Source: Methanobacteriota archaeon
GTDB taxonomy: Archaea; Thermoplasmatota; Poseidoniia; Poseidoniales; Poseidoniaceae
NCBI GenBank assembly: GCA_018662825.1
Contig: JABJFI010000074.1
Coordinates: 1-51,293 of the forward strand
Direction of reading: 5' to 3'
DNA: 51,293 nt
Both the position numbers and the translations under genes were made by a program. Shown in pieces: positions 1 through 51,293 of this stretch (positions are counted from its first letter, which is position 1; each line of letters begins with the position of its first letter). A model generated the notes under the pieces. That model had not been told where the DNA came from, made no database searches, and saw only the letters and a program-made list of their open reading frames with translations.

Positions 1-1347
1 GGAATTCTTGCAAGTACAGTTCTGTATTTTGTCCTAAGACGTTATCAATTCAAAGAAGAAGGGATGGAAGGCAGTGAACGCGTATTTATTTGGTTGCAAA
101 TTATTACAGCTTGTTATGTGGCATTTGCCCATGGTGCTAATGATGTTGCAAATGCAATCGGTCCAATGGCAGCAATATGGGATATTGCAACATCTGCAAG
201 TGGGACATTGTCCGATGGCAAAGTTGGAGTCCCGTTATTCCTATTGCTCATTGGCGGCATTGGAATTACCATTGGTGTCGCAACATGGGGCTACAAGGTA
301 ATGGATACTATTGGCAAGAAAATTACCCACATTACCCCTTCAAGAGGTTTTGCTGCTGAGTTTGGTGCTGCAACAACTGTACTCATCTTCTCGATGCCGT
401 TCTTGGCAGTTCCTATTTCTACAACCCACACATTAGTCGGTGCTGTTGTTGGAGTTGGCCTGGCCGGTGGTGCAGGGGCTGTTGATTTCAGAGTCTTTGG
501 GAAAATTGCTGCTAGTTGGGTAGCAAGTCTGCCAATAGCCGGTGCTGGTGCTGTTGTTTTCGTCATTCTCTTCGCTGGAACACCGATTAATGTAGCGATT
601 GTAACATTGATCGCAATTGCCGCAACAGGTGCAATTGTAATGCGCCCTGACACGAAAGAAGAGCGGAAAGGTGAAGCGGCGGTAGACACAACTCCTTATG
701 ATACGCTTGATTCAACACCATTTGACATGTTTTATGACCATGCAAAGGCTGTTGAGAAGACTGTCGAACATATGCTTGCCGCAGTAACTGCAGCTTCAAA
801 AGGAAAAGATGCAAGCGAGCATATTTCTAAAACAATTTCTGCAGAATTAGATGCTGATAACATCAAAACAGACCTGCGCAACCACATTGGGACTGGTGTT
901 CGGATTGCAATTGGTAGAGATACCTTCTTGCATATGCTTTCACGCCAAGATAGAATTGCAGATTATGCACAAAATGTTGCCGAACAAATTTCATTTAGAG
1001 AACTGATGGATGATGACAAAGCAAGAAATAATTTGAAGGATATGGCTGAATCAGTCCACCTAACAGTTCAGAAGTATTCTGAAACAGTGGACCAACTCAA
1101 CATATTAACTCAATCTGGATTTGCCCCGAAGCAAAAAGTTGCTCTCAATGACCTGATTCTCCGAGTTAATATTCTTGAACACGAAGCAGATGAATGCGAA
1201 AGTATCGCTGCAGCATATGTGTTCTCTGAAGGAGATGACAAACCTCTTGCCGCCATGCACATGTATCGAATTCTGCAGCGCCTCGATGATGTTGCGAATG
1301 CTGCTGAGAAAGCAGCAAATGCATTTTTACCGATGATTAACAAGTGA
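1..1347 (+). CDS. PiT-family inorganic phosphate transporter fused to a PhoU-like (DUF47) domain, 5' end outside window
   Basis: The frame is open from base 1, so the N-terminal half lies outside the window. The visible part is the C-terminal half of a PiT transporter, which couples phosphate uptake to a cation gradient across the cytoplasmic membrane. It carries the signature FAHGANDVANAIGP about 20 residues after the ATG at 64, and ISTTHTLVGAVVGVGL further on, within several hydrophobic helices. After the last helix (ending near residue 196 counted from that ATG) there are about 210 hydrophilic, helical residues ending in LQRLDDVANAAEKAANAF. These look like the DUF47 / Pit accessory protein family, which is usually a separate gene. 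The ATG at 64 cannot be the true start because membrane-like coding sequence precedes it. The transporter family is secure; the PhoU-like assignment is by pattern. Confidence 0.9.
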   Translation, partial: GILASTVLYFVLRRYQFKEEGMEGSERVFIWLQIITACYVAFAHGANDVANAIGPMAAIWDIATSASGTLSDGKVGVPLFLLLIGGIGITIGVATWGYKVMDTIGKKITHITPSRGFAAEFGAATTVLIFSMPFLAVPISTTHTLVGAVVGVGLAGGAGAVDFRVFGKIAASWVASLPIAGAGAVVFVILFAGTPINVAIVTLIAIAATGAIVMRPDTKEERKGEAAVDTTPYDTLDSTPFDMFYDHAKAVEKTVEHMLAAVTAASKGKDASEHISKTISAELDADNIKTDLRNHIGTGVRIAIGRDTFLHMLSRQDRIADYAQNVAEQISFRELMDDDKARNNLKDMAESVHLTVQKYSETVDQLNILTQSGFAPKQKVALNDLILRVNILEHEADECESIAAAYVFSEGDDKPLAAMHMYRILQRLDDVANAAEKAANAFLPMINK

Positions 1348-1471
1348 TTGAAACTTCTACTCTAAGCGCGAAGTTGAAACCGGATTGACATCAGCATTGG
1401 CTAACCGAGCCGGTTCCCGAAGTAGATTTACTCGAATCTCGACAGTGGAATTTGGACTAGGAGTGAGCCTC

Positions 1472-2482
1472 ATGGCTGGAATGGACCTTGCACTGAAAGC
1501 AAAATTACAGAAGCAACGCTACCACATCGTTGGTGAACACGGTGGCGTTAAAACATGCCACTGGACCAAGGAATCACTGCTCCGTGACCGTCAATGCTAC
1601 AAAGGTAAATTCTATGGTGTCAAAAGTCACAACTGTATGCAAATGTCTCCTGTCGTAGACCAATGTAACCTTGCCTGCACCTATTGTTGGCGTGAACCGC
1701 ACATGGATACATTGGAATTAACCGACCAAGACCCTTTGGACTTGCTCTATGAATCCGTTCGAGCTCAGCGTCGTCTCTTGTCTGGTTTTGGAGGCAACCC
1801 GAAAGTGCCACGTGAAAAGTGGTTGGATGCCCAGAATCCAAAGCATGTTGCGATCTCTCTCAATGGTGAGCCAACCCTCTACACCCGACTCTCTGAATAC
1901 ATGGATTTGTGCCACAAGCACGGTATGACAACAATGCTGGTGACCAATGGAACACTTCCAAAGGTAATTGAGAAACTCGATACCTTACCAACACAACTCT
2001 ATGTCTCGGTCGATGCGCCGAACAAGAAAGTCTTCGATGAAGTGTGTAAACCAAAATGGAATACCAATGCCTGGGATAAATTTTCAGAAACGCTCGACCT
2101 TTTACCATCACTCGATACCCGTATTGTTTGCCGTCATACATTGATGCAAGGAATCAATATGTCAGACCAACATATCAAAGAATTTGCAGCACTTGATATG
2201 AGAGCAGACCCCGACTATATAGAAAATAAAGGCTATGTTTTTGTAGGGCACAGCCGAGAGAATCTCGGTGTTGAAAACATGCCAAGTCATGAAGACATTA
2301 TGGATTTTTCAAACAAAATCGCCCCACTCACTGGACGCAAGGTTTTGTCGGATTCACGGCCGAGTAGAGTTGCTTTAGTAGGGCAAGAAATCACACCGAT
2401 TCCTATTCCCGAACCAACGATGTTCTTCCCAGATGATTTAGGGATTGCTCCATCGGTGAAACATCTTCAGATGGCGAACTAA
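1472..2482 (+). CDS. taw1: 4-demethylwyosine synthase (TYW1/Taw1-type radical SAM enzyme)
   Basis: Radical SAM enzyme that condenses pyruvate with N1-methylguanosine at position 37 of tRNA-Phe to form 4-demethylwyosine. The radical SAM cluster motif is CNLACTYC (C65, C69, C72 from the chosen start). Three upstream cysteines, C29, C42 and C55, are spaced 13 residues apart, exactly as in the archaeal family where they bind the second 4Fe-4S cluster. Also visible are the LNGEPTLY and VTNGT segments typical of the barrel. The frame extends upstream to a TTG at 1385, but the ATG at 1472 is preceded by AGGAG at about 1459-1463, and the 336-residue product has the normal archaeal length. The gene stands alone. 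Its presence implies wyosine-type tRNA modification, an archaeal or eukaryotic trait. Confidence 0.93.
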   Translation: MAGMDLALKAKLQKQRYHIVGEHGGVKTCHWTKESLLRDRQCYKGKFYGVKSHNCMQMSPVVDQCNLACTYCWREPHMDTLELTDQDPLDLLYESVRAQRRLLSGFGGNPKVPREKWLDAQNPKHVAISLNGEPTLYTRLSEYMDLCHKHGMTTMLVTNGTLPKVIEKLDTLPTQLYVSVDAPNKKVFDEVCKPKWNTNAWDKFSETLDLLPSLDTRIVCRHTLMQGINMSDQHIKEFAALDMRADPDYIENKGYVFVGHSRENLGVENMPSHEDIMDFSNKIAPLTGRKVLSDSRPSRVALVGQEITPIPIPEPTMFFPDDLGIAPSVKHLQMAN

Positions 2483-2584
2483 GCAATGGGTACCGTCTGT
2501 ATATGGCCAACATGATGCTGAAATTGAACAATTTTTGATCCTTATAGAAAGAAGTACAAGCGATAGCAGCTATTTGATGTATGG

Positions 2585-3469
2585 CTAGAAAAGCCAAAAC
2601 TTGCCGATAAGCAAAAGAACATTAAATGCGGCGATCCATATAATAAGACCCGAGATTTTGTATCTGAATCGCCTAAAGCCAGGAGGGGATATTTCATCTA
2701 ATGGTGCGTCCCACCACCTTCGCTTATGCGTAATCTCAAAATGCTCTTTCATAGCACTTAATGAGAGCCCTGTCCAGAATGATTTTTTTTCTTTATGATT
2801 TCGGCAAATCGTACATTCATGATACTTTTTTCCACCTATTTTTACAGTCTCCCATCTAAATTTCGGATAATCATCAGGGAGAGATAATGAAAATTTGTTG
2901 ACTATATAAACCAAAATAAAGCTCAGTAATATGTATGTTTCTAAACCTACATCGTCGAACTCAAAGAAAAGGATTTTGATTGGCAGTGCTATACATAAAG
3001 CAAACAAGAAGTTTGTATCAATCAACATCCTAATTTTTACCAACGGAGTTAACGATTGATTAATGTGTCGTCTGTATTCGGCAAAGTAACCTGTCGAGTT
3101 AGCGAGATAGGATGAATTTTCGGGACTATCCCAGTTAAACCGATTATCACTTTCTGTTACTTGTTCATATCCGCAGTGCGAACATTTCCTCCACCCCTGG
3201 AACAATTCTTTACCACAATTTAAGCAACTATTGATTGTATTATCATGGTATTGTGATGTCTGAATGGGCAATACTTCGAATGATTGTTGGCTGCTTGAGG
3301 GATTTCGCAATTGAGAGATCTGTTCAACAGTCCAACCAGATTGCATTAATTGTAAATCACTAAACAAAGAGGGATCGGGTGAAGCAGTATTTTCAATGAT
3401 TGCTCCACAATTAGTACAATTTCGCCATGAAGATTTGACTTCCGTTCCGCAGGACTGACAGAACGCCAT
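2585..3469 (-). CDS. Zinc-ribbon membrane protein of unknown function
   Basis: A 294-residue protein not assigned to a named family. Two short zinc ribbons stand at the N-terminus: CQSCG with CTNCG (residues 4-22), and CLNCG with CSHCG (about residues 82-98). Two hydrophobic segments follow (about residues 150-190). Next comes a possible third metal site, CTICRNHK followed about 20 residues later by HFEITH, and then a C-terminal membrane helix. The ribbons probably face the cytoplasm and could bind nucleic acid or protein (inference). The ATG at 3469 is about 17 bases after the start point expected from the TTTAAATAAA box at 3507-3516. Its lower, AT-rich composition relative to its neighbours is visible by eye and could mean later acquisition. 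Confidence 0.72.
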   Translation of the reverse strand: MAFCQSCGTEVKSSWRNCTNCGAIIENTASPDPSLFSDLQLMQSGWTVEQISQLRNPSSSQQSFEVLPIQTSQYHDNTINSCLNCGKELFQGWRKCSHCGYEQVTESDNRFNWDSPENSSYLANSTGYFAEYRRHINQSLTPLVKIRMLIDTNFLFALCIALPIKILFFEFDDVGLETYILLSFILVYIVNKFSLSLPDDYPKFRWETVKIGGKKYHECTICRNHKEKKSFWTGLSLSAMKEHFEITHKRRWWDAPLDEISPPGFRRFRYKISGLIIWIAAFNVLLLIGKFWLF

Positions 3470-3506
3470 ATAAGTTGCAGATTATGGCACATCTAAAGAT
3501 TTGTGA

Positions 3507-3516
3507 TTTATTTAAA
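3507..3516 (-). promoter_or_regulatory. TATA-like box upstream of the zinc-ribbon membrane protein
   Basis: On the minus strand the sequence reads TTTAAATAAA. Its centre is about 40 bases upstream of the ATG at 3469. An archaeal start about 25 bases downstream would leave a leader of roughly 15-20 bases. This is inferred from sequence and spacing only. Confidence 0.4.
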
Positions 3517-3739
3517 ATCGTTTTGCACGATATTTTGTGTTTCTAGGTCGGTTATAGAGCGGGTTGAGTTTGGTATCCCTCACTAGTAGTCAATATTTTG
3601 CAATACTTGGACTGAAGCACAAAACCTAACATCAGGGTTGAAACAGTTAATTCCTACCGATTTAGAAACAATCGAAATAAAGAAGCGGATGAAAAAATAA
3701 GTTTCAGTATGAACAATCAACAAATTGATTCGGATAAGT

Positions 3740-3777
3740 TGCAAGGGGTCATCCGAAACCCCTTTGCATTTTATTTT
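3740..3777 (+). terminator. Hairpin followed by T-rich tract, + strand
   Basis: TGCAAGGGGT (3740-3749) pairs with ACCCCTTTGCA (3758-3768), with one bulged base and an eight-base loop. TTTTATTTTA follows on the + strand. This has the shape of an intrinsic or U-tract terminator for rightward transcription. No rightward gene is recognised upstream, and the minus-strand side lacks a T-tract. Confidence 0.45.
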
Positions 3778-3837
3778 ACGATAAATAGGAGATCCAGTGG
3801 ACCGATACAGACGCTACCCACTGAACCAAATTCATAT

Positions 3838-4446
3838 TTACATTGACGGAAAGAAAAGGGCATCTTCTCCCTCATGCCACTGCTTGTGCTTTTTCATACA
3901 CGCTTTGAATGCCTCGCTGTCTAGATTATATGCAAGCCAAGAATGTATGTTGTTCCAATCTTGTGCGTCAAACCAATCTCTGTTGTGATTGGCAAATTGG
4001 CGTACAAAAGGAAACAAAGCATCGCTCAAAGCTTCACTGAACGGCGACTCAGATTCAAGATGAACATTCAAATCTCTGAGATAAGATGAGGCTGCACTGC
4101 GTTGCTCAATCTCGTTGATACCCTCATAGCGATTCGGATACTTGTAACGGTCCAAATGAAATTTGAATTCGTCATCATTACGTGAAATCCAATGCTGCTC
4201 ATCCTCTGATAGCGTCCAATTCAAGACGTGTTGCATAATCTCAAGGCTCTCTTCGATGACCGTGCCATCCTCTAGAAGGAGAACCGGAACAGTTCCTTTC
4301 GGAGAGATTTCCATCATGTGTGTTGGTCGGTCTCGCAAAATGACTTCTCGGTGTTCGACTTGGTACTTCATACGAACGATTGACATTCTTGCACGCATCG
4401 CATAAGGGCATCTCCTGAAGGAGTATAGCAAGGGTCTTTGAGCCAT
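3838..4446 (-). CDS. Glutathione S-transferase / glutaredoxin-fold protein
   Basis: A 202-residue protein with an N-terminal thioredoxin fold. The redox or substrate-binding motif RRCPYAMRAR (C13) is followed by REVILRDRP, SPKGTVPVL (cis-proline region) and DGTVIEESLEIM. This order is typical of bacterial GST-like proteins in which the E-S pair binds the glutathione backbone. The C-terminal half is all helical, as in GSTs. Most archaea do not make glutathione, so the natural thiol and substrate are uncertain, and acquisition from bacteria is plausible. It lies 14 bases downstream of gmd on the same strand and may be co-transcribed, but nothing links it to sugar metabolism. The fold is confident; the reaction is unknown. 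Confidence 0.82.
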   Translation of the reverse strand: MAQRPLLYSFRRCPYAMRARMSIVRMKYQVEHREVILRDRPTHMMEISPKGTVPVLLLEDGTVIEESLEIMQHVLNWTLSEDEQHWISRNDDEFKFHLDRYKYPNRYEGINEIEQRSAASSYLRDLNVHLESESPFSEALSDALFPFVRQFANHNRDWFDAQDWNNIHSWLAYNLDSEAFKACMKKHKQWHEGEDALFFPSM

Positions 4447-4460
4447 TTTCTGGCTTCACC

Positions 4461-5525
4461 TCACTCTGGTGGAATAGGGGGTGCATAGCCACCGTTAACT
4501 GCTTCCTGAACAATAGCCATATCGGAATCGACCATCATTTGGACCAATTCTTCAAAGGTAGTTCCTGGAACCCATCCAAGTTCTTTTTGAGCAAGTGCAG
4601 GGTCACCAATAAGCAAGTCAACTTCAGCAGGGCGGAAGAACTTGGGATTGGTTCGAACACGCACGTTCCCATTTTGGTCAGTTGCGATGGTATCTACGCC
4701 TTCGCCAGACCAAGTGAGATTCATTCCGACATGAGAGAAACCGAGTGTAATCATATCTCGGACACTGTGAGTTCGTCCGGTTGCGACAACATAGTCTCCG
4801 GGTTTGTCTTGTTGGAGCATCCGCCATTGCATTTCAACATAATCTCCAGCAAATCCCCAATCTCGCTTTGCATCGACATTTCCAATCCAAAGGCATTCAT
4901 CAAAACCATGGGCAATTCGTGCTGCGGTCATGGTCACTTTTCGAGTTACAAATTCAAGACCACGACGTGGACTTTCGTGGTTGAAAAGAATACCTGTGCA
5001 AGCAAACATATCGTAGGATTCACGATAATTACGGGTGATTTCGAAGGCGAAGACTTTCGCACATCCATATGGTGAACGTGGGTGGAATGGAGTAAGTTCA
5101 GTTTGAGGGACATCTCGAACTTTACCATATTGTTCCGATGAACCTGCTTGATAGAAACGGCAATTTGGAGCGTGCTTTCGAATTGCTTCAAGGCAACGAA
5201 GAGCACCCAAGCCAGTAATGTCTGCAGTCATCATAGGAGAACGCCACGATTCTGGAACAAAGGACATTGCTCCGAGGTTGTAGAATTCATCTGGTTGGGA
5301 TTGAGCCACTGCATTATCAATTGAATTTTGGTCAGCAAGGTCGCCGTTTACCAAATTGAAGTTTTCATTGCTCATCAAGTGATTTATGAGGCTTCGACCA
5401 GAGGTTGGTTGAGAGACTCTTCGAACCAAACCATAGACGGTGTAACCCTTTTCTAACAACAGTTCTGCAAGGTACGAACCGTCTTGACCAGTGATTCCAG
5501 TGACCATGGCTACCTTTCCGCTCAT
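4461..5525 (-). CDS. gmd: GDP-mannose 4,6-dehydratase
   Basis: Short-chain dehydrogenase that converts GDP-D-mannose to GDP-4-keto-6-deoxy-D-mannose, the precursor of GDP-fucose, rhamnose and related deoxysugars. The NADP-binding TGITGQDGSYLAELLL motif lies near residue 9. The catalytic elements are AGSSEQYGKV (S130, E131) and the YxxxK pair in SPYGCAKVF (Y153, K157). NHESPRRGLEFVTRKVT is characteristic of the GMD family. At 354 residues the length is normal. Transcription is leftward from a TATA-like site near 5568-5577, about 45 bases upstream of the ATG. With the two glycosyltransferases and the methyltransferase nearby, it probably supplies a deoxysugar for surface glycans (inference). 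Confidence 0.95.
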   Translation of the reverse strand: MSGKVAMVTGITGQDGSYLAELLLEKGYTVYGLVRRVSQPTSGRSLINHLMSNENFNLVNGDLADQNSIDNAVAQSQPDEFYNLGAMSFVPESWRSPMMTADITGLGALRCLEAIRKHAPNCRFYQAGSSEQYGKVRDVPQTELTPFHPRSPYGCAKVFAFEITRNYRESYDMFACTGILFNHESPRRGLEFVTRKVTMTAARIAHGFDECLWIGNVDAKRDWGFAGDYVEMQWRMLQQDKPGDYVVATGRTHSVRDMITLGFSHVGMNLTWSGEGVDTIATDQNGNVRVRTNPKFFRPAEVDLLIGDPALAQKELGWVPGTTFEELVQMMVDSDMAIVQEAVNGGYAPPIPPE

Positions 5526-5567
5526 GCCCTACCGTAGGCCCATCCCTTTTTCAATCGGTCGCGTGTT

Positions 5568-5577
5568 CGTATATCGA
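5568..5577. promoter_or_regulatory. TATA-like site between the divergent gmd and glycosyltransferase genes
   Basis: CGTATATCGA is nearly symmetrical. It lies about 45 bases upstream of the leftward gmd start and about 70 bases upstream of the rightward ATG at 5642. It could serve either or both directions, with start points near 5546 (left) and 5598 (right). No second TATA-like box is obvious between the genes. Confidence 0.35.
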
Positions 5578-5641
5578 AACTACACATCAATTTGACCGGT
5601 TAAGGGAGGATTTGAAGGGGAGTCGCCGGCTGTCGGGTTTA

Positions 5642-6928
5642 ATGGCTGAAACAATAGATGGGGAGAAGAGCGCACTACGCGTCCTCATTGTTCGTGGCTC
5701 TTTCGCCTCACTGGGAGGTGCTGAGCGGGAATTGCTTCAATTGATTCGAGCCACATCTCAACGCTGGGATGTCAGTTTGGCGAGTCTTGATTTAACTGAA
5801 GATGCTAAGGAATTGCTTGGAGATGCAACTGTGCGTCTATTTTTGCCGAAAGAATCGATGAAATGGCCGCAAGGTGCAGTTGCCGAAATTATGGCAAAAG
5901 CAAGCACTTCAGCTGAAAAAATGTGGAAGCAAATGGAAATCCCTTGGGATGAAATAGATGCTGTGCACATGTCGGTTTGTCGAGGAACTCTCGAACTTCT
6001 TCCTTTGATTCCAGCTCATTTACCCGTTCACTATCACTGTTTAGAGCCACCAAGATGGTTGTATGAAGATGTGCTTCATCGCCATTTGAATGGAGTTCCA
6101 AAGCGACCTTTGTGGTTGACAAAGATGCTGTTTACACGACAACGAAGACGTGACCAAAAATTTGTCAAAAGGCTTCTTAAGCGGCCAAAATCCTCTATTT
6201 CTGGAAATTCAATGTGGATTCAAAAGCGATTGAATACAGTCTATGGCCTGGTATGTGATGAGGCCAAAGAAAACGGCGAGGCTCCAAAACGTGACGTTGA
6301 TGGCCGACCATTGGAGGCGACACATGTCATGCATGTTATCGACTGGAACCGCTGGACCGAACATCCAACACAACAAGAAACTGATTCTCTCAAAGATATT
6401 CAAAATATTCCCGAAGAATACATCGTTACTGTTGGGCGTATATCTCATGTCAAGGGCACGTGGGAAACCTTGCAATCTCTTTCGAAGACTGGGCTTAGTT
6501 TAGTTCAAGTTGGTGGAGGTGACGATGCTGACAAAACTGCACTTATCGATGAAAGTAAACGGATTGGTGTCGATGTCGTTTGTATGCCTCGATTATCCCA
6601 AAATCAGTTATGTGCATTGATCCGAAAGGCTCGGGCAATGGTGAGTCATGCCCACCATGAACCGTTTGGACTTACACCGATTGAAGCAATGGCCATTGGC
6701 GTGCCCGCACTGATGGTTGATGAAGGTGGATTCTCATGCACCATGTCACCTGTTGAATCCGGACGGCTTCTTGGCCGTCATGACCTTGGGGCTTGGAAGG
6801 CATCCTACTTGGATGCGAAAGACCCTGCGCTACGAGAGGCATGGGCGAAGGCTGGACGGCCTTATGTTGAGAAACATTTCACCCTTGAAGTACAGATTGC
6901 TGCTCTTGAACGAATGTTTTCTGATTGA
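5642..6928 (+). CDS. Glycosyltransferase family 4-like (GT-B fold)
   Basis: Transfers a sugar from a nucleotide-sugar donor to a glycan or lipid acceptor at the cytoplasmic face of the membrane; the exact sugar is unknown. The N-terminal acceptor domain begins LRVLIVRGSFASLGGAE. The C-terminal donor domain has VTVGRISHVKGTW, a nucleotide-sugar site, and the E-x7-E signature in HHEPFGLTPIEAMAIGVPAL. No transmembrane segment is seen. The open frame begins at a TTG (5612), but GGGAGG lies only two bases before it. The ATG at 5642 still precedes the conserved region, so I prefer it; this choice is uncertain. The gene diverges from gmd and ends two bases before the promoter of the next operon. Confidence 0.85.
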   Translation: MAETIDGEKSALRVLIVRGSFASLGGAERELLQLIRATSQRWDVSLASLDLTEDAKELLGDATVRLFLPKESMKWPQGAVAEIMAKASTSAEKMWKQMEIPWDEIDAVHMSVCRGTLELLPLIPAHLPVHYHCLEPPRWLYEDVLHRHLNGVPKRPLWLTKMLFTRQRRRDQKFVKRLLKRPKSSISGNSMWIQKRLNTVYGLVCDEAKENGEAPKRDVDGRPLEATHVMHVIDWNRWTEHPTQQETDSLKDIQNIPEEYIVTVGRISHVKGTWETLQSLSKTGLSLVQVGGGDDADKTALIDESKRIGVDVVCMPRLSQNQLCALIRKARAMVSHAHHEPFGLTPIEAMAIGVPALMVDEGGFSCTMSPVESGRLLGRHDLGAWKASYLDAKDPALREAWAKAGRPYVEKHFTLEVQIAALERMFSD

Positions 6929-6931
6929 GAG

Positions 6932-6939
6932 TATATATT
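6932..6939 (+). promoter_or_regulatory. TATA box of the E1-JAMM operon, giving a probably leaderless transcript
   Basis: TATATATT lies immediately after the preceding stop codon. Its centre is about 26 bases before the ATG at 6961, the usual distance from an archaeal TATA box to the transcription start. The transcript would therefore begin at or very near that ATG and be leaderless, which fits the lack of a Shine-Dalgarno sequence there. Confidence 0.6.
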
Positions 6940-6960
6940 GAGTCGATTGCTTCCTTTCAC

Positions 6961-7617
6961 ATGGAAGAAGAATCTATGCCCAAAAACGTGCTTATCGTCG
7001 GTGCTGGCGGAATTGGAACAACCCTTGTTGAATTGATTGTACCTGCACTGGAACGCACTCAAATGAAAACCAAAATCACATTGATGGATGGAGATATTGT
7101 TGAGGCCACCAACCTTGGACATCAACGCTTCACGCATGATGAAATTGGTGAACCAAAGGTATCGGCTCTTTCTAAGCGATATACTGGTAAAACTGAATCT
7201 GTTGAACTTCAATCTCAAGTTGAAAATTTGCGAACAGCGGAACAACTTGAGGGGTATGATTTGGTTGTGATTTGTGTCGACAGGCCTGAACCGCGTCGCT
7301 TGGTTCATGCCCTTGATGTACCTTGGATTGACCTAAGATGCTCGGGCGATGGTTGGATGGTTCTTTCCTCTGATTCAGATTCGTCGTTAGTCAAACAAAT
7401 GACACCGGACCATGAGCCAATGAGTTGTCAGGTCGAGGGGGCATTGGATGCTGGAAACCTTGAATTTGGTTTTTCCGTTGCTGGCACCTTTGGCGCTCAG
7501 TGGCTGGTTCAGAAATTACGCAGCAGGCATGCACCTGCTCAATCGATTGGTAGCCTAACATATGGGAGCTTTGAATTCCCACGATTGAAAAATGAAAATA
7601 TGGAGGTGAAGGCATGA
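6961..7617 (+). CDS. E1/ThiF/MoeB-like adenylating enzyme
   Basis: E1-superfamily enzyme. Such proteins adenylate the C-terminus of a ubiquitin-like or sulfur-carrier protein, or of a peptide. Visible adenylation residues (218-residue form): GAGGIG at 14-19, the acidic pair in MDGDIVEATN (D43, D45) with N51, the arginine of GHQRF (R56), K66 in GEPKVSAL, and D107 in ICVDRPEPRR. C127 and C156 are candidate thioester cysteines. There is no CxxC zinc site like that of MoeB or ThiF, so it is a minimal adenylation domain. The frame is open back to a TTG at 6925; I chose the ATG at 6961 from the TATA spacing, and the ATG at 6976 is also possible. It is the first gene of an operon and overlaps the next by ATGA. 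The carrier protein is not evident. Confidence 0.87.
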   Translation: MEEESMPKNVLIVGAGGIGTTLVELIVPALERTQMKTKITLMDGDIVEATNLGHQRFTHDEIGEPKVSALSKRYTGKTESVELQSQVENLRTAEQLEGYDLVVICVDRPEPRRLVHALDVPWIDLRCSGDGWMVLSSDSDSSLVKQMTPDHEPMSCQVEGALDAGNLEFGFSVAGTFGAQWLVQKLRSRHAPAQSIGSLTYGSFEFPRLKNENMEVKA

Positions 7618-8165
7618 TATTCATTCCTGCTTTAGAACAACTCGACATTACTCAAGATGTCTGGGACCATGTGACAGAGAAGGCTGAACAACGCCAAATC
7701 GATGATGAGGTCCTCCTTGATGTCCAACACCGTGCCTCACAACTAGGGCGTTGGGATGTCGTCTATGCAATCTCTTACCTTGCTGGGCTTGAAACATCAG
7801 TTCTTATCGATGCTGAAAATGTCATCTCTATTGACTGGGGTACTTCTGGACAAGTTCAACTCTCGCCACCGGTTGGTTGCATCGCACCCTTCAAACTCTG
7901 GGTACATACTCATCCCGGTTTTGCTGCCTATTGGTCTGGAACTGATACTCGTAGTTTGTCAATCGGACTAGGAATTGTTGAGAAGGCAATGGTACTCGGT
8001 TCCCCTGGAGTCAAATGTACCCATAATGCTACCATGCTTCCTTTGAATTCTGATTCTCATCGCCTTTCGACATCAGGCTCATTGAGTGAATGGTCTGATG
8101 AAGAAGTGATTCAATGGGAAGATTGGTATGCTAACCATCTCAATGCAGAAGAGGTGAAACTATGA
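7614..8165 (+). CDS. JAMM/MPN-family metalloprotease (JAB domain)
   Basis: Zinc-dependent isopeptidase-like protein of 183 residues. The signature H-x-H-x7-S-x2-D is complete: H98, H100, S108, D111 in VHTHPGFAAYWSGTD. E60, or another acidic residue in the preceding strand, could be the catalytic glutamate. The family removes ubiquitin-like proteins from targets or trims carrier precursors. The start ATG overlaps the E1 stop as ATGA, and its own stop overlaps the next start in the same way, so the three proteins are almost certainly made together. No signal peptide is seen. E1 plus JAMM pairs are known from bacterial ubiquitin-like, sulfur-carrier and PRTRC-type gene clusters; which kind this is cannot be told from sequence alone. 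Confidence 0.87.
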   Translation: MIFIPALEQLDITQDVWDHVTEKAEQRQIDDEVLLDVQHRASQLGRWDVVYAISYLAGLETSVLIDAENVISIDWGTSGQVQLSPPVGCIAPFKLWVHTHPGFAAYWSGTDTRSLSIGLGIVEKAMVLGSPGVKCTHNATMLPLNSDSHRLSTSGSLSEWSDEEVIQWEDWYANHLNAEEVKL

Positions 8166-8401
8166 GTGGAGTTCGTAAACCAAAAGATGACGCTGAAAAG
8201 CTTCGTGCACGTATCGCCATCGCTCATGGGAAAGGTAAATCATTAGCAGATTTCATTGAAGATATTCTCAAGGAAAAACCAGAAAAGGAATTTGTTGAAG
8301 CGGTTCGGAATCGCATTGAACTTGCTCATGAGCAAGAAGAAACAATCGATATTATCAATCTGATCAAAGAGATGTCAGATATACAAAACCAATGGGCTTA
8401 A
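8162..8401 (+). CDS. 79-residue helical protein with a two-fold repeat, third gene of the E1-JAMM operon
   Basis: Not recognised as any known family. It is charged, predicted all-helical, and without cysteines. Residues 14-36 and 48-70 are related: both contain R-x-R-I-x-[IL]-A-H (R15/R49, R17/R51, I18/I52, A21/A55, H22/H56), followed at equal distance by S or T and a hydrophobic helix. It ends QNQWA, with no terminal GG, so it is not an obvious ubiquitin-like carrier. The ATGA overlap with the JAMM gene ties it to that system as a possible target, adaptor or regulator (inference). Its stop codon TAA directly abuts the stop codon of the convergent fatty-acid gene. Confidence 0.8.
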   Translation: MSGVRKPKDDAEKLRARIAIAHGKGKSLADFIEDILKEKPEKEFVEAVRNRIELAHEQEETIDIINLIKEMSDIQNQWA

Positions 8402-10486
8402 TCACGCATTAGAATAGGTAGGTTTTCTACCTTCGATTAATGCAGATAGACCTTCGAGTGAATCTGCTGTTGAAAAAATCTCAGTAAGTCGGTCAAGTTC
8501 CAATTGCAATCCTTGTGAAAGGTTTGTATTCACACTTTCATCAATCAACGCACTTGCCATAGACAAAGCAATCGGTGCCGTGCGCGAGAGTGATTTGAGT
8601 TGACGTGAGACATTACGGTCTTCGGCATCAAAACCAGTTGGGCATTTACCTGCCATCAAATCACCCATGTTTTCATCAGCGAAAAATGAACCCGAAAAAG
8701 TTGCAACCGCACTTTCTGGGTTGGCAGGACAACCTGGGTATTTGTTCTCTGGCTTTCCATTTATAGCAAGTTCAGCCACACAAGCATTGACGCCAGATAC
8801 ATCGACTAGATGAGTTAGTAATCCGAGGTCTGCTGCGGTGGAAGCATCCATGAAATTCCCTGCAAGAACAGCCCATCGGGCGGCTGGAATACCACTGATT
8901 CGAGCAGGTCTCTGTGAGCCTCCAAGGCCCGGATAGATTCCAATTGAAGTCTCAGGGAAACGGAATTGTGTTCGGCGAGTTCCAACACGATAATCGCACG
9001 ACAAGGCTAATTCTAGGCCACCACCAAGGGCAAGGCCGGTTGTCAATGCTACAGTCGTTTTGGATGATGACTCAAGTTTGTCAAGAACAACATGGCCGTT
9101 GGCAGTAAATTCCACGATGTCAGGGATGGAATCAGCACGTATTTTGTCAACAAAGAATTTGACATCTGCACCTGCTACGAAGGCTTTTCCAGCGCCATCT
9201 AATACAATCGTGTGGACTGAATCATTCGCATTGACGTTATCCAAAGCCTCTTCAAGTTGAGAAACAACTGTTTCGTTGAGCGCATTCATTGCCTCTGGTC
9301 GATTGATTGTTATGGTAGCGATTCCATTTTCAATGGCGGTATCAACATAAGAAAAGGTCCAATTTACATCTCCTTGGTCAGCAAAGAATTGTGGTACATT
9401 CCAAGAATTAGAAGGGTCAGATTCAGCGGCCAAGTCTGCATAATTTTGAGCCATACGACAGGAAGCACCAACGCCAACTTTATTCATCAATTCAAATGGA
9501 CCACGAGCCCAACGAAGTCCTACTTTTGCTCCACGGTCAACATCTTCCATCGAACAGACGCCTTCATCAACAATTTGTGCTGCTACACCGAAAACAACAC
9601 CATACAAGCGTTCTGAAATGGTGGTGTACTGTTCATCGGAATATGATTCATCACCATCGATACTCCATTGTTCATTGGCTTGAATCAAATCACGCAGATT
9701 TTGTGCGCCGTTGTAGCGAGGCGTATGCAATTGCTCAGACAAATAATCGGTTGAATGAAGAGCAATCGGTGGACCTGTGAGGTTCATCAATCCAAATGGT
9801 CCAAGACCGATTCGAAATGCCTTACGAGCTGCTGCATCAATTTGAGCAGCCGAAGCAACACCTTCTTCCAGTAACAAGCAAGCCTCATTCAACCAAGGAA
9901 CGAAGAATCGATTGACAACAAAACCAGGCCGGTCCGCACAGACGATGACAACCTTGCCAAGCATCTTACAATATTGCACGACTTTTTCAACCGTTTCAGG
10001 ACTTGATGCGTGTGCAGGAATTACTTCTACCAAGCGATTTTTGGCAGGGTGATAAAAGAAATGCAATCCAACAAATCGGTCTGCACGACCAGTTGCTTCA
10101 GCCAATGCATTGACCGACAATGAAGAAGTGTTTGATGCAAGGATTGTATCAGGGCCACATGCTTTGTCAAGCGTATTGAAAACTGCGGTTTTGATATCAA
10201 AGTCTTCGAACACCGCCTCAATTACCAAATCTGTATCTTGCGCCGTGTTTTCAACACCAACAACACCGGTGATTCGACCCTCAATCGCTTCGACTTGGGT
10301 AGGTGAAAATATCCGGCGTTCAACAGCCTCTGAAAGAAAATTTGTGATGATGCTTTGACCTCTGTCAACCCATTGTTGTTCTCTGTCAACCATTTGAACA
10401 TCAAATTCTTCTTGAGCTGTTTTTTGAGCAATACCGGAACCCATGTTCCCCGCCCCGACAATCGCTACACGCTGAATAGGTTGCAT
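8402..10486 (-). CDS. Bifunctional 3-hydroxyacyl-CoA dehydrogenase / enoyl-CoA hydratase
   Basis: A 694-residue fusion for two successive steps of fatty-acid beta-oxidation (hydration of enoyl-CoA, then NAD-dependent oxidation), or the reverse steps in a hydroxybutyrate route. The dehydrogenase is N-terminal: VAIVGAGNMGSGIAQ near residue 8, NTSSLSVNALAEAT, GLHFFYHPAKNRLVEVIP and DRPGFVVNRFF. The hydratase is C-terminal (from about residue 385): ITINRPEAMNALN, the oxyanion segment FVAGADVKFF, and the two glutamate motifs GGGLELAL and FPETSIGIYPGLGG. This domain order is the archaeal one and opposite to bacterial FadB. The active-site residues I can check are present. Chain-length preference is unknown. 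Confidence 0.93.
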   Translation of the reverse strand: MQPIQRVAIVGAGNMGSGIAQKTAQEEFDVQMVDREQQWVDRGQSIITNFLSEAVERRIFSPTQVEAIEGRITGVVGVENTAQDTDLVIEAVFEDFDIKTAVFNTLDKACGPDTILASNTSSLSVNALAEATGRADRFVGLHFFYHPAKNRLVEVIPAHASSPETVEKVVQYCKMLGKVVIVCADRPGFVVNRFFVPWLNEACLLLEEGVASAAQIDAAARKAFRIGLGPFGLMNLTGPPIALHSTDYLSEQLHTPRYNGAQNLRDLIQANEQWSIDGDESYSDEQYTTISERLYGVVFGVAAQIVDEGVCSMEDVDRGAKVGLRWARGPFELMNKVGVGASCRMAQNYADLAAESDPSNSWNVPQFFADQGDVNWTFSYVDTAIENGIATITINRPEAMNALNETVVSQLEEALDNVNANDSVHTIVLDGAGKAFVAGADVKFFVDKIRADSIPDIVEFTANGHVVLDKLESSSKTTVALTTGLALGGGLELALSCDYRVGTRRTQFRFPETSIGIYPGLGGSQRPARISGIPAARWAVLAGNFMDASTAADLGLLTHLVDVSGVNACVAELAINGKPENKYPGCPANPESAVATFSGSFFADENMGDLMAGKCPTGFDAEDRNVSRQLKSLSRTAPIALSMASALIDESVNTNLSQGLQLELDRLTEIFSTADSLEGLSALIEGRKPTYSNA

Positions 10487-10615
10487 GAACTTGCCAACAA
10501 AACCTCACTCAAGAACACTGCGGAGAGAAGTTCTCACTCACAGTAGCGATTACAATGCCGCTGCATTCGATTTGTTTATCTGACAATATGAAATTAGTCT
10601 CGACGCCCAAGAAAA

Positions 10616-11089
10616 TTAACTTGGTAAGGAAAAATCAACCGGTTTATCAACCCACTCAACAGGATTCCACTTGTCATTGTAACTTGTTGGGGTTTGGTTA
10701 TTCCTATGATGTAACCACATCAAGTGACGTTCTGCATTAACTGAATCTGATTCGTCAAAAAGCCAATACTGACACCAATAGGATGGTTTTTCGTTCGGAT
10801 AATCACCATTTAATCTTGAGGCACCCTTGTGATTGTAATGGCCCAAATTATGCTCTTCCCAACAACATAATCGCTCTTGTATTTGTCCTTCTCCAATATA
10901 GATCAATTCAATCTGTTCGCCACGAATTCTTTCAATCCAAATCAGATACACCCCGCTTCTATACCAATTCTCATCGTCGTCCAATAACACAGCGTGCCGT
11001 CCCCATTCTGAATCATTACAGTATATCGGGCCGCATGTCCCTCTGACCAAAGTATTAGTGTGGTTGAGTTTAAGTTTCTCAGTCCACAT
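10616..11089 (-). CDS. Orphan GIY-YIG-like nuclease domain protein
   Basis: A small soluble protein whose centre matches the GIY-YIG endonuclease fold: GVYLIW (46-48 for GIY), about 15 residues, ELIYIGEG (64-66), then arginine in QERL (R73), a later glutamate (E120 in NAERHLMWL) and an asparagine near 138. These are the positions used for catalysis in the family (UvrC, homing nucleases, SLX1). No second domain is present, so the substrate is unknown. I chose the ATG at 11089, preceded by GGAG; an ATG at 11107 and a GTG at 11131 are also in frame. The neighbours are metabolic and glycan genes, which do not explain it. Confidence 0.68.
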   Translation of the reverse strand: MWTEKLKLNHTNTLVRGTCGPIYCNDSEWGRHAVLLDDDENWYRSGVYLIWIERIRGEQIELIYIGEGQIQERLCCWEEHNLGHYNHKGASRLNGDYPNEKPSYWCQYWLFDESDSVNAERHLMWLHHRNNQTPTSYNDKWNPVEWVDKPVDFSLPS

Positions 11090-11130
11090 ATTCGATTCTC
11101 CATTCATTTCTATTTGAGGATTATGACTCA

Positions 11131-11173
11131 CAAGGATTCAAACCCTTGTTCAATACTCAATGATTGAAGGGTT
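11131..11173 (-). terminator. Two overlapping stem-loops downstream of the methyltransferase gene
   Basis: AACCCTT (11141-11147) can pair with AAGGGTT (11167-11173), extended by CAAT/ATTG. Alternatively the same CCCTTG can pair with CAAGG at 11131-11135 to form CAAGG-loop-CCTTG. The two structures exclude each other. They lie just after the stop of the leftward methyltransferase gene and just before the GIY-YIG gene, so they may end or modulate that transcript. No clear T-tract follows. Confidence 0.35.
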
Positions 11174-11187
11174 GTGATTAGATTTCT

Positions 11188-11937
11188 TCAGCGGTAAGCA
11201 TGGAACGACATGCGACCTTGATTGATAGTCTGTCGGAATGGTCCGCGCCCAGTGAACATTCCCTTGATTGACGAGAACAATCGAATCGGAAATGAATAAC
11301 GAATCCATGGATTCTTTGGATAGACAACTTCTACTCTTGAGAAGCCCAAATCCTTGAGCATACCTTTCATGGCACCTACATTTGGAGCCCAGTAGTTGGT
11401 ATCATCACTATTGAATGAATCACCAGGGTAGTAGACCATCGAAGGCTTCCAGCGATGCAAATCATCAACTGCAGTCTCTATGATAAGCAGTTCTTTGCAG
11501 ACACTTGCAGCAACACGAAGGCCCGCCATTGGGTCCTGAAGATGATACAATACTCCGAGGAACATAACAATATCAAATTCTCCAACATTATCCGGTGAAA
11601 CATCCATTGCATCAATATCCAAAGATTCAACCTTTGAATTCAATGCCTTATGTGCGAAGTTAAAACCGTCTTTTGTGCCCCATCCCGGGCCACTCCAACA
11701 GAAATTATCGGTTGCAAGAACACGCTTAGCACCTGCTTTTTCTGCTTGAAATGAGAAAAAACCATCCCAAGCACCAATATCAAGAACCGTCTTTCCAGTC
11801 AAATCTTTTGGAAGGCAAACCTGTTCCAATTTTGCCATGGATGCATCCACTCCAGGAGTTACAACACCATCATTCAATGGGATTGAATGAAACCATTTGA
11901 TTGAATCCATACTCTGAGGTGGGGCGTCATCGGCCAT
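11188..11937 (-). CDS. CmoB-like SAM-dependent methyltransferase
   Basis: Class I methyltransferase using S-adenosylmethionine; the substrate is not established. The N-terminus MDSIKWFHSIPL-NDGVVTPG resembles the segment before the SAM domain in the CmoB/DUF1698 group. Motif I is TVLDIGAWDGFFSF, an acidic residue ends the second strand (LATDNF), and FDIVMFLGVLYHLQDP is the post-motif typical of this group. Relatives occur in tRNA wobble-uridine modification and in glycan or lipid clusters. The two flanking glycosyltransferase genes favour a sugar substrate (inference). The frame begins at an ATG at 11970; the ATG at 11937 gives a cleaner N-terminus, and neither has a good ribosome site. It lies downstream of the GT gene on the same strand. 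Confidence 0.82.
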   Translation of the reverse strand: MADDAPPQSMDSIKWFHSIPLNDGVVTPGVDASMAKLEQVCLPKDLTGKTVLDIGAWDGFFSFQAEKAGAKRVLATDNFCWSGPGWGTKDGFNFAHKALNSKVESLDIDAMDVSPDNVGEFDIVMFLGVLYHLQDPMAGLRVAASVCKELLIIETAVDDLHRWKPSMVYYPGDSFNSDDTNYWAPNVGAMKGMLKDLGFSRVEVVYPKNPWIRYSFPIRLFSSIKGMFTGRGPFRQTINQGRMSFHAYR

Positions 11938-11987
11938 GTTCGACGACGCAATGCTTCTACATATGAGCATATTGTTTCCAAAAATTA

Positions 11988-13157
11988 CTACAATGAATCG
12001 TAAACATCGGCCATTCGAAGACAGAAACGACTTTGGTCAAAACGTGAAGCAAATTCGATCAATCCAGAACGGGGTTTTGGCCAAACATGCTGCTCATCCA
12101 ACTTAGTACGGCTTTGCCAATTAGAATACACTGCAATTATGGCTTCTTTCCATGCCTCTTTATCTCCGGCTTGAAGGCATGTTTCATCAGGCATTAGTTC
12201 GTTGTGAGATGGAAGATTGGAGCACAAAACTGGAGTCCCACTAGCCATTGCCTCAAGTGGCGGATAACCAAAACCTTCACTGGCGCTTGGAAACAATAAG
12301 GCTTCACTTGCATGGCGCAGATGCATTAATTCATCACTGGAAAGTTCACCTCCGTGTGAAATCCAATGAGGTACATCGTGTTGTAGGGCTAGTTGTGATG
12401 CTGATTTTCCACCATAAGGACATGCTTCATTGCCGACATGATGTACAGTGATGTTACGCTTCATTTCTTCATCCATTTCACCAATGATTTTGCAGAGAAA
12501 GTGGAGTCGCTTTCGTGGTGCATGACTTCCAACGACCAATAAATGACACATTTTAGACAAGTTTGATGCAGGGCCCACCACATCGGTTTGTTCTTGATTT
12601 ATTGGGGAAAAATTTTGGATATTGAGGCCAAGCGGAACACACACGGAAGCAACATTGGGAAAATGTTTCTGGCATGCAGACAAAGTCGCTTGAGAATCAC
12701 AAACTAGAAGGTCGGACTGTGCAAGGCCCGCACGTAATTTTCCAAGGTCTCGACGACGAAACCAGTGAGGTTTTTGTTCCCCAATTTCAATAGATTCACC
12801 CCTTATATTGATTGTTTCTGGGAACAAATGAAACAAGTCATGAACAGTAACTACGACTGGAATAGAACACTGTTCAGGAATAAGGTGTGCTTGTTCTTGG
12901 TCTGTAATATGAAGAATACTGTAATTATGGCTCTTTTTTAGTAGTTTAGCTACTCGTTTCGGATGTGCGTACCATCGTTTATACAATCGAGAAAACGGAT
13001 TCATTCGCTTTTTAACTCGATATTCGCAGGTGGCATTGGTTTCCCATCCTTTGATGTCACCTTGTGCAAGTGACATGGCAAGGTTGTGATGTGCGCCGCC
13101 AATACCCGTGTTGGCGCCCAGAGCGCCACCACGAACTAGCAACACCTGTTTGGCCAT
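11988..13157 (-). CDS. Glycosyltransferase family 4-like (GT-B fold)
   Basis: Sugar transferase of the GT-B fold, about 389 residues, probably acting on surface polysaccharide or protein glycans. The N-terminal domain starts KQVLLVRGGALGANTGIGGAHHNLA, a nucleotide-binding-like first loop. The donor domain contains LLVVGSHAPRKRLHFLCKII and the E-x7-E signature in SASEGFGYPPLEAMASGTPVL, followed by NLPSHNELMP. The frame extends to an ATG at 13232, but the 25 extra residues are not family-like, so I chose the ATG at 13157. The gene is divergent from the HxlR regulator, which could control it, and the methyltransferase follows on the same strand. Confidence 0.85.
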   Translation of the reverse strand: MAKQVLLVRGGALGANTGIGGAHHNLAMSLAQGDIKGWETNATCEYRVKKRMNPFSRLYKRWYAHPKRVAKLLKKSHNYSILHITDQEQAHLIPEQCSIPVVVTVHDLFHLFPETINIRGESIEIGEQKPHWFRRRDLGKLRAGLAQSDLLVCDSQATLSACQKHFPNVASVCVPLGLNIQNFSPINQEQTDVVGPASNLSKMCHLLVVGSHAPRKRLHFLCKIIGEMDEEMKRNITVHHVGNEACPYGGKSASQLALQHDVPHWISHGGELSSDELMHLRHASEALLFPSASEGFGYPPLEAMASGTPVLCSNLPSHNELMPDETCLQAGDKEAWKEAIIAVYSNWQSRTKLDEQHVWPKPRSGLIEFASRFDQSRFCLRMADVYDSL

Positions 13158-13238
13158 ACCGACCCGTAGGTGCAAGACTTCTTCAAAGGTGAGATGATTT
13201 GTGGATGGTTTCTTCTCTTTATGAAAAATCAAACTAGT

Positions 13239-13246
13239 GTTAAAAT
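13239..13246 (+). promoter_or_regulatory. TATA-like box upstream of the HxlR regulator
   Basis: GTTAAAAT is centred about 50 bases before the TTG start at 13292. The predicted start point near 13268 gives a leader of about 24 bases containing AGGAG at 13281-13285. Inferred from sequence and spacing only. Confidence 0.4.
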
Positions 13247-13291
13247 GGAATTAAGTAGTCGAACTGTTAGCATGCAAATGAGGAGATTAAT

Positions 13292-13753
13292 TTGCCGACA
13301 CTACCACTTAAAGTTACTCGTGAAGATTACAATATGGTTCGTACATCAATTGAATCTGCAATCAATCTTGGAGGTGAAATCCGGAATATTTTGGGGGCTC
13401 AAAAGGATTTGAATCCAAACAATGATTTGCATAATGAAGTATTTCGAGCGAGTGAAGCGTTGAGCGTTTTTGGATCTCGATGGACGATAGAGATTCTTTC
13501 GGCGCTCTATATTTCAGGGCCTCGGAGATTTAATCAAATGAAAAATCTTCTCAAAGGAATATCATCTCGTACACTTTCTGATAAGTTGCGTTATTTGGTA
13601 GAGGAAGGACTTGTATTTCGTCAAGTTTCCGATGGGCCACCGATTCGAGTCACTTATCTTCTTACTGAACACGGACGAACCTGTGGGCGTCTACTCTCGC
13701 CGCTTGTCGCTCATCTGAAAATCCATATGGGTACCGTTTTGGCCCACGATTAA
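13292..13753 (+). CDS. HxlR-family winged-helix transcriptional regulator
   Basis: A 153-residue DNA-binding protein. The winged-helix domain covers residues 50-145 and has the typical HxlR features: FGSRWTIEILSALYISGPRRFNQMKNLLKGISSRTLSDKL, then a wing ending in RVTYLLTEHG. HxlR proteins act as homodimers and often respond to redox or aldehyde stress through a cysteine near the DNA-binding helix. Here the only cysteine is after the wing (RTCGRL), so a different signal is likely. The start is TTG, supported by AGGAG six bases upstream. It is divergent from the glycosyltransferase at 11988-13157 and followed by two more winged-helix genes. Confidence 0.88.
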   Translation: MPTLPLKVTREDYNMVRTSIESAINLGGEIRNILGAQKDLNPNNDLHNEVFRASEALSVFGSRWTIEILSALYISGPRRFNQMKNLLKGISSRTLSDKLRYLVEEGLVFRQVSDGPPIRVTYLLTEHGRTCGRLLSPLVAHLKIHMGTVLAHD

Positions 13754-13764
13754 CCACCTCTTTG

Positions 13765-14478
13765 ATGGATGCATTCAAGGGATGGATTAAGAAAGGAGAA
13801 AGAAAACCCTGTTCTATGCCTCTGCTTGCACAATGGGTCCGTCAACGGCCATGGTTGTCAGCAGGGCTTGCCGGTGCTGCGGGAGGTGTTGTAGGTATTG
13901 CAAGCGGAGTTGCTGCTGCTGCTACAGCCGTCGGTGCACTTGCTATGGGTGGTGTATCAACTAAAGCGCGTTCCTTTGAGCACCCTTTGCGTCAAAGAAT
14001 TCTTTCAACACTCGAACAACACCCTGGATTGTGCTATCGTGAATTACAATCTACTCTTAATGCTGCTAATGGGACACTACGCCATCACCTCGACGTGTTA
14101 CAAACACGCCGTAGCGTGACTGTTTTGCCAGTTAACGGAAGAACTTGCTACTTCGCTGGCGCCCCAAGTCAAGTAGAAGTCCTTAGAGGAATTGCTGTCA
14201 ACGAGCAGCGAGCCGCTTCAGCCCTTCCGATTGGCTTATCCCTCGTTCAAAAGTTAATCATTGAAGACATTCAAAAAGAAGGTGTCCCACGTTCACAGGC
14301 TGCTCTTGCACGAAGAATTGGGCGTTCTCGAGCCACAGTACATTCAGCAGTCAAAGTACTTCGTCGTAGAGGAATTCTTCGTGAAGACCGGATTGAAATG
14401 ATGCCTCATATCGACATGGACATTCAGTGGCATGGAACACAAGGTGTTGATTACGATTGGCACGATGACCGAAGATAG
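13765..14478 (+). CDS. Membrane-anchored protein with two winged-helix domains
   Basis: Residues 28-62 form a long Gly/Ala-rich hydrophobic segment (LSAGLAGAAGGVVGIASGV...), a probable membrane helix or hairpin. Two helix-turn-helix regions follow: FEHPLRQRILSTLEQHPGLCYRELQ with TLRHHLDVLQ (about 71-115), and SLVQKLIIEDIQ with SQAALARRIGRSRATVHSAVKVLRRRGILRED (about 160-205). The first resembles ArsR/MarR-like domains and the second resembles MarR/Lrp-like ones. An acidic, His-rich tail ends the protein. It may be a membrane-tethered transcription regulator (inference). The TTG at 13762 directly precedes the ATG I chose. The gene starts 11 bases after the HxlR gene and probably shares its transcript. 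Confidence 0.75.
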   Translation: MDAFKGWIKKGERKPCSMPLLAQWVRQRPWLSAGLAGAAGGVVGIASGVAAAATAVGALAMGGVSTKARSFEHPLRQRILSTLEQHPGLCYRELQSTLNAANGTLRHHLDVLQTRRSVTVLPVNGRTCYFAGAPSQVEVLRGIAVNEQRAASALPIGLSLVQKLIIEDIQKEGVPRSQAALARRIGRSRATVHSAVKVLRRRGILREDRIEMMPHIDMDIQWHGTQGVDYDWHDDRR

Positions 14479-14557
14479 AGGCGCTATTTTTCGCCGCTTG
14501 AGAGGCAAATAATACATAGCCTTCAAAGACCCTCGCCGAAAACCATTGCTGAGTAGT

Positions 14558-15667
14558 ATGTTCAGTGTTCGTTTAACAGAGGTTGCTTTACCAACCAGTG
14601 AACGCGAAATCGACAATTTAGTTGGATGGTTTATCGACACATTATGCTTGGTTCGAAAACGAGGGGAAGCAACTGCTGACCAAGGAAGAGCCGGTCCTGT
14701 TCATCGCTTGTTAAGGGATTACTTGTTTGCTCAACCAGAGGTTAGTTGGGATGCGCAAATGTTGGCTGATGAGTTAGCACTAACACCTGCTTCATTGAAT
14801 CATCATCTTACTCGTTTAGTTGAAGCAGGTATTATCGGATTCTCCAATGAAGGGAAAGGATGGCGCAGATATTTTCTGCGTGGAGGTTCATTGACAAATG
14901 CAATTGAATTTTTTAGTTTGCAATGTGAAACAATTGTTCGACAGCGAATGACGCTACTAGATTCACTTTGGAACCGTGGCAACCCAAATCTTGGTTCTGA
15001 GGCCATCGCCACCGAAACGCCTGCACTCAGTATAGGAATTGTAGACCATCGGCCATTACTCCCAGAGAGTGAAGAAAATGTGTTATCACAATGGATGGGT
15101 GACTTCGGATTACTTGGTGAACGCCCAGGAAAAGAAGCTCATGCTGATTCAATTTCAGTGCAGTTGTTTGAATTGCTATTGAATCGAGATTTGCCACTTT
15201 CTCTTGATGAGGCGAGTGAAGTTCTCGATGAGCAAAAACCTCGTATTGGGCGTATTCTTGAGCGTTTTCGAAGTACTGGGATGGTTCAAAGGGTCCCACG
15301 TATCGACCGGCTCAATGTTGCTCTTTGGTCTGCTATGACCACCCAATACCAACGCCGAGGCGAAGATTGGATGTTGAAAAAAGGTGGCTTCCAAAGAATT
15401 CTCAATACGAAACAACAATCCTCAATTCTCTCCAGTCTAAAGAAAGGAAAATTCAAGATTGAAGGGGTTGAAAACATAACCAAAGATATTTCCTCTGATG
15501 AACAAATGCTATTGCTCAATCTTCTAGGAGGAAGATTGCCTTTAGGGCACAGAATGGTTGGCTATTCCTCTGAAGATGTTCACAGGGAGGTTGCTGCACG
15601 AATCGACAAAACACTCCGGAGAATGCGTCGAGTCGCCCAATTACTTGAACAAGCAATGGCCTCGTAA
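14558..15667 (+). CDS. Winged-helix domain protein, putative regulator
   Basis: A 369-residue cytoplasmic protein. Residues about 55-110 form an ArsR-like winged helix (VSWDAQMLADELALTPASLNHHLTRLVEAGIIGF, then a basic wing GKGWRRYFLRGG). A second helix-turn-helix-like stretch lies in the middle (LPLSLDEASEVLDEQKPRIGRILERF, followed by GMVQRVPRIDRLNVALW), and the C-terminus is helical and basic. No enzyme motif is seen. It follows the membrane-anchored regulator on the same strand after about 80 bases. A TTG at 14546 could also start it; neither start has a strong ribosome site. The target is unknown. Confidence 0.7.
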   Translation: MFSVRLTEVALPTSEREIDNLVGWFIDTLCLVRKRGEATADQGRAGPVHRLLRDYLFAQPEVSWDAQMLADELALTPASLNHHLTRLVEAGIIGFSNEGKGWRRYFLRGGSLTNAIEFFSLQCETIVRQRMTLLDSLWNRGNPNLGSEAIATETPALSIGIVDHRPLLPESEENVLSQWMGDFGLLGERPGKEAHADSISVQLFELLLNRDLPLSLDEASEVLDEQKPRIGRILERFRSTGMVQRVPRIDRLNVALWSAMTTQYQRRGEDWMLKKGGFQRILNTKQQSSILSSLKKGKFKIEGVENITKDISSDEQMLLLNLLGGRLPLGHRMVGYSSEDVHREVAARIDKTLRRMRRVAQLLEQAMAS

Positions 15668-15728
15668 GCGACGGTGGAGTTCAAGAAACAGCCAATCCTT
15701 GAAAAACAAGGATTCTGAGCCACTGGTG

Positions 15729-16769
15729 ATGAGCGAACATATAGGGTCCAAACCTGGAGCGTGGGGGGGTGAAGCACGCCCACTATTTCTCGCACCTATG
15801 GCCGGTGTTTCCGACCTTCCATTCCGATTGCTTGCCAAAGCATGCGGAGCCGATGTTACAATCACTGAATTTACAAACAGTACCGCTCTTTCTCGAGAAG
15901 CGGCAATGTCTTGGCGCAAGATGGAATCTCATGCGACTGAAATTCCTTTCATTCCACAAATCTTTGGCGGTGATGCTGGAGATATGGCTACTGCTGCAGA
16001 AATGTTGGCCCCAACTGCCGATGTTATCGATTTGAATTTTGGCTGCCCAGCCCCAAAGGTCACCAAAATTTGTGCTGGAGCGGCATTGATGGGAGAGCCA
16101 GATAATCTTGTTTCCATGGTCGAAGGAATAATTCAACGCGTTGAAATCCCAGTTAGTGCAAAGATGCGGCTAGGAACTGGATTAGGCGCAAATAATGCCC
16201 TTGAAATCTGTAAAGACCTCGAAAACATTGGAACATCTCGACTCTGTATTCACGGCAGAACTCTTCGACAACGATACTCCGGAGAAGCGGATTGGAATTC
16301 AATCAAACACATTGTAGACGGTGTTGAGATCCCTGTCATCGCAAATGGAGATGTTGTTGATGCTGCAAGTGCTAAATTGTGTTTAGAGACAACCGATGCT
16401 GCAGGCCTAATGATAGGGCGGGGCGCTATTGGACGCCCTGCTGTCTTTGGAGAAATCAAAGTTGGGTTGGGTTGGATGGATGAAGAAGATTTACCATGGA
16501 TTAAGGAATTGGGTGAAGATTGGTACCAACGTTCTTCCATTGGCCGTGCTTTTGCCACACGGAAATGGTGTTGGGATAAATATATCGAATTCTCACATCA
16601 AACCAGTGGTTTGCAACCGCGATGGATGCAAAGACATGCGATTGCCTTCACTAAAGGACTGCCGGGGGCGAAAAAAATTCGTAACAAGATGCATGGGGCT
16701 TCTACGCCTGAGGATTTCGCAAATGGAATCTCAAATTATTTGGCAACGGATTCGAGCGAATCAAATTGA
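15729..16769 (+). CDS. dus: tRNA-dihydrouridine synthase
   Basis: FMN-dependent enzyme that reduces specific uridines in tRNA to dihydrouridine with NADPH. The TIM barrel starts LFLAPMAGVSDLPFRLL (FMN phosphate region). The catalytic cysteine is C106 in DLNFGCPAPKVTK, followed by AGAALM. Further motifs are PVSAKMRLG, LCIHGRTLRQRYSGEADW, IPVIANGDV and GLMIGRGAIGRP. The length of 347 residues is normal. The frame runs open back to 15558 inside the preceding gene, but the first ATG that leaves the conserved domain whole and avoids the overlap is at 15729. Its stop lies in an inverted repeat shared with the convergent uS2 gene. Which uridine it modifies is not known. Confidence 0.93.
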   Translation: MSEHIGSKPGAWGGEARPLFLAPMAGVSDLPFRLLAKACGADVTITEFTNSTALSREAAMSWRKMESHATEIPFIPQIFGGDAGDMATAAEMLAPTADVIDLNFGCPAPKVTKICAGAALMGEPDNLVSMVEGIIQRVEIPVSAKMRLGTGLGANNALEICKDLENIGTSRLCIHGRTLRQRYSGEADWNSIKHIVDGVEIPVIANGDVVDAASAKLCLETTDAAGLMIGRGAIGRPAVFGEIKVGLGWMDEEDLPWIKELGEDWYQRSSIGRAFATRKWCWDKYIEFSHQTSGLQPRWMQRHAIAFTKGLPGAKKIRNKMHGASTPEDFANGISNYLATDSSESN

Positions 16770-16784
16770 ATTAGATTAATTCAA
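16766..16784. terminator. Perfect inverted repeat spanning both stops of convergent dus and rps2
   Basis: TTGAATTA (16766-16773) and TAATTCAA (16777-16784) are perfect complements around a three-base centre. The stop of dus (16767-16769) and the stop of rps2 (16781-16783) lie symmetrically in the arms. It may act as a weak bidirectional 3'-end structure. The stem is AT-rich, so this could also be chance. Confidence 0.4.
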
Positions 16785-17389
16785 AAGGTGGATTGCCATT
16801 CTTCTAAATCTTGGGAAGCAGCCCAATCTTCATCAGTCATTTTTCCTCTAACCTTGAGAACTTCACGGGCAAGTAGCCAGTAAATCAAAGCAAGTGAGCG
16901 ACGGCCCTTGTTGTTAGCTGGAAGTGCGATGTCGACATTACGAAGATTGTTATTTGCATCCACAATGCCAACAATCGGCAAGCCAGAGTTGACCGCTTCA
17001 CGAAGTGCTTGTTGGTCAGCAGCAGGGTCAGTGACAAACAGAACATCAGGTTCAACATACGAACGAAGAACTGGATTTGTGAGGGAACCTGGAATAAAGC
17101 GGCCTACTGCGGCATTTGCACCAATCGCTTCAGAAAAGAGGCGTGCAGGGCGTTGTCCATATTGACGAGCAGAGACAACCATGATTCGTGCTGGGTCATA
17201 CTTGTTGAGAAACTCTGCAATCGAACGAATTCGAGAGTCAGTCATGTTGACATCAAGAAGGTATAATCCATCTTCGCGAACCCGTTCAATGAATCGTGCC
17301 ATATCAGCACTCTTTTGTTGAGTACCAATATTTACAGCATTCTCTTCATAGGATTCAAAGGGTAAGAGTAGGCTCGTTTCCTCGGACAT
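16781..17389 (-). CDS. rps2: 30S ribosomal protein uS2, archaeal type
   Basis: Small-subunit protein that binds near the decoding platform and the 16S 3' domain. The 202-residue sequence matches the archaeal/eukaryotic uS2 form: FIERVREDGLYLLDVNMTDSRI, MVVSARQYGQRPA, VGRFIPGSLTNP, EPDVLFVTDPAADQQALREA, PIVGIVDANNN and DIALPANNKGRRSLALIYWLLAREVL. It has the short archaeal length without the bacterial coiled-coil insertion. The start at 17389 is preceded by GAGGAAT at good spacing, and a TATA-like box lies about 38 bases upstream. The leading MSEETSLLLPFESYEEN extension is variable in the family. No other ribosomal gene lies next to it in this window. Confidence 0.95.
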   Translation of the reverse strand: MSEETSLLLPFESYEENAVNIGTQQKSADMARFIERVREDGLYLLDVNMTDSRIRSIAEFLNKYDPARIMVVSARQYGQRPARLFSEAIGANAAVGRFIPGSLTNPVLRSYVEPDVLFVTDPAADQQALREAVNSGLPIVGIVDANNNLRNVDIALPANNKGRRSLALIYWLLAREVLKVRGKMTDEDWAASQDLEEWQSTF

Positions 17390-17423
17390 GGTAATTCCTC
17401 AGCAGACGACCGACTTGGACTCC

Positions 17424-17431
17424 ATATTAAA
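17424..17431 (-). promoter_or_regulatory. TATA box of rps2
   Basis: On the minus strand the sequence reads TTTAATAT, preceded by GCGAAGCGG, which could form a BRE. The centre is about 38 bases before the ATG at 17389. The predicted start point near 17401 gives a leader of about 12 bases with GAGGAAT as ribosome site. Confidence 0.5.
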
Positions 17432-17533
17432 CCGCTTCGCAGAGAGGGGGAATGAAATTTTTTGTAACCTCAAGCCATTTTGAATGGGATTACCATAAAA
17501 GAACTCAAAACATGATGCCGTTCTGTAAGAACT

Positions 17534-18727
17534 GTGGGGGTCGATATATTGGATGGTGAAACTGAAGAAACAGCCCTACTGAGGGCCACTCTTTCAGATG
17601 ACAATACTTGGCGTGATTCCGATGGTATCGCTCTTCCTGTGAGCGCAAGCGATTTAGAACGCCACGAATATTGTCCTTTATCTTGGTCGTTATCTCGCCA
17701 AGGTAATTCTGGTCAAGGTGAAGCCATCGTCGCCGGAATCAAAAGGCACACAGGAATTCATGAGAAAATGAAATCTTTTCAGGAGATTCAATCTCAAAAA
17801 CGACGTTCTATCACCATTTGGACATGGTGGTTTTCTGTTATTATTGCATTGAGTATTGATGCACTTGCTTTCAATTATATCGACGAGGTCGTAACACCAA
17901 TTATAATGGCACAATATCTCGCCATGTGGAGTTTCACTACACTGTTAGTTGGATTTGTCACCATATCAGTTCCTTGGAGGTCTTGGATTGGCCTTGATGA
18001 TACGATTTCTCGTCAAAAGACTAAATTCTTGGCTACAAAAGATGATTTCACCTATTTTTGGGAACCTAAAGGGTTCATCGGCGGTTGGTTTGAAGCAGGG
18101 CGAATCGAAGCCAGTTTACTTTTTGGTTCAATTGTATTGGGGTTACATGCAATCGCTTTGGCAGGGGCAAAAGATCGAGAACAAGCGACATTTATTCTTT
18201 TCTTAACAGCCATGTTTTGGACACTTGCCGCCTCTTGGCAACTTCAACGAATGTTGTTATCTGAAAATGTACTTCAAACAATGAAACAAGAGATTGATAT
18301 TGATACGGAATCAGAAGTCGCCTATTCTGATGATGATTCTAACTCGCACCTCCTTGTCGATGAGAAAATAGGTCTACGGGGCCGTCCTGACCAAATTGTC
18401 ATCGTCGATGGCGAGTTTATTCCATTCGAACAAAAAACGGGCAAAGTCCCAATTAATCCACATCCCTCTCACCGAATGCAATTACTCGCCTATTTACATC
18501 TCGTTGAAATCAATACGAAGAAAAGTTCACCTTATGGAGTCCTTCGTTATGGTAAAGAAAACCTTCACCAAATTCCATGGAATGATTTCTCGAAACAAGA
18601 ATTACGGGATGCTGTTACCGAAGTTCAGCGTTTGATGGTTCAAGGTGGAGCCATACGAAATCACAACCGCCCTGGAAAGTGTCGAAATTGTTCTCGACTC
18701 TATGCATGTGATGATTCGTTGGTTTGA
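17534..18727 (+). CDS. Cas4/RecB-like PD-(D/E)XK nuclease with four inserted membrane helices
   Basis: A 397-residue protein carrying the full Cas4-type signature, split by a membrane region. The first iron-sulfur cysteine is C47 in ERHEYCPLSWSLSR and the motif I histidine is H76 (GIHEKM). The nuclease core has D286 in RGRPDQIV, then E299 and K301 in PFEQKTGK, then Q316 and Y320 in HRMQLLAY. The last cysteines are C383, C386 and C392 in KCRNCSRLYAC. Between H76 and D286 lie four hydrophobic helices (about 94-115, 122-145, 192-211 and 217-236). Normal Cas4 proteins are about 200 residues and soluble. It would cut or process DNA at the inner membrane (inference). The start is a GTG; a TTG five codons later is possible. 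No cas gene is nearby, so a CRISPR role is unsupported. Confidence 0.8.
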   Translation: MGVDILDGETEETALLRATLSDDNTWRDSDGIALPVSASDLERHEYCPLSWSLSRQGNSGQGEAIVAGIKRHTGIHEKMKSFQEIQSQKRRSITIWTWWFSVIIALSIDALAFNYIDEVVTPIIMAQYLAMWSFTTLLVGFVTISVPWRSWIGLDDTISRQKTKFLATKDDFTYFWEPKGFIGGWFEAGRIEASLLFGSIVLGLHAIALAGAKDREQATFILFLTAMFWTLAASWQLQRMLLSENVLQTMKQEIDIDTESEVAYSDDDSNSHLLVDEKIGLRGRPDQIVIVDGEFIPFEQKTGKVPINPHPSHRMQLLAYLHLVEINTKKSSPYGVLRYGKENLHQIPWNDFSKQELRDAVTEVQRLMVQGGAIRNHNRPGKCRNCSRLYACDDSLV

Positions 18728-18728
18728 T

Positions 18729-19295
18729 TCAAGTGCAAATATCTTCTAAGGGGTATTCAATGCAAGTTCGTTTGATTGTGACACTAATTTCAAATTTATC
18801 TTGGAATACTGTACCCGAAAATCCTCCACCTCTTGCAACTATGTTTAATGTCCAAGTTCCTGTCTCAAATGGTGGGGTAATTACATCTGTAGCAGCAGGT
18901 AAATTCTTGCATTCATCAATTGACCAAACTGGTTGTTCTACTTCGGAGTTAGCGTTTGGCGCCCAAAGATTCGCACGAACATAACGTGTAATGTTCTCGC
19001 AGTCACCGATGATATCCACGATGATATCTGAAGCAGTAATGTCTACACTACGATAAATGACAATTTCAGATACCGATTCATCGACTTCAAAAGTGGTGGT
19101 ATTTTCATGAACCTGGACTTCTGCGGTTGTGAAAGTATGCTTGTGTGTGTATTTTATTGCTTCCGATCTTGTGTCCGGGGGGCCTCGCAAGTCTTCCATT
19201 ACTTCTCGAGACTGCAATAGTCCTAAACATCCTGATGAACTGCTAATGAGGAATATCATGACCATCATGATCGGCACAACCCAACTCTTCTTCAT
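18729..19295 (-). CDS. Secreted or lipid-anchored protein of unknown function
   Basis: A 188-residue protein with an N-terminal signal (KKSWVVPIMMVMIFLISSSSGCLGLL). SSGC resembles a lipobox, so the cysteine may carry a lipid anchor on the outer face of the membrane. The mature part is beta-rich with a few cysteines (GDCEN, DECKN, RTCIEY, EDICT) that could form disulfides, and it holds GTWTLNIVARGGGFSG, a jelly-roll-like strand pattern. The frame extends to an ATG at 19367, but the ATG at 19295 directly precedes the signal. The stop is one base away from that of the convergent nuclease gene. No known family is recognised. Confidence 0.65.
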   Translation of the reverse strand: MKKSWVVPIMMVMIFLISSSSGCLGLLQSREVMEDLRGPPDTRSEAIKYTHKHTFTTAEVQVHENTTTFEVDESVSEIVIYRSVDITASDIIVDIIGDCENITRYVRANLWAPNANSEVEQPVWSIDECKNLPAATDVITPPFETGTWTLNIVARGGGFSGTVFQDKFEISVTIKRTCIEYPLEDICT

Positions 19296-19442
19296 CAGAT
19301 GGGCTAAGTTTGCTCTACATATCAATCCAATGCAGGATGATGCGAGGGTTTGATACCTTAGAGCCATAGCGTGAACTGTCCGAATGACGCAAAGTGGTTG
19401 CCGAGCAATAGCGATGACGAACCCTATGAAAGCCGACGGACA

Positions 19443-22247
19443 TCACTCAAACTTTGCTCCACAAGTTCCGCATTCTGTCGCTTCAACAGCGAGGTCAGCA
19501 CCACATGCCCCACATTCAGCAACATCAGACTCTTGTTTCTCTTCTTCCGCCTTACGTCGAGCACTTCTTCGGCGCGCTGGTTTGTTTGCTTTAGGTGTCA
19601 ATTCATCGATGATTGAAATTGGTTTGTCATCATCCTTCACTGAAAAGTCTGAAGTCGTTTCAGAAACTTCGTTTCCTGCGAAAGAAGAATCTGTCAATTG
19701 CATTCCTACATGCACTTTATCTCCAGGCATTATTCCATCTTCACCAGTAATTTCAAACAATCTTCCACGGATATCAGCATCACTTGCTGAAAGTTCTTTT
19801 CCATCATCTTTGTGAGCAATAATCTCGCCTTTAGAAGCCAAGATAGAATCAATGTCGTTAGTTTCATCACCCAACTCTTTCAAGTTCTTGAGCGTCGTAG
19901 TAACCGTGTTTTGATACGCTTCAAGTTCCTCTTCAGTCATGTCTTCTTGGAGAATTTCATCTGCGTTTCTACGGTCGTATGCCGCTTCGACTTCCGCTTC
20001 TGCACTCAAAATGTTTTCATCCCATTCATCTTCGAGTTGTTCCTCATCGAAACCAAACTCTTGGACAGCTTGTGCAAAGTCCTCTGTCCCGGTAACAATC
20101 ACATCATCATCGATTTCTTCAGGGATTTCAACAACTGCCTTTTTCACTTTCTCTTTCCGTTCCCGTTGTTCGAAATAAGATGAAACATCTTGTTCTGCAC
20201 CGCAGTAGACACAGTTGTCAAGTAAATCCGGTATTGATTCGCCACATTCATTGCAATCGTGGAATTGCTTTCTTGCTTTCTTGAGATTGAACGAGCACCA
20301 AGGGCAACGATCTTCATCGCCTTCTAATTCTCCATCGCATGAAGGGCAATATTCGAAAATATCTCGCTCGACTTCTTCTTCGGATTCACGAGTAAGGTAT
20401 ATTGAGATGACTAAAATACCAATCAAGGCCAAAGCCCCGAATCCGATTAGAGTTATAGTTCCAATTTCAGAATTGGGATTCAATTCCTCAAGGTCTTGTT
20501 CACTCATTATCGTCGCAAAGGTCCTAGTAAAAGTGGTTGATATCGTTGAATCGGAAGGAACGAGTTTGATGACTGTTGAAGGGGCTGTAGCAGTAAATTC
20601 ACAGTCGAGAGTGACTTTATCGCCAAGATTGACCACTTCAACATCCATTGTTGACAGAATTGTATCACTTTTATCTACGCAATTATATGATAATGAGCCA
20701 GTAGCAACGCTCGTCAAATCAACTTGAAGTGTATAATTCTCCCCTTGTGTCATTGGTAACACGAGTGAAGAACCATCAGAGTTTGAAACTTCGAGAGTTG
20801 CCAAGGCCCAAGACAAACGTAATTCTGCTTCGACCAAAACCACGCCTGATGCTACACTATTTGCTGGATTTGAATCCCAACTGCTTGAGGACGCAATCCA
20901 TTGAGCTTCAAAGGTAGCATTATGAGCACCGAGTTCTGAAAATAGTTCAACTGACCATGTACGACTCTCTGCTGAATCAATATAAATTATTGATGATGTT
21001 TCTTCAATACCTTCCCAGACATAGTGCACCTTTCCAGAAACTCGTATGTCTCCAGTGTTCAGCATACTTACACTCCAGACAACAGAATCTCCCGAATTAA
21101 TAGAAGGTGATGATGCTATTGCATTTGAATCGACAAGTACATCTGGGATAGCGAATTTGGCGAGTTGGGCAGATATTTCATCATTCGTGGTCGATTCTTG
21201 AATAAATGCACCGGTTCCAAAGGGATCGATTTTTGCACTCACAATATGAAGGCCTGCAGGTAAAACACCCAATTCAGAGATTGTAAGAACGTGGCTCCAA
21301 TCGGTCTGCGCAAAACCAGTTCCAGTAAGATTTACCATGAAAGGAGCGGTTGTAATAAATCCTCCAGATGGCTTTGCGATTTGAAGCCAAAGTGGTACTT
21401 CTGTGACGCCTGTGCCATTGGAGCGGCCGAGTTTGCCTGAAACGACCCAAGGCCCTTCAAGAGAATCTTCTTCAATGCTAACAGTTAATTCCCCAATGTG
21501 ATAGAGATCCATTCGGGTGTCAACAACAAATGGAACTTCGACCATTTTATTCGATTCTGAAGATTCATGTACTGCATTTTCGTAATCAGGCGTAATCATC
21601 AATGTATGAGAACCGCTTTGAGGGGCTGTGAAAGTTGTATTAACCCATTCACTAGAAGATGCTGCAATTGGAGGAGTTGGAATTTCTAAATCAGTTGAAC
21701 CTGGGAGGTTGATGTGAAGAGTGCTCGCTTCTGCAGGCTCACTACCAAGATTTCGAACCAATGATGAAAGTGCGACTGTATCACCTGCAAAGATTCCCGA
21801 TGAGGGTGATATTTGGGTTTCAGTTACTTTCAAATTTGGAAGTCCAGTAACGGTAAATTCAACATAAAATTGAACTTCATTACCCGAATTTCTAGGATGC
21901 TCAAAGGTAATGTGAACTTCGTGGTCGCCTTCAACTAGACCCTCCCAAACTGTAGAGACTTCTGCCGTTGCCTCAGTATCGATATCTACTGTTGAAGATT
22001 CTAGTAATTTGTTTGGACCAATTCCGTCTCGATAAAAAGCATATTCAACATCAGTCGCATAATTTCCACTATTGTACAATTGAAGGTTGATGGTGACTGA
22101 ATCGCCCGCCTCAGGAGCGGATGGCATGAGAGCTACAGTACTCGCTGAAGCCTGTATTGAGCCACTCTGTTCAGCAGAAATCGGCATAGGTACCGCAGCA
22201 ATACAGAGTAGAAGAATTACAATTGTCGGCTTCCACGCGCTCGCCAT
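19443..22247 (-). CDS. Large exported protein with CARDB-like repeats, one membrane helix and cytoplasmic zinc ribbons
   Basis: A 934-residue type I membrane protein. Residues 1-25 are a signal peptide ending ISA-EQ. About 560 residues outside are Ser/Thr-rich beta domains of the CARDB type, for example LYNSGNYATDVEYAFYRDG and LNTGDIRVSGKVHYVWEG. A membrane helix follows at about 597-619. The cytoplasmic part has ribbon pairs CPSC/CPWC and CNECG/CVYCG, then about 180 acidic residues, and ends with a third pair CGACG/CGTCG. The outer part probably binds polymer or another surface protein, and the ribbons could pass a signal inward (inference). The function is unknown. It is divergent from the next surface protein. 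Confidence 0.75.
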   Translation of the reverse strand: MASAWKPTIVILLLCIAAVPMPISAEQSGSIQASASTVALMPSAPEAGDSVTINLQLYNSGNYATDVEYAFYRDGIGPNKLLESSTVDIDTEATAEVSTVWEGLVEGDHEVHITFEHPRNSGNEVQFYVEFTVTGLPNLKVTETQISPSSGIFAGDTVALSSLVRNLGSEPAEASTLHINLPGSTDLEIPTPPIAASSSEWVNTTFTAPQSGSHTLMITPDYENAVHESSESNKMVEVPFVVDTRMDLYHIGELTVSIEEDSLEGPWVVSGKLGRSNGTGVTEVPLWLQIAKPSGGFITTAPFMVNLTGTGFAQTDWSHVLTISELGVLPAGLHIVSAKIDPFGTGAFIQESTTNDEISAQLAKFAIPDVLVDSNAIASSPSINSGDSVVWSVSMLNTGDIRVSGKVHYVWEGIEETSSIIYIDSAESRTWSVELFSELGAHNATFEAQWIASSSSWDSNPANSVASGVVLVEAELRLSWALATLEVSNSDGSSLVLPMTQGENYTLQVDLTSVATGSLSYNCVDKSDTILSTMDVEVVNLGDKVTLDCEFTATAPSTVIKLVPSDSTISTTFTRTFATIMSEQDLEELNPNSEIGTITLIGFGALALIGILVISIYLTRESEEEVERDIFEYCPSCDGELEGDEDRCPWCSFNLKKARKQFHDCNECGESIPDLLDNCVYCGAEQDVSSYFEQRERKEKVKKAVVEIPEEIDDDVIVTGTEDFAQAVQEFGFDEEQLEDEWDENILSAEAEVEAAYDRRNADEILQEDMTEEELEAYQNTVTTTLKNLKELGDETNDIDSILASKGEIIAHKDDGKELSASDADIRGRLFEITGEDGIMPGDKVHVGMQLTDSSFAGNEVSETTSDFSVKDDDKPISIIDELTPKANKPARRRSARRKAEEEKQESDVAECGACGADLAVEATECGTCGAKFE

Positions 22248-22444
22248 GTAAGTATTCGACTACCTGCAAAGCACTTGAACCCATCTCAACATGATGAAAG
22301 GATTTGGCCTCACAAGGATGTTTTCAACTATCCCGAGAATCAAAAAAAAGTGGAGTTTCGCTTTAGTTCAGTTATTGCAAATTTTAATTGAAAGGATGGA
22401 GAAGAAGGGGAGCATTGAAGGATAACCGCACCCGTCATGCCTAC
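22248..22444. promoter_or_regulatory. Divergent intergenic region between two surface-protein genes
   Basis: The region is AT-rich. The stretch AATTTTAATTG near 22378-22388 could be a TATA-like box for the rightward gene, giving a leader of about 35 bases before the ATG at 22445. No box is clear for the leftward gene, and no RNA gene is seen. Confidence 0.3.
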
Positions 22445-24250
22445 ATGGGCAGAACTTGGTCGAGCGCTATTCTCGTCGTTCTTCTGCTCGGCCTTAGTTC
22501 ATCTCCGTTAGTGGATAATCATCTCGAAGAACTTGAATTGCCCACATTTTCATCGTCAAACCTTGTCTTGACCTTCACAAATGGTCCGACTACTAATCAA
22601 GATATTTCCGGGCTTCATAGCCTTACTTTTGGAATGTCAGGGGACGCAAATGTTTCTTCACTACTTATCGAAATATCAAGCGATGGTAGCAATTGGACAA
22701 GTGTAAGCAACATCACTTCAGCCCCATGGCTGACTTATTTTGATTCGACTGCCCACAGTAATGGGTCCTATACACTTCGAGCATCCGCATGGGATGATGA
22801 TGTCAATGAAATGGTCGTTTCCTCTTCTGGAACATTCAACATCGTGAATCAAGTTCCAGTCATCACTCTATTTACCGTGCTAAATGCTGCTGTTGGAACT
22901 GGAGATTCAGCATCGGACAGGGCTTGGTTCAATATCGAGGCTGACGGAACTTTGGCTTACCGTTGGGGTGCGAGTGATGATGATATCAGTTATGCATCAA
23001 TTGCCAATGTGCCAGGACCTGGTGCTCCTTCAAACGATGGCCCAAGCAGCCTTTCATATGGGTGGGATTGGAGCAGCGGCGCAATGTCCGAAGGAACATG
23101 GAATTCTCGAATCACTGTCTATGATGGCTCAAGTCTCTCAGCATCACAAACGCTCTTTGTTGGTATCGACCGAACTGGCCCCACACTTTCGAGCGTGACT
23201 GTTGGTAACGGTGCAAATTGGCAAAAGTCGTCTCCAATCACCTTGAGTGGCCTGATTAATAATGCAGATGATGACCAAGGTAGTGGTGTTTCTTCCGCAG
23301 AATATTCTCTTGATGGTGTAATATGGAACTCGACTTCTTCCGATTCGTTAATACTCAACCTAGAAGAGGGATTACACACATTATCGATTCGTTCTGTTGA
23401 TCGGGTAGGAAATGCCGGTAGCGCCATCAACATCGATGTTCGCATTGATGAAACACTTCCAGAAGCAATTGGTTGGACTGTCGATGAACTCACTACGAGT
23501 CGTGTAGGGCCTGCAAGTGTGAGTTTTAGTGCCATTGATGATGGGTCTGGAATAGATGTTGCAAATTCCTATCTGCAATTTGGCTTTGATTCAAATGGTG
23601 TTGGAGAGACTCCAGACCTTTCAGTCAACTGGATGCAACTTGGAACATCTGGATTGTCCGGAACTATTGGAATTTCCAATTGGGCGACAAAATCTCGTCA
23701 ATACTTGATGTTCCGTGCTATCGTGATGGATAACGCTGGAAATCAGTACACATCGAGTCCAAGTTCTTACCAAATCCTACCAGGATTGGATTTGTATTGG
23801 AATGCAACCCAAACCAATCTTGACCGCCTAATCGTTCGACCGGGTGAAATCGATGGAAACGTTGTCATTACCAGTGTAATTGAATCGAACCAAGTATATG
23901 GGGGAAGTGTCGTTGTTCGTCTTGAATCTGCGCCTGCCGACAGAACTTCGACTGTAAGTTGGACAGTCATGGAATCCCGCACACTGGATTCTGGGACATT
24001 AGCAGATACTCAAGAAGAATTGATTTGGAATTATACCGTCCCTCAAACTGGACAATTCGATTTACGTTTAGTTATTGATTATCTCAATGTTATTGATGAA
24101 TACGATGAAGGGAACAACTACAACCACATGGTCGTCACTGGAGCATCGATTGGTTCTCCGGGTTTAGTTCCATCATTTGCCCCTTCAATTGTGTTGCTTA
24201 TTATCACTGGATTTGCAATTGCGATATGGCAACGAAGAACAAGAGATTGA
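22445..24250 (+). CDS. Exported beta-sandwich surface protein with C-terminal membrane anchor
   Basis: A 601-residue protein. A signal peptide (WSSAILVVLLLGLSSSPLV) is followed by Ig-like or cadherin-like beta domains: TNQDISGLHSLTFGMSG, then GIDRTGPTLSSVTVGNG, DGSGSGVSS-like aromatic-Gly repeats around SLDGVIWNSTSSDSL, and VDRVGNAGSAI. This resembles bacterial Ig-like (Big) repeats. A CARDB-like domain follows near the end (VIDYLNVIDEYDEGNNYNHMVV). One membrane helix (SIVLLIITGFAIAIW) with a short basic tail QRRTRD anchors it. The frame opens at a TTG (22388), but the ATG at 22445 directly precedes the signal. No catalytic motif is seen; an adhesive or structural role is possible (inference). 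Confidence 0.72.
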   Translation: MGRTWSSAILVVLLLGLSSSPLVDNHLEELELPTFSSSNLVLTFTNGPTTNQDISGLHSLTFGMSGDANVSSLLIEISSDGSNWTSVSNITSAPWLTYFDSTAHSNGSYTLRASAWDDDVNEMVVSSSGTFNIVNQVPVITLFTVLNAAVGTGDSASDRAWFNIEADGTLAYRWGASDDDISYASIANVPGPGAPSNDGPSSLSYGWDWSSGAMSEGTWNSRITVYDGSSLSASQTLFVGIDRTGPTLSSVTVGNGANWQKSSPITLSGLINNADDDQGSGVSSAEYSLDGVIWNSTSSDSLILNLEEGLHTLSIRSVDRVGNAGSAINIDVRIDETLPEAIGWTVDELTTSRVGPASVSFSAIDDGSGIDVANSYLQFGFDSNGVGETPDLSVNWMQLGTSGLSGTIGISNWATKSRQYLMFRAIVMDNAGNQYTSSPSSYQILPGLDLYWNATQTNLDRLIVRPGEIDGNVVITSVIESNQVYGGSVVVRLESAPADRTSTVSWTVMESRTLDSGTLADTQEELIWNYTVPQTGQFDLRLVIDYLNVIDEYDEGNNYNHMVVTGASIGSPGLVPSFAPSIVLLIITGFAIAIWQRRTRD

Positions 24251-24275
24251 AAAGAGGTTGGCCACAGGCTCGCCC

Positions 24276-25022
24276 ATGCGCCAACCGCTACCTCGAGTAC
24301 CCATGAACCGAATTGCGGTTCTTATTGGAGTCAAAGGAGCAACAGCAAAATCGTTGAGATTTGCTTCAGGATGCAAAGAATTTAACATTGATTCTGAAAC
24401 TGGAGATGTCGAAGTTGTTTGGGGAGAACCTGGAACATATGACCCGGTAAAGGCAATGAAATTACCAAATGTCATCAAAGCAATTGGACGAGGAATGGCT
24501 CCAAAGGCAGCGATTCAGTTGCTTGATGACCATCACTTCTTCGAATTAGTCGACATCCGAAAATATGTCGGCAAAAGGTCCAATCAGCAACGCCGTATTC
24601 GCGGGCGCATCATTGGAAGTGATGGCAAAATTCGGAAATTAATTGAAGGGCTAACCGATACTCAAATCACCATTTACAATTCAACAGTTGTTTTGGTTGG
24701 TGAAGAGGAAGGATTGGCCGCTGCTCGTCAAGCGGTGGAAATGATTGCTGGTGGTGCAGAACATGGAACTGTTCTCAATTTCCTCGAACGTGATCGACGT
24801 CGTTCTCGTATTTCGAATCGCCAACTTGAATCAATTGAAGTGAGAGAAGATGTCGAGATGCCTGCAACTGGATTCGAGGAATTGGTTCCAGGTCTTTCCG
24901 ACCTTGCTCAACGTCGCTCTCGACGTATGCGTGCTTCTCAAGTCGACCCTGAAGATGAAGAGGCTGTCATAGAGATGATGGAACTCGCTGAGGATGAAGA
25001 TGTCAGTTGGGAAGAAGAATGA
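24276..25022 (+). CDS. KH-domain ribosome assembly protein (Pno1/Dim2 homologue)
   Basis: RNA-binding protein of 249 residues with two KH domains. KH1 (about 11-75) has GVKG (18-21) and KH2 (about 100-165) has RGRIIGSDGKIRKLIE with GSDG (114-117). In archaea and eukaryotes this protein binds the 3' end region of small-subunit rRNA and acts with RIO1 in 30S/40S maturation. The C-terminus is basic and then very acidic (EDEDVSWEEE). The frame opens at 24177 inside the preceding gene; the ATG at 24276 gives the conserved family start. It converges with rio1. In many archaea aIF1A, RIO1 and this KH gene lie together in one direction, so the orientation here is changed. Confidence 0.9.
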   Translation: MRQPLPRVPMNRIAVLIGVKGATAKSLRFASGCKEFNIDSETGDVEVVWGEPGTYDPVKAMKLPNVIKAIGRGMAPKAAIQLLDDHHFFELVDIRKYVGKRSNQQRRIRGRIIGSDGKIRKLIEGLTDTQITIYNSTVVLVGEEEGLAAARQAVEMIAGGAEHGTVLNFLERDRRRSRISNRQLESIEVREDVEMPATGFEELVPGLSDLAQRRSRRMRASQVDPEDEEAVIEMMELAEDEDVSWEEE

Positions 25023-25034
25023 TTATTCTTCTTC
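25011..25034. terminator. Perfect 10-bp inverted repeat holding both stop codons of convergent KH and rio1 genes
   Basis: GAAGAAGAAT (25011-25020) and ATTCTTCTTC (25025-25034) are perfect complements around GATT. The KH stop TGA is at 25020-25022 and the rio1 stop TAA at 25023-25025, so the stops abut in the loop. Both genes end in codons for three glutamates, which form the arms. The arrangement could fold at the end of either transcript. Confidence 0.55.
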
Positions 25035-26033
25035 ATCTGAAAAGACAACAGGCTGTATGTGGTCTAAATCCATATTAAGCACTTCATACATGGACTCTGC
25101 AAGAGAGGTTTCAATACCGTTTTTTGTAGCCCATTCGACCAAGCGAGTAACATCTCTCACCAAGAATTCTTGAGCCTTTGGATGTGTTTGTATAACTGCT
25201 TGTCCAACATCAATTACCACTGCTCCATCGTTGTGCCAAAGAATATTGTACGGTGAAAAATCGCCATGAACCAGATTTGCTTTTTGCCAACAAATCGCCA
25301 AAAACTCGAGTAAATCTTCAAACACAACTTCTGGATTCTCCACCTTTACTTCACGGAGTTTAGGAGACGCAGAAACTTCAGTTCCTAAATATTCCATAAC
25401 CAAGACATTCTTGTGTATTCCGATTGGCTTGGGGACATTTAGGCCCCAACGAGCAAGCCTTGATAGATTACGATGTTCTTTACGTACCCAAATATCAACA
25501 AGGTCTCGGTGACGGCGGCGTAAGCCTCCAAATCTCCGGTCACCCTCGATATATTGTATCAGATTTTTGAAGACTGCATTCGAAGTATGAAAAATTTTGA
25601 CTGCCACGGTTTTGCCGTCGATATCGGTGGCATGGAAAACGTGAGCTTCTTTTCCACGGGCAATTGGAAAGTCAAGTGTATCAATTACTCCACCTTTCAT
25701 CAATTTATACAACGACATTAGAGTCATGCGATCAAACACTTGGTCGAAGACTCTCCGGTCAACCCAATCGTATGTTCCTGCACCTATAGCGCCTTGAATT
25801 TTAGATTCAATATCTCGGAACATTCGTTTGTAGCGGTCTTCTTTCATCCAATTGAAAGCACCGGACTTTGCCTCGAGATTGCTGAGAAAATGGTCTTGTT
25901 CTGATTTGGCAAAATCATCATCTTTGCCCTGTTCAGAAACATTACTTTCGCGCGGTTGCTTGTGCTGACGACGACGCTTACGCTGGCGTTTGTTGGAACC
26001 CAACTCATCATTCCAATCGTCGTCTTTTACCAT
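25023..26033 (-). CDS. rio1: RIO1-type serine kinase
   Basis: Atypical protein kinase/ATPase required for late small-subunit maturation in archaea and eukaryotes. The N-terminal 60 residues are charged and basic (KRQRKRRRQHKQPRES), possibly rRNA-binding. The kinase core has a short P-loop ARGKEAHVFHAT, the ATP-binding lysine K146 in VAVKIF, the catalytic loop LVHGDFSPYNIL (D258, N263) and the metal-binding aspartate D275 in VVIDVGQAV. The family usually has HADLSEYN in the loop, so HGDFSPYN is a modest variant. A GTG at 26051 could also start it; I chose the ATG at 26033. It lies 31 bases after aIF1A on the same strand and probably shares its transcript. Confidence 0.93.
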   Translation of the reverse strand: MVKDDDWNDELGSNKRQRKRRRQHKQPRESNVSEQGKDDDFAKSEQDHFLSNLEAKSGAFNWMKEDRYKRMFRDIESKIQGAIGAGTYDWVDRRVFDQVFDRMTLMSLYKLMKGGVIDTLDFPIARGKEAHVFHATDIDGKTVAVKIFHTSNAVFKNLIQYIEGDRRFGGLRRRHRDLVDIWVRKEHRNLSRLARWGLNVPKPIGIHKNVLVMEYLGTEVSASPKLREVKVENPEVVFEDLLEFLAICWQKANLVHGDFSPYNILWHNDGAVVIDVGQAVIQTHPKAQEFLVRDVTRLVEWATKNGIETSLAESMYEVLNMDLDHIQPVVFSDEEE

Positions 26034-26064
26034 ACGCACACCCAGGGTCACGCATCATACGGTT

Positions 26065-26757
26065 TCAGCCAAACAAAGCTTCGAGGTCGTCATCATCGTC
26101 GTCATCATCGTCGACTTCGTCTTCAGCAGGATATTCTTCAACGGGAACATGAGGTACTTCTTCGACAACTTCTTCGACAACTGTTTCTTCAGAAGTATCT
26201 TCGTCGCCGTCATCGGAGCCAAACAAATCATCATCGTCATCGTCACCATCGGAGCCAAACAAATCATCATCTTCATCATCGGAATCTGCGATTTCAGACA
26301 TCTCGTCTTCTTCTGCAACTTCCGGAGCATCTACAGAACCAAAGGTATCTGAGAATTCATCATCATCATCATCTGTTGCTGTATTCATTCCAAAGAAATC
26401 AAGTTCCTTTGGCAAGACGCCTTTGCGTGAGAGATACATTGCTTGTGTTTTCGAATAACGGTGCTTGACATCTGCTTTTGAATCTTGGAAATCCCAAGGC
26501 CAGACAATAATCAAATCACCATCACGAACCCATTGTCGACGACGCATTTTGCCCGGTATTCGAGCCATACGTGTTTCACCATCTTCACACAAAACAGTCA
26601 CTCGACGACCACCGAGAATTTGTTCAGCAAAAGCAAACATTTCGTTGATTTTTCGGTTCGGCATTTTGACACGGATTTTTCCTCCAGAAGAGTCCTCAGG
26701 GTTTTCAAGACGAGCAAGCTCTTCTATGTCCACTTTTTCTTCATAACGTCGACCCAA
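26065..26757 (-). CDS. eif1A: Translation initiation factor aIF1A with a long acidic FG-motif tail
   Basis: The first ~120 residues are a normal aIF1A: IRVKMPNRKINEMFAFAEQI, GGRRVTVLCEDGETRMARIPGKMRRRQWVRDGD and WPWDFQDSKADVKHRY form the OB fold that binds the 30S A site during initiation. The remaining ~110 residues are almost all Asp and Glu. The short motif [FTL]-F-G recurs at 122, 138, 167, 178 and 228 (FFG, TFG, LFG, LFG, LFG), the last at the very C-terminus. Ordinary archaeal aIF1A stops near residue 110; an acidic C-tail is a eukaryotic eIF1A feature, where it binds eIF5B. The start is TTG with AGGTGAG upstream. Confidence 0.93.
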   Translation of the reverse strand: MGRRYEEKVDIEELARLENPEDSSGGKIRVKMPNRKINEMFAFAEQILGGRRVTVLCEDGETRMARIPGKMRRRQWVRDGDLIIVWPWDFQDSKADVKHRYSKTQAMYLSRKGVLPKELDFFGMNTATDDDDDEFSDTFGSVDAPEVAEEDEMSEIADSDDEDDDLFGSDGDDDDDDLFGSDDGDEDTSEETVVEEVVEEVPHVPVEEYPAEDEVDDDDDDDDDLEALFG

Positions 26758-26861
26758 TCAGCCTCACCTATTCAGCCCAACAGCCGACCCTTCTTGAATA
26801 CAGCACCCACAAAAAGCCTCTTACAGTGACGCAATGAGGCGTTTAATGGAAATTCGTAACT

Positions 26862-28586
26862 TCACCAGTTGTAATTGAGACTTTGAGCAGCCATTTCACA
26901 CAAGCGGATGAGTGAATCCCCAGCAACACCAACCAAGATAGTAGTAAGGACACAAGCAAGAATCGCAACGCGTACTTGCCAGCCATTTGGTAGAGGACCT
27001 TCACGACCTTGTTCAGGTTCATCAAAGAACATCACAACGACTACTCGGAGATAATAGAATACTGAGATGGCGGAATTGATCACCATCAACAGCGCAAGCC
27101 ACCAAACCCAATGCATATCTCCAAGAGCATATATTCCGCCATCAGCGATTTCGGCTCCCATGCCACCTACAGCAACGCGAACGATTCCCATGATGACAAG
27201 TAACTTCGAAAGGAATCCAGCCATTGGAGGAACTCCGGCAAGTGAAATCATGAAGATGAACATAGCAACTGCAAGAAGTGGTTCTCTCTTGGCCAATCCA
27301 CCAAGTGAAGAGAGGCGAGAAGCACCACCTTCTGATTCAAGAAGGGACAATACAAGGAATGCACCGAGTTTGAAGGCTACCAAGACAACGAGGTGGAATA
27401 GAAGAGCTGTCATGACTGCAACGGCTGCTGCACTGGCATCACCAGAAACTGCCGCATCCCAGTTCCATGCCCCAACTGCGGTCAATGCGGCCAACATGTA
27501 GCCTGCATGTGCTACAGACGAGTAAGCAAGCATTCGCTTTGGATTATCGCTTCCAAGAGCTGCAAGGTTACCCCAAGTCATGGTAATAGCAGCCATAGCC
27601 CCTAGACAGACAAGCCAAACAGCACTGCCATCACTGGATTCAGGTGCTGCTACAATCAACAGCATTCGAACCAATCCAATCATTCCCATTGCCTTACTTG
27701 CTGTTGCTAAAACACCAGCTACTGGGCTGGTTGCACCAGAGTAAGCATCTGGAGCAGCAAAGTGGAACGGTGCCGCACTCACTTTGAATCCGAATCCAAC
27801 CAAGACAAAACCAATTCCAATAAGTGGTAATGCGGTGGTTCCAGATTCAGCAAATGTGGCAGCAAGAACACTGAATTGGAGGGAACCCGCCCAAAGGTAG
27901 AGCATTGAAAGGCCGTAAAGACCAACACCGGATGCAACTGAACCGACAATGAAATACTTCATTCCAGATTCAACACCGACTTTCGATTCCTTGAGGAATG
28001 CTACGAGAACATATGTTGAGAACGAAGCAAGTTCAAGGCCAATGAACAAGACAAACAGGTCTTGTGCAAGTGCGACAACCGACATTCCAAGTGCACAGGT
28101 GACCATGAGAATGTAGAAGTCTGCTTGTCTTCGATTGTTATACAACTCTTGTTCTGATACTTTCGCACCGATGCCATTGACTTGAAGACGATTCATACTC
28201 GAGAATGCCGCCAATGCTAAAGCGCCGAAGAAAATCAATTCAAAAATACGGCTGAATCCATTGACTAGCAATAATTCCTTTCCGGATTCAGAAACAATAC
28301 TTACTCGCTCAAGTCCTTGACTAAATGTGTATAGTACTTTAGCAAATGCACCACCAAGTGTTATTGAAGCAATCCATGCCGGCAAACGTGGGTCGCTGGT
28401 AAACTTGAAGCGGGTGCCGCCTAGTAGCCAAGGTAGTCTAATTTGTGTGCCAGGGATACGGAATGTTCCTTGTCCCAAATTTGGAACGAGAATCAACAAC
28501 AACATGCCAGTGAACAATATCAACTCTGGACAAAGAGCACTAACAAATCCATCACCAAAAGGTTCGACTGTGGTCATGTTTGACAT
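26862..28586 (-). CDS. nuoN: Complex I subunit N (NuoN/FpoN), antiporter-like
   Basis: Antiporter-like membrane subunit that helps move protons or sodium in the membrane arm of complex I. It is about 574 residues with some 14 hydrophobic helices and family motifs including LFVLFIGLELASFSTYVLVAF, FHFAAPDAYSGATSPVAGVLATASKAMG and NPKRMLAYSSVAHAGYMLAAL with conserved ionisable residues. The frame opens further upstream, but the ATG at 28586 follows GGAGGTG at six bases and comes one base after the nuoM stop. It is the last gene of the nuo operon. A gap of about 100 bases separates it from aIF1A, with no obvious terminator. Confidence 0.92.
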   Translation of the reverse strand: MSNMTTVEPFGDGFVSALCPELILFTGMLLLILVPNLGQGTFRIPGTQIRLPWLLGGTRFKFTSDPRLPAWIASITLGGAFAKVLYTFSQGLERVSIVSESGKELLLVNGFSRIFELIFFGALALAAFSSMNRLQVNGIGAKVSEQELYNNRRQADFYILMVTCALGMSVVALAQDLFVLFIGLELASFSTYVLVAFLKESKVGVESGMKYFIVGSVASGVGLYGLSMLYLWAGSLQFSVLAATFAESGTTALPLIGIGFVLVGFGFKVSAAPFHFAAPDAYSGATSPVAGVLATASKAMGMIGLVRMLLIVAAPESSDGSAVWLVCLGAMAAITMTWGNLAALGSDNPKRMLAYSSVAHAGYMLAALTAVGAWNWDAAVSGDASAAAVAVMTALLFHLVVLVAFKLGAFLVLSLLESEGGASRLSSLGGLAKREPLLAVAMFIFMISLAGVPPMAGFLSKLLVIMGIVRVAVGGMGAEIADGGIYALGDMHWVWWLALLMVINSAISVFYYLRVVVVMFFDEPEQGREGPLPNGWQVRVAILACVLTTILVGVAGDSLIRLCEMAAQSLNYNW

Positions 28587-28587
28587 A

Positions 28588-30228
28588 TCAGGCACCTCCA
28601 CTAAAATCGCCAAGGATCGGTAAAACCAATCCCTCGAATATTTGAATCGTCCAATCGTGCATCATATCTAATGCAATCCAAGGCATGACACCAAAGGCAA
28701 TGGTGAAAAATGCGAGAATAATCATCGCTAACTTCTCGGGGTTTGCAATATCTGGAACAGGGCCATTACCCAAAGAGGCAGGTGGTTGTGTATCATCTCC
28801 ACCTTCGAAGATGGTTCGTTGCATTGACCAAAGGTAGTAGGCTGCTGTAACGGCCAATACCAATGCTGGACCAACCATCCAAAAGACGCTCAAGCCTTCT
28901 GCTGCAAGGAAATACCATAGTGCAATGAGCATCATTAATTCAGCAACAAATCCAGCCAATAGAGGAAGCCCAAGAGATGCCATCCAAGCGAACATCATCG
29001 ATGTAGCAAGCCATGGCGAATGCTTCGCCATTCCACGCATAGCACCAATTTCCATGCTGTGGTAATGGTGCTTGAATGCACCACAGACTGCGAACAGCAT
29101 TGGGCTAATGATTCCGTGAGCGAACATCATGAACAGAGCGGCTGCCCAGCCCATTGGTTGCATTGTTGCGATACCGATGAGAATTACTCCCATGTGAGAG
29201 ACTGAAGAATAAGCGACCATTTTCTTGAGATTTGTTTGGCCAAGACAGACAATAGCGCCCCAAACAAGAGAGACCATACCGATAGCCAACAGAACGAATT
29301 GGAAGTATTGCAATGCGTGTGGGAAGAGGCTTATTGGAAGTCTAAACATTCCATAAGCACCCATTTTCAGCATAACACCTGCCAGTAACATCGAACCACC
29401 AGTTGGAGCTTGAACGTGAGCATCAGGCAGCCAAGTGTGGAATGGAACTGCTGGGAGTTTGACAAGGAATCCAAGCATCAACATTGCAAACAGGACCTTT
29501 TGGATATTTGCACCCAGATACCAGTTTCCATTGCTGTTCTCCATCAATGCGTGTTGAGTGATGGTTGGAATGTCGAATGTTCGACCGGTCATTGAGCCTG
29601 CGTACTCCAAAGGATTTGCAGAATCTTGGAAGAAGTACAGTGTAATTAAACCAAGAAGCATTACCACAGAGGCAGTAAAGGTGTAGATGAAGAATTTCTG
29701 TGAAGCGTATTTGCGGTCTTTTCCACCCCACATGAGAATCAAGAAGAACATTGGAATCAATGTCAATTCCCAGAACACGTAGAACATAAACAAGTCAAGT
29801 GCGACGAAAACACCGATTAAAGCGCCACCCATGGCCAATAAAATTGGGAAATAAACAGCACCGTTCTTTTCATTCCATGTAGCGATTATCGTTACTGGAA
29901 GCAAGAAAGTGGTTAGCCAAACCATTGGGAATGACAATGCATCCAAACCAACTGACCAATGTATGCCAAGAGATTCTATCCATGTGTAACGATGTGCAAA
30001 TTCGTAGTTATTGAACGAAATTCCTTCCCAACTTACGTTTCCGAAATATTGGAAGAACATTCCTGTTGTGATAGCCAAGAGAAGTAATGAAAAGATCAAC
30101 GAAGCCATTCGAATTGGGTTAGACAAACGCTTTCGCATCGATTCATTAGTATTAGAAACGAAAGCCAGTAAGACAATGCTTGCGACCAATGGGAACCCTA
30201 CAAGAGGCATAGAAATCCAATCTTGCAT
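28588..30228 (-). CDS. nuoM: Complex I subunit M (NuoM/FpoM), antiporter-like
   Basis: A 546-residue antiporter-like subunit. Key motifs are FMFYVFWELTLIPMFFLILMWGG (the essential glutamate is in this helix), VKLPAVPFHTWLPDAHVQAPTGGSMLLAGVMLKMG and KKMVAYSSVSHMGVILIG, with repeated hydrophobic helices. The ATG at 30228 follows the nuoL stop directly (TGAATG), so translation is coupled. The product sits in the membrane arm between NuoN and NuoL. No insertion of note is seen. Confidence 0.95.
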   Translation of the reverse strand: MQDWISMPLVGFPLVASIVLLAFVSNTNESMRKRLSNPIRMASLIFSLLLLAITTGMFFQYFGNVSWEGISFNNYEFAHRYTWIESLGIHWSVGLDALSFPMVWLTTFLLPVTIIATWNEKNGAVYFPILLAMGGALIGVFVALDLFMFYVFWELTLIPMFFLILMWGGKDRKYASQKFFIYTFTASVVMLLGLITLYFFQDSANPLEYAGSMTGRTFDIPTITQHALMENSNGNWYLGANIQKVLFAMLMLGFLVKLPAVPFHTWLPDAHVQAPTGGSMLLAGVMLKMGAYGMFRLPISLFPHALQYFQFVLLAIGMVSLVWGAIVCLGQTNLKKMVAYSSVSHMGVILIGIATMQPMGWAAALFMMFAHGIISPMLFAVCGAFKHHYHSMEIGAMRGMAKHSPWLATSMMFAWMASLGLPLLAGFVAELMMLIALWYFLAAEGLSVFWMVGPALVLAVTAAYYLWSMQRTIFEGGDDTQPPASLGNGPVPDIANPEKLAMIILAFFTIAFGVMPWIALDMMHDWTIQIFEGLVLPILGDFSGGA

Positions 30229-32475
30229 TCAAGCCACCCCCCATATGAGTAAGAAAAGTGCTAATGTCCCAACTGCGACCATGAGTATGTAATCACGGGC
30301 TGAACCAGTGGTCAAAGAACGCACGACAGTAGAAAGCGATTGAGAACCAGTTTCTATTGCTTTGATGGTTCCATCGATAACTTCAGCATCAGCTTCAGCA
30401 ACCTTGTTAGAGAATCCGGCAACGATGTTAACCATTGCTTTGTCATAGTATTCATCGATGTAAAGTCGATTTTCAAGAGCGGTGGCCAAACTGGATTCTG
30501 TAAAGGCGCTGTTATCGAAATGGAATCGCTTGTTTACCCATGCACTGATTTCAATAACTGGGCGCATCCAAGGCTTGGTCTCTTCACCTTTCGCTAATTT
30601 GCCGCCGTAAAGGGCCATAGCAAGTCCAGGGCCAATGATTGCCCCTAAGAAGATGGCAACATAGGTTAGAATGAAGAAGAACGAATCATGGTTAGCAAAC
30701 GCGTGTTCCATTTCATATAGAATTCCTTCAAAGATGTTATGCTCTGAAAGGAAACTGTATTCGGTATCGGCAGCCCAATGTGTAAAGCCCATTCCAGCGA
30801 GAAGAATCGATGAAAGAGAAACGAAAGTCAGAATAAATAATGGCGTTTTAATCCATGTATTTGTTGGCCCGACATGTGCTGCAACCTCGTTATTTGGCTT
30901 GCCTGCAAAGGTCTTCAACCACATTCGTGACATGTAGAAGCCAGTCATTGCTGCACCGATTAGAACACACATTGCGGGGAAAAGGAAACGTGGGTCATCT
31001 TGAGCGACTCGCCAAGCGTTTGCAATAATGCCTTCTTTTGACCAGAAGCCGCCAATAAGAGGTAGCCCCATAATTGAAGCAGAACCAATCAGCATGGCTG
31101 TAGCAGTGATCGGCATTTTAGAGGCCAATCCACCCATATTTTCCATCGACTGAGCATCAAAGTCATCGTCATGATGGTCGTCATCGTGATGTAAATGGTG
31201 ATGGGCATGATGTACTTCGTGAATCACTGAACCGCTTGCCATGAACAACATTCCTTTTGCCATGGCGTGGTTGAAGAGATGGAATAGTGCTGCTCCGAAG
31301 GCGACGACGACGATGTAATGTGCTTCACTGTCATGATGCCAATCGAGTGTGTTTGCTAGATACATTGCGCATCCTAAACCAGTGAATATGTATGCAAGTT
31401 GGCTCATTGTCGAATAAGCAAGGACTTTCTTCAAATCCATCTGAACAAAGGCAATGGCTGCTGCCATAACAGCAGTAATTCCGCCAATTGCTGCAATGAT
31501 GAATGCGAGGTCATCTAAATCTCCGTGAAGTGATTCTGCACCGAAGAATGGGAACATTCGAGCAACTAGGTAGAGTCCAGCATTGACCATGGTCGCTGCG
31601 TGAATCAAAGCAGAAACAGGTGTTGGACCTTCCATAGCGTCGGGTAGCCAAACGTGGAGTGGGAATTGAGCGGATTTGCCAACAGCGCCGATAAACATCA
31701 ATCCGAGAGCCCATTGAAGCGTTCCAGCAGATGATGCTGCAACCGCATCGATATTTTCAGTAGCAAAGACCACTGCATAGTCAAGGGAACCGAATAAGTC
31801 CCAAAGCATGACCAATCCAATCATCAAGAATACATCACCAATTCGAGTTGTCAAGAATGCTTTCTTGGCTGCGGATGCTGCACTTGGGCGTTCATAGTAG
31901 AATCCGATTAGGAGGTAAGAACAAAGACCCATAATCTCCCAGAAAATAAATAACCAGAGGAAAGAATCTGCAAGAACCATTCCGAGCATTCCAGCACAGA
32001 ACAATACAAATTCTGCATAGAATCGATGGTTACGATTATCGTTAATTGGGTCGGTATTCATGTAACCGATACTGAACATGTTAATGAGAAGACACAAAAA
32101 TGATGCAACGAAGAGCAGCATAACGGTGACGTGGTCTACATAAATTCCGAAACCGAATGAAACTGGTTCGGTAGTACTTCCTCCGTTCCAAATTCCAGTA
32201 TTTACCCAGGCAATCTGTTCAAAAATTTCATCAAGACTCGTGAAGCCTTTGAGGAATTCTGAAATCAACAGTAAGGAAAGAATGAAGCTTGCAGCCATAA
32301 CTGGCAAAGCAATAAGGCCGCCTTCCTTGAGATTCTTCTTCCAAAATGGATGGCCGTTAAACACTCGGCCAAGGAACAAAATGACTCCAAAAGCCACCAT
32401 TGGTAATATAATAATCAGTGGCGCGTATTGCATCCATTCTGAATGAACTGTTGTTGTAACTTCTGTACCTGACAT
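30229..32475 (-). CDS. nuoL: Complex I subunit L (NuoL/FpoL) with a His/Asp-rich loop
   Basis: Distal antiporter-like subunit, 748 residues. Recognisable motifs are FLWLFIFWEIMGLCSYLLIGFY, KSAQFPLHVWLPDAMEGPTPVSALIHAATMVNAG and VLAYSTMSQLAYIFTGLG. The C-terminal lateral helix and last membrane helix are present. Between the conserved HAMAKGMLFMASGSVIHE and MGGLASKMP segments lies a run of alternating His and Asp residues (about 417-442, encoded near 31150-31226) that normal NuoL lacks. GAGGTGATTGA precedes the ATG. The loop may bind metal or protons at the membrane surface (inference). Confidence 0.95.
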   Translation of the reverse strand: MSGTEVTTTVHSEWMQYAPLIIILPMVAFGVILFLGRVFNGHPFWKKNLKEGGLIALPVMAASFILSLLLISEFLKGFTSLDEIFEQIAWVNTGIWNGGSTTEPVSFGFGIYVDHVTVMLLFVASFLCLLINMFSIGYMNTDPINDNRNHRFYAEFVLFCAGMLGMVLADSFLWLFIFWEIMGLCSYLLIGFYYERPSAASAAKKAFLTTRIGDVFLMIGLVMLWDLFGSLDYAVVFATENIDAVAASSAGTLQWALGLMFIGAVGKSAQFPLHVWLPDAMEGPTPVSALIHAATMVNAGLYLVARMFPFFGAESLHGDLDDLAFIIAAIGGITAVMAAAIAFVQMDLKKVLAYSTMSQLAYIFTGLGCAMYLANTLDWHHDSEAHYIVVVAFGAALFHLFNHAMAKGMLFMASGSVIHEVHHAHHHLHHDDDHHDDDFDAQSMENMGGLASKMPITATAMLIGSASIMGLPLIGGFWSKEGIIANAWRVAQDDPRFLFPAMCVLIGAAMTGFYMSRMWLKTFAGKPNNEVAAHVGPTNTWIKTPLFILTFVSLSSILLAGMGFTHWAADTEYSFLSEHNIFEGILYEMEHAFANHDSFFFILTYVAIFLGAIIGPGLAMALYGGKLAKGEETKPWMRPVIEISAWVNKRFHFDNSAFTESSLATALENRLYIDEYYDKAMVNIVAGFSNKVAEADAEVIDGTIKAIETGSQSLSTVVRSLTTGSARDYILMVAVGTLALFLLIWGVA

Positions 32476-32484
32476 TCAATCACC

Positions 32485-32787
32485 TCAGTTCTTTAGGACA
32501 TCCACATCGTCCAATGATATCGTTTCGTGTTGCCCGTAAACAGCAAGGAAAATCGCCAAACCTATCGCAACCTCACTAGCCGCAATAGCAATGGCAAAGA
32601 GTGTGTAAACCCATCCGGTTGTATCACCATGATGGACTGCTGCTGCTGCAAATTGCATGTTTGCTGCATTGAGCATCAATTCGATGCACATGAGGACAAT
32701 AATCGCATTCTTTCGTGTGAATGCACCGCCCAATCCAATGACGAACATCAAAGCGGAGAGGCCGGAAACCAATGCTGGATCAATCAT
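32485..32787 (-). CDS. nuoK: Complex I subunit K (NuoK/FpoK)
   Basis: Small three-helix membrane subunit (100 residues) of the proton channel region. The conserved glutamates are in VLMCIELMLNAANMQF and AASEVAIGLAIFL, the two positions essential in bacterial NuoK. The start ATG overlaps the stop of the preceding gene as ATGA and is preceded by GGAGGTGAAGAGGA. Length and order are normal for an archaeal complex I operon. Confidence 0.95.
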   Translation of the reverse strand: MIDPALVSGLSALMFVIGLGGAFTRKNAIIVLMCIELMLNAANMQFAAAAVHHGDTTGWVYTLFAIAIAASEVAIGLAIFLAVYGQHETISLDDVDVLKN

Positions 32788-33053
32788 TCCTCTTCACCTC
32801 CAAATTCCCAAAGAAGATTTTCCATTCGCTCATCACGAACGAGGTAGGCTGCACCAATCATAGCCATGGACATAAGAATTCCAAGAATAACGAGAGGTAA
32901 AGCCCAATCACTTAGCAAAGAATCTGCAAGACCACTGGTCGTAGGGTGCTCTTCACTGCTGTTTTCCCAGACACTGTCCGCACTGAGAACGGCAACGAGA
33001 ATCATTCCTAGGGCCAACAAGCCCATACGAGTGAATAATGATACCAATTTCAT
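32784..33053 (-). CDS. nuoJ2: Complex I subunit J, C-terminal half (split NuoJ)
   Basis: An 89-residue protein with two hydrophobic helices (MGLLALGMILVAVLS and LPLVILGILMSMAMIGAAYLV) ending in a charged tail. Its size and place between the N-terminal NuoJ piece and NuoK indicate the second part of subunit J. Split NuoJ is known in other archaea such as haloarchaea. It overlaps both neighbours by ATGA and has the strong ribosome site AGAGGAGG. Sequence alone shows only weak similarity, so the call leans on gene order. Confidence 0.8.
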   Translation of the reverse strand: MKLVSLFTRMGLLALGMILVAVLSADSVWENSSEEHPTTSGLADSLLSDWALPLVILGILMSMAMIGAAYLVRDERMENLLWEFGGEEE

Positions 33054-33325
33054 TCAAAGTCCTCCTCTAAGATTTGACGTCGCGTTAACATGATACCAAA
33101 CAGTACCACAAGACCGACGCTGGCAAGATAAACAAGAATTTGAATTGCAGCCAAAAATTCTGCACCCAAGAGAATGAATATTCCTGATACGGCCATGAAT
33201 GAAAAAATCAACGAAAGCATCGAATGTGCCACGCGCTGTGCAAGAACCAAACCAAGAGCGCCAAGTATGGCAATTGTTGCAAACAAAAAGAATACGCCTG
33301 TTTCGGCAATACTTGCTATATCCAT
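33050..33325 (-). CDS. nuoJ1: Complex I subunit J, N-terminal half (split NuoJ)
   Basis: A 91-residue membrane protein with three helices. It contains the NuoJ core VLAQRVAHSMLSLIFSFMAVSGIFILLGAEFLAAIQILVYLASVGLVVLFGIML, including the E-F-L-A-A-I-Q segment with the pi-bulge helix region. It then ends, whereas single-gene NuoJ continues. The frame is open far upstream, but the ATG at 33325 follows GAGGGTG and comes one base after the nuoI stop. The next gene, overlapping by ATGA, supplies the rest. Confidence 0.92.
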   Translation of the reverse strand: MDIASIAETGVFFLFATIAILGALGLVLAQRVAHSMLSLIFSFMAVSGIFILLGAEFLAAIQILVYLASVGLVVLFGIMLTRRQILEEDFE

Positions 33326-33326
33326 T

Positions 33327-34316
33327 TCAAGCACCCTCTTCCGCTTTGTTTTCACTTGCTGCCTTTGCTGCCTTCTTCGCCCGTTTTGTGCGCTCTTTGG
33401 TAGCACGCTTTGCAAGTTCAGTATCGACTGCTTCTTGATGGATAGATGGTAAAACACGTGTTCGACTTGCATCAAACCACAATTCTTGACGGGTGAATCC
33501 TGACATTCCGTCGTATTCATTGGTCATGAAGAAAGAAGTGAAGCCACATGCTTCCATGCATAAGCCACAGAACATACAGCGTCCCAAATCAATTCGCCCA
33601 GACACAATTTGGTCGTCAGCTACTCGCAAATCAGACTGTTCCAAAATCGCTTCTTCTCCGGAATCATTCCAGCGAATAGTTGCAGTACTGCCTGAAAGGT
33701 CAAGCACTTCTCCGAAGCGCCATTCATTTGGGGTTTCTGTGTGTGCAGTTACATGATTGAAATCTTCAAGGGTTGCTGCGACTTCTGGTAGAAGGCTTGC
33801 TGCGTGTCCACCGACTTCGAGTTCTCCACCCATTCCACCGTGTTCGCCATCTGCTCCGTCCAAAACATCAACACGCAATTCCGTGGTCATGTGAAGACAA
33901 TCGTTAGGACAGGCGGTTACACACAATTTGCATGCAGTACATGTTTCCCAAATAACACCAATTCTACCATTATAATTCCCTGGAACAAACAGCCAAGGCT
34001 CCATTTCCTCAAGACGTTCGTAAGGGTATTGAACTGTTTGTGGTTTCCAAAGTGTTGGGAACAAATCCGAAGTAACTCGGTCAGGCGCAAAAGTTTGTGC
34101 ACTGACATCATTGAATTGTGAGGTTTTTTCTGCACGGACTTTACTATTGGCATCAAGGAATTCTGGATGTTCCGAATTGTGGTAGCCCCAATCTAACCTT
34201 TTACCCAACCACTTTCCAAAGAATGGGAAAGTACGAAGGGCAGTGATTAGAGTAATCTTAAACGGATACCAGAAAAGGTTTCTGAAATTCGGTTTTGCGT
34301 GTGGATGCATTGGCAT
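33327..34316 (-). CDS. nuoI: Complex I subunit I (NuoI/FpoI), two 4Fe-4S clusters, with an ~80-residue insertion
   Basis: Carries electrons between clusters N6a and N6b toward NuoB. The first ferredoxin motif is CTACKLCVTAC (C126, C129, C132, C136) and the second CMFCGLCMEAC (C247, C250, C253, C257). The pieces between the motifs are normally about 30 residues; here they are about 110. The extra part holds an acidic Gly-rich stretch and a small beta pattern (WRFGEVLDLSGSTATIRW). The protein has about 329 residues against the usual 160-200, plus a Lys/Ala-rich basic tail after residue 300. GAGGTGATTTATC precedes the ATG. All eight cluster cysteines remain, so electron transfer should work. Confidence 0.92.
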   Translation of the reverse strand: MPMHPHAKPNFRNLFWYPFKITLITALRTFPFFGKWLGKRLDWGYHNSEHPEFLDANSKVRAEKTSQFNDVSAQTFAPDRVTSDLFPTLWKPQTVQYPYERLEEMEPWLFVPGNYNGRIGVIWETCTACKLCVTACPNDCLHMTTELRVDVLDGADGEHGGMGGELEVGGHAASLLPEVAATLEDFNHVTAHTETPNEWRFGEVLDLSGSTATIRWNDSGEEAILEQSDLRVADDQIVSGRIDLGRCMFCGLCMEACGFTSFFMTNEYDGMSGFTRQELWFDASRTRVLPSIHQEAVDTELAKRATKERTKRAKKAAKAASENKAEEGA

Positions 34317-34327
34317 GATAAATCACC

Positions 34328-35836
34328 TCAGTCCTTTCCCGGAGTATGCGTTCCCGCGGGCTGTAATGTGTAAACGTGATACATTCTATCTGGAGCAGCC
34401 TCTTTATCTTCATCATTGAGAAGAATATAGAATATTGCAAGCCAAAGAAGCGTTGTAGCAAGAGGGATGACCATAGGAACGCCCCATGCGCTCCAAGCGC
34501 TACCACCTTCTGCAGTGTAGGACATGTTTTCAGGTTGGAAGAGATACAATCGGTATAGAACTGAAAGAATAACTTGAGCAACAGATAGTGGCAATAGCAT
34601 TCTCCAGCCGAATTCGAGAATTTGGTCAGTTCGGATACGGGCAAGAGAGAATCGTGCCCAAACGAAAACAACAAGGAAGACCAACCAAGACTTCAACAAA
34701 ACAACAAGCGCACCTGGAATCAAGACATATGCATCGCCAAGCATTGGGATTTGGCTAATGGTGCCTTGGAATGGTAGGTGCCATCCGCCCAAGAAAAAGT
34801 GTGTGAACAAGAAACAGGCAGCATAGGTTCGGATGTATTCTGCCATAAACAGCATTCCGAAACGCATACCTCCGTATTCAGTCCACCACCCTTCAACCAG
34901 TTCAGCCTCTGCTTCTGGCATATCGAAGGGGACTCGCTCGACTTCTGCAATCATGGTGACTAAAAATAGAACTGCGCCCAAAGGCATCAAGAACAGATTC
35001 CAAGAACCAGCAGCATGCTGGAAATGAATACTTTCGATGATGTTGAAGGTGCCCGATAGAATGGCAACTGAAAGAAGAGTTAGGAGAAGGGGGATTTCGT
35101 ATGCTGTGAGTTGGGCTGCTGAACGAATACCTCCGATCAAGGTATACTTGTTGTTAGAAGACCAACCTGCAAAGAATACACCAATTGGGGCAATACCAAA
35201 TATTGCAATGGCGTAAAGAATTGAAAGGTCAGGATTGGTTGCATAGATTCCACTTGACAAGGGGATGATTCCAAGAATCAACAAAGTCGAAGAAACGATA
35301 AGGAATGGAGATACCTCGAAAATCAATTTGTCCGCTCGCCGAGGAACCATGTGTTCTTTGAGCAAAAATTTCATGCCGTCTGCAACGTTTTGAAAGAAAC
35401 CGGGGAAGATTGAATATCCCATCCATGACCTGTTATTTACTCGGTCGACGGTTGGGAATTTTTCATCACGGTTACCAAATCTCTTGTTGAGGAATTTATT
35501 GATTGCACCGACAATGCTGCCGCCAAATGGTAGCATATTCCACCATTCCCCAGCAGTCACTCCGTTTTCTCCTACCCAAAGTGAACGAAGGGCGGTAGTT
35601 GCTCCACGACGGTCATTCATACGAGCAACAGCCTTGCGTTCAATCCAAAGGATTGCGAATTGACTGAAAAACAACATCAAGAAAACGATGTTGACAACTG
35701 CAAAGGTTCCAACGAGGAATGAAAGATCGGAGGCGTTCTCTTCCAAAGGTGTTCCTTCAAGTACCGAAGTGATGATGGAGGTGACAAGACTGTCTTTACC
35801 AAGGAAAATGCTGCGTAAGTCATAGATGTCGTCCAT
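34328..35836 (-). CDS. nuoH: Complex I subunit H (NuoH/FpoH) with an extended first cytoplasmic loop
   Basis: Membrane subunit that links the peripheral arm to the proton channels at the quinone site. Motifs: LWIERKAVARM, FQNVADGMKFLLKEHMVPRRADK, TAYEIPLLLTLLSV and AEVERVPFDMPEAEAELVEGWWTEYGGMRFGMLFMAEY. In bacterial NuoH the ERK and ADG motifs are about 35 residues apart; here E66 and A152 are about 86 apart, an insertion of roughly 50 residues (about 79-146) with aromatic and basic patches. At 502 residues it is long for the family. The frame opens at 35920, but the ATG at 35836 with GAGGTGATTGCT is the right start. Confidence 0.93.
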   Translation of the reverse strand: MDDIYDLRSIFLGKDSLVTSIITSVLEGTPLEENASDLSFLVGTFAVVNIVFLMLFFSQFAILWIERKAVARMNDRRGATTALRSLWVGENGVTAGEWWNMLPFGGSIVGAINKFLNKRFGNRDEKFPTVDRVNNRSWMGYSIFPGFFQNVADGMKFLLKEHMVPRRADKLIFEVSPFLIVSSTLLILGIIPLSSGIYATNPDLSILYAIAIFGIAPIGVFFAGWSSNNKYTLIGGIRSAAQLTAYEIPLLLTLLSVAILSGTFNIIESIHFQHAAGSWNLFLMPLGAVLFLVTMIAEVERVPFDMPEAEAELVEGWWTEYGGMRFGMLFMAEYIRTYAACFLFTHFFLGGWHLPFQGTISQIPMLGDAYVLIPGALVVLLKSWLVFLVVFVWARFSLARIRTDQILEFGWRMLLPLSVAQVILSVLYRLYLFQPENMSYTAEGGSAWSAWGVPMVIPLATTLLWLAIFYILLNDEDKEAAPDRMYHVYTLQPAGTHTPGKD

Positions 35837-35846
35837 AGCAATCACC

Positions 35847-36986
35847 TCAGCGGTCCGTTTCTCCAATACATGGGTCAAAGCTACCCATAATCGCAGGGAT
35901 ATCTGCAATCTTATAGCCAATCATTGTCTTTGCAACATAAGGAATTGTGATGAACATAGGTGAACGAATAGAGACACGATAGGGGTTCTTTCCTCTACCT
36001 TCGCCACCTCCTTGGATGTAAAATTGTGACGCACCTCGAGTGCATTCGTAGTTATTGAATCCTGTTGCACCTTCTGGAGCGCGTGTTGGTGCTTTGGTGT
36101 AAATCATTTCATCACCGTTTGCATAGTTGGTATTCTTCCCACCAGGAATCTTGTTGAGAGCATCTAGAACCATGCGGCATGATTGTCGCATTTCTTCCAT
36201 ACGGACTCGGTACCGGTCATAACAATCAGCACCTTTGACTGAGGTTGGCTTTTCAACAGCAGGCTCCCAATCAACTTCATCGTAGACTGAATAGGGGTGA
36301 GCCCAGCGTACGTCATAGTTGACGCCTGCAGCTCGGACGTTTGGCCCCGAAACACCTGCATCAACCATCGATTCTGCATTTGCATAGCCCACGCCTTGAA
36401 GACGAACAAGCCAGATAGTCGATTCATCGAGCATCATTTCATATTCATCAAGACGCTTCTCGAATAATTTGGTTTTCGCAATAACTCGGTCAGCAAATCC
36501 GATTGGCATGTCGCGCTTAACTCCACCAATACGTGGGTAATTGTAATGCATTCGAGAGCCTCCAAGTTCTTGGAGCAAGTCGAGGAACATTTCACGGTCA
36601 CGCATACACCAAGTCATGAGTGTCAGATTGCCAATATCGGGCCCAAATGCACCAAGCCACATCAAATGGGACGCGAGACGTTGTAATTCTGCCGATATTA
36701 GGCGAATGTATTCTGCGCGTGCTGGAACATCTGCTTCAAGCAAATCTTCAGCCGCGTAAATATACGAGTTGGCCCAAGTCATAGCGCTTACATAGCAAAG
36801 ACGGTCGCAGTAAGGTGTGATTTGTGTGAAATCACGTGCTTCACATATCTTCTCAACACCGCGATGGATGTATCCGAGTTCTGCTTCGGTATCGACGACG
36901 GTTTCACCATCGACTTTTACACGTAGTGTCCACAACCCGTGAGTCATTGGGTGCTGGGGGCCCATTGTAATCCACATTTGTGCCAT
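35847..36986 (-). CDS. nuoD: Complex I subunit D (NuoD/FpoD, 49-kDa-type)
   Basis: Quinone-binding hydrophilic subunit descended from NiFe hydrogenases, 379 residues. Visible motifs are TMGPQHPMTHGLWTL (quinone loop with the conserved His), ELGYIHRGVEKICEARDF, YCDRLCYVSAMTWANSY, RMHYNYPRIGGVKRDMP, GVSGPNVRAAGVNYDVRWAHPYSVYD and the end SFDPCIGETDR. The paired hydrogenase nickel cysteines are absent, as expected for complex I. The ATG at 36986 follows GTGAGGGATTATT. NuoC lies directly upstream. Confidence 0.95.
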   Translation of the reverse strand: MAQMWITMGPQHPMTHGLWTLRVKVDGETVVDTEAELGYIHRGVEKICEARDFTQITPYCDRLCYVSAMTWANSYIYAAEDLLEADVPARAEYIRLISAELQRLASHLMWLGAFGPDIGNLTLMTWCMRDREMFLDLLQELGGSRMHYNYPRIGGVKRDMPIGFADRVIAKTKLFEKRLDEYEMMLDESTIWLVRLQGVGYANAESMVDAGVSGPNVRAAGVNYDVRWAHPYSVYDEVDWEPAVEKPTSVKGADCYDRYRVRMEEMRQSCRMVLDALNKIPGGKNTNYANGDEMIYTKAPTRAPEGATGFNNYECTRGASQFYIQGGGEGRGKNPYRVSIRSPMFITIPYVAKTMIGYKIADIPAIMGSFDPCIGETDR

Positions 36987-36995
36987 AATAATCCC

Positions 36996-37649
36996 TCACT
37001 TTACACGGCCCTCGTCCGCAGGTTTACGAATGAATCCTTGTGGGTCATCGTACATTTCGTTGTGATCGTGATAACGAATCTTATGTTGCTTTTGCAACGG
37101 GTGGAAACCTTCAGGGCTGTCGTTTGGATTAAGCACTCGGTGCATGTTATCGTGGCCCTCGAATTTGATGCCGACTAAATCCCAAGTTTCTTTTTCGTTC
37201 CAATCTGCCCCAACCCAAATGCTTTGAATCGAAGGAACTGTTGGAGAGTCTCCTTGAGGAAGCGGTATGAAGACTTCGAATTCCATCGGAATATCCATGC
37301 CTGAAAGCGCTTCAACATCGTGAACAGTACAGGTGTTTGGTGTTTGGTTCTTCACCGGTTGACGTAGGAAATGGTAAGCAACTTCCCATCCTCGCTCTGG
37401 TGAACCTTCAGGGAAATGAGTGCCTGTGACCATCGAGCAATAATTGACACCGAGGTCATATTTCATCCATTTTGCAAGAGCAATCCAATGTTGTGGTGGG
37501 CAAACGATGCGGACGAAAGCGTATTTCTTCGCATTAGAATGGTTTTGGACTGATGTTTCAATACCGCTCCCTCCGAAACGGTCGTTGATTGCTGCCAAAC
37601 ACGCATCGGCTGCAGTAGAATTTTGTTGAGGTGTTATCGAACCAACCAT
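36996..37649 (-). CDS. nuoC: Complex I subunit C (NuoC/FpoC, 30-kDa-type)
   Basis: Hydrophilic subunit next to NuoD. Recognised features are YHFLRQPVKNQ, DVEALSGMDIPMEFEVFIPLPQGD, PSIQSIWVGADWNEKETWDLVGIKFEGHDNMHRVL and PLQKQHKIRYHDHN, the family block for NuoC (E-x-W-D-L-x-G-I). The first ~55 residues are less conserved. The start ATG at 37649 lies one base after the nuoB stop (TGAGATG), with GGAGAGG upstream. Length of 217 residues is normal. Confidence 0.92.
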   Translation of the reverse strand: MVGSITPQQNSTAADACLAAINDRFGGSGIETSVQNHSNAKKYAFVRIVCPPQHWIALAKWMKYDLGVNYCSMVTGTHFPEGSPERGWEVAYHFLRQPVKNQTPNTCTVHDVEALSGMDIPMEFEVFIPLPQGDSPTVPSIQSIWVGADWNEKETWDLVGIKFEGHDNMHRVLNPNDSPEGFHPLQKQHKIRYHDHNEMYDDPQGFIRKPADEGRVK

Positions 37650-37650
37650 C

Positions 37651-38244
37651 TCAGTCCTCTCCCACAATTACTGGTTTGTCGCTGCTACGCTCAAGGCTTG
37701 GAGCGCCGCCAATTCGAATGATTTTCTCTCGGAGTAATCCAAAGCCATCGATAAGAGCCTCTGGCCGAGGAGGGCATCCCGGGACATAGACATCCACGGG
37801 AATAACCGTGTCAACACCTTCGAGGATGTTGTAGGATTGGAAGTAAGGGCCTCCCGAGATTGCACATTCGCCCATTGCTATGCAATATTTTGGTTCAGGC
37901 ATTTGTTCCCAAAGGCGAACCACTTTGTCGGCAAACTTCTTTGAAATTGGACCATTGACTAACAAAACGTCTGATTGCCGAGGGGATGAACGGAACAGAA
38001 CTCCGAATCGGTCACCATCGAATCGAGGTGTTGCGGCCGCAGCCATCTCGATTGCGCAGCATTTGATGCCTAAGTGAAGAGTGAACAATGATTTTCGGCC
38101 CGCCCAGTTGAAATATCGACCTGCAAGAACACTGAGGAACTTTTTGATGCGGGTTGCCTTGAGAGCTTCATCGGTGACTCCACCGACCATTTCAACCAAA
38201 GCACGACTGTTGAAGGCTGCGAAATTATCTCCTGGTTCTGCCAT
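37651..38244 (-). CDS. nuoB: Complex I subunit B (NuoB/FpoB), cluster N2 protein
   Basis: Carries the N2 4Fe-4S cluster that gives electrons to quinone. The ligands are visible as the adjacent pair in LGIKCCAIEMAAAATPRFD, the cysteine in MGECAISGGPYF, and the cysteine in YVPGCPPRPEALIDGF. The N-terminus MAEPGDNFAAFNSRAL is variable. The frame is open upstream, but the ATG at 38244 is preceded by TGAGGTGGATTTT. The remaining part is well conserved at about 197 residues. It lies between nuoA and nuoC in the normal order. Confidence 0.95.
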   Translation of the reverse strand: MAEPGDNFAAFNSRALVEMVGGVTDEALKATRIKKFLSVLAGRYFNWAGRKSLFTLHLGIKCCAIEMAAAATPRFDGDRFGVLFRSSPRQSDVLLVNGPISKKFADKVVRLWEQMPEPKYCIAMGECAISGGPYFQSYNILEGVDTVIPVDVYVPGCPPRPEALIDGFGLLREKIIRIGGAPSLERSSDKPVIVGED

Positions 38245-38254
38245 AAAATCCACC

Positions 38255-38740
38255 TCAAATGTAAATGCGACCTCGCTTTCGGAACACATACCACACGCCC
38301 AAAGACATGATGGTAAAGAAAAGACCGAGTAGCAGCAAAGCACTCTTGGCATCAGCAAGTGCCCCTTCGGCGGCACCAGGGGATGTTGCTTCAGATGCAA
38401 CCATGCCGCCGAGAACAAGGAACATGAAGGCTACATCGAAGACAAGGAAAATGATAGCATACCAATAATATTGGAAATGGAATTGAATCATTGCATCGCC
38501 AACAGGCTCACTACCGCATTCAAAGGTCGTCAAACGACGAGGATAAAGGCTGTGATCTCGCTCATAACCTTCTAAGAGATAGGAGCGGGTAATATGGGGC
38601 CGGGCAGGGTCAACTCGTGGACGAACAACCCATGTAATGATGAAATTTGTCAATGGCATGATGATTCCAAGAATCGTCAAAAAACCAATTGAGAGATACG
38701 CACTCGGAACTGATTCGAGACCGGACATATTTTCACCCAT
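38255..38740 (-). CDS. nuoA: Complex I subunit A (NuoA/FpoA)
   Basis: Three-helix membrane subunit at the start of the operon. The motif LTTFECGSEPVGDAMIQFHFQYYWYAIIFLVFDVAFMFL holds the conserved acidic residues near the quinone entrance. Between helices 1 and 2 the loop is longer than in bacteria (about 50 residues) and basic. The first ATG at 38740 is used; one at residue 5 is possible. This is the first gene of nuoA-B-C-D-H-I-J1-J2-K-L-M-N. No nuoE, F or G is present, so the electron donor is probably ferredoxin or another carrier (inference). Confidence 0.92.
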   Translation of the reverse strand: MGENMSGLESVPSAYLSIGFLTILGIIMPLTNFIITWVVRPRVDPARPHITRSYLLEGYERDHSLYPRRLTTFECGSEPVGDAMIQFHFQYYWYAIIFLVFDVAFMFLVLGGMVASEATSPGAAEGALADAKSALLLLGLFFTIMSLGVWYVFRKRGRIYI

Positions 38741-38849
38741 GTGCGAAGCATACGCTCCGCATTCTTTCCGACTTGAGGGACCCCCATAAGGATTGCCAAA
38801 TCAAACAGTAGAAAACGGCGAAGGCGGGATAGGTAAAACAAGGTCACTG

Positions 38850-38863
38850 CGAGATATATACTC
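38850..38863 (-). promoter_or_regulatory. Probable promoter (TATA box) of the nuo operon
   Basis: On the minus strand the sequence reads GAGTATATATCTCG, a strong TATA-like element. It predicts a start point near 38830 and a leader of about 90 bases before nuoA. The 285-base gap between nuoA and the next leftward gene otherwise holds the palindrome at 38995-39019 and no coding frame. Confidence 0.5.
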
Positions 38864-38994
38864 AAGTATCAAGAACGACGGCTGTCGATGAAACTTCAAT
38901 CGCCGAATGTAAGAGGTATTAAAGTGAAACTCTGAACTTCTGAAAGGTACAGGGTTTTGAAATGAAGCGATGGCAGGTGTAAAACCTTGGTAGC

Positions 38995-39019
38995 ATTGGA
39001 AATGAATTTCCAAATGCGC
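38995..39019 (-). terminator. Palindrome just downstream of the leftward CARDB-like gene
   Basis: GCATTGGAAAT (38995-39005) and ATTTCCAAATGC (39008-39019) are complementary with one bulged base and a two-base centre. The element lies six bases after the stop of the surface-protein gene that ends at 39026, so it may mark that transcript's end. There is no strong T-tract. Confidence 0.4.
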
Positions 39020-39025
39020 GCCTCT

Positions 39026-41989
39026 CTATTGTTGTTTCTTCTTATTTCGATTTGCACCTGGATTTTGTTTCAATTGTGATTTCCCCGCATTATAAAAAAT
39101 GACAACAAATGGAATCAAAATGATGAATAAAACACCGGTTTGAATTTGTTCAGTTGAAAATCCTAATCCTAGTAAGCCCTTAGATGGTTGACCTCTAATT
39201 TCAAGTTCAATGTTCTCTCGGCCAACCACTCCTGTTTCCAAAGGCTCTGCCGAAATCGTAAATTTGAACGTGTCTTCAATTTCGGCACCACTAGGAGGAT
39301 GAACAGTGATTACGATTCCAATGGTTTGACCAACTTCAATTTCACAAATGAAGTCTTTAATCTCAATTTCACAAGTGTCTGTTTCATCAACTTCAGTCAA
39401 AACAACGCTCCAGCCTCGGTAATTTTCTGATGAAAATACAAAGACTTCGGCATCGACGTTACCGGTATTCGTGATATTAACAATAAACTCGTCAGTGTTT
39501 GGATAGATGACCTCCAAGACGGAGTTGATCTGTTCACGGTCAAATTCAAACTGATAAATAATTTGAACATCGAGTGAGATATCAAAATGGCCTGAACGGT
39601 TTGCCGCATTCTTGGAACTGAGTACGACCAATTCAAAAATACCACCATCGCCTGTTGAAGCGCCTGGATTAACGGTCAATTCGATTTCAAAATACAATTC
39701 AAAGGGTAGTGCTTCAAAGCCGCCAGCACAATAGCCAAGTTCACACATCTTAGTTTCAGCAAGATTTTTTGTCGAACCTATGATTGGTTCACCAGCCGCA
39801 TCAACGAGGAAAGCACTGTTATTTTGATCCCAAATACCATAGCCTACTGGAATCATGAATTCGCCATCTACCGGGAGCCCATAGAGCGTTATTTCTCGTG
39901 TTGCAAGTCCTTCAAGTCCAGACACATCGAACACCGCTTGGTCTTTCCCATCACCTGTGTTTTGAACCCAGAAGCCAAATTTCTGCGTGCCAGATGGAGG
40001 AAGTGTCGCTGTGCCTGAACGTTGGTCTAGCCCTCCATCAACAAGGCGGACATCCATCGAAAATACACGGTCTGAAAGGATTGCCAAGAAAATGAATTCT
40101 CTCTGATTATCTGGTAATCCATCATTATTTTCGTCACCTGAATTCGTGGTGTCATCTTTGTTGATAATACGAATCGTCAATCGACTGGTAGAGAGTTCTT
40201 CCTCACCATCGATACCGACAACCATAAACACTTGAATAGAACTCTGTGGAGCAATTAAAATCCCTTGGGACGATGAAATAAGATTTCCATTGCTATCCTC
40301 ACAGTGGACGTCCCATTCGGGCGAGGCAGTTTGAGATTGCTCAATACAACGGTAATGGTCCGCTGTGTTCCCAGTATTTTGAATGGTAATTGGGAACTTC
40401 ACAAGAGAACCGGAACGGCCAGTTTGTTCAAGGGCCGTTGCTAGAGCCTCAACCCCATGAATCGCTTTGACTGAAACTGTAAGTGTAACTTCAGCATACG
40501 CAACGCCACCACCAGCTGGCAATACAGAGAAGGCGATTTCAATTTGTTCGGTTGCCAAAGCATTACTTGGAACATTTACTACAATACCAACATTCTCAGT
40601 TTTGTCAGAACCGTGTTTAGAACCAACTGAAACGGTAGTTGAATCAAGTTGTACACTCCAACCCGATGGTGGAGCAGAGGAGGAGATTCGGAGATTGTCC
40701 ACGCCATTTCCTTGGTTGGTCACAGTGAGTGTAGCTGTGCCGTTAAACCCTGGCTCGATATTGGAAAGCATAGTTGTTGACAAAGAAAGACTTGCTCCAA
40801 ATGATTGGCCAAGAATAACTCTCAATTCTTTTGAACACTTGACTGTGTTACCATCTTTAGCAATGATTTGGATGGCGGATTCTTCGCCAGCAGTTACCGA
40901 ATCATCAGGTGTAACTATCAAGTCGAATGTTTTGCTGCCCTCTCCGTCATTATATGGCAACAGTCCTGACGATGCCCCGTCGAAGTCCACCCACCCCGCA
41001 CGGCTTCCAGTTTTGGCCATTGTAACCGACCAATCGCTGTTCCCAATGTTTGTCAATGTGGCGCTAAGGCTTCCTTCACTATCAGGGTCAACGGTCAAAC
41101 TCGTTTTGGTCAGTTCCATTGTACATTCATGTAATTCAGGAACGGTCAAATCAAAATCTTCAACATCAGAGGCTTCTTGAGAAGGGTCACTGGTCACTGT
41201 GCCGGTAATTTCCCAACAATATTTGTTGGCTTGTTGGCCTACAGGAACTTCGACTGATACGGTGACTGTCTCAGTGTCATTTTGATCAAGTGTGACCGTT
41301 TCTTGGTCTAATTCAACAGTTAGGTCGTCAGCATTTTGACAACCGCTCCCATCTGCTTCGTCAAGTGAAAGAGCAATGGTTTCATTTGTTTGGCCTGTAT
41401 TTTCAACCACGATATCGTATTCGATGACAGATTCTCCAGCCCATTGTTGGTTGCGGTCGTTTTCATTCGCCATCGAAAGGTCAACTCCGAAAACTGCTGA
41501 ACCTGAGCCATCTCCAGCAGTGGTAGTGACAATTTTCGTTTCCGTTGCCGGCTGTCCAGCAACTTCTGGTGGAGTTGGGGCCTCATTTGCATTCGCAGTA
41601 ATCGTAGTGTCACAAGAACCTTCAGCATTTTGTGTCAAAGAAACATTCATCGTCGTTTCACCGTATTCATTCGGTTCAACAACTCCAGGAATTTGTTGAA
41701 TGTTCGATGAATATGCACTGCATTCTTGAGTTGCTTCTTCGCTACTAGAAAGAGACAATGTAATTGCCGTAGGGCCGTTATTATACACTCGAACTGTGTA
41801 TTCTCCTGCCTCTCCTGGATTGACTTCAAGCCCGTTAGAAGGTGTTGTTTGAATGGTAATGCTCGCATCTCGTGCACCATCAGCAGCGACACTTGGCGCC
41901 ACCATCGGTACTACTGAAAGAAGAAGAATTCCCACAAGGAAAAATGCACGTTTTATTCCGTGCGTGTTGTTTGGTTCTCGGGGGTCCAT
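39026..41989 (-). CDS. Exported CARDB/NEW3-like repeat protein with C-terminal membrane anchor
   Basis: A large surface protein of about 987 residues. A signal peptide (AFFLVGILLLSVVPMVAPSVA-AD) is followed by repeated beta domains with the pattern of CARDB and NEW3 domains, such as YTVRVYNNGPTAITLSLS, VVENTGQTNETIALSLDE, LTVTNQGNGVDNLRISS and FPITIQNTGNTADHYRC. Several cysteine pairs are present. The C-terminus has a membrane helix (LFIILIPFVVIFYNAG) and a basic tail. The upstream ATG at 42067 overlaps the protease stop as ATGA, but it gives a 39-residue run before the hydrophobic part. I prefer the ATG at 41989, which sits in a hairpin. It is probably co-transcribed with the protease gene before it. 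No enzyme motif is seen. Confidence 0.75.
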   Translation of the reverse strand: MDPREPNNTHGIKRAFFLVGILLLSVVPMVAPSVAADGARDASITIQTTPSNGLEVNPGEAGEYTVRVYNNGPTAITLSLSSSEEATQECSAYSSNIQQIPGVVEPNEYGETTMNVSLTQNAEGSCDTTITANANEAPTPPEVAGQPATETKIVTTTAGDGSGSAVFGVDLSMANENDRNQQWAGESVIEYDIVVENTGQTNETIALSLDEADGSGCQNADDLTVELDQETVTLDQNDTETVTVSVEVPVGQQANKYCWEITGTVTSDPSQEASDVEDFDLTVPELHECTMELTKTSLTVDPDSEGSLSATLTNIGNSDWSVTMAKTGSRAGWVDFDGASSGLLPYNDGEGSKTFDLIVTPDDSVTAGEESAIQIIAKDGNTVKCSKELRVILGQSFGASLSLSTTMLSNIEPGFNGTATLTVTNQGNGVDNLRISSSAPPSGWSVQLDSTTVSVGSKHGSDKTENVGIVVNVPSNALATEQIEIAFSVLPAGGGVAYAEVTLTVSVKAIHGVEALATALEQTGRSGSLVKFPITIQNTGNTADHYRCIEQSQTASPEWDVHCEDSNGNLISSSQGILIAPQSSIQVFMVVGIDGEEELSTSRLTIRIINKDDTTNSGDENNDGLPDNQREFIFLAILSDRVFSMDVRLVDGGLDQRSGTATLPPSGTQKFGFWVQNTGDGKDQAVFDVSGLEGLATREITLYGLPVDGEFMIPVGYGIWDQNNSAFLVDAAGEPIIGSTKNLAETKMCELGYCAGGFEALPFELYFEIELTVNPGASTGDGGIFELVVLSSKNAANRSGHFDISLDVQIIYQFEFDREQINSVLEVIYPNTDEFIVNITNTGNVDAEVFVFSSENYRGWSVVLTEVDETDTCEIEIKDFICEIEVGQTIGIVITVHPPSGAEIEDTFKFTISAEPLETGVVGRENIELEIRGQPSKGLLGLGFSTEQIQTGVLFIILIPFVVIFYNAGKSQLKQNPGANRNKKKQQ

Positions 41990-41997
41990 GACCCCCG
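41979..41997 (-). promoter_or_regulatory. Hairpin with the start codon in its loop
   Basis: On the minus strand CGGGGGTC and GACCCCCG pair perfectly over 8 bases, and the three-base loop is ATG, the preferred start codon of the downstream surface-protein gene. A second hairpin, CCTTGA-loop-TCAAGG (42025-42041), lies about 30 bases upstream in the same spacer. The pair could control translation of this gene relative to the protease; it could also be chance in a coding region if the upstream ATG is the real start. Confidence 0.4.
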
Positions 41998-42063
41998 GTG
42001 GCGGCCTTACTATCAAAAGACTACCCTTGAATGTGTCAAGGAAAACAAACTTAGTTATCAAGT

Positions 42064-45000
42064 TCATGCTTCAACAAAAGATGTTGCTTCGGTTTGACAA
42101 TTCATGCATTCGGTCAATGAATTAGATTGACAGTCGGTAAAATCTGCGCGGTGGTAACGGGCACCACAGCCTGGACAACCGAGCATTGTCCCCGTTATTT
42201 CACTGCGGCATGACCAGCACATTGGGCCTTGTTGTTCGATTTTCTCGACAACAGGGGCGATTGGGGCAACAATTTTCGGCGCCGCCGCAATAGTTGGTGC
42301 TTGAACTGGGCTGGGTGCCGTAAGTTGTGGTTGAGAAACAATGTCTTTCCTCCGTTGCGTGAAGAGAACAGCTCCAACTAGAAGAGCGACAATGAATACT
42401 CCACCAATAATGCTGGAAAGAGGAAGCGTCTCTCCTGAAGTCCCAATTGGCTCCCCGAGTGAAGAAACTTGTAATTCAATTGAGGAATTTATCATCAAAT
42501 CTGCACTTTGTAATCCGAGAGTAATGATTCCATCTCCTGGCCGATCTGCTCGAACTAAGAGACGGATTTTCATTGATTCTCCAGGCTCTAAATTTGCAAT
42601 ATCATTCCCATCAATACTGGCTGACCAATCCTTTGGTTCGTCGATTGTCAACTTATGTGAAAAAGCAACATTTCCAGCATTCAGTAGCGTGACTTCTAAT
42701 TCTTCTTGAATTCCAGTTGTGAATGGGGTTGTCCGTTCTTGAACCCATGAAGATTCCACAACTGTAGCGACAAGAAGGCCTATGTTTTCGGTGTATTCAA
42801 CATCGCCTCCTTCTAGTTTTAACACAAAAGAAGGTTCGCTTAATGGTGCCATTGTAGTTGAGATAATAATCGTGCATGTTACAGGTTCAATGCCCCCCAT
42901 ACCCACTGGTTCGAGGGCAGAACACTCACCAAATAATCCATTACTAAGGGATACTGAAGCCGTTGGTTGCCAATCAACATTCGCATCGTTTCCAACTAAC
43001 CATGTGAACATCAGTGGAACGCCTGTTGGATGAGAGCCTGCTCCAAACGGTGTATCCCAACTGGTACCATTTTCCAATTCAAGGCTAACAAAATTGAGGG
43101 TCGGTTGAGCAAGAATTTCGACATTTAAGAAACCAATCCAAGTGAGACGGTCTGAACCACTATCAAGATGTAATTTCACTTCACCAGATGAACCACTTCC
43201 ATCACCCGAAATTCCGAACAGTAAATTCTTCGATGAAGACCAAGTTAGGTCAAATGGTCCTAATCCAGATGTAACAGACCACCCGGGTGGTAATTCAAAA
43301 GATGGCGTTAAAGAAAGGTCAATATTGCCTCGGTGCTCCAATGAAAACAACATACTGAAATAAGAATCTGGGCGAAGAACTCCAATATTGGTTTCTAAAT
43401 CGATTTCAACATCCTTAATTGTATCAACTTTTATTGGAATATCAAATACCCAACTTTCTGTAATTTCTGTTTGAGAAATAGCGGTCAAACGCACCATTCG
43501 TTCCGCACCTGAACCCGTCATCACTTGAGGAGGAGTGAAGGACATACCAATGACTCGATGCGTGTCTTTTGAAATTAGGCCTGTAGAACCCGAACTTGCA
43601 CCGGGAACGCTAGATAGAGTATCGAATCCCGCACTCCAACCAGCAGGAGCTTCAAGGAACAAATCATAACCGATGTTTGCATTTCCGATATTGAATAAAC
43701 GAATATCGATACTCGTCGTTTCAGTTGGTGAAACTGGTACAATTTGGTAATCGTATTCAAGGCGTAAGTTTGGCAAATCTGGAACCTCAAGATACAGCAT
43801 ATAGGGATAGGTCACCCCATTATCCACATCGATACCCAATAAATCGATGCGATACAATCCTGGTAAAGGTGGAGTTGGATGAACAAGTGTGACGATTATT
43901 TCCGCAGAACCTTGACCTTCAAGTGAAAAATTTGATTCATTGGCCCCCACATACCAAGTTTCGGTTTGACCCGTTACTTCGTTCATGACGCTTTGAGTCA
44001 GAAGGCTTGCATTGGTTGAAACCAAAGCGGTATTTGTGAGCGTTAGGTTCCATGATGTGGTTGACTGACTTGTATTCAACAACATCAATGATTGGGGTTC
44101 AGCAGAGAGTTTTACCCCAGGTGCAGTGACGTTGACAAATACGTCATGACGGTTATTATTTTCAAGAATTTCTTCGATTTCATCGCTTGGATCGATTATG
44201 AAAGAGAGAGTTGATTGGCCTGCTGTTTGAGGCGTCCAATACCAAATTTGGGTCTTTGTAGAACCTGCACCAATATCAATTGATTTGGTTTCAATTTCGA
44301 CGCCATCAACTTCGAAGACAATGTCAAAGAAATCGGCTCGAACATTTCCAACATTGAACACTTTCGAGGTCACTTGTAACTGGTCACCAACTTGGGGGAT
44401 AGTCACAGACATTGCAAACTCTTCTTCCAAAATCGTTGGGTCGGGCCTGAGGTCATTTACACCATGCCCCATAACTGCAATGGCAAATGGTTGTGCTTTA
44501 CTGCCGCCATGGTAAGCGTCTTTGACTTTAACCGTCCAAATGCCAAGTTCCGCATTATCGACCAACACAACTTCGACATTGTTCAGGTTGTCTGCAGAAC
44601 CCCCGGTAGTAGAACGCCCGCCTGCAAAATCATTACCGAGGTAAATTTCTCCACTTGGGTTGGTTACTTCGATGTCGAGGTTGTTGACTAATTGAGTATT
44701 AGAGAATGGTGAGCCGCGTTCATCCGACCATGCAAGAACCGTTTTGAAGCCCGAATTTGATTGAGATATGTTGAAGGTATAGGTTTTGGAATTACCTGTT
44801 CCAGATAAGACTGAGCGGTCATCAACCCAAATTCCTTGACCAGATGTTGGAGCAAGTGTATTACGTAAATTGAGGCGGCCCCAACCCTCATCATCATTTG
44901 GAATATCTCGTGTACCGATGTCTTGTGCTCCAAGAATCAATAACGCTTTGATTAAGGCTCCTTGTGGAGATGGGCGTTGTGCAATTTCTTCAAGATATTC

Positions 45001-46620
45001 ACGCACCATGACAGCAGCACCTGCTGCATTCGGTGTTGCCATTGAAGTTCCAGTGTATTCAAGATAGTAAGAATTAGACCATGTAGAGCCACTGATGTCC
45101 GTAGCTTCCTGTGCTCGGCAAGAACGAACATAGCCACCGGGTGCAAGAATATCCGGTTTTATGCGGCCATCATCAGTAGGACCACGAGAAGAGCCTGACA
45201 TGATGGAATCCGGTGCACCGGAATACCGGTTTTGATGGTTACCGACCGTAATGGTGTTCTTGGCAGTTGAAGGGGCCCCTACAGTTCCAGTATCTGGGCC
45301 ATCGTTACCTGCTGCAAAGAGGATTGTCAAGCCATTATGACCGTTGTAATAACGATCGTAATAATTCGCACGGTCATCAACATCTTCGCTCTCAGAAGTG
45401 TATTTACCTTGGTCGCTTGCTAATTTGGAGCCCCAAGAATTGGTATGGGTATGGGCTCCTCCAGAATACGCACTGTTGAGAAGATAATTCAGTGAAGGAG
45501 ATTGGAAATTACCGGTGTTATCGTTTTCCATTGCTTGAAAGTATAGTTCCGATGAAGTAGCAACTCCAGAATAACCACCTTGTGTTCCATCGCCAAGAAC
45601 TGTGCAAGCGACATGTGTGCCATGGCCCGAATGTTTGTCAGCAGTCGAACCATCACCGATAACATCGTTATTAACAACAACGCGATTACCAAAATCTCCA
45701 TGGTCAGCATCTAGGCCTGAATCAGCAACTGCCACAATTTGTCCTGAACCATCCAAATCAGTGGTAAAATAACTGGTCATTTGAGAAGTTTTCATATGTG
45801 TTCGTGCCTGGCTATTGTCGGGACTAAATGTTGGTTCAAAACGGAATGTTCGCAATGAGGGTTGAGCAACAACACCAACAAGGTCTTCTGTTGAAAGAAT
45901 TCCTTGATATCTGCCAGAATCCCATTGATGAGAATCTGAAAACGCGATAGGTACGATTTGAGATACTTTCTGAATCAATTGTGTTCCTGTTGCATCAGTG
46001 AAATCGATTGAATCGATTGGGCCTTCATCATTCCTCCACCCCTCAATTCTCATAGAAAGGCCTTGCAATGCTTCTTCACCATCTTCAAGCATCAAGACAT
46101 CAAGAACGGGGTCATCAACCAATAGTGCAAGTGGAACTGGGTGTTGGGCAACAATGCCATCAAGACTAGAAAGGCTCGTCAATGCAAATGGTGTGCCTTG
46201 AATAAGAAGGCCTGAAGGAGCGATAAATTCTCTGACGGTGAGGCCAGGAATCTCATCGAGTGTATCTCTCATCTCCATCATCAAAATATCATTTGATACG
46301 ATAATGAGACTCAAATCAAATCGCGACATCATCCATTCATTCGGAACTGGCCTTTCAAGTTGAAATCCATTGATATCAAAAGTTCCGATTCTACTAGAAG
46401 CAAACATACCCCGTTGTTCTGAAAATGGTGAATAATCGCTGTAACCAACAGCATCAGAATAGACGCCATCGACAAGGTCGAATTGAACCCATTCGACATC
46501 TTCATCACTTTCCATTTCCGATGAAACCACCCCTACGGGGTGGAGCAATGGAGATACACTTTGCAAGAGAAATAGTGTGATGAGGGCGATTGCCCAAAAC
46601 ATCGAATGTTTAACTTGCAC
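42064..46620 (-). CDS. Membrane-anchored subtilisin-like serine protease with RING/zinc-ribbon-like cytoplasmic tail
   Basis: A 1518-residue S8-family protease. A signal peptide occupies about 1-25 and a propeptide-like part extends to about 285. The catalytic triad is visible: D300 in IVAVADSGLD, H333 in SGHGTHVA and S526 in YTGTSMATP, with the oxyanion asparagine in the FAAGNDGP region. A P-domain-like section (IWTVKVKDAYHGG) and many CARDB-like repeats follow. A membrane helix (LSSIIGGVFIVALLVGAVLF) then leads to a cytoplasmic tail with eight Cys/His ligands (CWSC, CPGC, YH, C, C, C). The GTG at 46620 has GAGGG six bases upstream; an ATG six codons later is possible. The tail recalls prokaryotic RING-like or zinc-ribbon domains, which is inference. 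Confidence 0.88.
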   Translation of the reverse strand: MQVKHSMFWAIALITLFLLQSVSPLLHPVGVVSSEMESDEDVEWVQFDLVDGVYSDAVGYSDYSPFSEQRGMFASSRIGTFDINGFQLERPVPNEWMMSRFDLSLIIVSNDILMMEMRDTLDEIPGLTVREFIAPSGLLIQGTPFALTSLSSLDGIVAQHPVPLALLVDDPVLDVLMLEDGEEALQGLSMRIEGWRNDEGPIDSIDFTDATGTQLIQKVSQIVPIAFSDSHQWDSGRYQGILSTEDLVGVVAQPSLRTFRFEPTFSPDNSQARTHMKTSQMTSYFTTDLDGSGQIVAVADSGLDADHGDFGNRVVVNNDVIGDGSTADKHSGHGTHVACTVLGDGTQGGYSGVATSSELYFQAMENDNTGNFQSPSLNYLLNSAYSGGAHTHTNSWGSKLASDQGKYTSESEDVDDRANYYDRYYNGHNGLTILFAAGNDGPDTGTVGAPSTAKNTITVGNHQNRYSGAPDSIMSGSSRGPTDDGRIKPDILAPGGYVRSCRAQEATDISGSTWSNSYYLEYTGTSMATPNAAGAAVMVREYLEEIAQRPSPQGALIKALLILGAQDIGTRDIPNDDEGWGRLNLRNTLAPTSGQGIWVDDRSVLSGTGNSKTYTFNISQSNSGFKTVLAWSDERGSPFSNTQLVNNLDIEVTNPSGEIYLGNDFAGGRSTTGGSADNLNNVEVVLVDNAELGIWTVKVKDAYHGGSKAQPFAIAVMGHGVNDLRPDPTILEEEFAMSVTIPQVGDQLQVTSKVFNVGNVRADFFDIVFEVDGVEIETKSIDIGAGSTKTQIWYWTPQTAGQSTLSFIIDPSDEIEEILENNNRHDVFVNVTAPGVKLSAEPQSLMLLNTSQSTTSWNLTLTNTALVSTNASLLTQSVMNEVTGQTETWYVGANESNFSLEGQGSAEIIVTLVHPTPPLPGLYRIDLLGIDVDNGVTYPYMLYLEVPDLPNLRLEYDYQIVPVSPTETTSIDIRLFNIGNANIGYDLFLEAPAGWSAGFDTLSSVPGASSGSTGLISKDTHRVIGMSFTPPQVMTGSGAERMVRLTAISQTEITESWVFDIPIKVDTIKDVEIDLETNIGVLRPDSYFSMLFSLEHRGNIDLSLTPSFELPPGWSVTSGLGPFDLTWSSSKNLLFGISGDGSGSSGEVKLHLDSGSDRLTWIGFLNVEILAQPTLNFVSLELENGTSWDTPFGAGSHPTGVPLMFTWLVGNDANVDWQPTASVSLSNGLFGECSALEPVGMGGIEPVTCTIIISTTMAPLSEPSFVLKLEGGDVEYTENIGLLVATVVESSWVQERTTPFTTGIQEELEVTLLNAGNVAFSHKLTIDEPKDWSASIDGNDIANLEPGESMKIRLLVRADRPGDGIITLGLQSADLMINSSIELQVSSLGEPIGTSGETLPLSSIIGGVFIVALLVGAVLFTQRRKDIVSQPQLTAPSPVQAPTIAAAPKIVAPIAPVVEKIEQQGPMCWSCRSEITGTMLGCPGCGARYHRADFTDCQSNSLTECMNCQTEATSFVEA

Positions 46621-46681
46621 AAGAAGCCCTCACATCATCCCGTTTTATCGCTATGGGTAATATGGGTCTCAAAAATTGAAT

Positions 46682-47347
46682 TCATGAAACAGGCCATGTG
46701 CTTCTTTCGGCTTTATCGTTGAAGTTTTCACTACTCCAAACCCCAACAGAATGGGTCCATGACTCGGACTGTAACTTGCCATTGTAATCAGTATATTGTA
46801 ATTTGATATGTATTGAATATTCATCCCATACTGAATAACCGACGATTAACATTTCAAGACTATCTCCTGCCAACGATGAATGCGAAGCGATTACGTCGAC
46901 TTCAATTGACATCAAACCGATAATATCTCCTTCATCTGATTGAAATTCAATTTGAACAGATACATCGGTAATATCGCGACTACCAACGTTGTGTATTTCC
47001 GACATCAAAAGATGCCCCCCTCGTTGGAGGTATTGTGTTTCAACATCAACAGCATCACGAGGTAAAGCCCAATACCAACCACTGGCTATTACTCCCAACA
47101 ATAAAAGGAATACTATTCCAGCTAAAGCAACTCTGCTGGGACTCACTTCACGCCGGATTGTTTCAAGGGCTTTCGAAATTTTTTGCATGTCTTCAAAGGT
47201 CTCAATACCCTCTTCATCCAACTCATATCCAAGAGATTCTATTTGTTGAAGGCGTGCAACATCAAGTAATCCTAGTGATTCGATATCGTCTTCATGAACC
47301 AACATGTCCCCATGTTCATTCACTGGAATGTGATTTTCGTCTGACAT
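46682..47347 (-). CDS. Single-pass membrane protein of unknown function
   Basis: A 221-residue protein. The first ~90 residues are acidic and cytoplasmic, with short helical parts (HEDDIESLGLLDVARLQQIESLGYELDEEGIETFEDMQ). A membrane helix (VALAGIVFLLLLGVIASGWYWAL) follows, then an outer domain of beta strands (ISHSSLAGDSLEMLIVGYSVWDEYSIHIKLQY). No family is recognised. The ATG at 47347 has GGTGAT in the stop region of the preceding gene, so translation is coupled. It lies between the giant surface protein and the protease, on the same strand, and may belong to their system. Confidence 0.65.
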   Translation of the reverse strand: MSDENHIPVNEHGDMLVHEDDIESLGLLDVARLQQIESLGYELDEEGIETFEDMQKISKALETIRREVSPSRVALAGIVFLLLLGVIASGWYWALPRDAVDVETQYLQRGGHLLMSEIHNVGSRDITDVSVQIEFQSDEGDIIGLMSIEVDVIASHSSLAGDSLEMLIVGYSVWDEYSIHIKLQYTDYNGKLQSESWTHSVGVWSSENFNDKAERSTWPVS

Positions 47348-47351
47348 AATA

Positions 47352-50300
47352 TCACCAAATGAGTGCCAAACCACTGGCAATGACGGTCGTAATCGGTTCA
47401 ACGATTAACAGGTGGCGTGTTTCAACACTGTCGCCTGTAAGTGAACCAACAAGAGAGAGGTCTGTAACCATACCATTGATTCCGACTGAAGATGCGGTTG
47501 GTAATGGGCCCGTGAATTGGGCATCTAGTAAGACTGCACGGCCACTGAAGGAATGGCCTTCCAAGAAACCTGTCGTGTAACTCGGTTCAATCGTTGCCTC
47601 AGCACTAGCAACAATTCGCCCATTGGTAATATCATCCAAAACAATAATCGGGTACTCAAACGGTCCATAATAGACATGAATTGTGGCTGATTTAAGGTCT
47701 TGTCCAATGATTTCAATGCGGTCAATTGTCACTCCAGGAGATGATGGCAAATCGGTTTGTTTGAGGTAAAGTCGACTCACACCTTGTCCCAAAGATGCAA
47801 CACGCATACCCCAGTCATCCGTTGTTTCAAGTACAAATTTTGACGGAAGGTCTTCGGCCAAAAGCAACACATCGCCTTTGGTATCAACCGAGCGACCTGT
47901 TGCTTCAAGATACAAATCCATGTCGTCAGTGTTTGAAACATAATCCAGTTCCATCATGCCTTGGAAAGAAACCTCGGCTCGGATATCAAAAACTGAATTT
48001 GGTCGAGCCGCCAAATGCATTTCACCAGGTAAATCACGCATGAAAGCGGTCGCAGGCCACCAGAATCCATCGATATAGCGCATTTGTTGAATCATTAGAG
48101 ATTCTGCTGAATGTCCATCGATTTGATATTGTGAAGGGACGATGACATCAATGAGGAATATATCACCAATCGTTGTCGAGAAGTCTGTTGATTGGGGGAT
48201 TCCAACAATCAATGCCTCAACACGACTGAGGGCGCGTTTATCGATGAACACCGCATGAGCAGAATCCAAACGAGAACCTAAATCATAACTCATATCAATC
48301 GATACTCGGGGTACGGTGAGGTTATCTTGAGTCGAAAACACTGCATTTGCTTCGACATTGTTGGGACCGCTGGTGTCAAGTCCGGCAATAACAAATTCGA
48401 TATCGCGACCTTCTAATCCATTGATGATTATGCTCAATTGTTGGCGCTCTGGAGTCCACTGCTCAAGGAATAGGTCAATTTCATACACTGGAATCTCACC
48501 AAGCATTCGGAAATCATATTCCAAGAGTATTCGACCAACAGGTAGACTTGGCAACCATGTACGAATATGCCATGAACGTCGTATTTCAAATGTAATACCT
48601 TGTTCTTCCCAAATGCTAAGATTGACGCCCTCAATTTCTGAATCTAAAATAATCCCATCCTCAAGGGCTTTCAATAGTTGTTCGATATTGGTAATGTTGG
48701 CTGCATCCAACGCATAAAACACTTCTTGGTATTCATCATCACTAATTCTGAAATCATTAGCGAGGGCTTCATCCACAATACTTCTACTCGACAAGGTGTA
48801 GTTTGGCATTCGTGACAGGTTGAAGGTCAGCATTGTTGCTTCAAACACTTCCATTCCAAGACCGTGCGACCAAGCAGGTTGTTGGTTCACATTTGTTCCT
48901 TTACTAACATCCATTGTGACATTGAAAAGTTCTCCTGTCGTCAAATCAAGACCCAAAGACATGTTGTCGTTACTTGTTTCAATACCGCCTAAATCAACCA
49001 CTGTAGAGTAGAAGAAATCATTGACAAGGGACCCGAAATTAACTAAATCTCCAAGGAAAAACGACAATGCTTGGACACCATCTCCTTCATCGAAAGTAGG
49101 TAATTCAATTCCTGTAGAATCAACTCCACTTGGGTAGGCTATCGTAATGTTGGCCGGCAATGGGTCGATAGCAATACGTCCGTTCATCCCCTTAAATGGA
49201 TCATCGTATTCAGTTTCATCTTCAAGTAATATGTTCATCGGTGAGGCTTCAGACCGTATCAATTCGATTCTTGAATTGCCTTCAGGGCCACTAGCTCCTG
49301 GGTCAAGGGGTGAGAGTCGTCGAAGACTTGTCACATCAGATATTGCTGTGCTTAGGCTTGCTTCACCGGTCGCTTCGTCGACCCAGAATCGGAAATGGTC
49401 TCCATCCATTGTCAAAGGTTGTGTAGCGTTTGTCAACTGAACTTCTATCGAATCCATTGGCGTGGAAGCAACATAACCTATTGTATCGCCTAAAATCAAT
49501 TGAAATGATGCGGGTAATCCACTAAGGCGGATTGCGTTTCGTTGCCCATCACCGTTTCCACCATAGGTAATTGTTCCAATGGGGACAGAGGCCGAATAAG
49601 TCAATGCCTCAGCAGTTTGTGTTACGTTGAATGTGCTCGGACGATTGGAAATCGTAGCTGATTGTTGATTGGCATTTAGTAAATCGCCATCATCATGTAA
49701 AATGTGACCTATCAGTAAGGGGCCTCCAGCTACACCTCGTAAATCCATTGTTCGAACATCATTAATTGGGTCGTAATCATGGCTCACGCTAGAAATACCC
49801 CCGATACGCGCACTCATTGCAACCGGGACAAGGGGAGATTGGGGTCCAAGGCGTCCGTTAACAGTCTCGATGTTGGTGTCTTCTGACAGTAATATGTGGT
49901 CGATTTCTGGTAACCACGGTTGGTCACTGCTTGAGATTGCAACAGAAACTAAACCAATTTCCATTGGCTCACGAGTAGAAGTTGGTAGGCTAAGTCTGAC
50001 TTGATTGTAACAATTCAAACGAACGGCTCCCCCAGATGCCCCGGCAGTCCCCACAATTGATTCTGGTAAGCCATTAACAACATCACCGACATCAAGGATG
50101 ACTTCGATAATGGTCAATAACGCATTATCAAAAATTTGTGCAATACTATTGAGATTTGGGTTATCATAATTGACGCGGCTTAATCCACTTTTCGGAAGTT
50201 CAAAACTACCTTCAACGATAATCACTTTGGGCACGTTTTCAATATTCAAAACTATAGATGATGAATCCGAAGCATAACCTCCGCGCATGAATGTCGATTT

Positions 50301-51293
50301 ATATTCGAGAAAATCGATGGATTCTGTAGCTACAATAGCAACTAATGTATTTGGAGGCGAGGCCGGATTTACCGGGAGTGTTGGGTCATCAACATTGTTT
50401 CCATTGTCACCAGTGAAGTTTTTGATAGCGATTATCATTGAAAGGCGACTCGGAATATCTCCAGGCAAATCAGTTCCCCCTGGTTCTTCTCCAATCATCG
50501 TGAATATAGCCGCTATTTCATCGGGGTGAAGGGTTCCTGAAGGCAATCCACGAATCCAAGAACGTGAATCAGTCGTGTTTCCGAACGGTGAATCTCCTTC
50601 TGATGTATTGGAACGGTCTTCAAAATAATGCAGGAACATATCTGCCCCATAATCAGAATATATCTCCACAGTGTCGAAGGTGTTTTGACCAAGATTATCG
50701 TTTCGTAAAGTAAAATCCACTTCTTTTGGCAAACGTGTATCGCCGACTTCGGGATGGAAACCTACGTCAATATAGGCGGTTTCGAGAACTTTAGAGGTTG
50801 CTCCTCCATTATCACCTTCAAATCGAATGAAACCAACACCAAGGCCAAAACCACATTTGTGCTCATGACTCTCTGCATCATGGTCTAGCAACGGGTCGTA
50901 ATAGTCTGAGCCATCATCACAATCGGATTGCCGATTCGAACTATCTGCATCTGGATTCGACGCTCGAATTGCGTAAGGGGCCGAGATAGAAGTTAGGCTT
51001 AGAGTTGAAGAATTCACGCCGCCCGATAAAAGTGAAGCGACAAAATCCAATGCATTGGTAATGATTGCATTAATGCTGAATGTCATTTTTTGAAGACCTA
51101 CGCCAAGGGTGAAGTCATGAGGGGGTTGGGTGAATCGGGTATCAATTACTATTGCATAGGATTCAGATTCATCAAGTGTGACGTCAAAAGCCAAACCTTT
51201 CATCAGGCTTACTTCAAGTTGCGACATATTATTCCACAAGAAGTCATTTTGATTGAGTGCAGTTACTTTCCATTGGAATGTTGGCCGAATCCA
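47352..51293 (-). CDS. Giant secreted or surface protein, N-terminus outside window
   Basis: The frame stays open to the right edge, so the start lies beyond base 51293; the TTG at 51239 is only a local candidate. The visible 1313 residues are beta-rich, hydrophilic and full of Asp/Asn-Gly turns. There is little cysteine except an acidic cluster SDCDDGSDYYDPLLDHDAES with HEHKCG. The C-terminus (HLLIVEPITTVIASGLALIW) is a short hydrophobic tail that could be an anchor. I recognise no catalytic motif and no known domain. Downstream on the same strand come the 221-residue membrane protein and the protease, which could process or display it. Confidence 0.7.
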   Translation of the reverse strand, partial: WIRPTFQWKVTALNQNDFLWNNMSQLEVSLMKGLAFDVTLDESESYAIVIDTRFTQPPHDFTLGVGLQKMTFSINAIITNALDFVASLLSGGVNSSTLSLTSISAPYAIRASNPDADSSNRQSDCDDGSDYYDPLLDHDAESHEHKCGFGLGVGFIRFEGDNGGATSKVLETAYIDVGFHPEVGDTRLPKEVDFTLRNDNLGQNTFDTVEIYSDYGADMFLHYFEDRSNTSEGDSPFGNTTDSRSWIRGLPSGTLHPDEIAAIFTMIGEEPGGTDLPGDIPSRLSMIIAIKNFTGDNGNNVDDPTLPVNPASPPNTLVAIVATESIDFLEYKSTFMRGGYASDSSSIVLNIENVPKVIIVEGSFELPKSGLSRVNYDNPNLNSIAQIFDNALLTIIEVILDVGDVVNGLPESIVGTAGASGGAVRLNCYNQVRLSLPTSTREPMEIGLVSVAISSSDQPWLPEIDHILLSEDTNIETVNGRLGPQSPLVPVAMSARIGGISSVSHDYDPINDVRTMDLRGVAGGPLLIGHILHDDGDLLNANQQSATISNRPSTFNVTQTAEALTYSASVPIGTITYGGNGDGQRNAIRLSGLPASFQLILGDTIGYVASTPMDSIEVQLTNATQPLTMDGDHFRFWVDEATGEASLSTAISDVTSLRRLSPLDPGASGPEGNSRIELIRSEASPMNILLEDETEYDDPFKGMNGRIAIDPLPANITIAYPSGVDSTGIELPTFDEGDGVQALSFFLGDLVNFGSLVNDFFYSTVVDLGGIETSNDNMSLGLDLTTGELFNVTMDVSKGTNVNQQPAWSHGLGMEVFEATMLTFNLSRMPNYTLSSRSIVDEALANDFRISDDEYQEVFYALDAANITNIEQLLKALEDGIILDSEIEGVNLSIWEEQGITFEIRRSWHIRTWLPSLPVGRILLEYDFRMLGEIPVYEIDLFLEQWTPERQQLSIIINGLEGRDIEFVIAGLDTSGPNNVEANAVFSTQDNLTVPRVSIDMSYDLGSRLDSAHAVFIDKRALSRVEALIVGIPQSTDFSTTIGDIFLIDVIVPSQYQIDGHSAESLMIQQMRYIDGFWWPATAFMRDLPGEMHLAARPNSVFDIRAEVSFQGMMELDYVSNTDDMDLYLEATGRSVDTKGDVLLLAEDLPSKFVLETTDDWGMRVASLGQGVSRLYLKQTDLPSSPGVTIDRIEIIGQDLKSATIHVYYGPFEYPIIVLDDITNGRIVASAEATIEPSYTTGFLEGHSFSGRAVLLDAQFTGPLPTASSVGINGMVTDLSLVGSLTGDSVETRHLLIVEPITTVIASGLALIW

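Follow-up and report, generated by a model that had tools for sequence, protein, structure and literature searches.

What does an operon for an E1-like activating enzyme and a JAMM protease act on when it contains no gene for a carrier? Few microbes at the ocean surface are as abundant as the Marine Group II archaea (Poseidoniales). In one of their genomes we analysed a stretch of 51,293 nucleotides, called the window here, which holds such an operon together with a gene for a small protein of 79 residues. The most probable answer, to which we would give a probability of about 0.8 from sequence comparisons, is that the operon provides the enzymes for activation and processing at the core of a chromosomal system for ubiquitin-like conjugation.

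The operon and its two enzymes

The three genes lie on the forward strand. They encode an E1-like (ThiF/MoeB-fold) activating enzyme of 218 residues counted from its ATG (6961..7617; PF00899, 7.3e-18), a JAMM/MPN+ metallopeptidase of 183 residues (7614..8165), recognised by its motif and its PDB profile matches, and a small charged protein, probably helical, of 79 residues (8162..8401). An earlier sequence-only reading had described two ATGA overlaps, between E1 and JAMM and between JAMM and the small gene, the lack of a carrier gene within the operon and a TATA box spaced for a leaderless-type start, and all of these were confirmed. The TATA-like box (agtatatatt, 6930..6939, forward strand) lies about 30 nt 5' of the E1 start codon, and its best match to TTTATATA begins 31 nt upstream of the ATG. 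Its position is common to relatives. Of 24 that were tried 20 had a usable ATG, which in five of the 20 is upstream of the aligned start; their best TATA match in the region 15–45 nt upstream averages 5.8 of 8, as opposed to 3.9 of 8 in control stretches, and in 17 relatives it falls between −28 and −33. Among 24 loci taken from the family to which the window belongs, 17 have the same downstream neighbour, a sign that the operon has a settled place in the chromosome. The dN/dS ratio over the three genes is 0.036–0.125, values to be taken as indicative because dS exceeds 1 in all eight usable comparisons; the other ten of 18 were dropped (nine misoriented reverse-strand loci and one with infinite dS).

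Both enzymes were aligned with relatives, in 20 rows each, hand-chosen out of 41 loci with 38 E1 and 36 JAMM matches (alignments A5 and A6 have 20 rows each and A7 has 21). Within the E1 the nucleotide loop lies near 7000-7017 on the forward strand, and residues G14, G16, G17, D43, D45, N51, Q55, K66, D107, R112 and C156 (codon 7426-7428) are kept in all 20 rows, so that the retention of the adenylation residues is borne out in these relatives. The protease motif HTHPGFAAYWSGTD is a complete H-x-H-x7-S-x2-D, as had been claimed; its residues (codons 7905-7946) and Glu60 (codon 7791-7793) are invariant in the 20 chosen rows, some of which have six residues in the gap. The Pfam Prok-JAB match of the window protein is weak (0.026), while all 17 PDB matches of the JAMM profile at E ≤10 are JAMM peptidases, from the best at 0.0021 to BilC, the weakest, at 1.1. 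Among them is a 26S N11-like entry, presumably Rpn11 of Caldiarchaeum subterraneum.

Across 193 genomes of the order, E1 and JAMM are found together in 90, JAMM alone in five and a strong E1 (E <1e-15) alone in two; the two genes are thus not usually apart, and in five loci they are fused (L116, L117, L119, L121, L124). The presence sets were compiled by hand from profile-match listings of genomes that are related to one another, and absences are soft because these genomes are listed as 70–97% complete. At least one genome (G177) holds a fragment identical to the window E1, probably a contamination, which was kept in the counts.

One alternative is a sulfur-carrier system, where the E1 would lead to thiocarboxylation of a ubiquitin-like protein (Ubl), the JAMM would only trim its precursor and the product would serve cofactor or tRNA thiolation. 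The enzyme is indeed short and lacks a separate cysteine domain, its C156 aligns to a cysteine of ThiF (1zud), and the best named models are PRTRC_ThiF and ThiF. However, PRTRC_ThiF (TIGR03736), the top NCBIfam model, scores 50.3 bits against a cutoff of 144.75, and the scores against ThiF (46.5 against 275.25), MoeB (32.2 against 266) and UbaA (35.4 against 450) are equally far under their curated cutoffs, which argues that this is not a housekeeping MoeB/ThiF. Membership of the PRTRC group was dropped on the same score. No rhodanese domain was found in the E1 by the Pfam search, and no sulfur, thiamine or molybdenum gene was read beside the E1 in an unsystematic reading of its neighbours.

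The small protein

A second alternative follows from the PDB, where the best profile match of the E1 family is MccB. The E1 would then modify the C-terminus of the 79-residue protein, with the JAMM as maturation protease, and the translational coupling of the small gene would fit this. The profile of the gene (P0002) matches in 74 of the 193 genomes, and most relatives with JAMM have it, as it is detectable in 72 of these 95; by reading, a short ORF follows JAMM immediately on the 3' side in 28 of 36 loci. Nevertheless, no residue is invariant among the aligned small proteins, at the C-terminus or elsewhere. Five loci (L099, L100, L115, L126, L128) have E1, JAMM and Ubl but no short ORF directly behind JAMM, L100 having a 77-residue ORF slightly farther downstream. 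The internal repeat of the small protein is weak (score 39, reached by one of 300 shuffles). With Ubl, moreover, present in 88 of the 97 genomes that have E1 or JAMM, an MccB-like action on the 79-residue protein was rejected as very improbable. The earlier suggestion that peptides are attached to or removed from this protein likewise found no support, given the lack of an invariant residue where a Ubl with a GG or AG tail is at hand. In the conjugation system that we favour, the small protein would be a frequent partner of E1 and JAMM, for example an adaptor, and this role is the least certain step of the scheme.

The putative ubiquitin-like tag and the cysteine-domain proteins

Elsewhere in the window genome, on contig C118, a gene for a 144-residue precursor joins two Ubls head to tail (L161:7860-8294; profile match G000:C118:7866-8288). 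The operon is therefore not self-contained, as the sequence-only reading had it, and that reading's other proposal, a carrier encoded elsewhere, is supported by this tandem gene, by strong co-occurrence and by relatives in which a Ubl of about 70 residues ending LVGG adjoins the E1 or is fused to it. Its expectation that the carrier would end in GG held only in part, as the tandem Ubl was found but its units end AGK and AGQ instead. Ubl-Ubl-E1 fusions occur in three loci (L108, L112, L113) and a fusion of Ubl with an E2-like domain in one (L111). Among 62 Ubl-bearing frames, some of which may be counted twice because the loci from which they were taken overlap and genes are cut at locus ends, 27 hold two to four copies, and in 50 the last copy ends in GG or AG plus one to three residues.

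The Ubl is unrecognised by Pfam. Of 154 PDB matches of its profile at E ≤10, 60 were listed, and nearly all of these belong to ubiquitin or polyubiquitin and align in register up to the GG; single ubiquitins reach E values of just about 0.04–0.35 against the profile by sequence. Two AlphaFold2 models were made from other genomes than that of the window, one of the L302 Ubl (from a contig labelled Acidiferrobacter) and one of the L283 cysteine domain. The Ubl model is a beta-grasp fold (E-E-H-E-E-h-E, pLDDT 82). About 35 of the 50 Foldseek hits listed for it bear the name of a ubiquitin, a SUMO or a Ubl, with a best E of 0.022 (none below 0.001), probabilities up to 0.97 and TM scores of 0.35–0.56.

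The cysteine domain is a candidate E2. Three proteins with this domain are encoded in the window genome, on contigs C99, C87 and C120. A fourth, weak match on C55 (E 0.49) was left out of the count. The modelled L283 domain has an E2-like topology (H-E-E-E-E, Cys80, H). Its best Foldseek match is frataxin (E 0.25), and six chains among the top 50, taken as E2s by entry title, have E values of 0.8–2.4 and TM scores under 0.4; searches of Pfam, NCBIfam and the PDB gave no sequence match. None of these fold matches is significant, and they do not confirm the domain as an E2. The cysteine is present in all five rows picked by neighbourhood and in every covering profile match (28 matches in named-genome loci, 66 in viral loci, two not covering). 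These counts test it more fairly than alignments A4 (19 of 26 cores) and A8 (12 of those plus six new), where its invariance is partly by construction because the pattern with which the 26 cores were cut demands a cysteine. Several of the proteins have CxxC pairs, by eye, and the scanned proteins gave no match to a RING.

Both components follow the operon across the order. Ubl occurs in just three of the 96 genomes that lack E1 and JAMM, and the E2-like domain in 93 of the 97 with either enzyme as opposed to 12 of the 96 without. The same is seen within the window's genus (with as opposed to without: Ubl 28 of 30 and two of eight; E2-like 30 of 30 and three of eight). In a phylum-wide sample of 292 genomes, Ubl was found in 37, all listed under the window's order. 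This association of the E1 with tandem Ubl precursors, an E2-like cysteine domain and JAMM also speaks against the sulfur carrier, an improbable alternative, and a plain role of that kind was rejected.

Under the conjugation reading, the JAMM would cut the precursor after (G/A)G, so that each freed Ubl ends in a glycine, and would afterwards strip Ubls from their targets. The E1 would adenylate the glycine and then probably load the Ubl onto Cys156, from which E2-like proteins may accept it on their conserved cysteine for transfer to target lysines. The CxxC pairs may bind zinc and recognise targets.

Related systems and the viral gene set

Bacterial poly-Ubl operons, as set out in Table 1 of PMC1779556 (row 6e), combine one to three tandem Ubl domains, an E1-like protein with a fused or adjacent JAB, an E2-fold domain and a metal-binding protein with the signature C-x3-C-x35-38-H-x2-C, the Ubl being also fused to the E2-fold domain, while row 6d lists a single Ubl, a JAB with a JAB-N domain, E1, E2-like and an alpha-helical protein. 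The archaeal genes share with row 6e the tandem Ubl, in two copies in the window genome, and an E1 adjacent or fused to JAMM. They differ from it in that the E2-fold domain there has no cysteine, whereas the cysteine is kept here in a putative E2 fold, and in that the bacterial operons are sporadic, whereas here the genes are archaeal with a settled chromosomal place and a Ubl that is unlinked in the window genome; Pfam, moreover, recognises neither Ubl nor E2-like domain here. A variant, not seen before, of the prokaryotic poly-Ubl kind would seem to be the best reading. The clusters of row 6d we take to be of PRTRC type. The window E1 resembles these in its top NCBIfam model, though far below cutoff, and Ubl is tandem here but single there.

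Haloarchaea have the SAMP/UbaA system, with an archaeal Ubl with a GG tail, one E1 and a JAMM desampylase. Conjugation there, in the account available to us, needs no E2 or E3, unlike the scheme above, and the window E1 falls far short of the UbaA model. For archaea, the sources at hand describe SAMP/Urm1-type systems, which have no E2, and one that resembles the eukaryotic system, in Caldiarchaeum. The latter, in C. subterraneum, has archaeal ubiquitin, E1, E2 and DUB (PMC11354881, PMC5654768) and differs, on the passages available, by a RING E3 and by the cysteine domain of its E1. The antiviral bacterial BilABCD system, as outlined in the accessible text of PMC11354881, comprises a Ubl with two Ubl domains, E1, E2 and JAMM, and shares with the present set the Ubl pair, the E1 and a JAMM, the profile of which matches BilC weakly. 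The two Bil domains, however, form one ISG15-like protein, whereas here every repeat terminates in (G/A)G, which gives the look of a precursor.

That likeness raises the question whether the conjugation system serves antiviral defence (Bil- or CBASS-like) and not housekeeping. The distribution is patchy, 84 of the 193 genomes having none of the four parts, a parallel set occurs on viral contigs, and bacterial relatives act in defence, in CBASS (PMC10097602) and by Ubl conjugation against phage assembly (PMC12660748), as far as the available portions of these papers report. The shared downstream neighbour argues otherwise, as does the Ubl gene, which adjoins RNA polymerase P-like and RFC-like genes (named by reading). 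In PADLOC the E1 matches just the adenylation region of E1-E2 models, the known anti-phage E1-E2 system (an E2-E1 protein with defence partners) was not recovered and the JAMM has no match. A dedicated defence role would therefore seem unlikely, though less so than the sulfur carrier.

The marine viral contigs that carry a similar gene set look archaeal. When 80 kept viral E1 loci were searched over the whole stretch with the host-protein profiles (E ≤0.01), Ubl was found in 45, E2-like in 66 (54 below 1e-3) and JAMM in 59, with all four parts together in 28, which independently replicates the association seen in the host genomes; shuffled ORFs gave no matches. This supersedes a looser count within five genes of the E1 (JAMM by profile or motif in 65 of 80, Ubl in 16). 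The L302 Ubl has no match in the phage collection at E 0.01. Nor does the window E1 at E 1e-8, and its single plasmid match, to Nostoc, is weak. In an E1 tree made by a quick method, 28 viral rows, thinned from the 80, and 25 host rows fall on opposite sides of one branch (SH-aLRT 97), and recent host–virus exchange of the E1 was rejected on this result.

A wider picture, which we hold tentatively, is that Marine Group II runs its own complete ubiquitin-like signalling (with a precursor like polyubiquitin, a single E1, a single JAMM and several E2-like/zinc ligases dedicated to it), while viruses carry a separate, anciently diverged full set of Ubl, E1, E2-like and JAMM that overwrites or opposes host tagging. 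If true, this would be a ubiquitin-type virus–host contest within archaea. According to the part of PMC8276007 at our disposal, few auxiliary genes are as prevalent in archaeal viruses as a ThiF/MoeB gene, and the viral gene set may explain this prevalence. A tandem-Ubl system with cysteine-domain proteins across the planktonic Poseidoniales would add a separate example of ubiquitin-like cascades, and it would make testable the origin of polyubiquitin-like precursors, the diversification of E2-like proteins and viral fights over tags outside eukaryotes.

The operon and its relatives

The three genes of the operon lie on the forward strand, where the sequence-only reading had placed them: an E1-like gene at 6961-7617 (ThiF match, 7.3e-18), a JAMM gene at 7614-8165 and the gene for the 79-residue small protein at 8162-8401, joined by two ATGA overlaps. 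The proposed TATA box is found as a TATA-like stretch at 6930-6939, spaced as in leaderless archaeal promoters, and its position is common to relatives. Among the 20 usable of 24 relatives tried, the best match 15-45 nt upstream averages 5.8/8 vs 3.9/8 in controls and falls at -28 to -33 in 17. Upstream of the operon is a glycosyltransferase-like gene (5612-6928), and on the reverse strand at 8402-10486 is a hydroxyacyl-CoA dehydrogenase/enoyl-CoA hydratase-like gene, which is a syntenic anchor; both are named from reading the sequence. The downstream family c1, assigned by reading as hydroxyacyl-CoA dehydrogenase-like, is common to 17 of 24 loci sampled from the window's family.

Both enzymes had been described as having intact active-site residues, and across 20 rows chosen by hand out of 41 loci these are kept: Gly14, Gly16, Gly17, Asp43, Asp45, Asn51, Gln55, Lys66, Asp107, Arg112 and Cys156 of the E1 and Glu60, His98, His100, Ser108 and Asp111 of the JAMM protein. 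In a pairwise alignment Cys156 is opposite a cysteine of ThiF (1zud). The Pfam match of the JAMM gene is weak (0.026), while every PDB match of a profile built from 20 relatives (17 with E up to 10; best 0.0021) is a JAMM peptidase; AMSH-like, STAMBP, sst2, Rpn11-like and BilC proteins are among them.

Of 193 genomes of the order, 95 have JAMM, 92 a strong E1 and 74 the small protein. E1 and JAMM are paired in 90 genomes, with JAMM alone in five and E1 alone in two, and are thus seldom found apart; the small gene is detected by sequence match in 72 of the 95 JAMM genomes. Reading 36 JAMM loci by eye showed a short ORF directly 3′ of JAMM in 28. A scan of named genomes gave 101 relatives; titles among the best 80 of these are Poseidoniales, Poseidoniaceae, Poseidonia, euryarchaeote or Thermoplasmata(-ota), except for two MAGs labelled as bacteria (L271 and L302), which are probably mislabelled or contaminated and carry Poseidoniales-type loci. 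One relative locus is the MG-II chromosome CM001443.1, a record public since 2012. A fragment in a genome of another family (G177:C106) is 100% identical to the window's E1 and is probably contamination or mislabelling.

A ubiquitin-like carrier

Several relatives have, ahead of E1, a gene for a ubiquitin-like (Ubl) protein of ~70 residues with the tail LPGLVGG plus one or more residues. Ubl-Ubl-E1 fusions occur in three loci (L108, L112 and L113), and a Ubl is fused with an E2-like domain in L111. Built from eight such proteins, profile A1 has matches (E up to 0.01) in 91 of the 193 genomes. One of these is the window's own genome, with the match at 7866-8288 of contig C118. The carrier that had been suggested to lie elsewhere in the genome would be encoded by this gene (L161:7860-8294), which has two tandem Ubl copies with the tails ...ALQAGK and ...ALLAGQ; downstream are RNA polymerase P-like and RFC-like genes (names by reading).

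In 62 Ubl frames from the loci compared, some cut by contig or locus ends, there is one copy in 35, two in 19, three in seven and four in one. The last copy finishes with GG or AG followed by one to three residues in 50 of these frames, and the 36 internal copies have a GG tail in 27 and an AG tail in nine. Searched against the PDB with a limit of E 10, a profile of 45 Ubls gave 154 matches, led by ubiquitin and polyubiquitin, and nearly all of the best 60 of 154 are ubiquitin. The very low E-values are due to repeated domains; single ubiquitins score 0.036 to about 0.35 and align in register up to the terminal GG. The L302 Ubl is predicted by AlphaFold2 as a beta-grasp (pLDDT 82, pTM 0.66), and about 35 of the 50 Foldseek matches listed, none below E 0.001, are named ubiquitin, SUMO or Ubl structures, a bacterial E1-E2-Ubl complex included. 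We regard both the Ubl assignment and the linkage as strong.

Some Ubl genes depart from this pattern. L289:8550-10001 encodes two tandem copies, identical over about 67 positions and fused to a further domain, which by analogy would resemble the concerted evolution of polyubiquitin. Paralogues with the tail ...VAGLV, VAGRV or VAGRA, not LVGGx, occur in L118, L129, L130, L184 and L186, and in the first three a gene read as transcription-factor-B-like (c42) is nearby. In L295 an AAA ATPase (4550-6223; PF00004, 4e-20) is fused with a Ubl domain, which points to a connection with a machine for unfolding or degradation; next to E1 are another Ubl gene and one for an E2-like protein.

An E2-like cysteine domain

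Neighbours of Ubl, E1 and JAMM have a domain in common, whose pattern is G-x-S-G-x2-Y ... (I/L)C(I/L)(H/D) ... GD ... LAL-x-(N/D)D. Since some cores had been cut with a pattern requiring the cysteine, its conservation was rechecked: it is kept in 5/5 rows chosen by neighbourhood and in all profile matches covering the site, namely 66 from viral loci and 28 from named-genome loci, where two further matches leave it out. The gene directly follows the small-protein gene in some relatives (L234, L246 and others). A model of the L283 domain has the E2 topology of helix, four strands, cysteine and helix (pLDDT 82, pTM 0.76). Foldseek with this model gave nothing significant, the best match being frataxin (E 0.25); six chains taken for E2s from the entry title are among the 50 matches listed, at E 0.8-2.4. 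As sequence-library searches also gave no convincing match, we name the domain only "E2-like", with moderate confidence.

The window's genome encodes three such proteins, of 291 aa (C99), 824 aa (C87) and 223 aa (C120). By eye, several E2-like proteins carry CxxC pairs, which may bind zinc. The C87 protein (L387:304-2778) has N-terminal CxxC pairs and the E2-like domain mid-protein, and is a possible E2/E3-like hybrid; frames of about 690-850 aa with the domain occur in many relatives.

With relatedness ignored, Ubl is found in 88/97 genomes with E1 or JAMM vs 3/96 without (Fisher 4e-40), and the E2-like domain in 93/97 vs 12/96; 82 of the 193 genomes hold all four parts and 84 none. The association still holds within the window's genus (Ubl 28/30 vs 2/8, p 2.5e-4; E2-like 30/30 vs 3/8, p 1.1e-4).

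Viral counterparts and known systems

Scanning viral contigs with the E1 profile gave 247 relatives, of which the best 80, at 29-38% identity, were kept. With profiles from host proteins only (E up to 0.01), Ubl was found in 45 of these 80 stretches (best 4.8e-24), the E2-like domain in 66 (best 2.3e-8; 54 below 1e-3), JAMM in 59 and all four parts in 28; shuffled ORFs of the stretches gave no profile matches. The 57 stretches that extend 6.5 kb or more to each side give counts of 39, 51, 40 and 24. In L342 the genes run Ubl, E2-like, TFIIB-like, E1, JAMM and chaperonin; Pfam matches the TFIIB-like gene to Zn_Ribbon_TF at 1.1e-5, which falls short of the cutoff, and the chaperonin to Cpn60_TCP1 at 5e-45. 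BLAST with these two genes found the TFIIB-like gene in 53 of the 80 loci, the chaperonin in 28 and both in 22. Magroviruses, which are viruses of Marine Group II, look similar, and Marine Group II is the inferred host of the contigs here. One branch (support 97) separates host from viral E1s, so any transfer would be old. Viral Ubls (L306-L385) end exactly at GG in 22/45 cases vs 1/62 host frames, and many may therefore need no processing. On a host-labelled contig (L099; QQRY01000027.1 / G130:C20), a 1282-aa protein (6582-10430) whose RNA polymerase domain is of the single-subunit, T7 type (PF00940, 1.4e-46) is encoded beside c11 (a neighbour-gene family), Ubl, E1 and JAMM. This suggests that some Ubl-linked copies may sit on mobile elements; the L099 region may belong to a Marine Group II virus or mobile element.

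Judged by title, abstract start or passages of mostly non-subscription papers, we found no description of this system. The main text of three magrovirus or Poseidoniales-virus papers contains none of the words 'ubiquitin', 'ThiF' and 'JAB'. According to published work, a MoeB/ThiF gene linked to ubiquitination ranks with the most prevalent auxiliary genes that archaeal viruses carry (PMC8276007, 2021), Borgs encode many JAMM desampylase-like proteins (PMC12660748, 2025), and no archaeal E2-like protein had been detected as of 2010 (PMC2948915). The UCH and RING genes that PMC4327156 (2014) reports for one Marine Group II single cell differ from the E1/JAMM/Ubl/E2-like set.

The operon encodes the E1, JAMM and small protein of what is very probably a chromosomal system for ubiquitin-like conjugation, with the gene for its tag at another site in the genome. 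The system probably works like a prokaryotic poly-Ubl system, bacterial operons of Ubl, JAB, E1 and E2-like genes, tandem Ubls among them, being described in PMC1779556 (2006). As given there, the bacterial poly-Ubl class has an E2 fold without the cysteine, whereas the E2-like domain here keeps it; lacking that class-defining feature, the system would be a variant apart from the described bacterial class.
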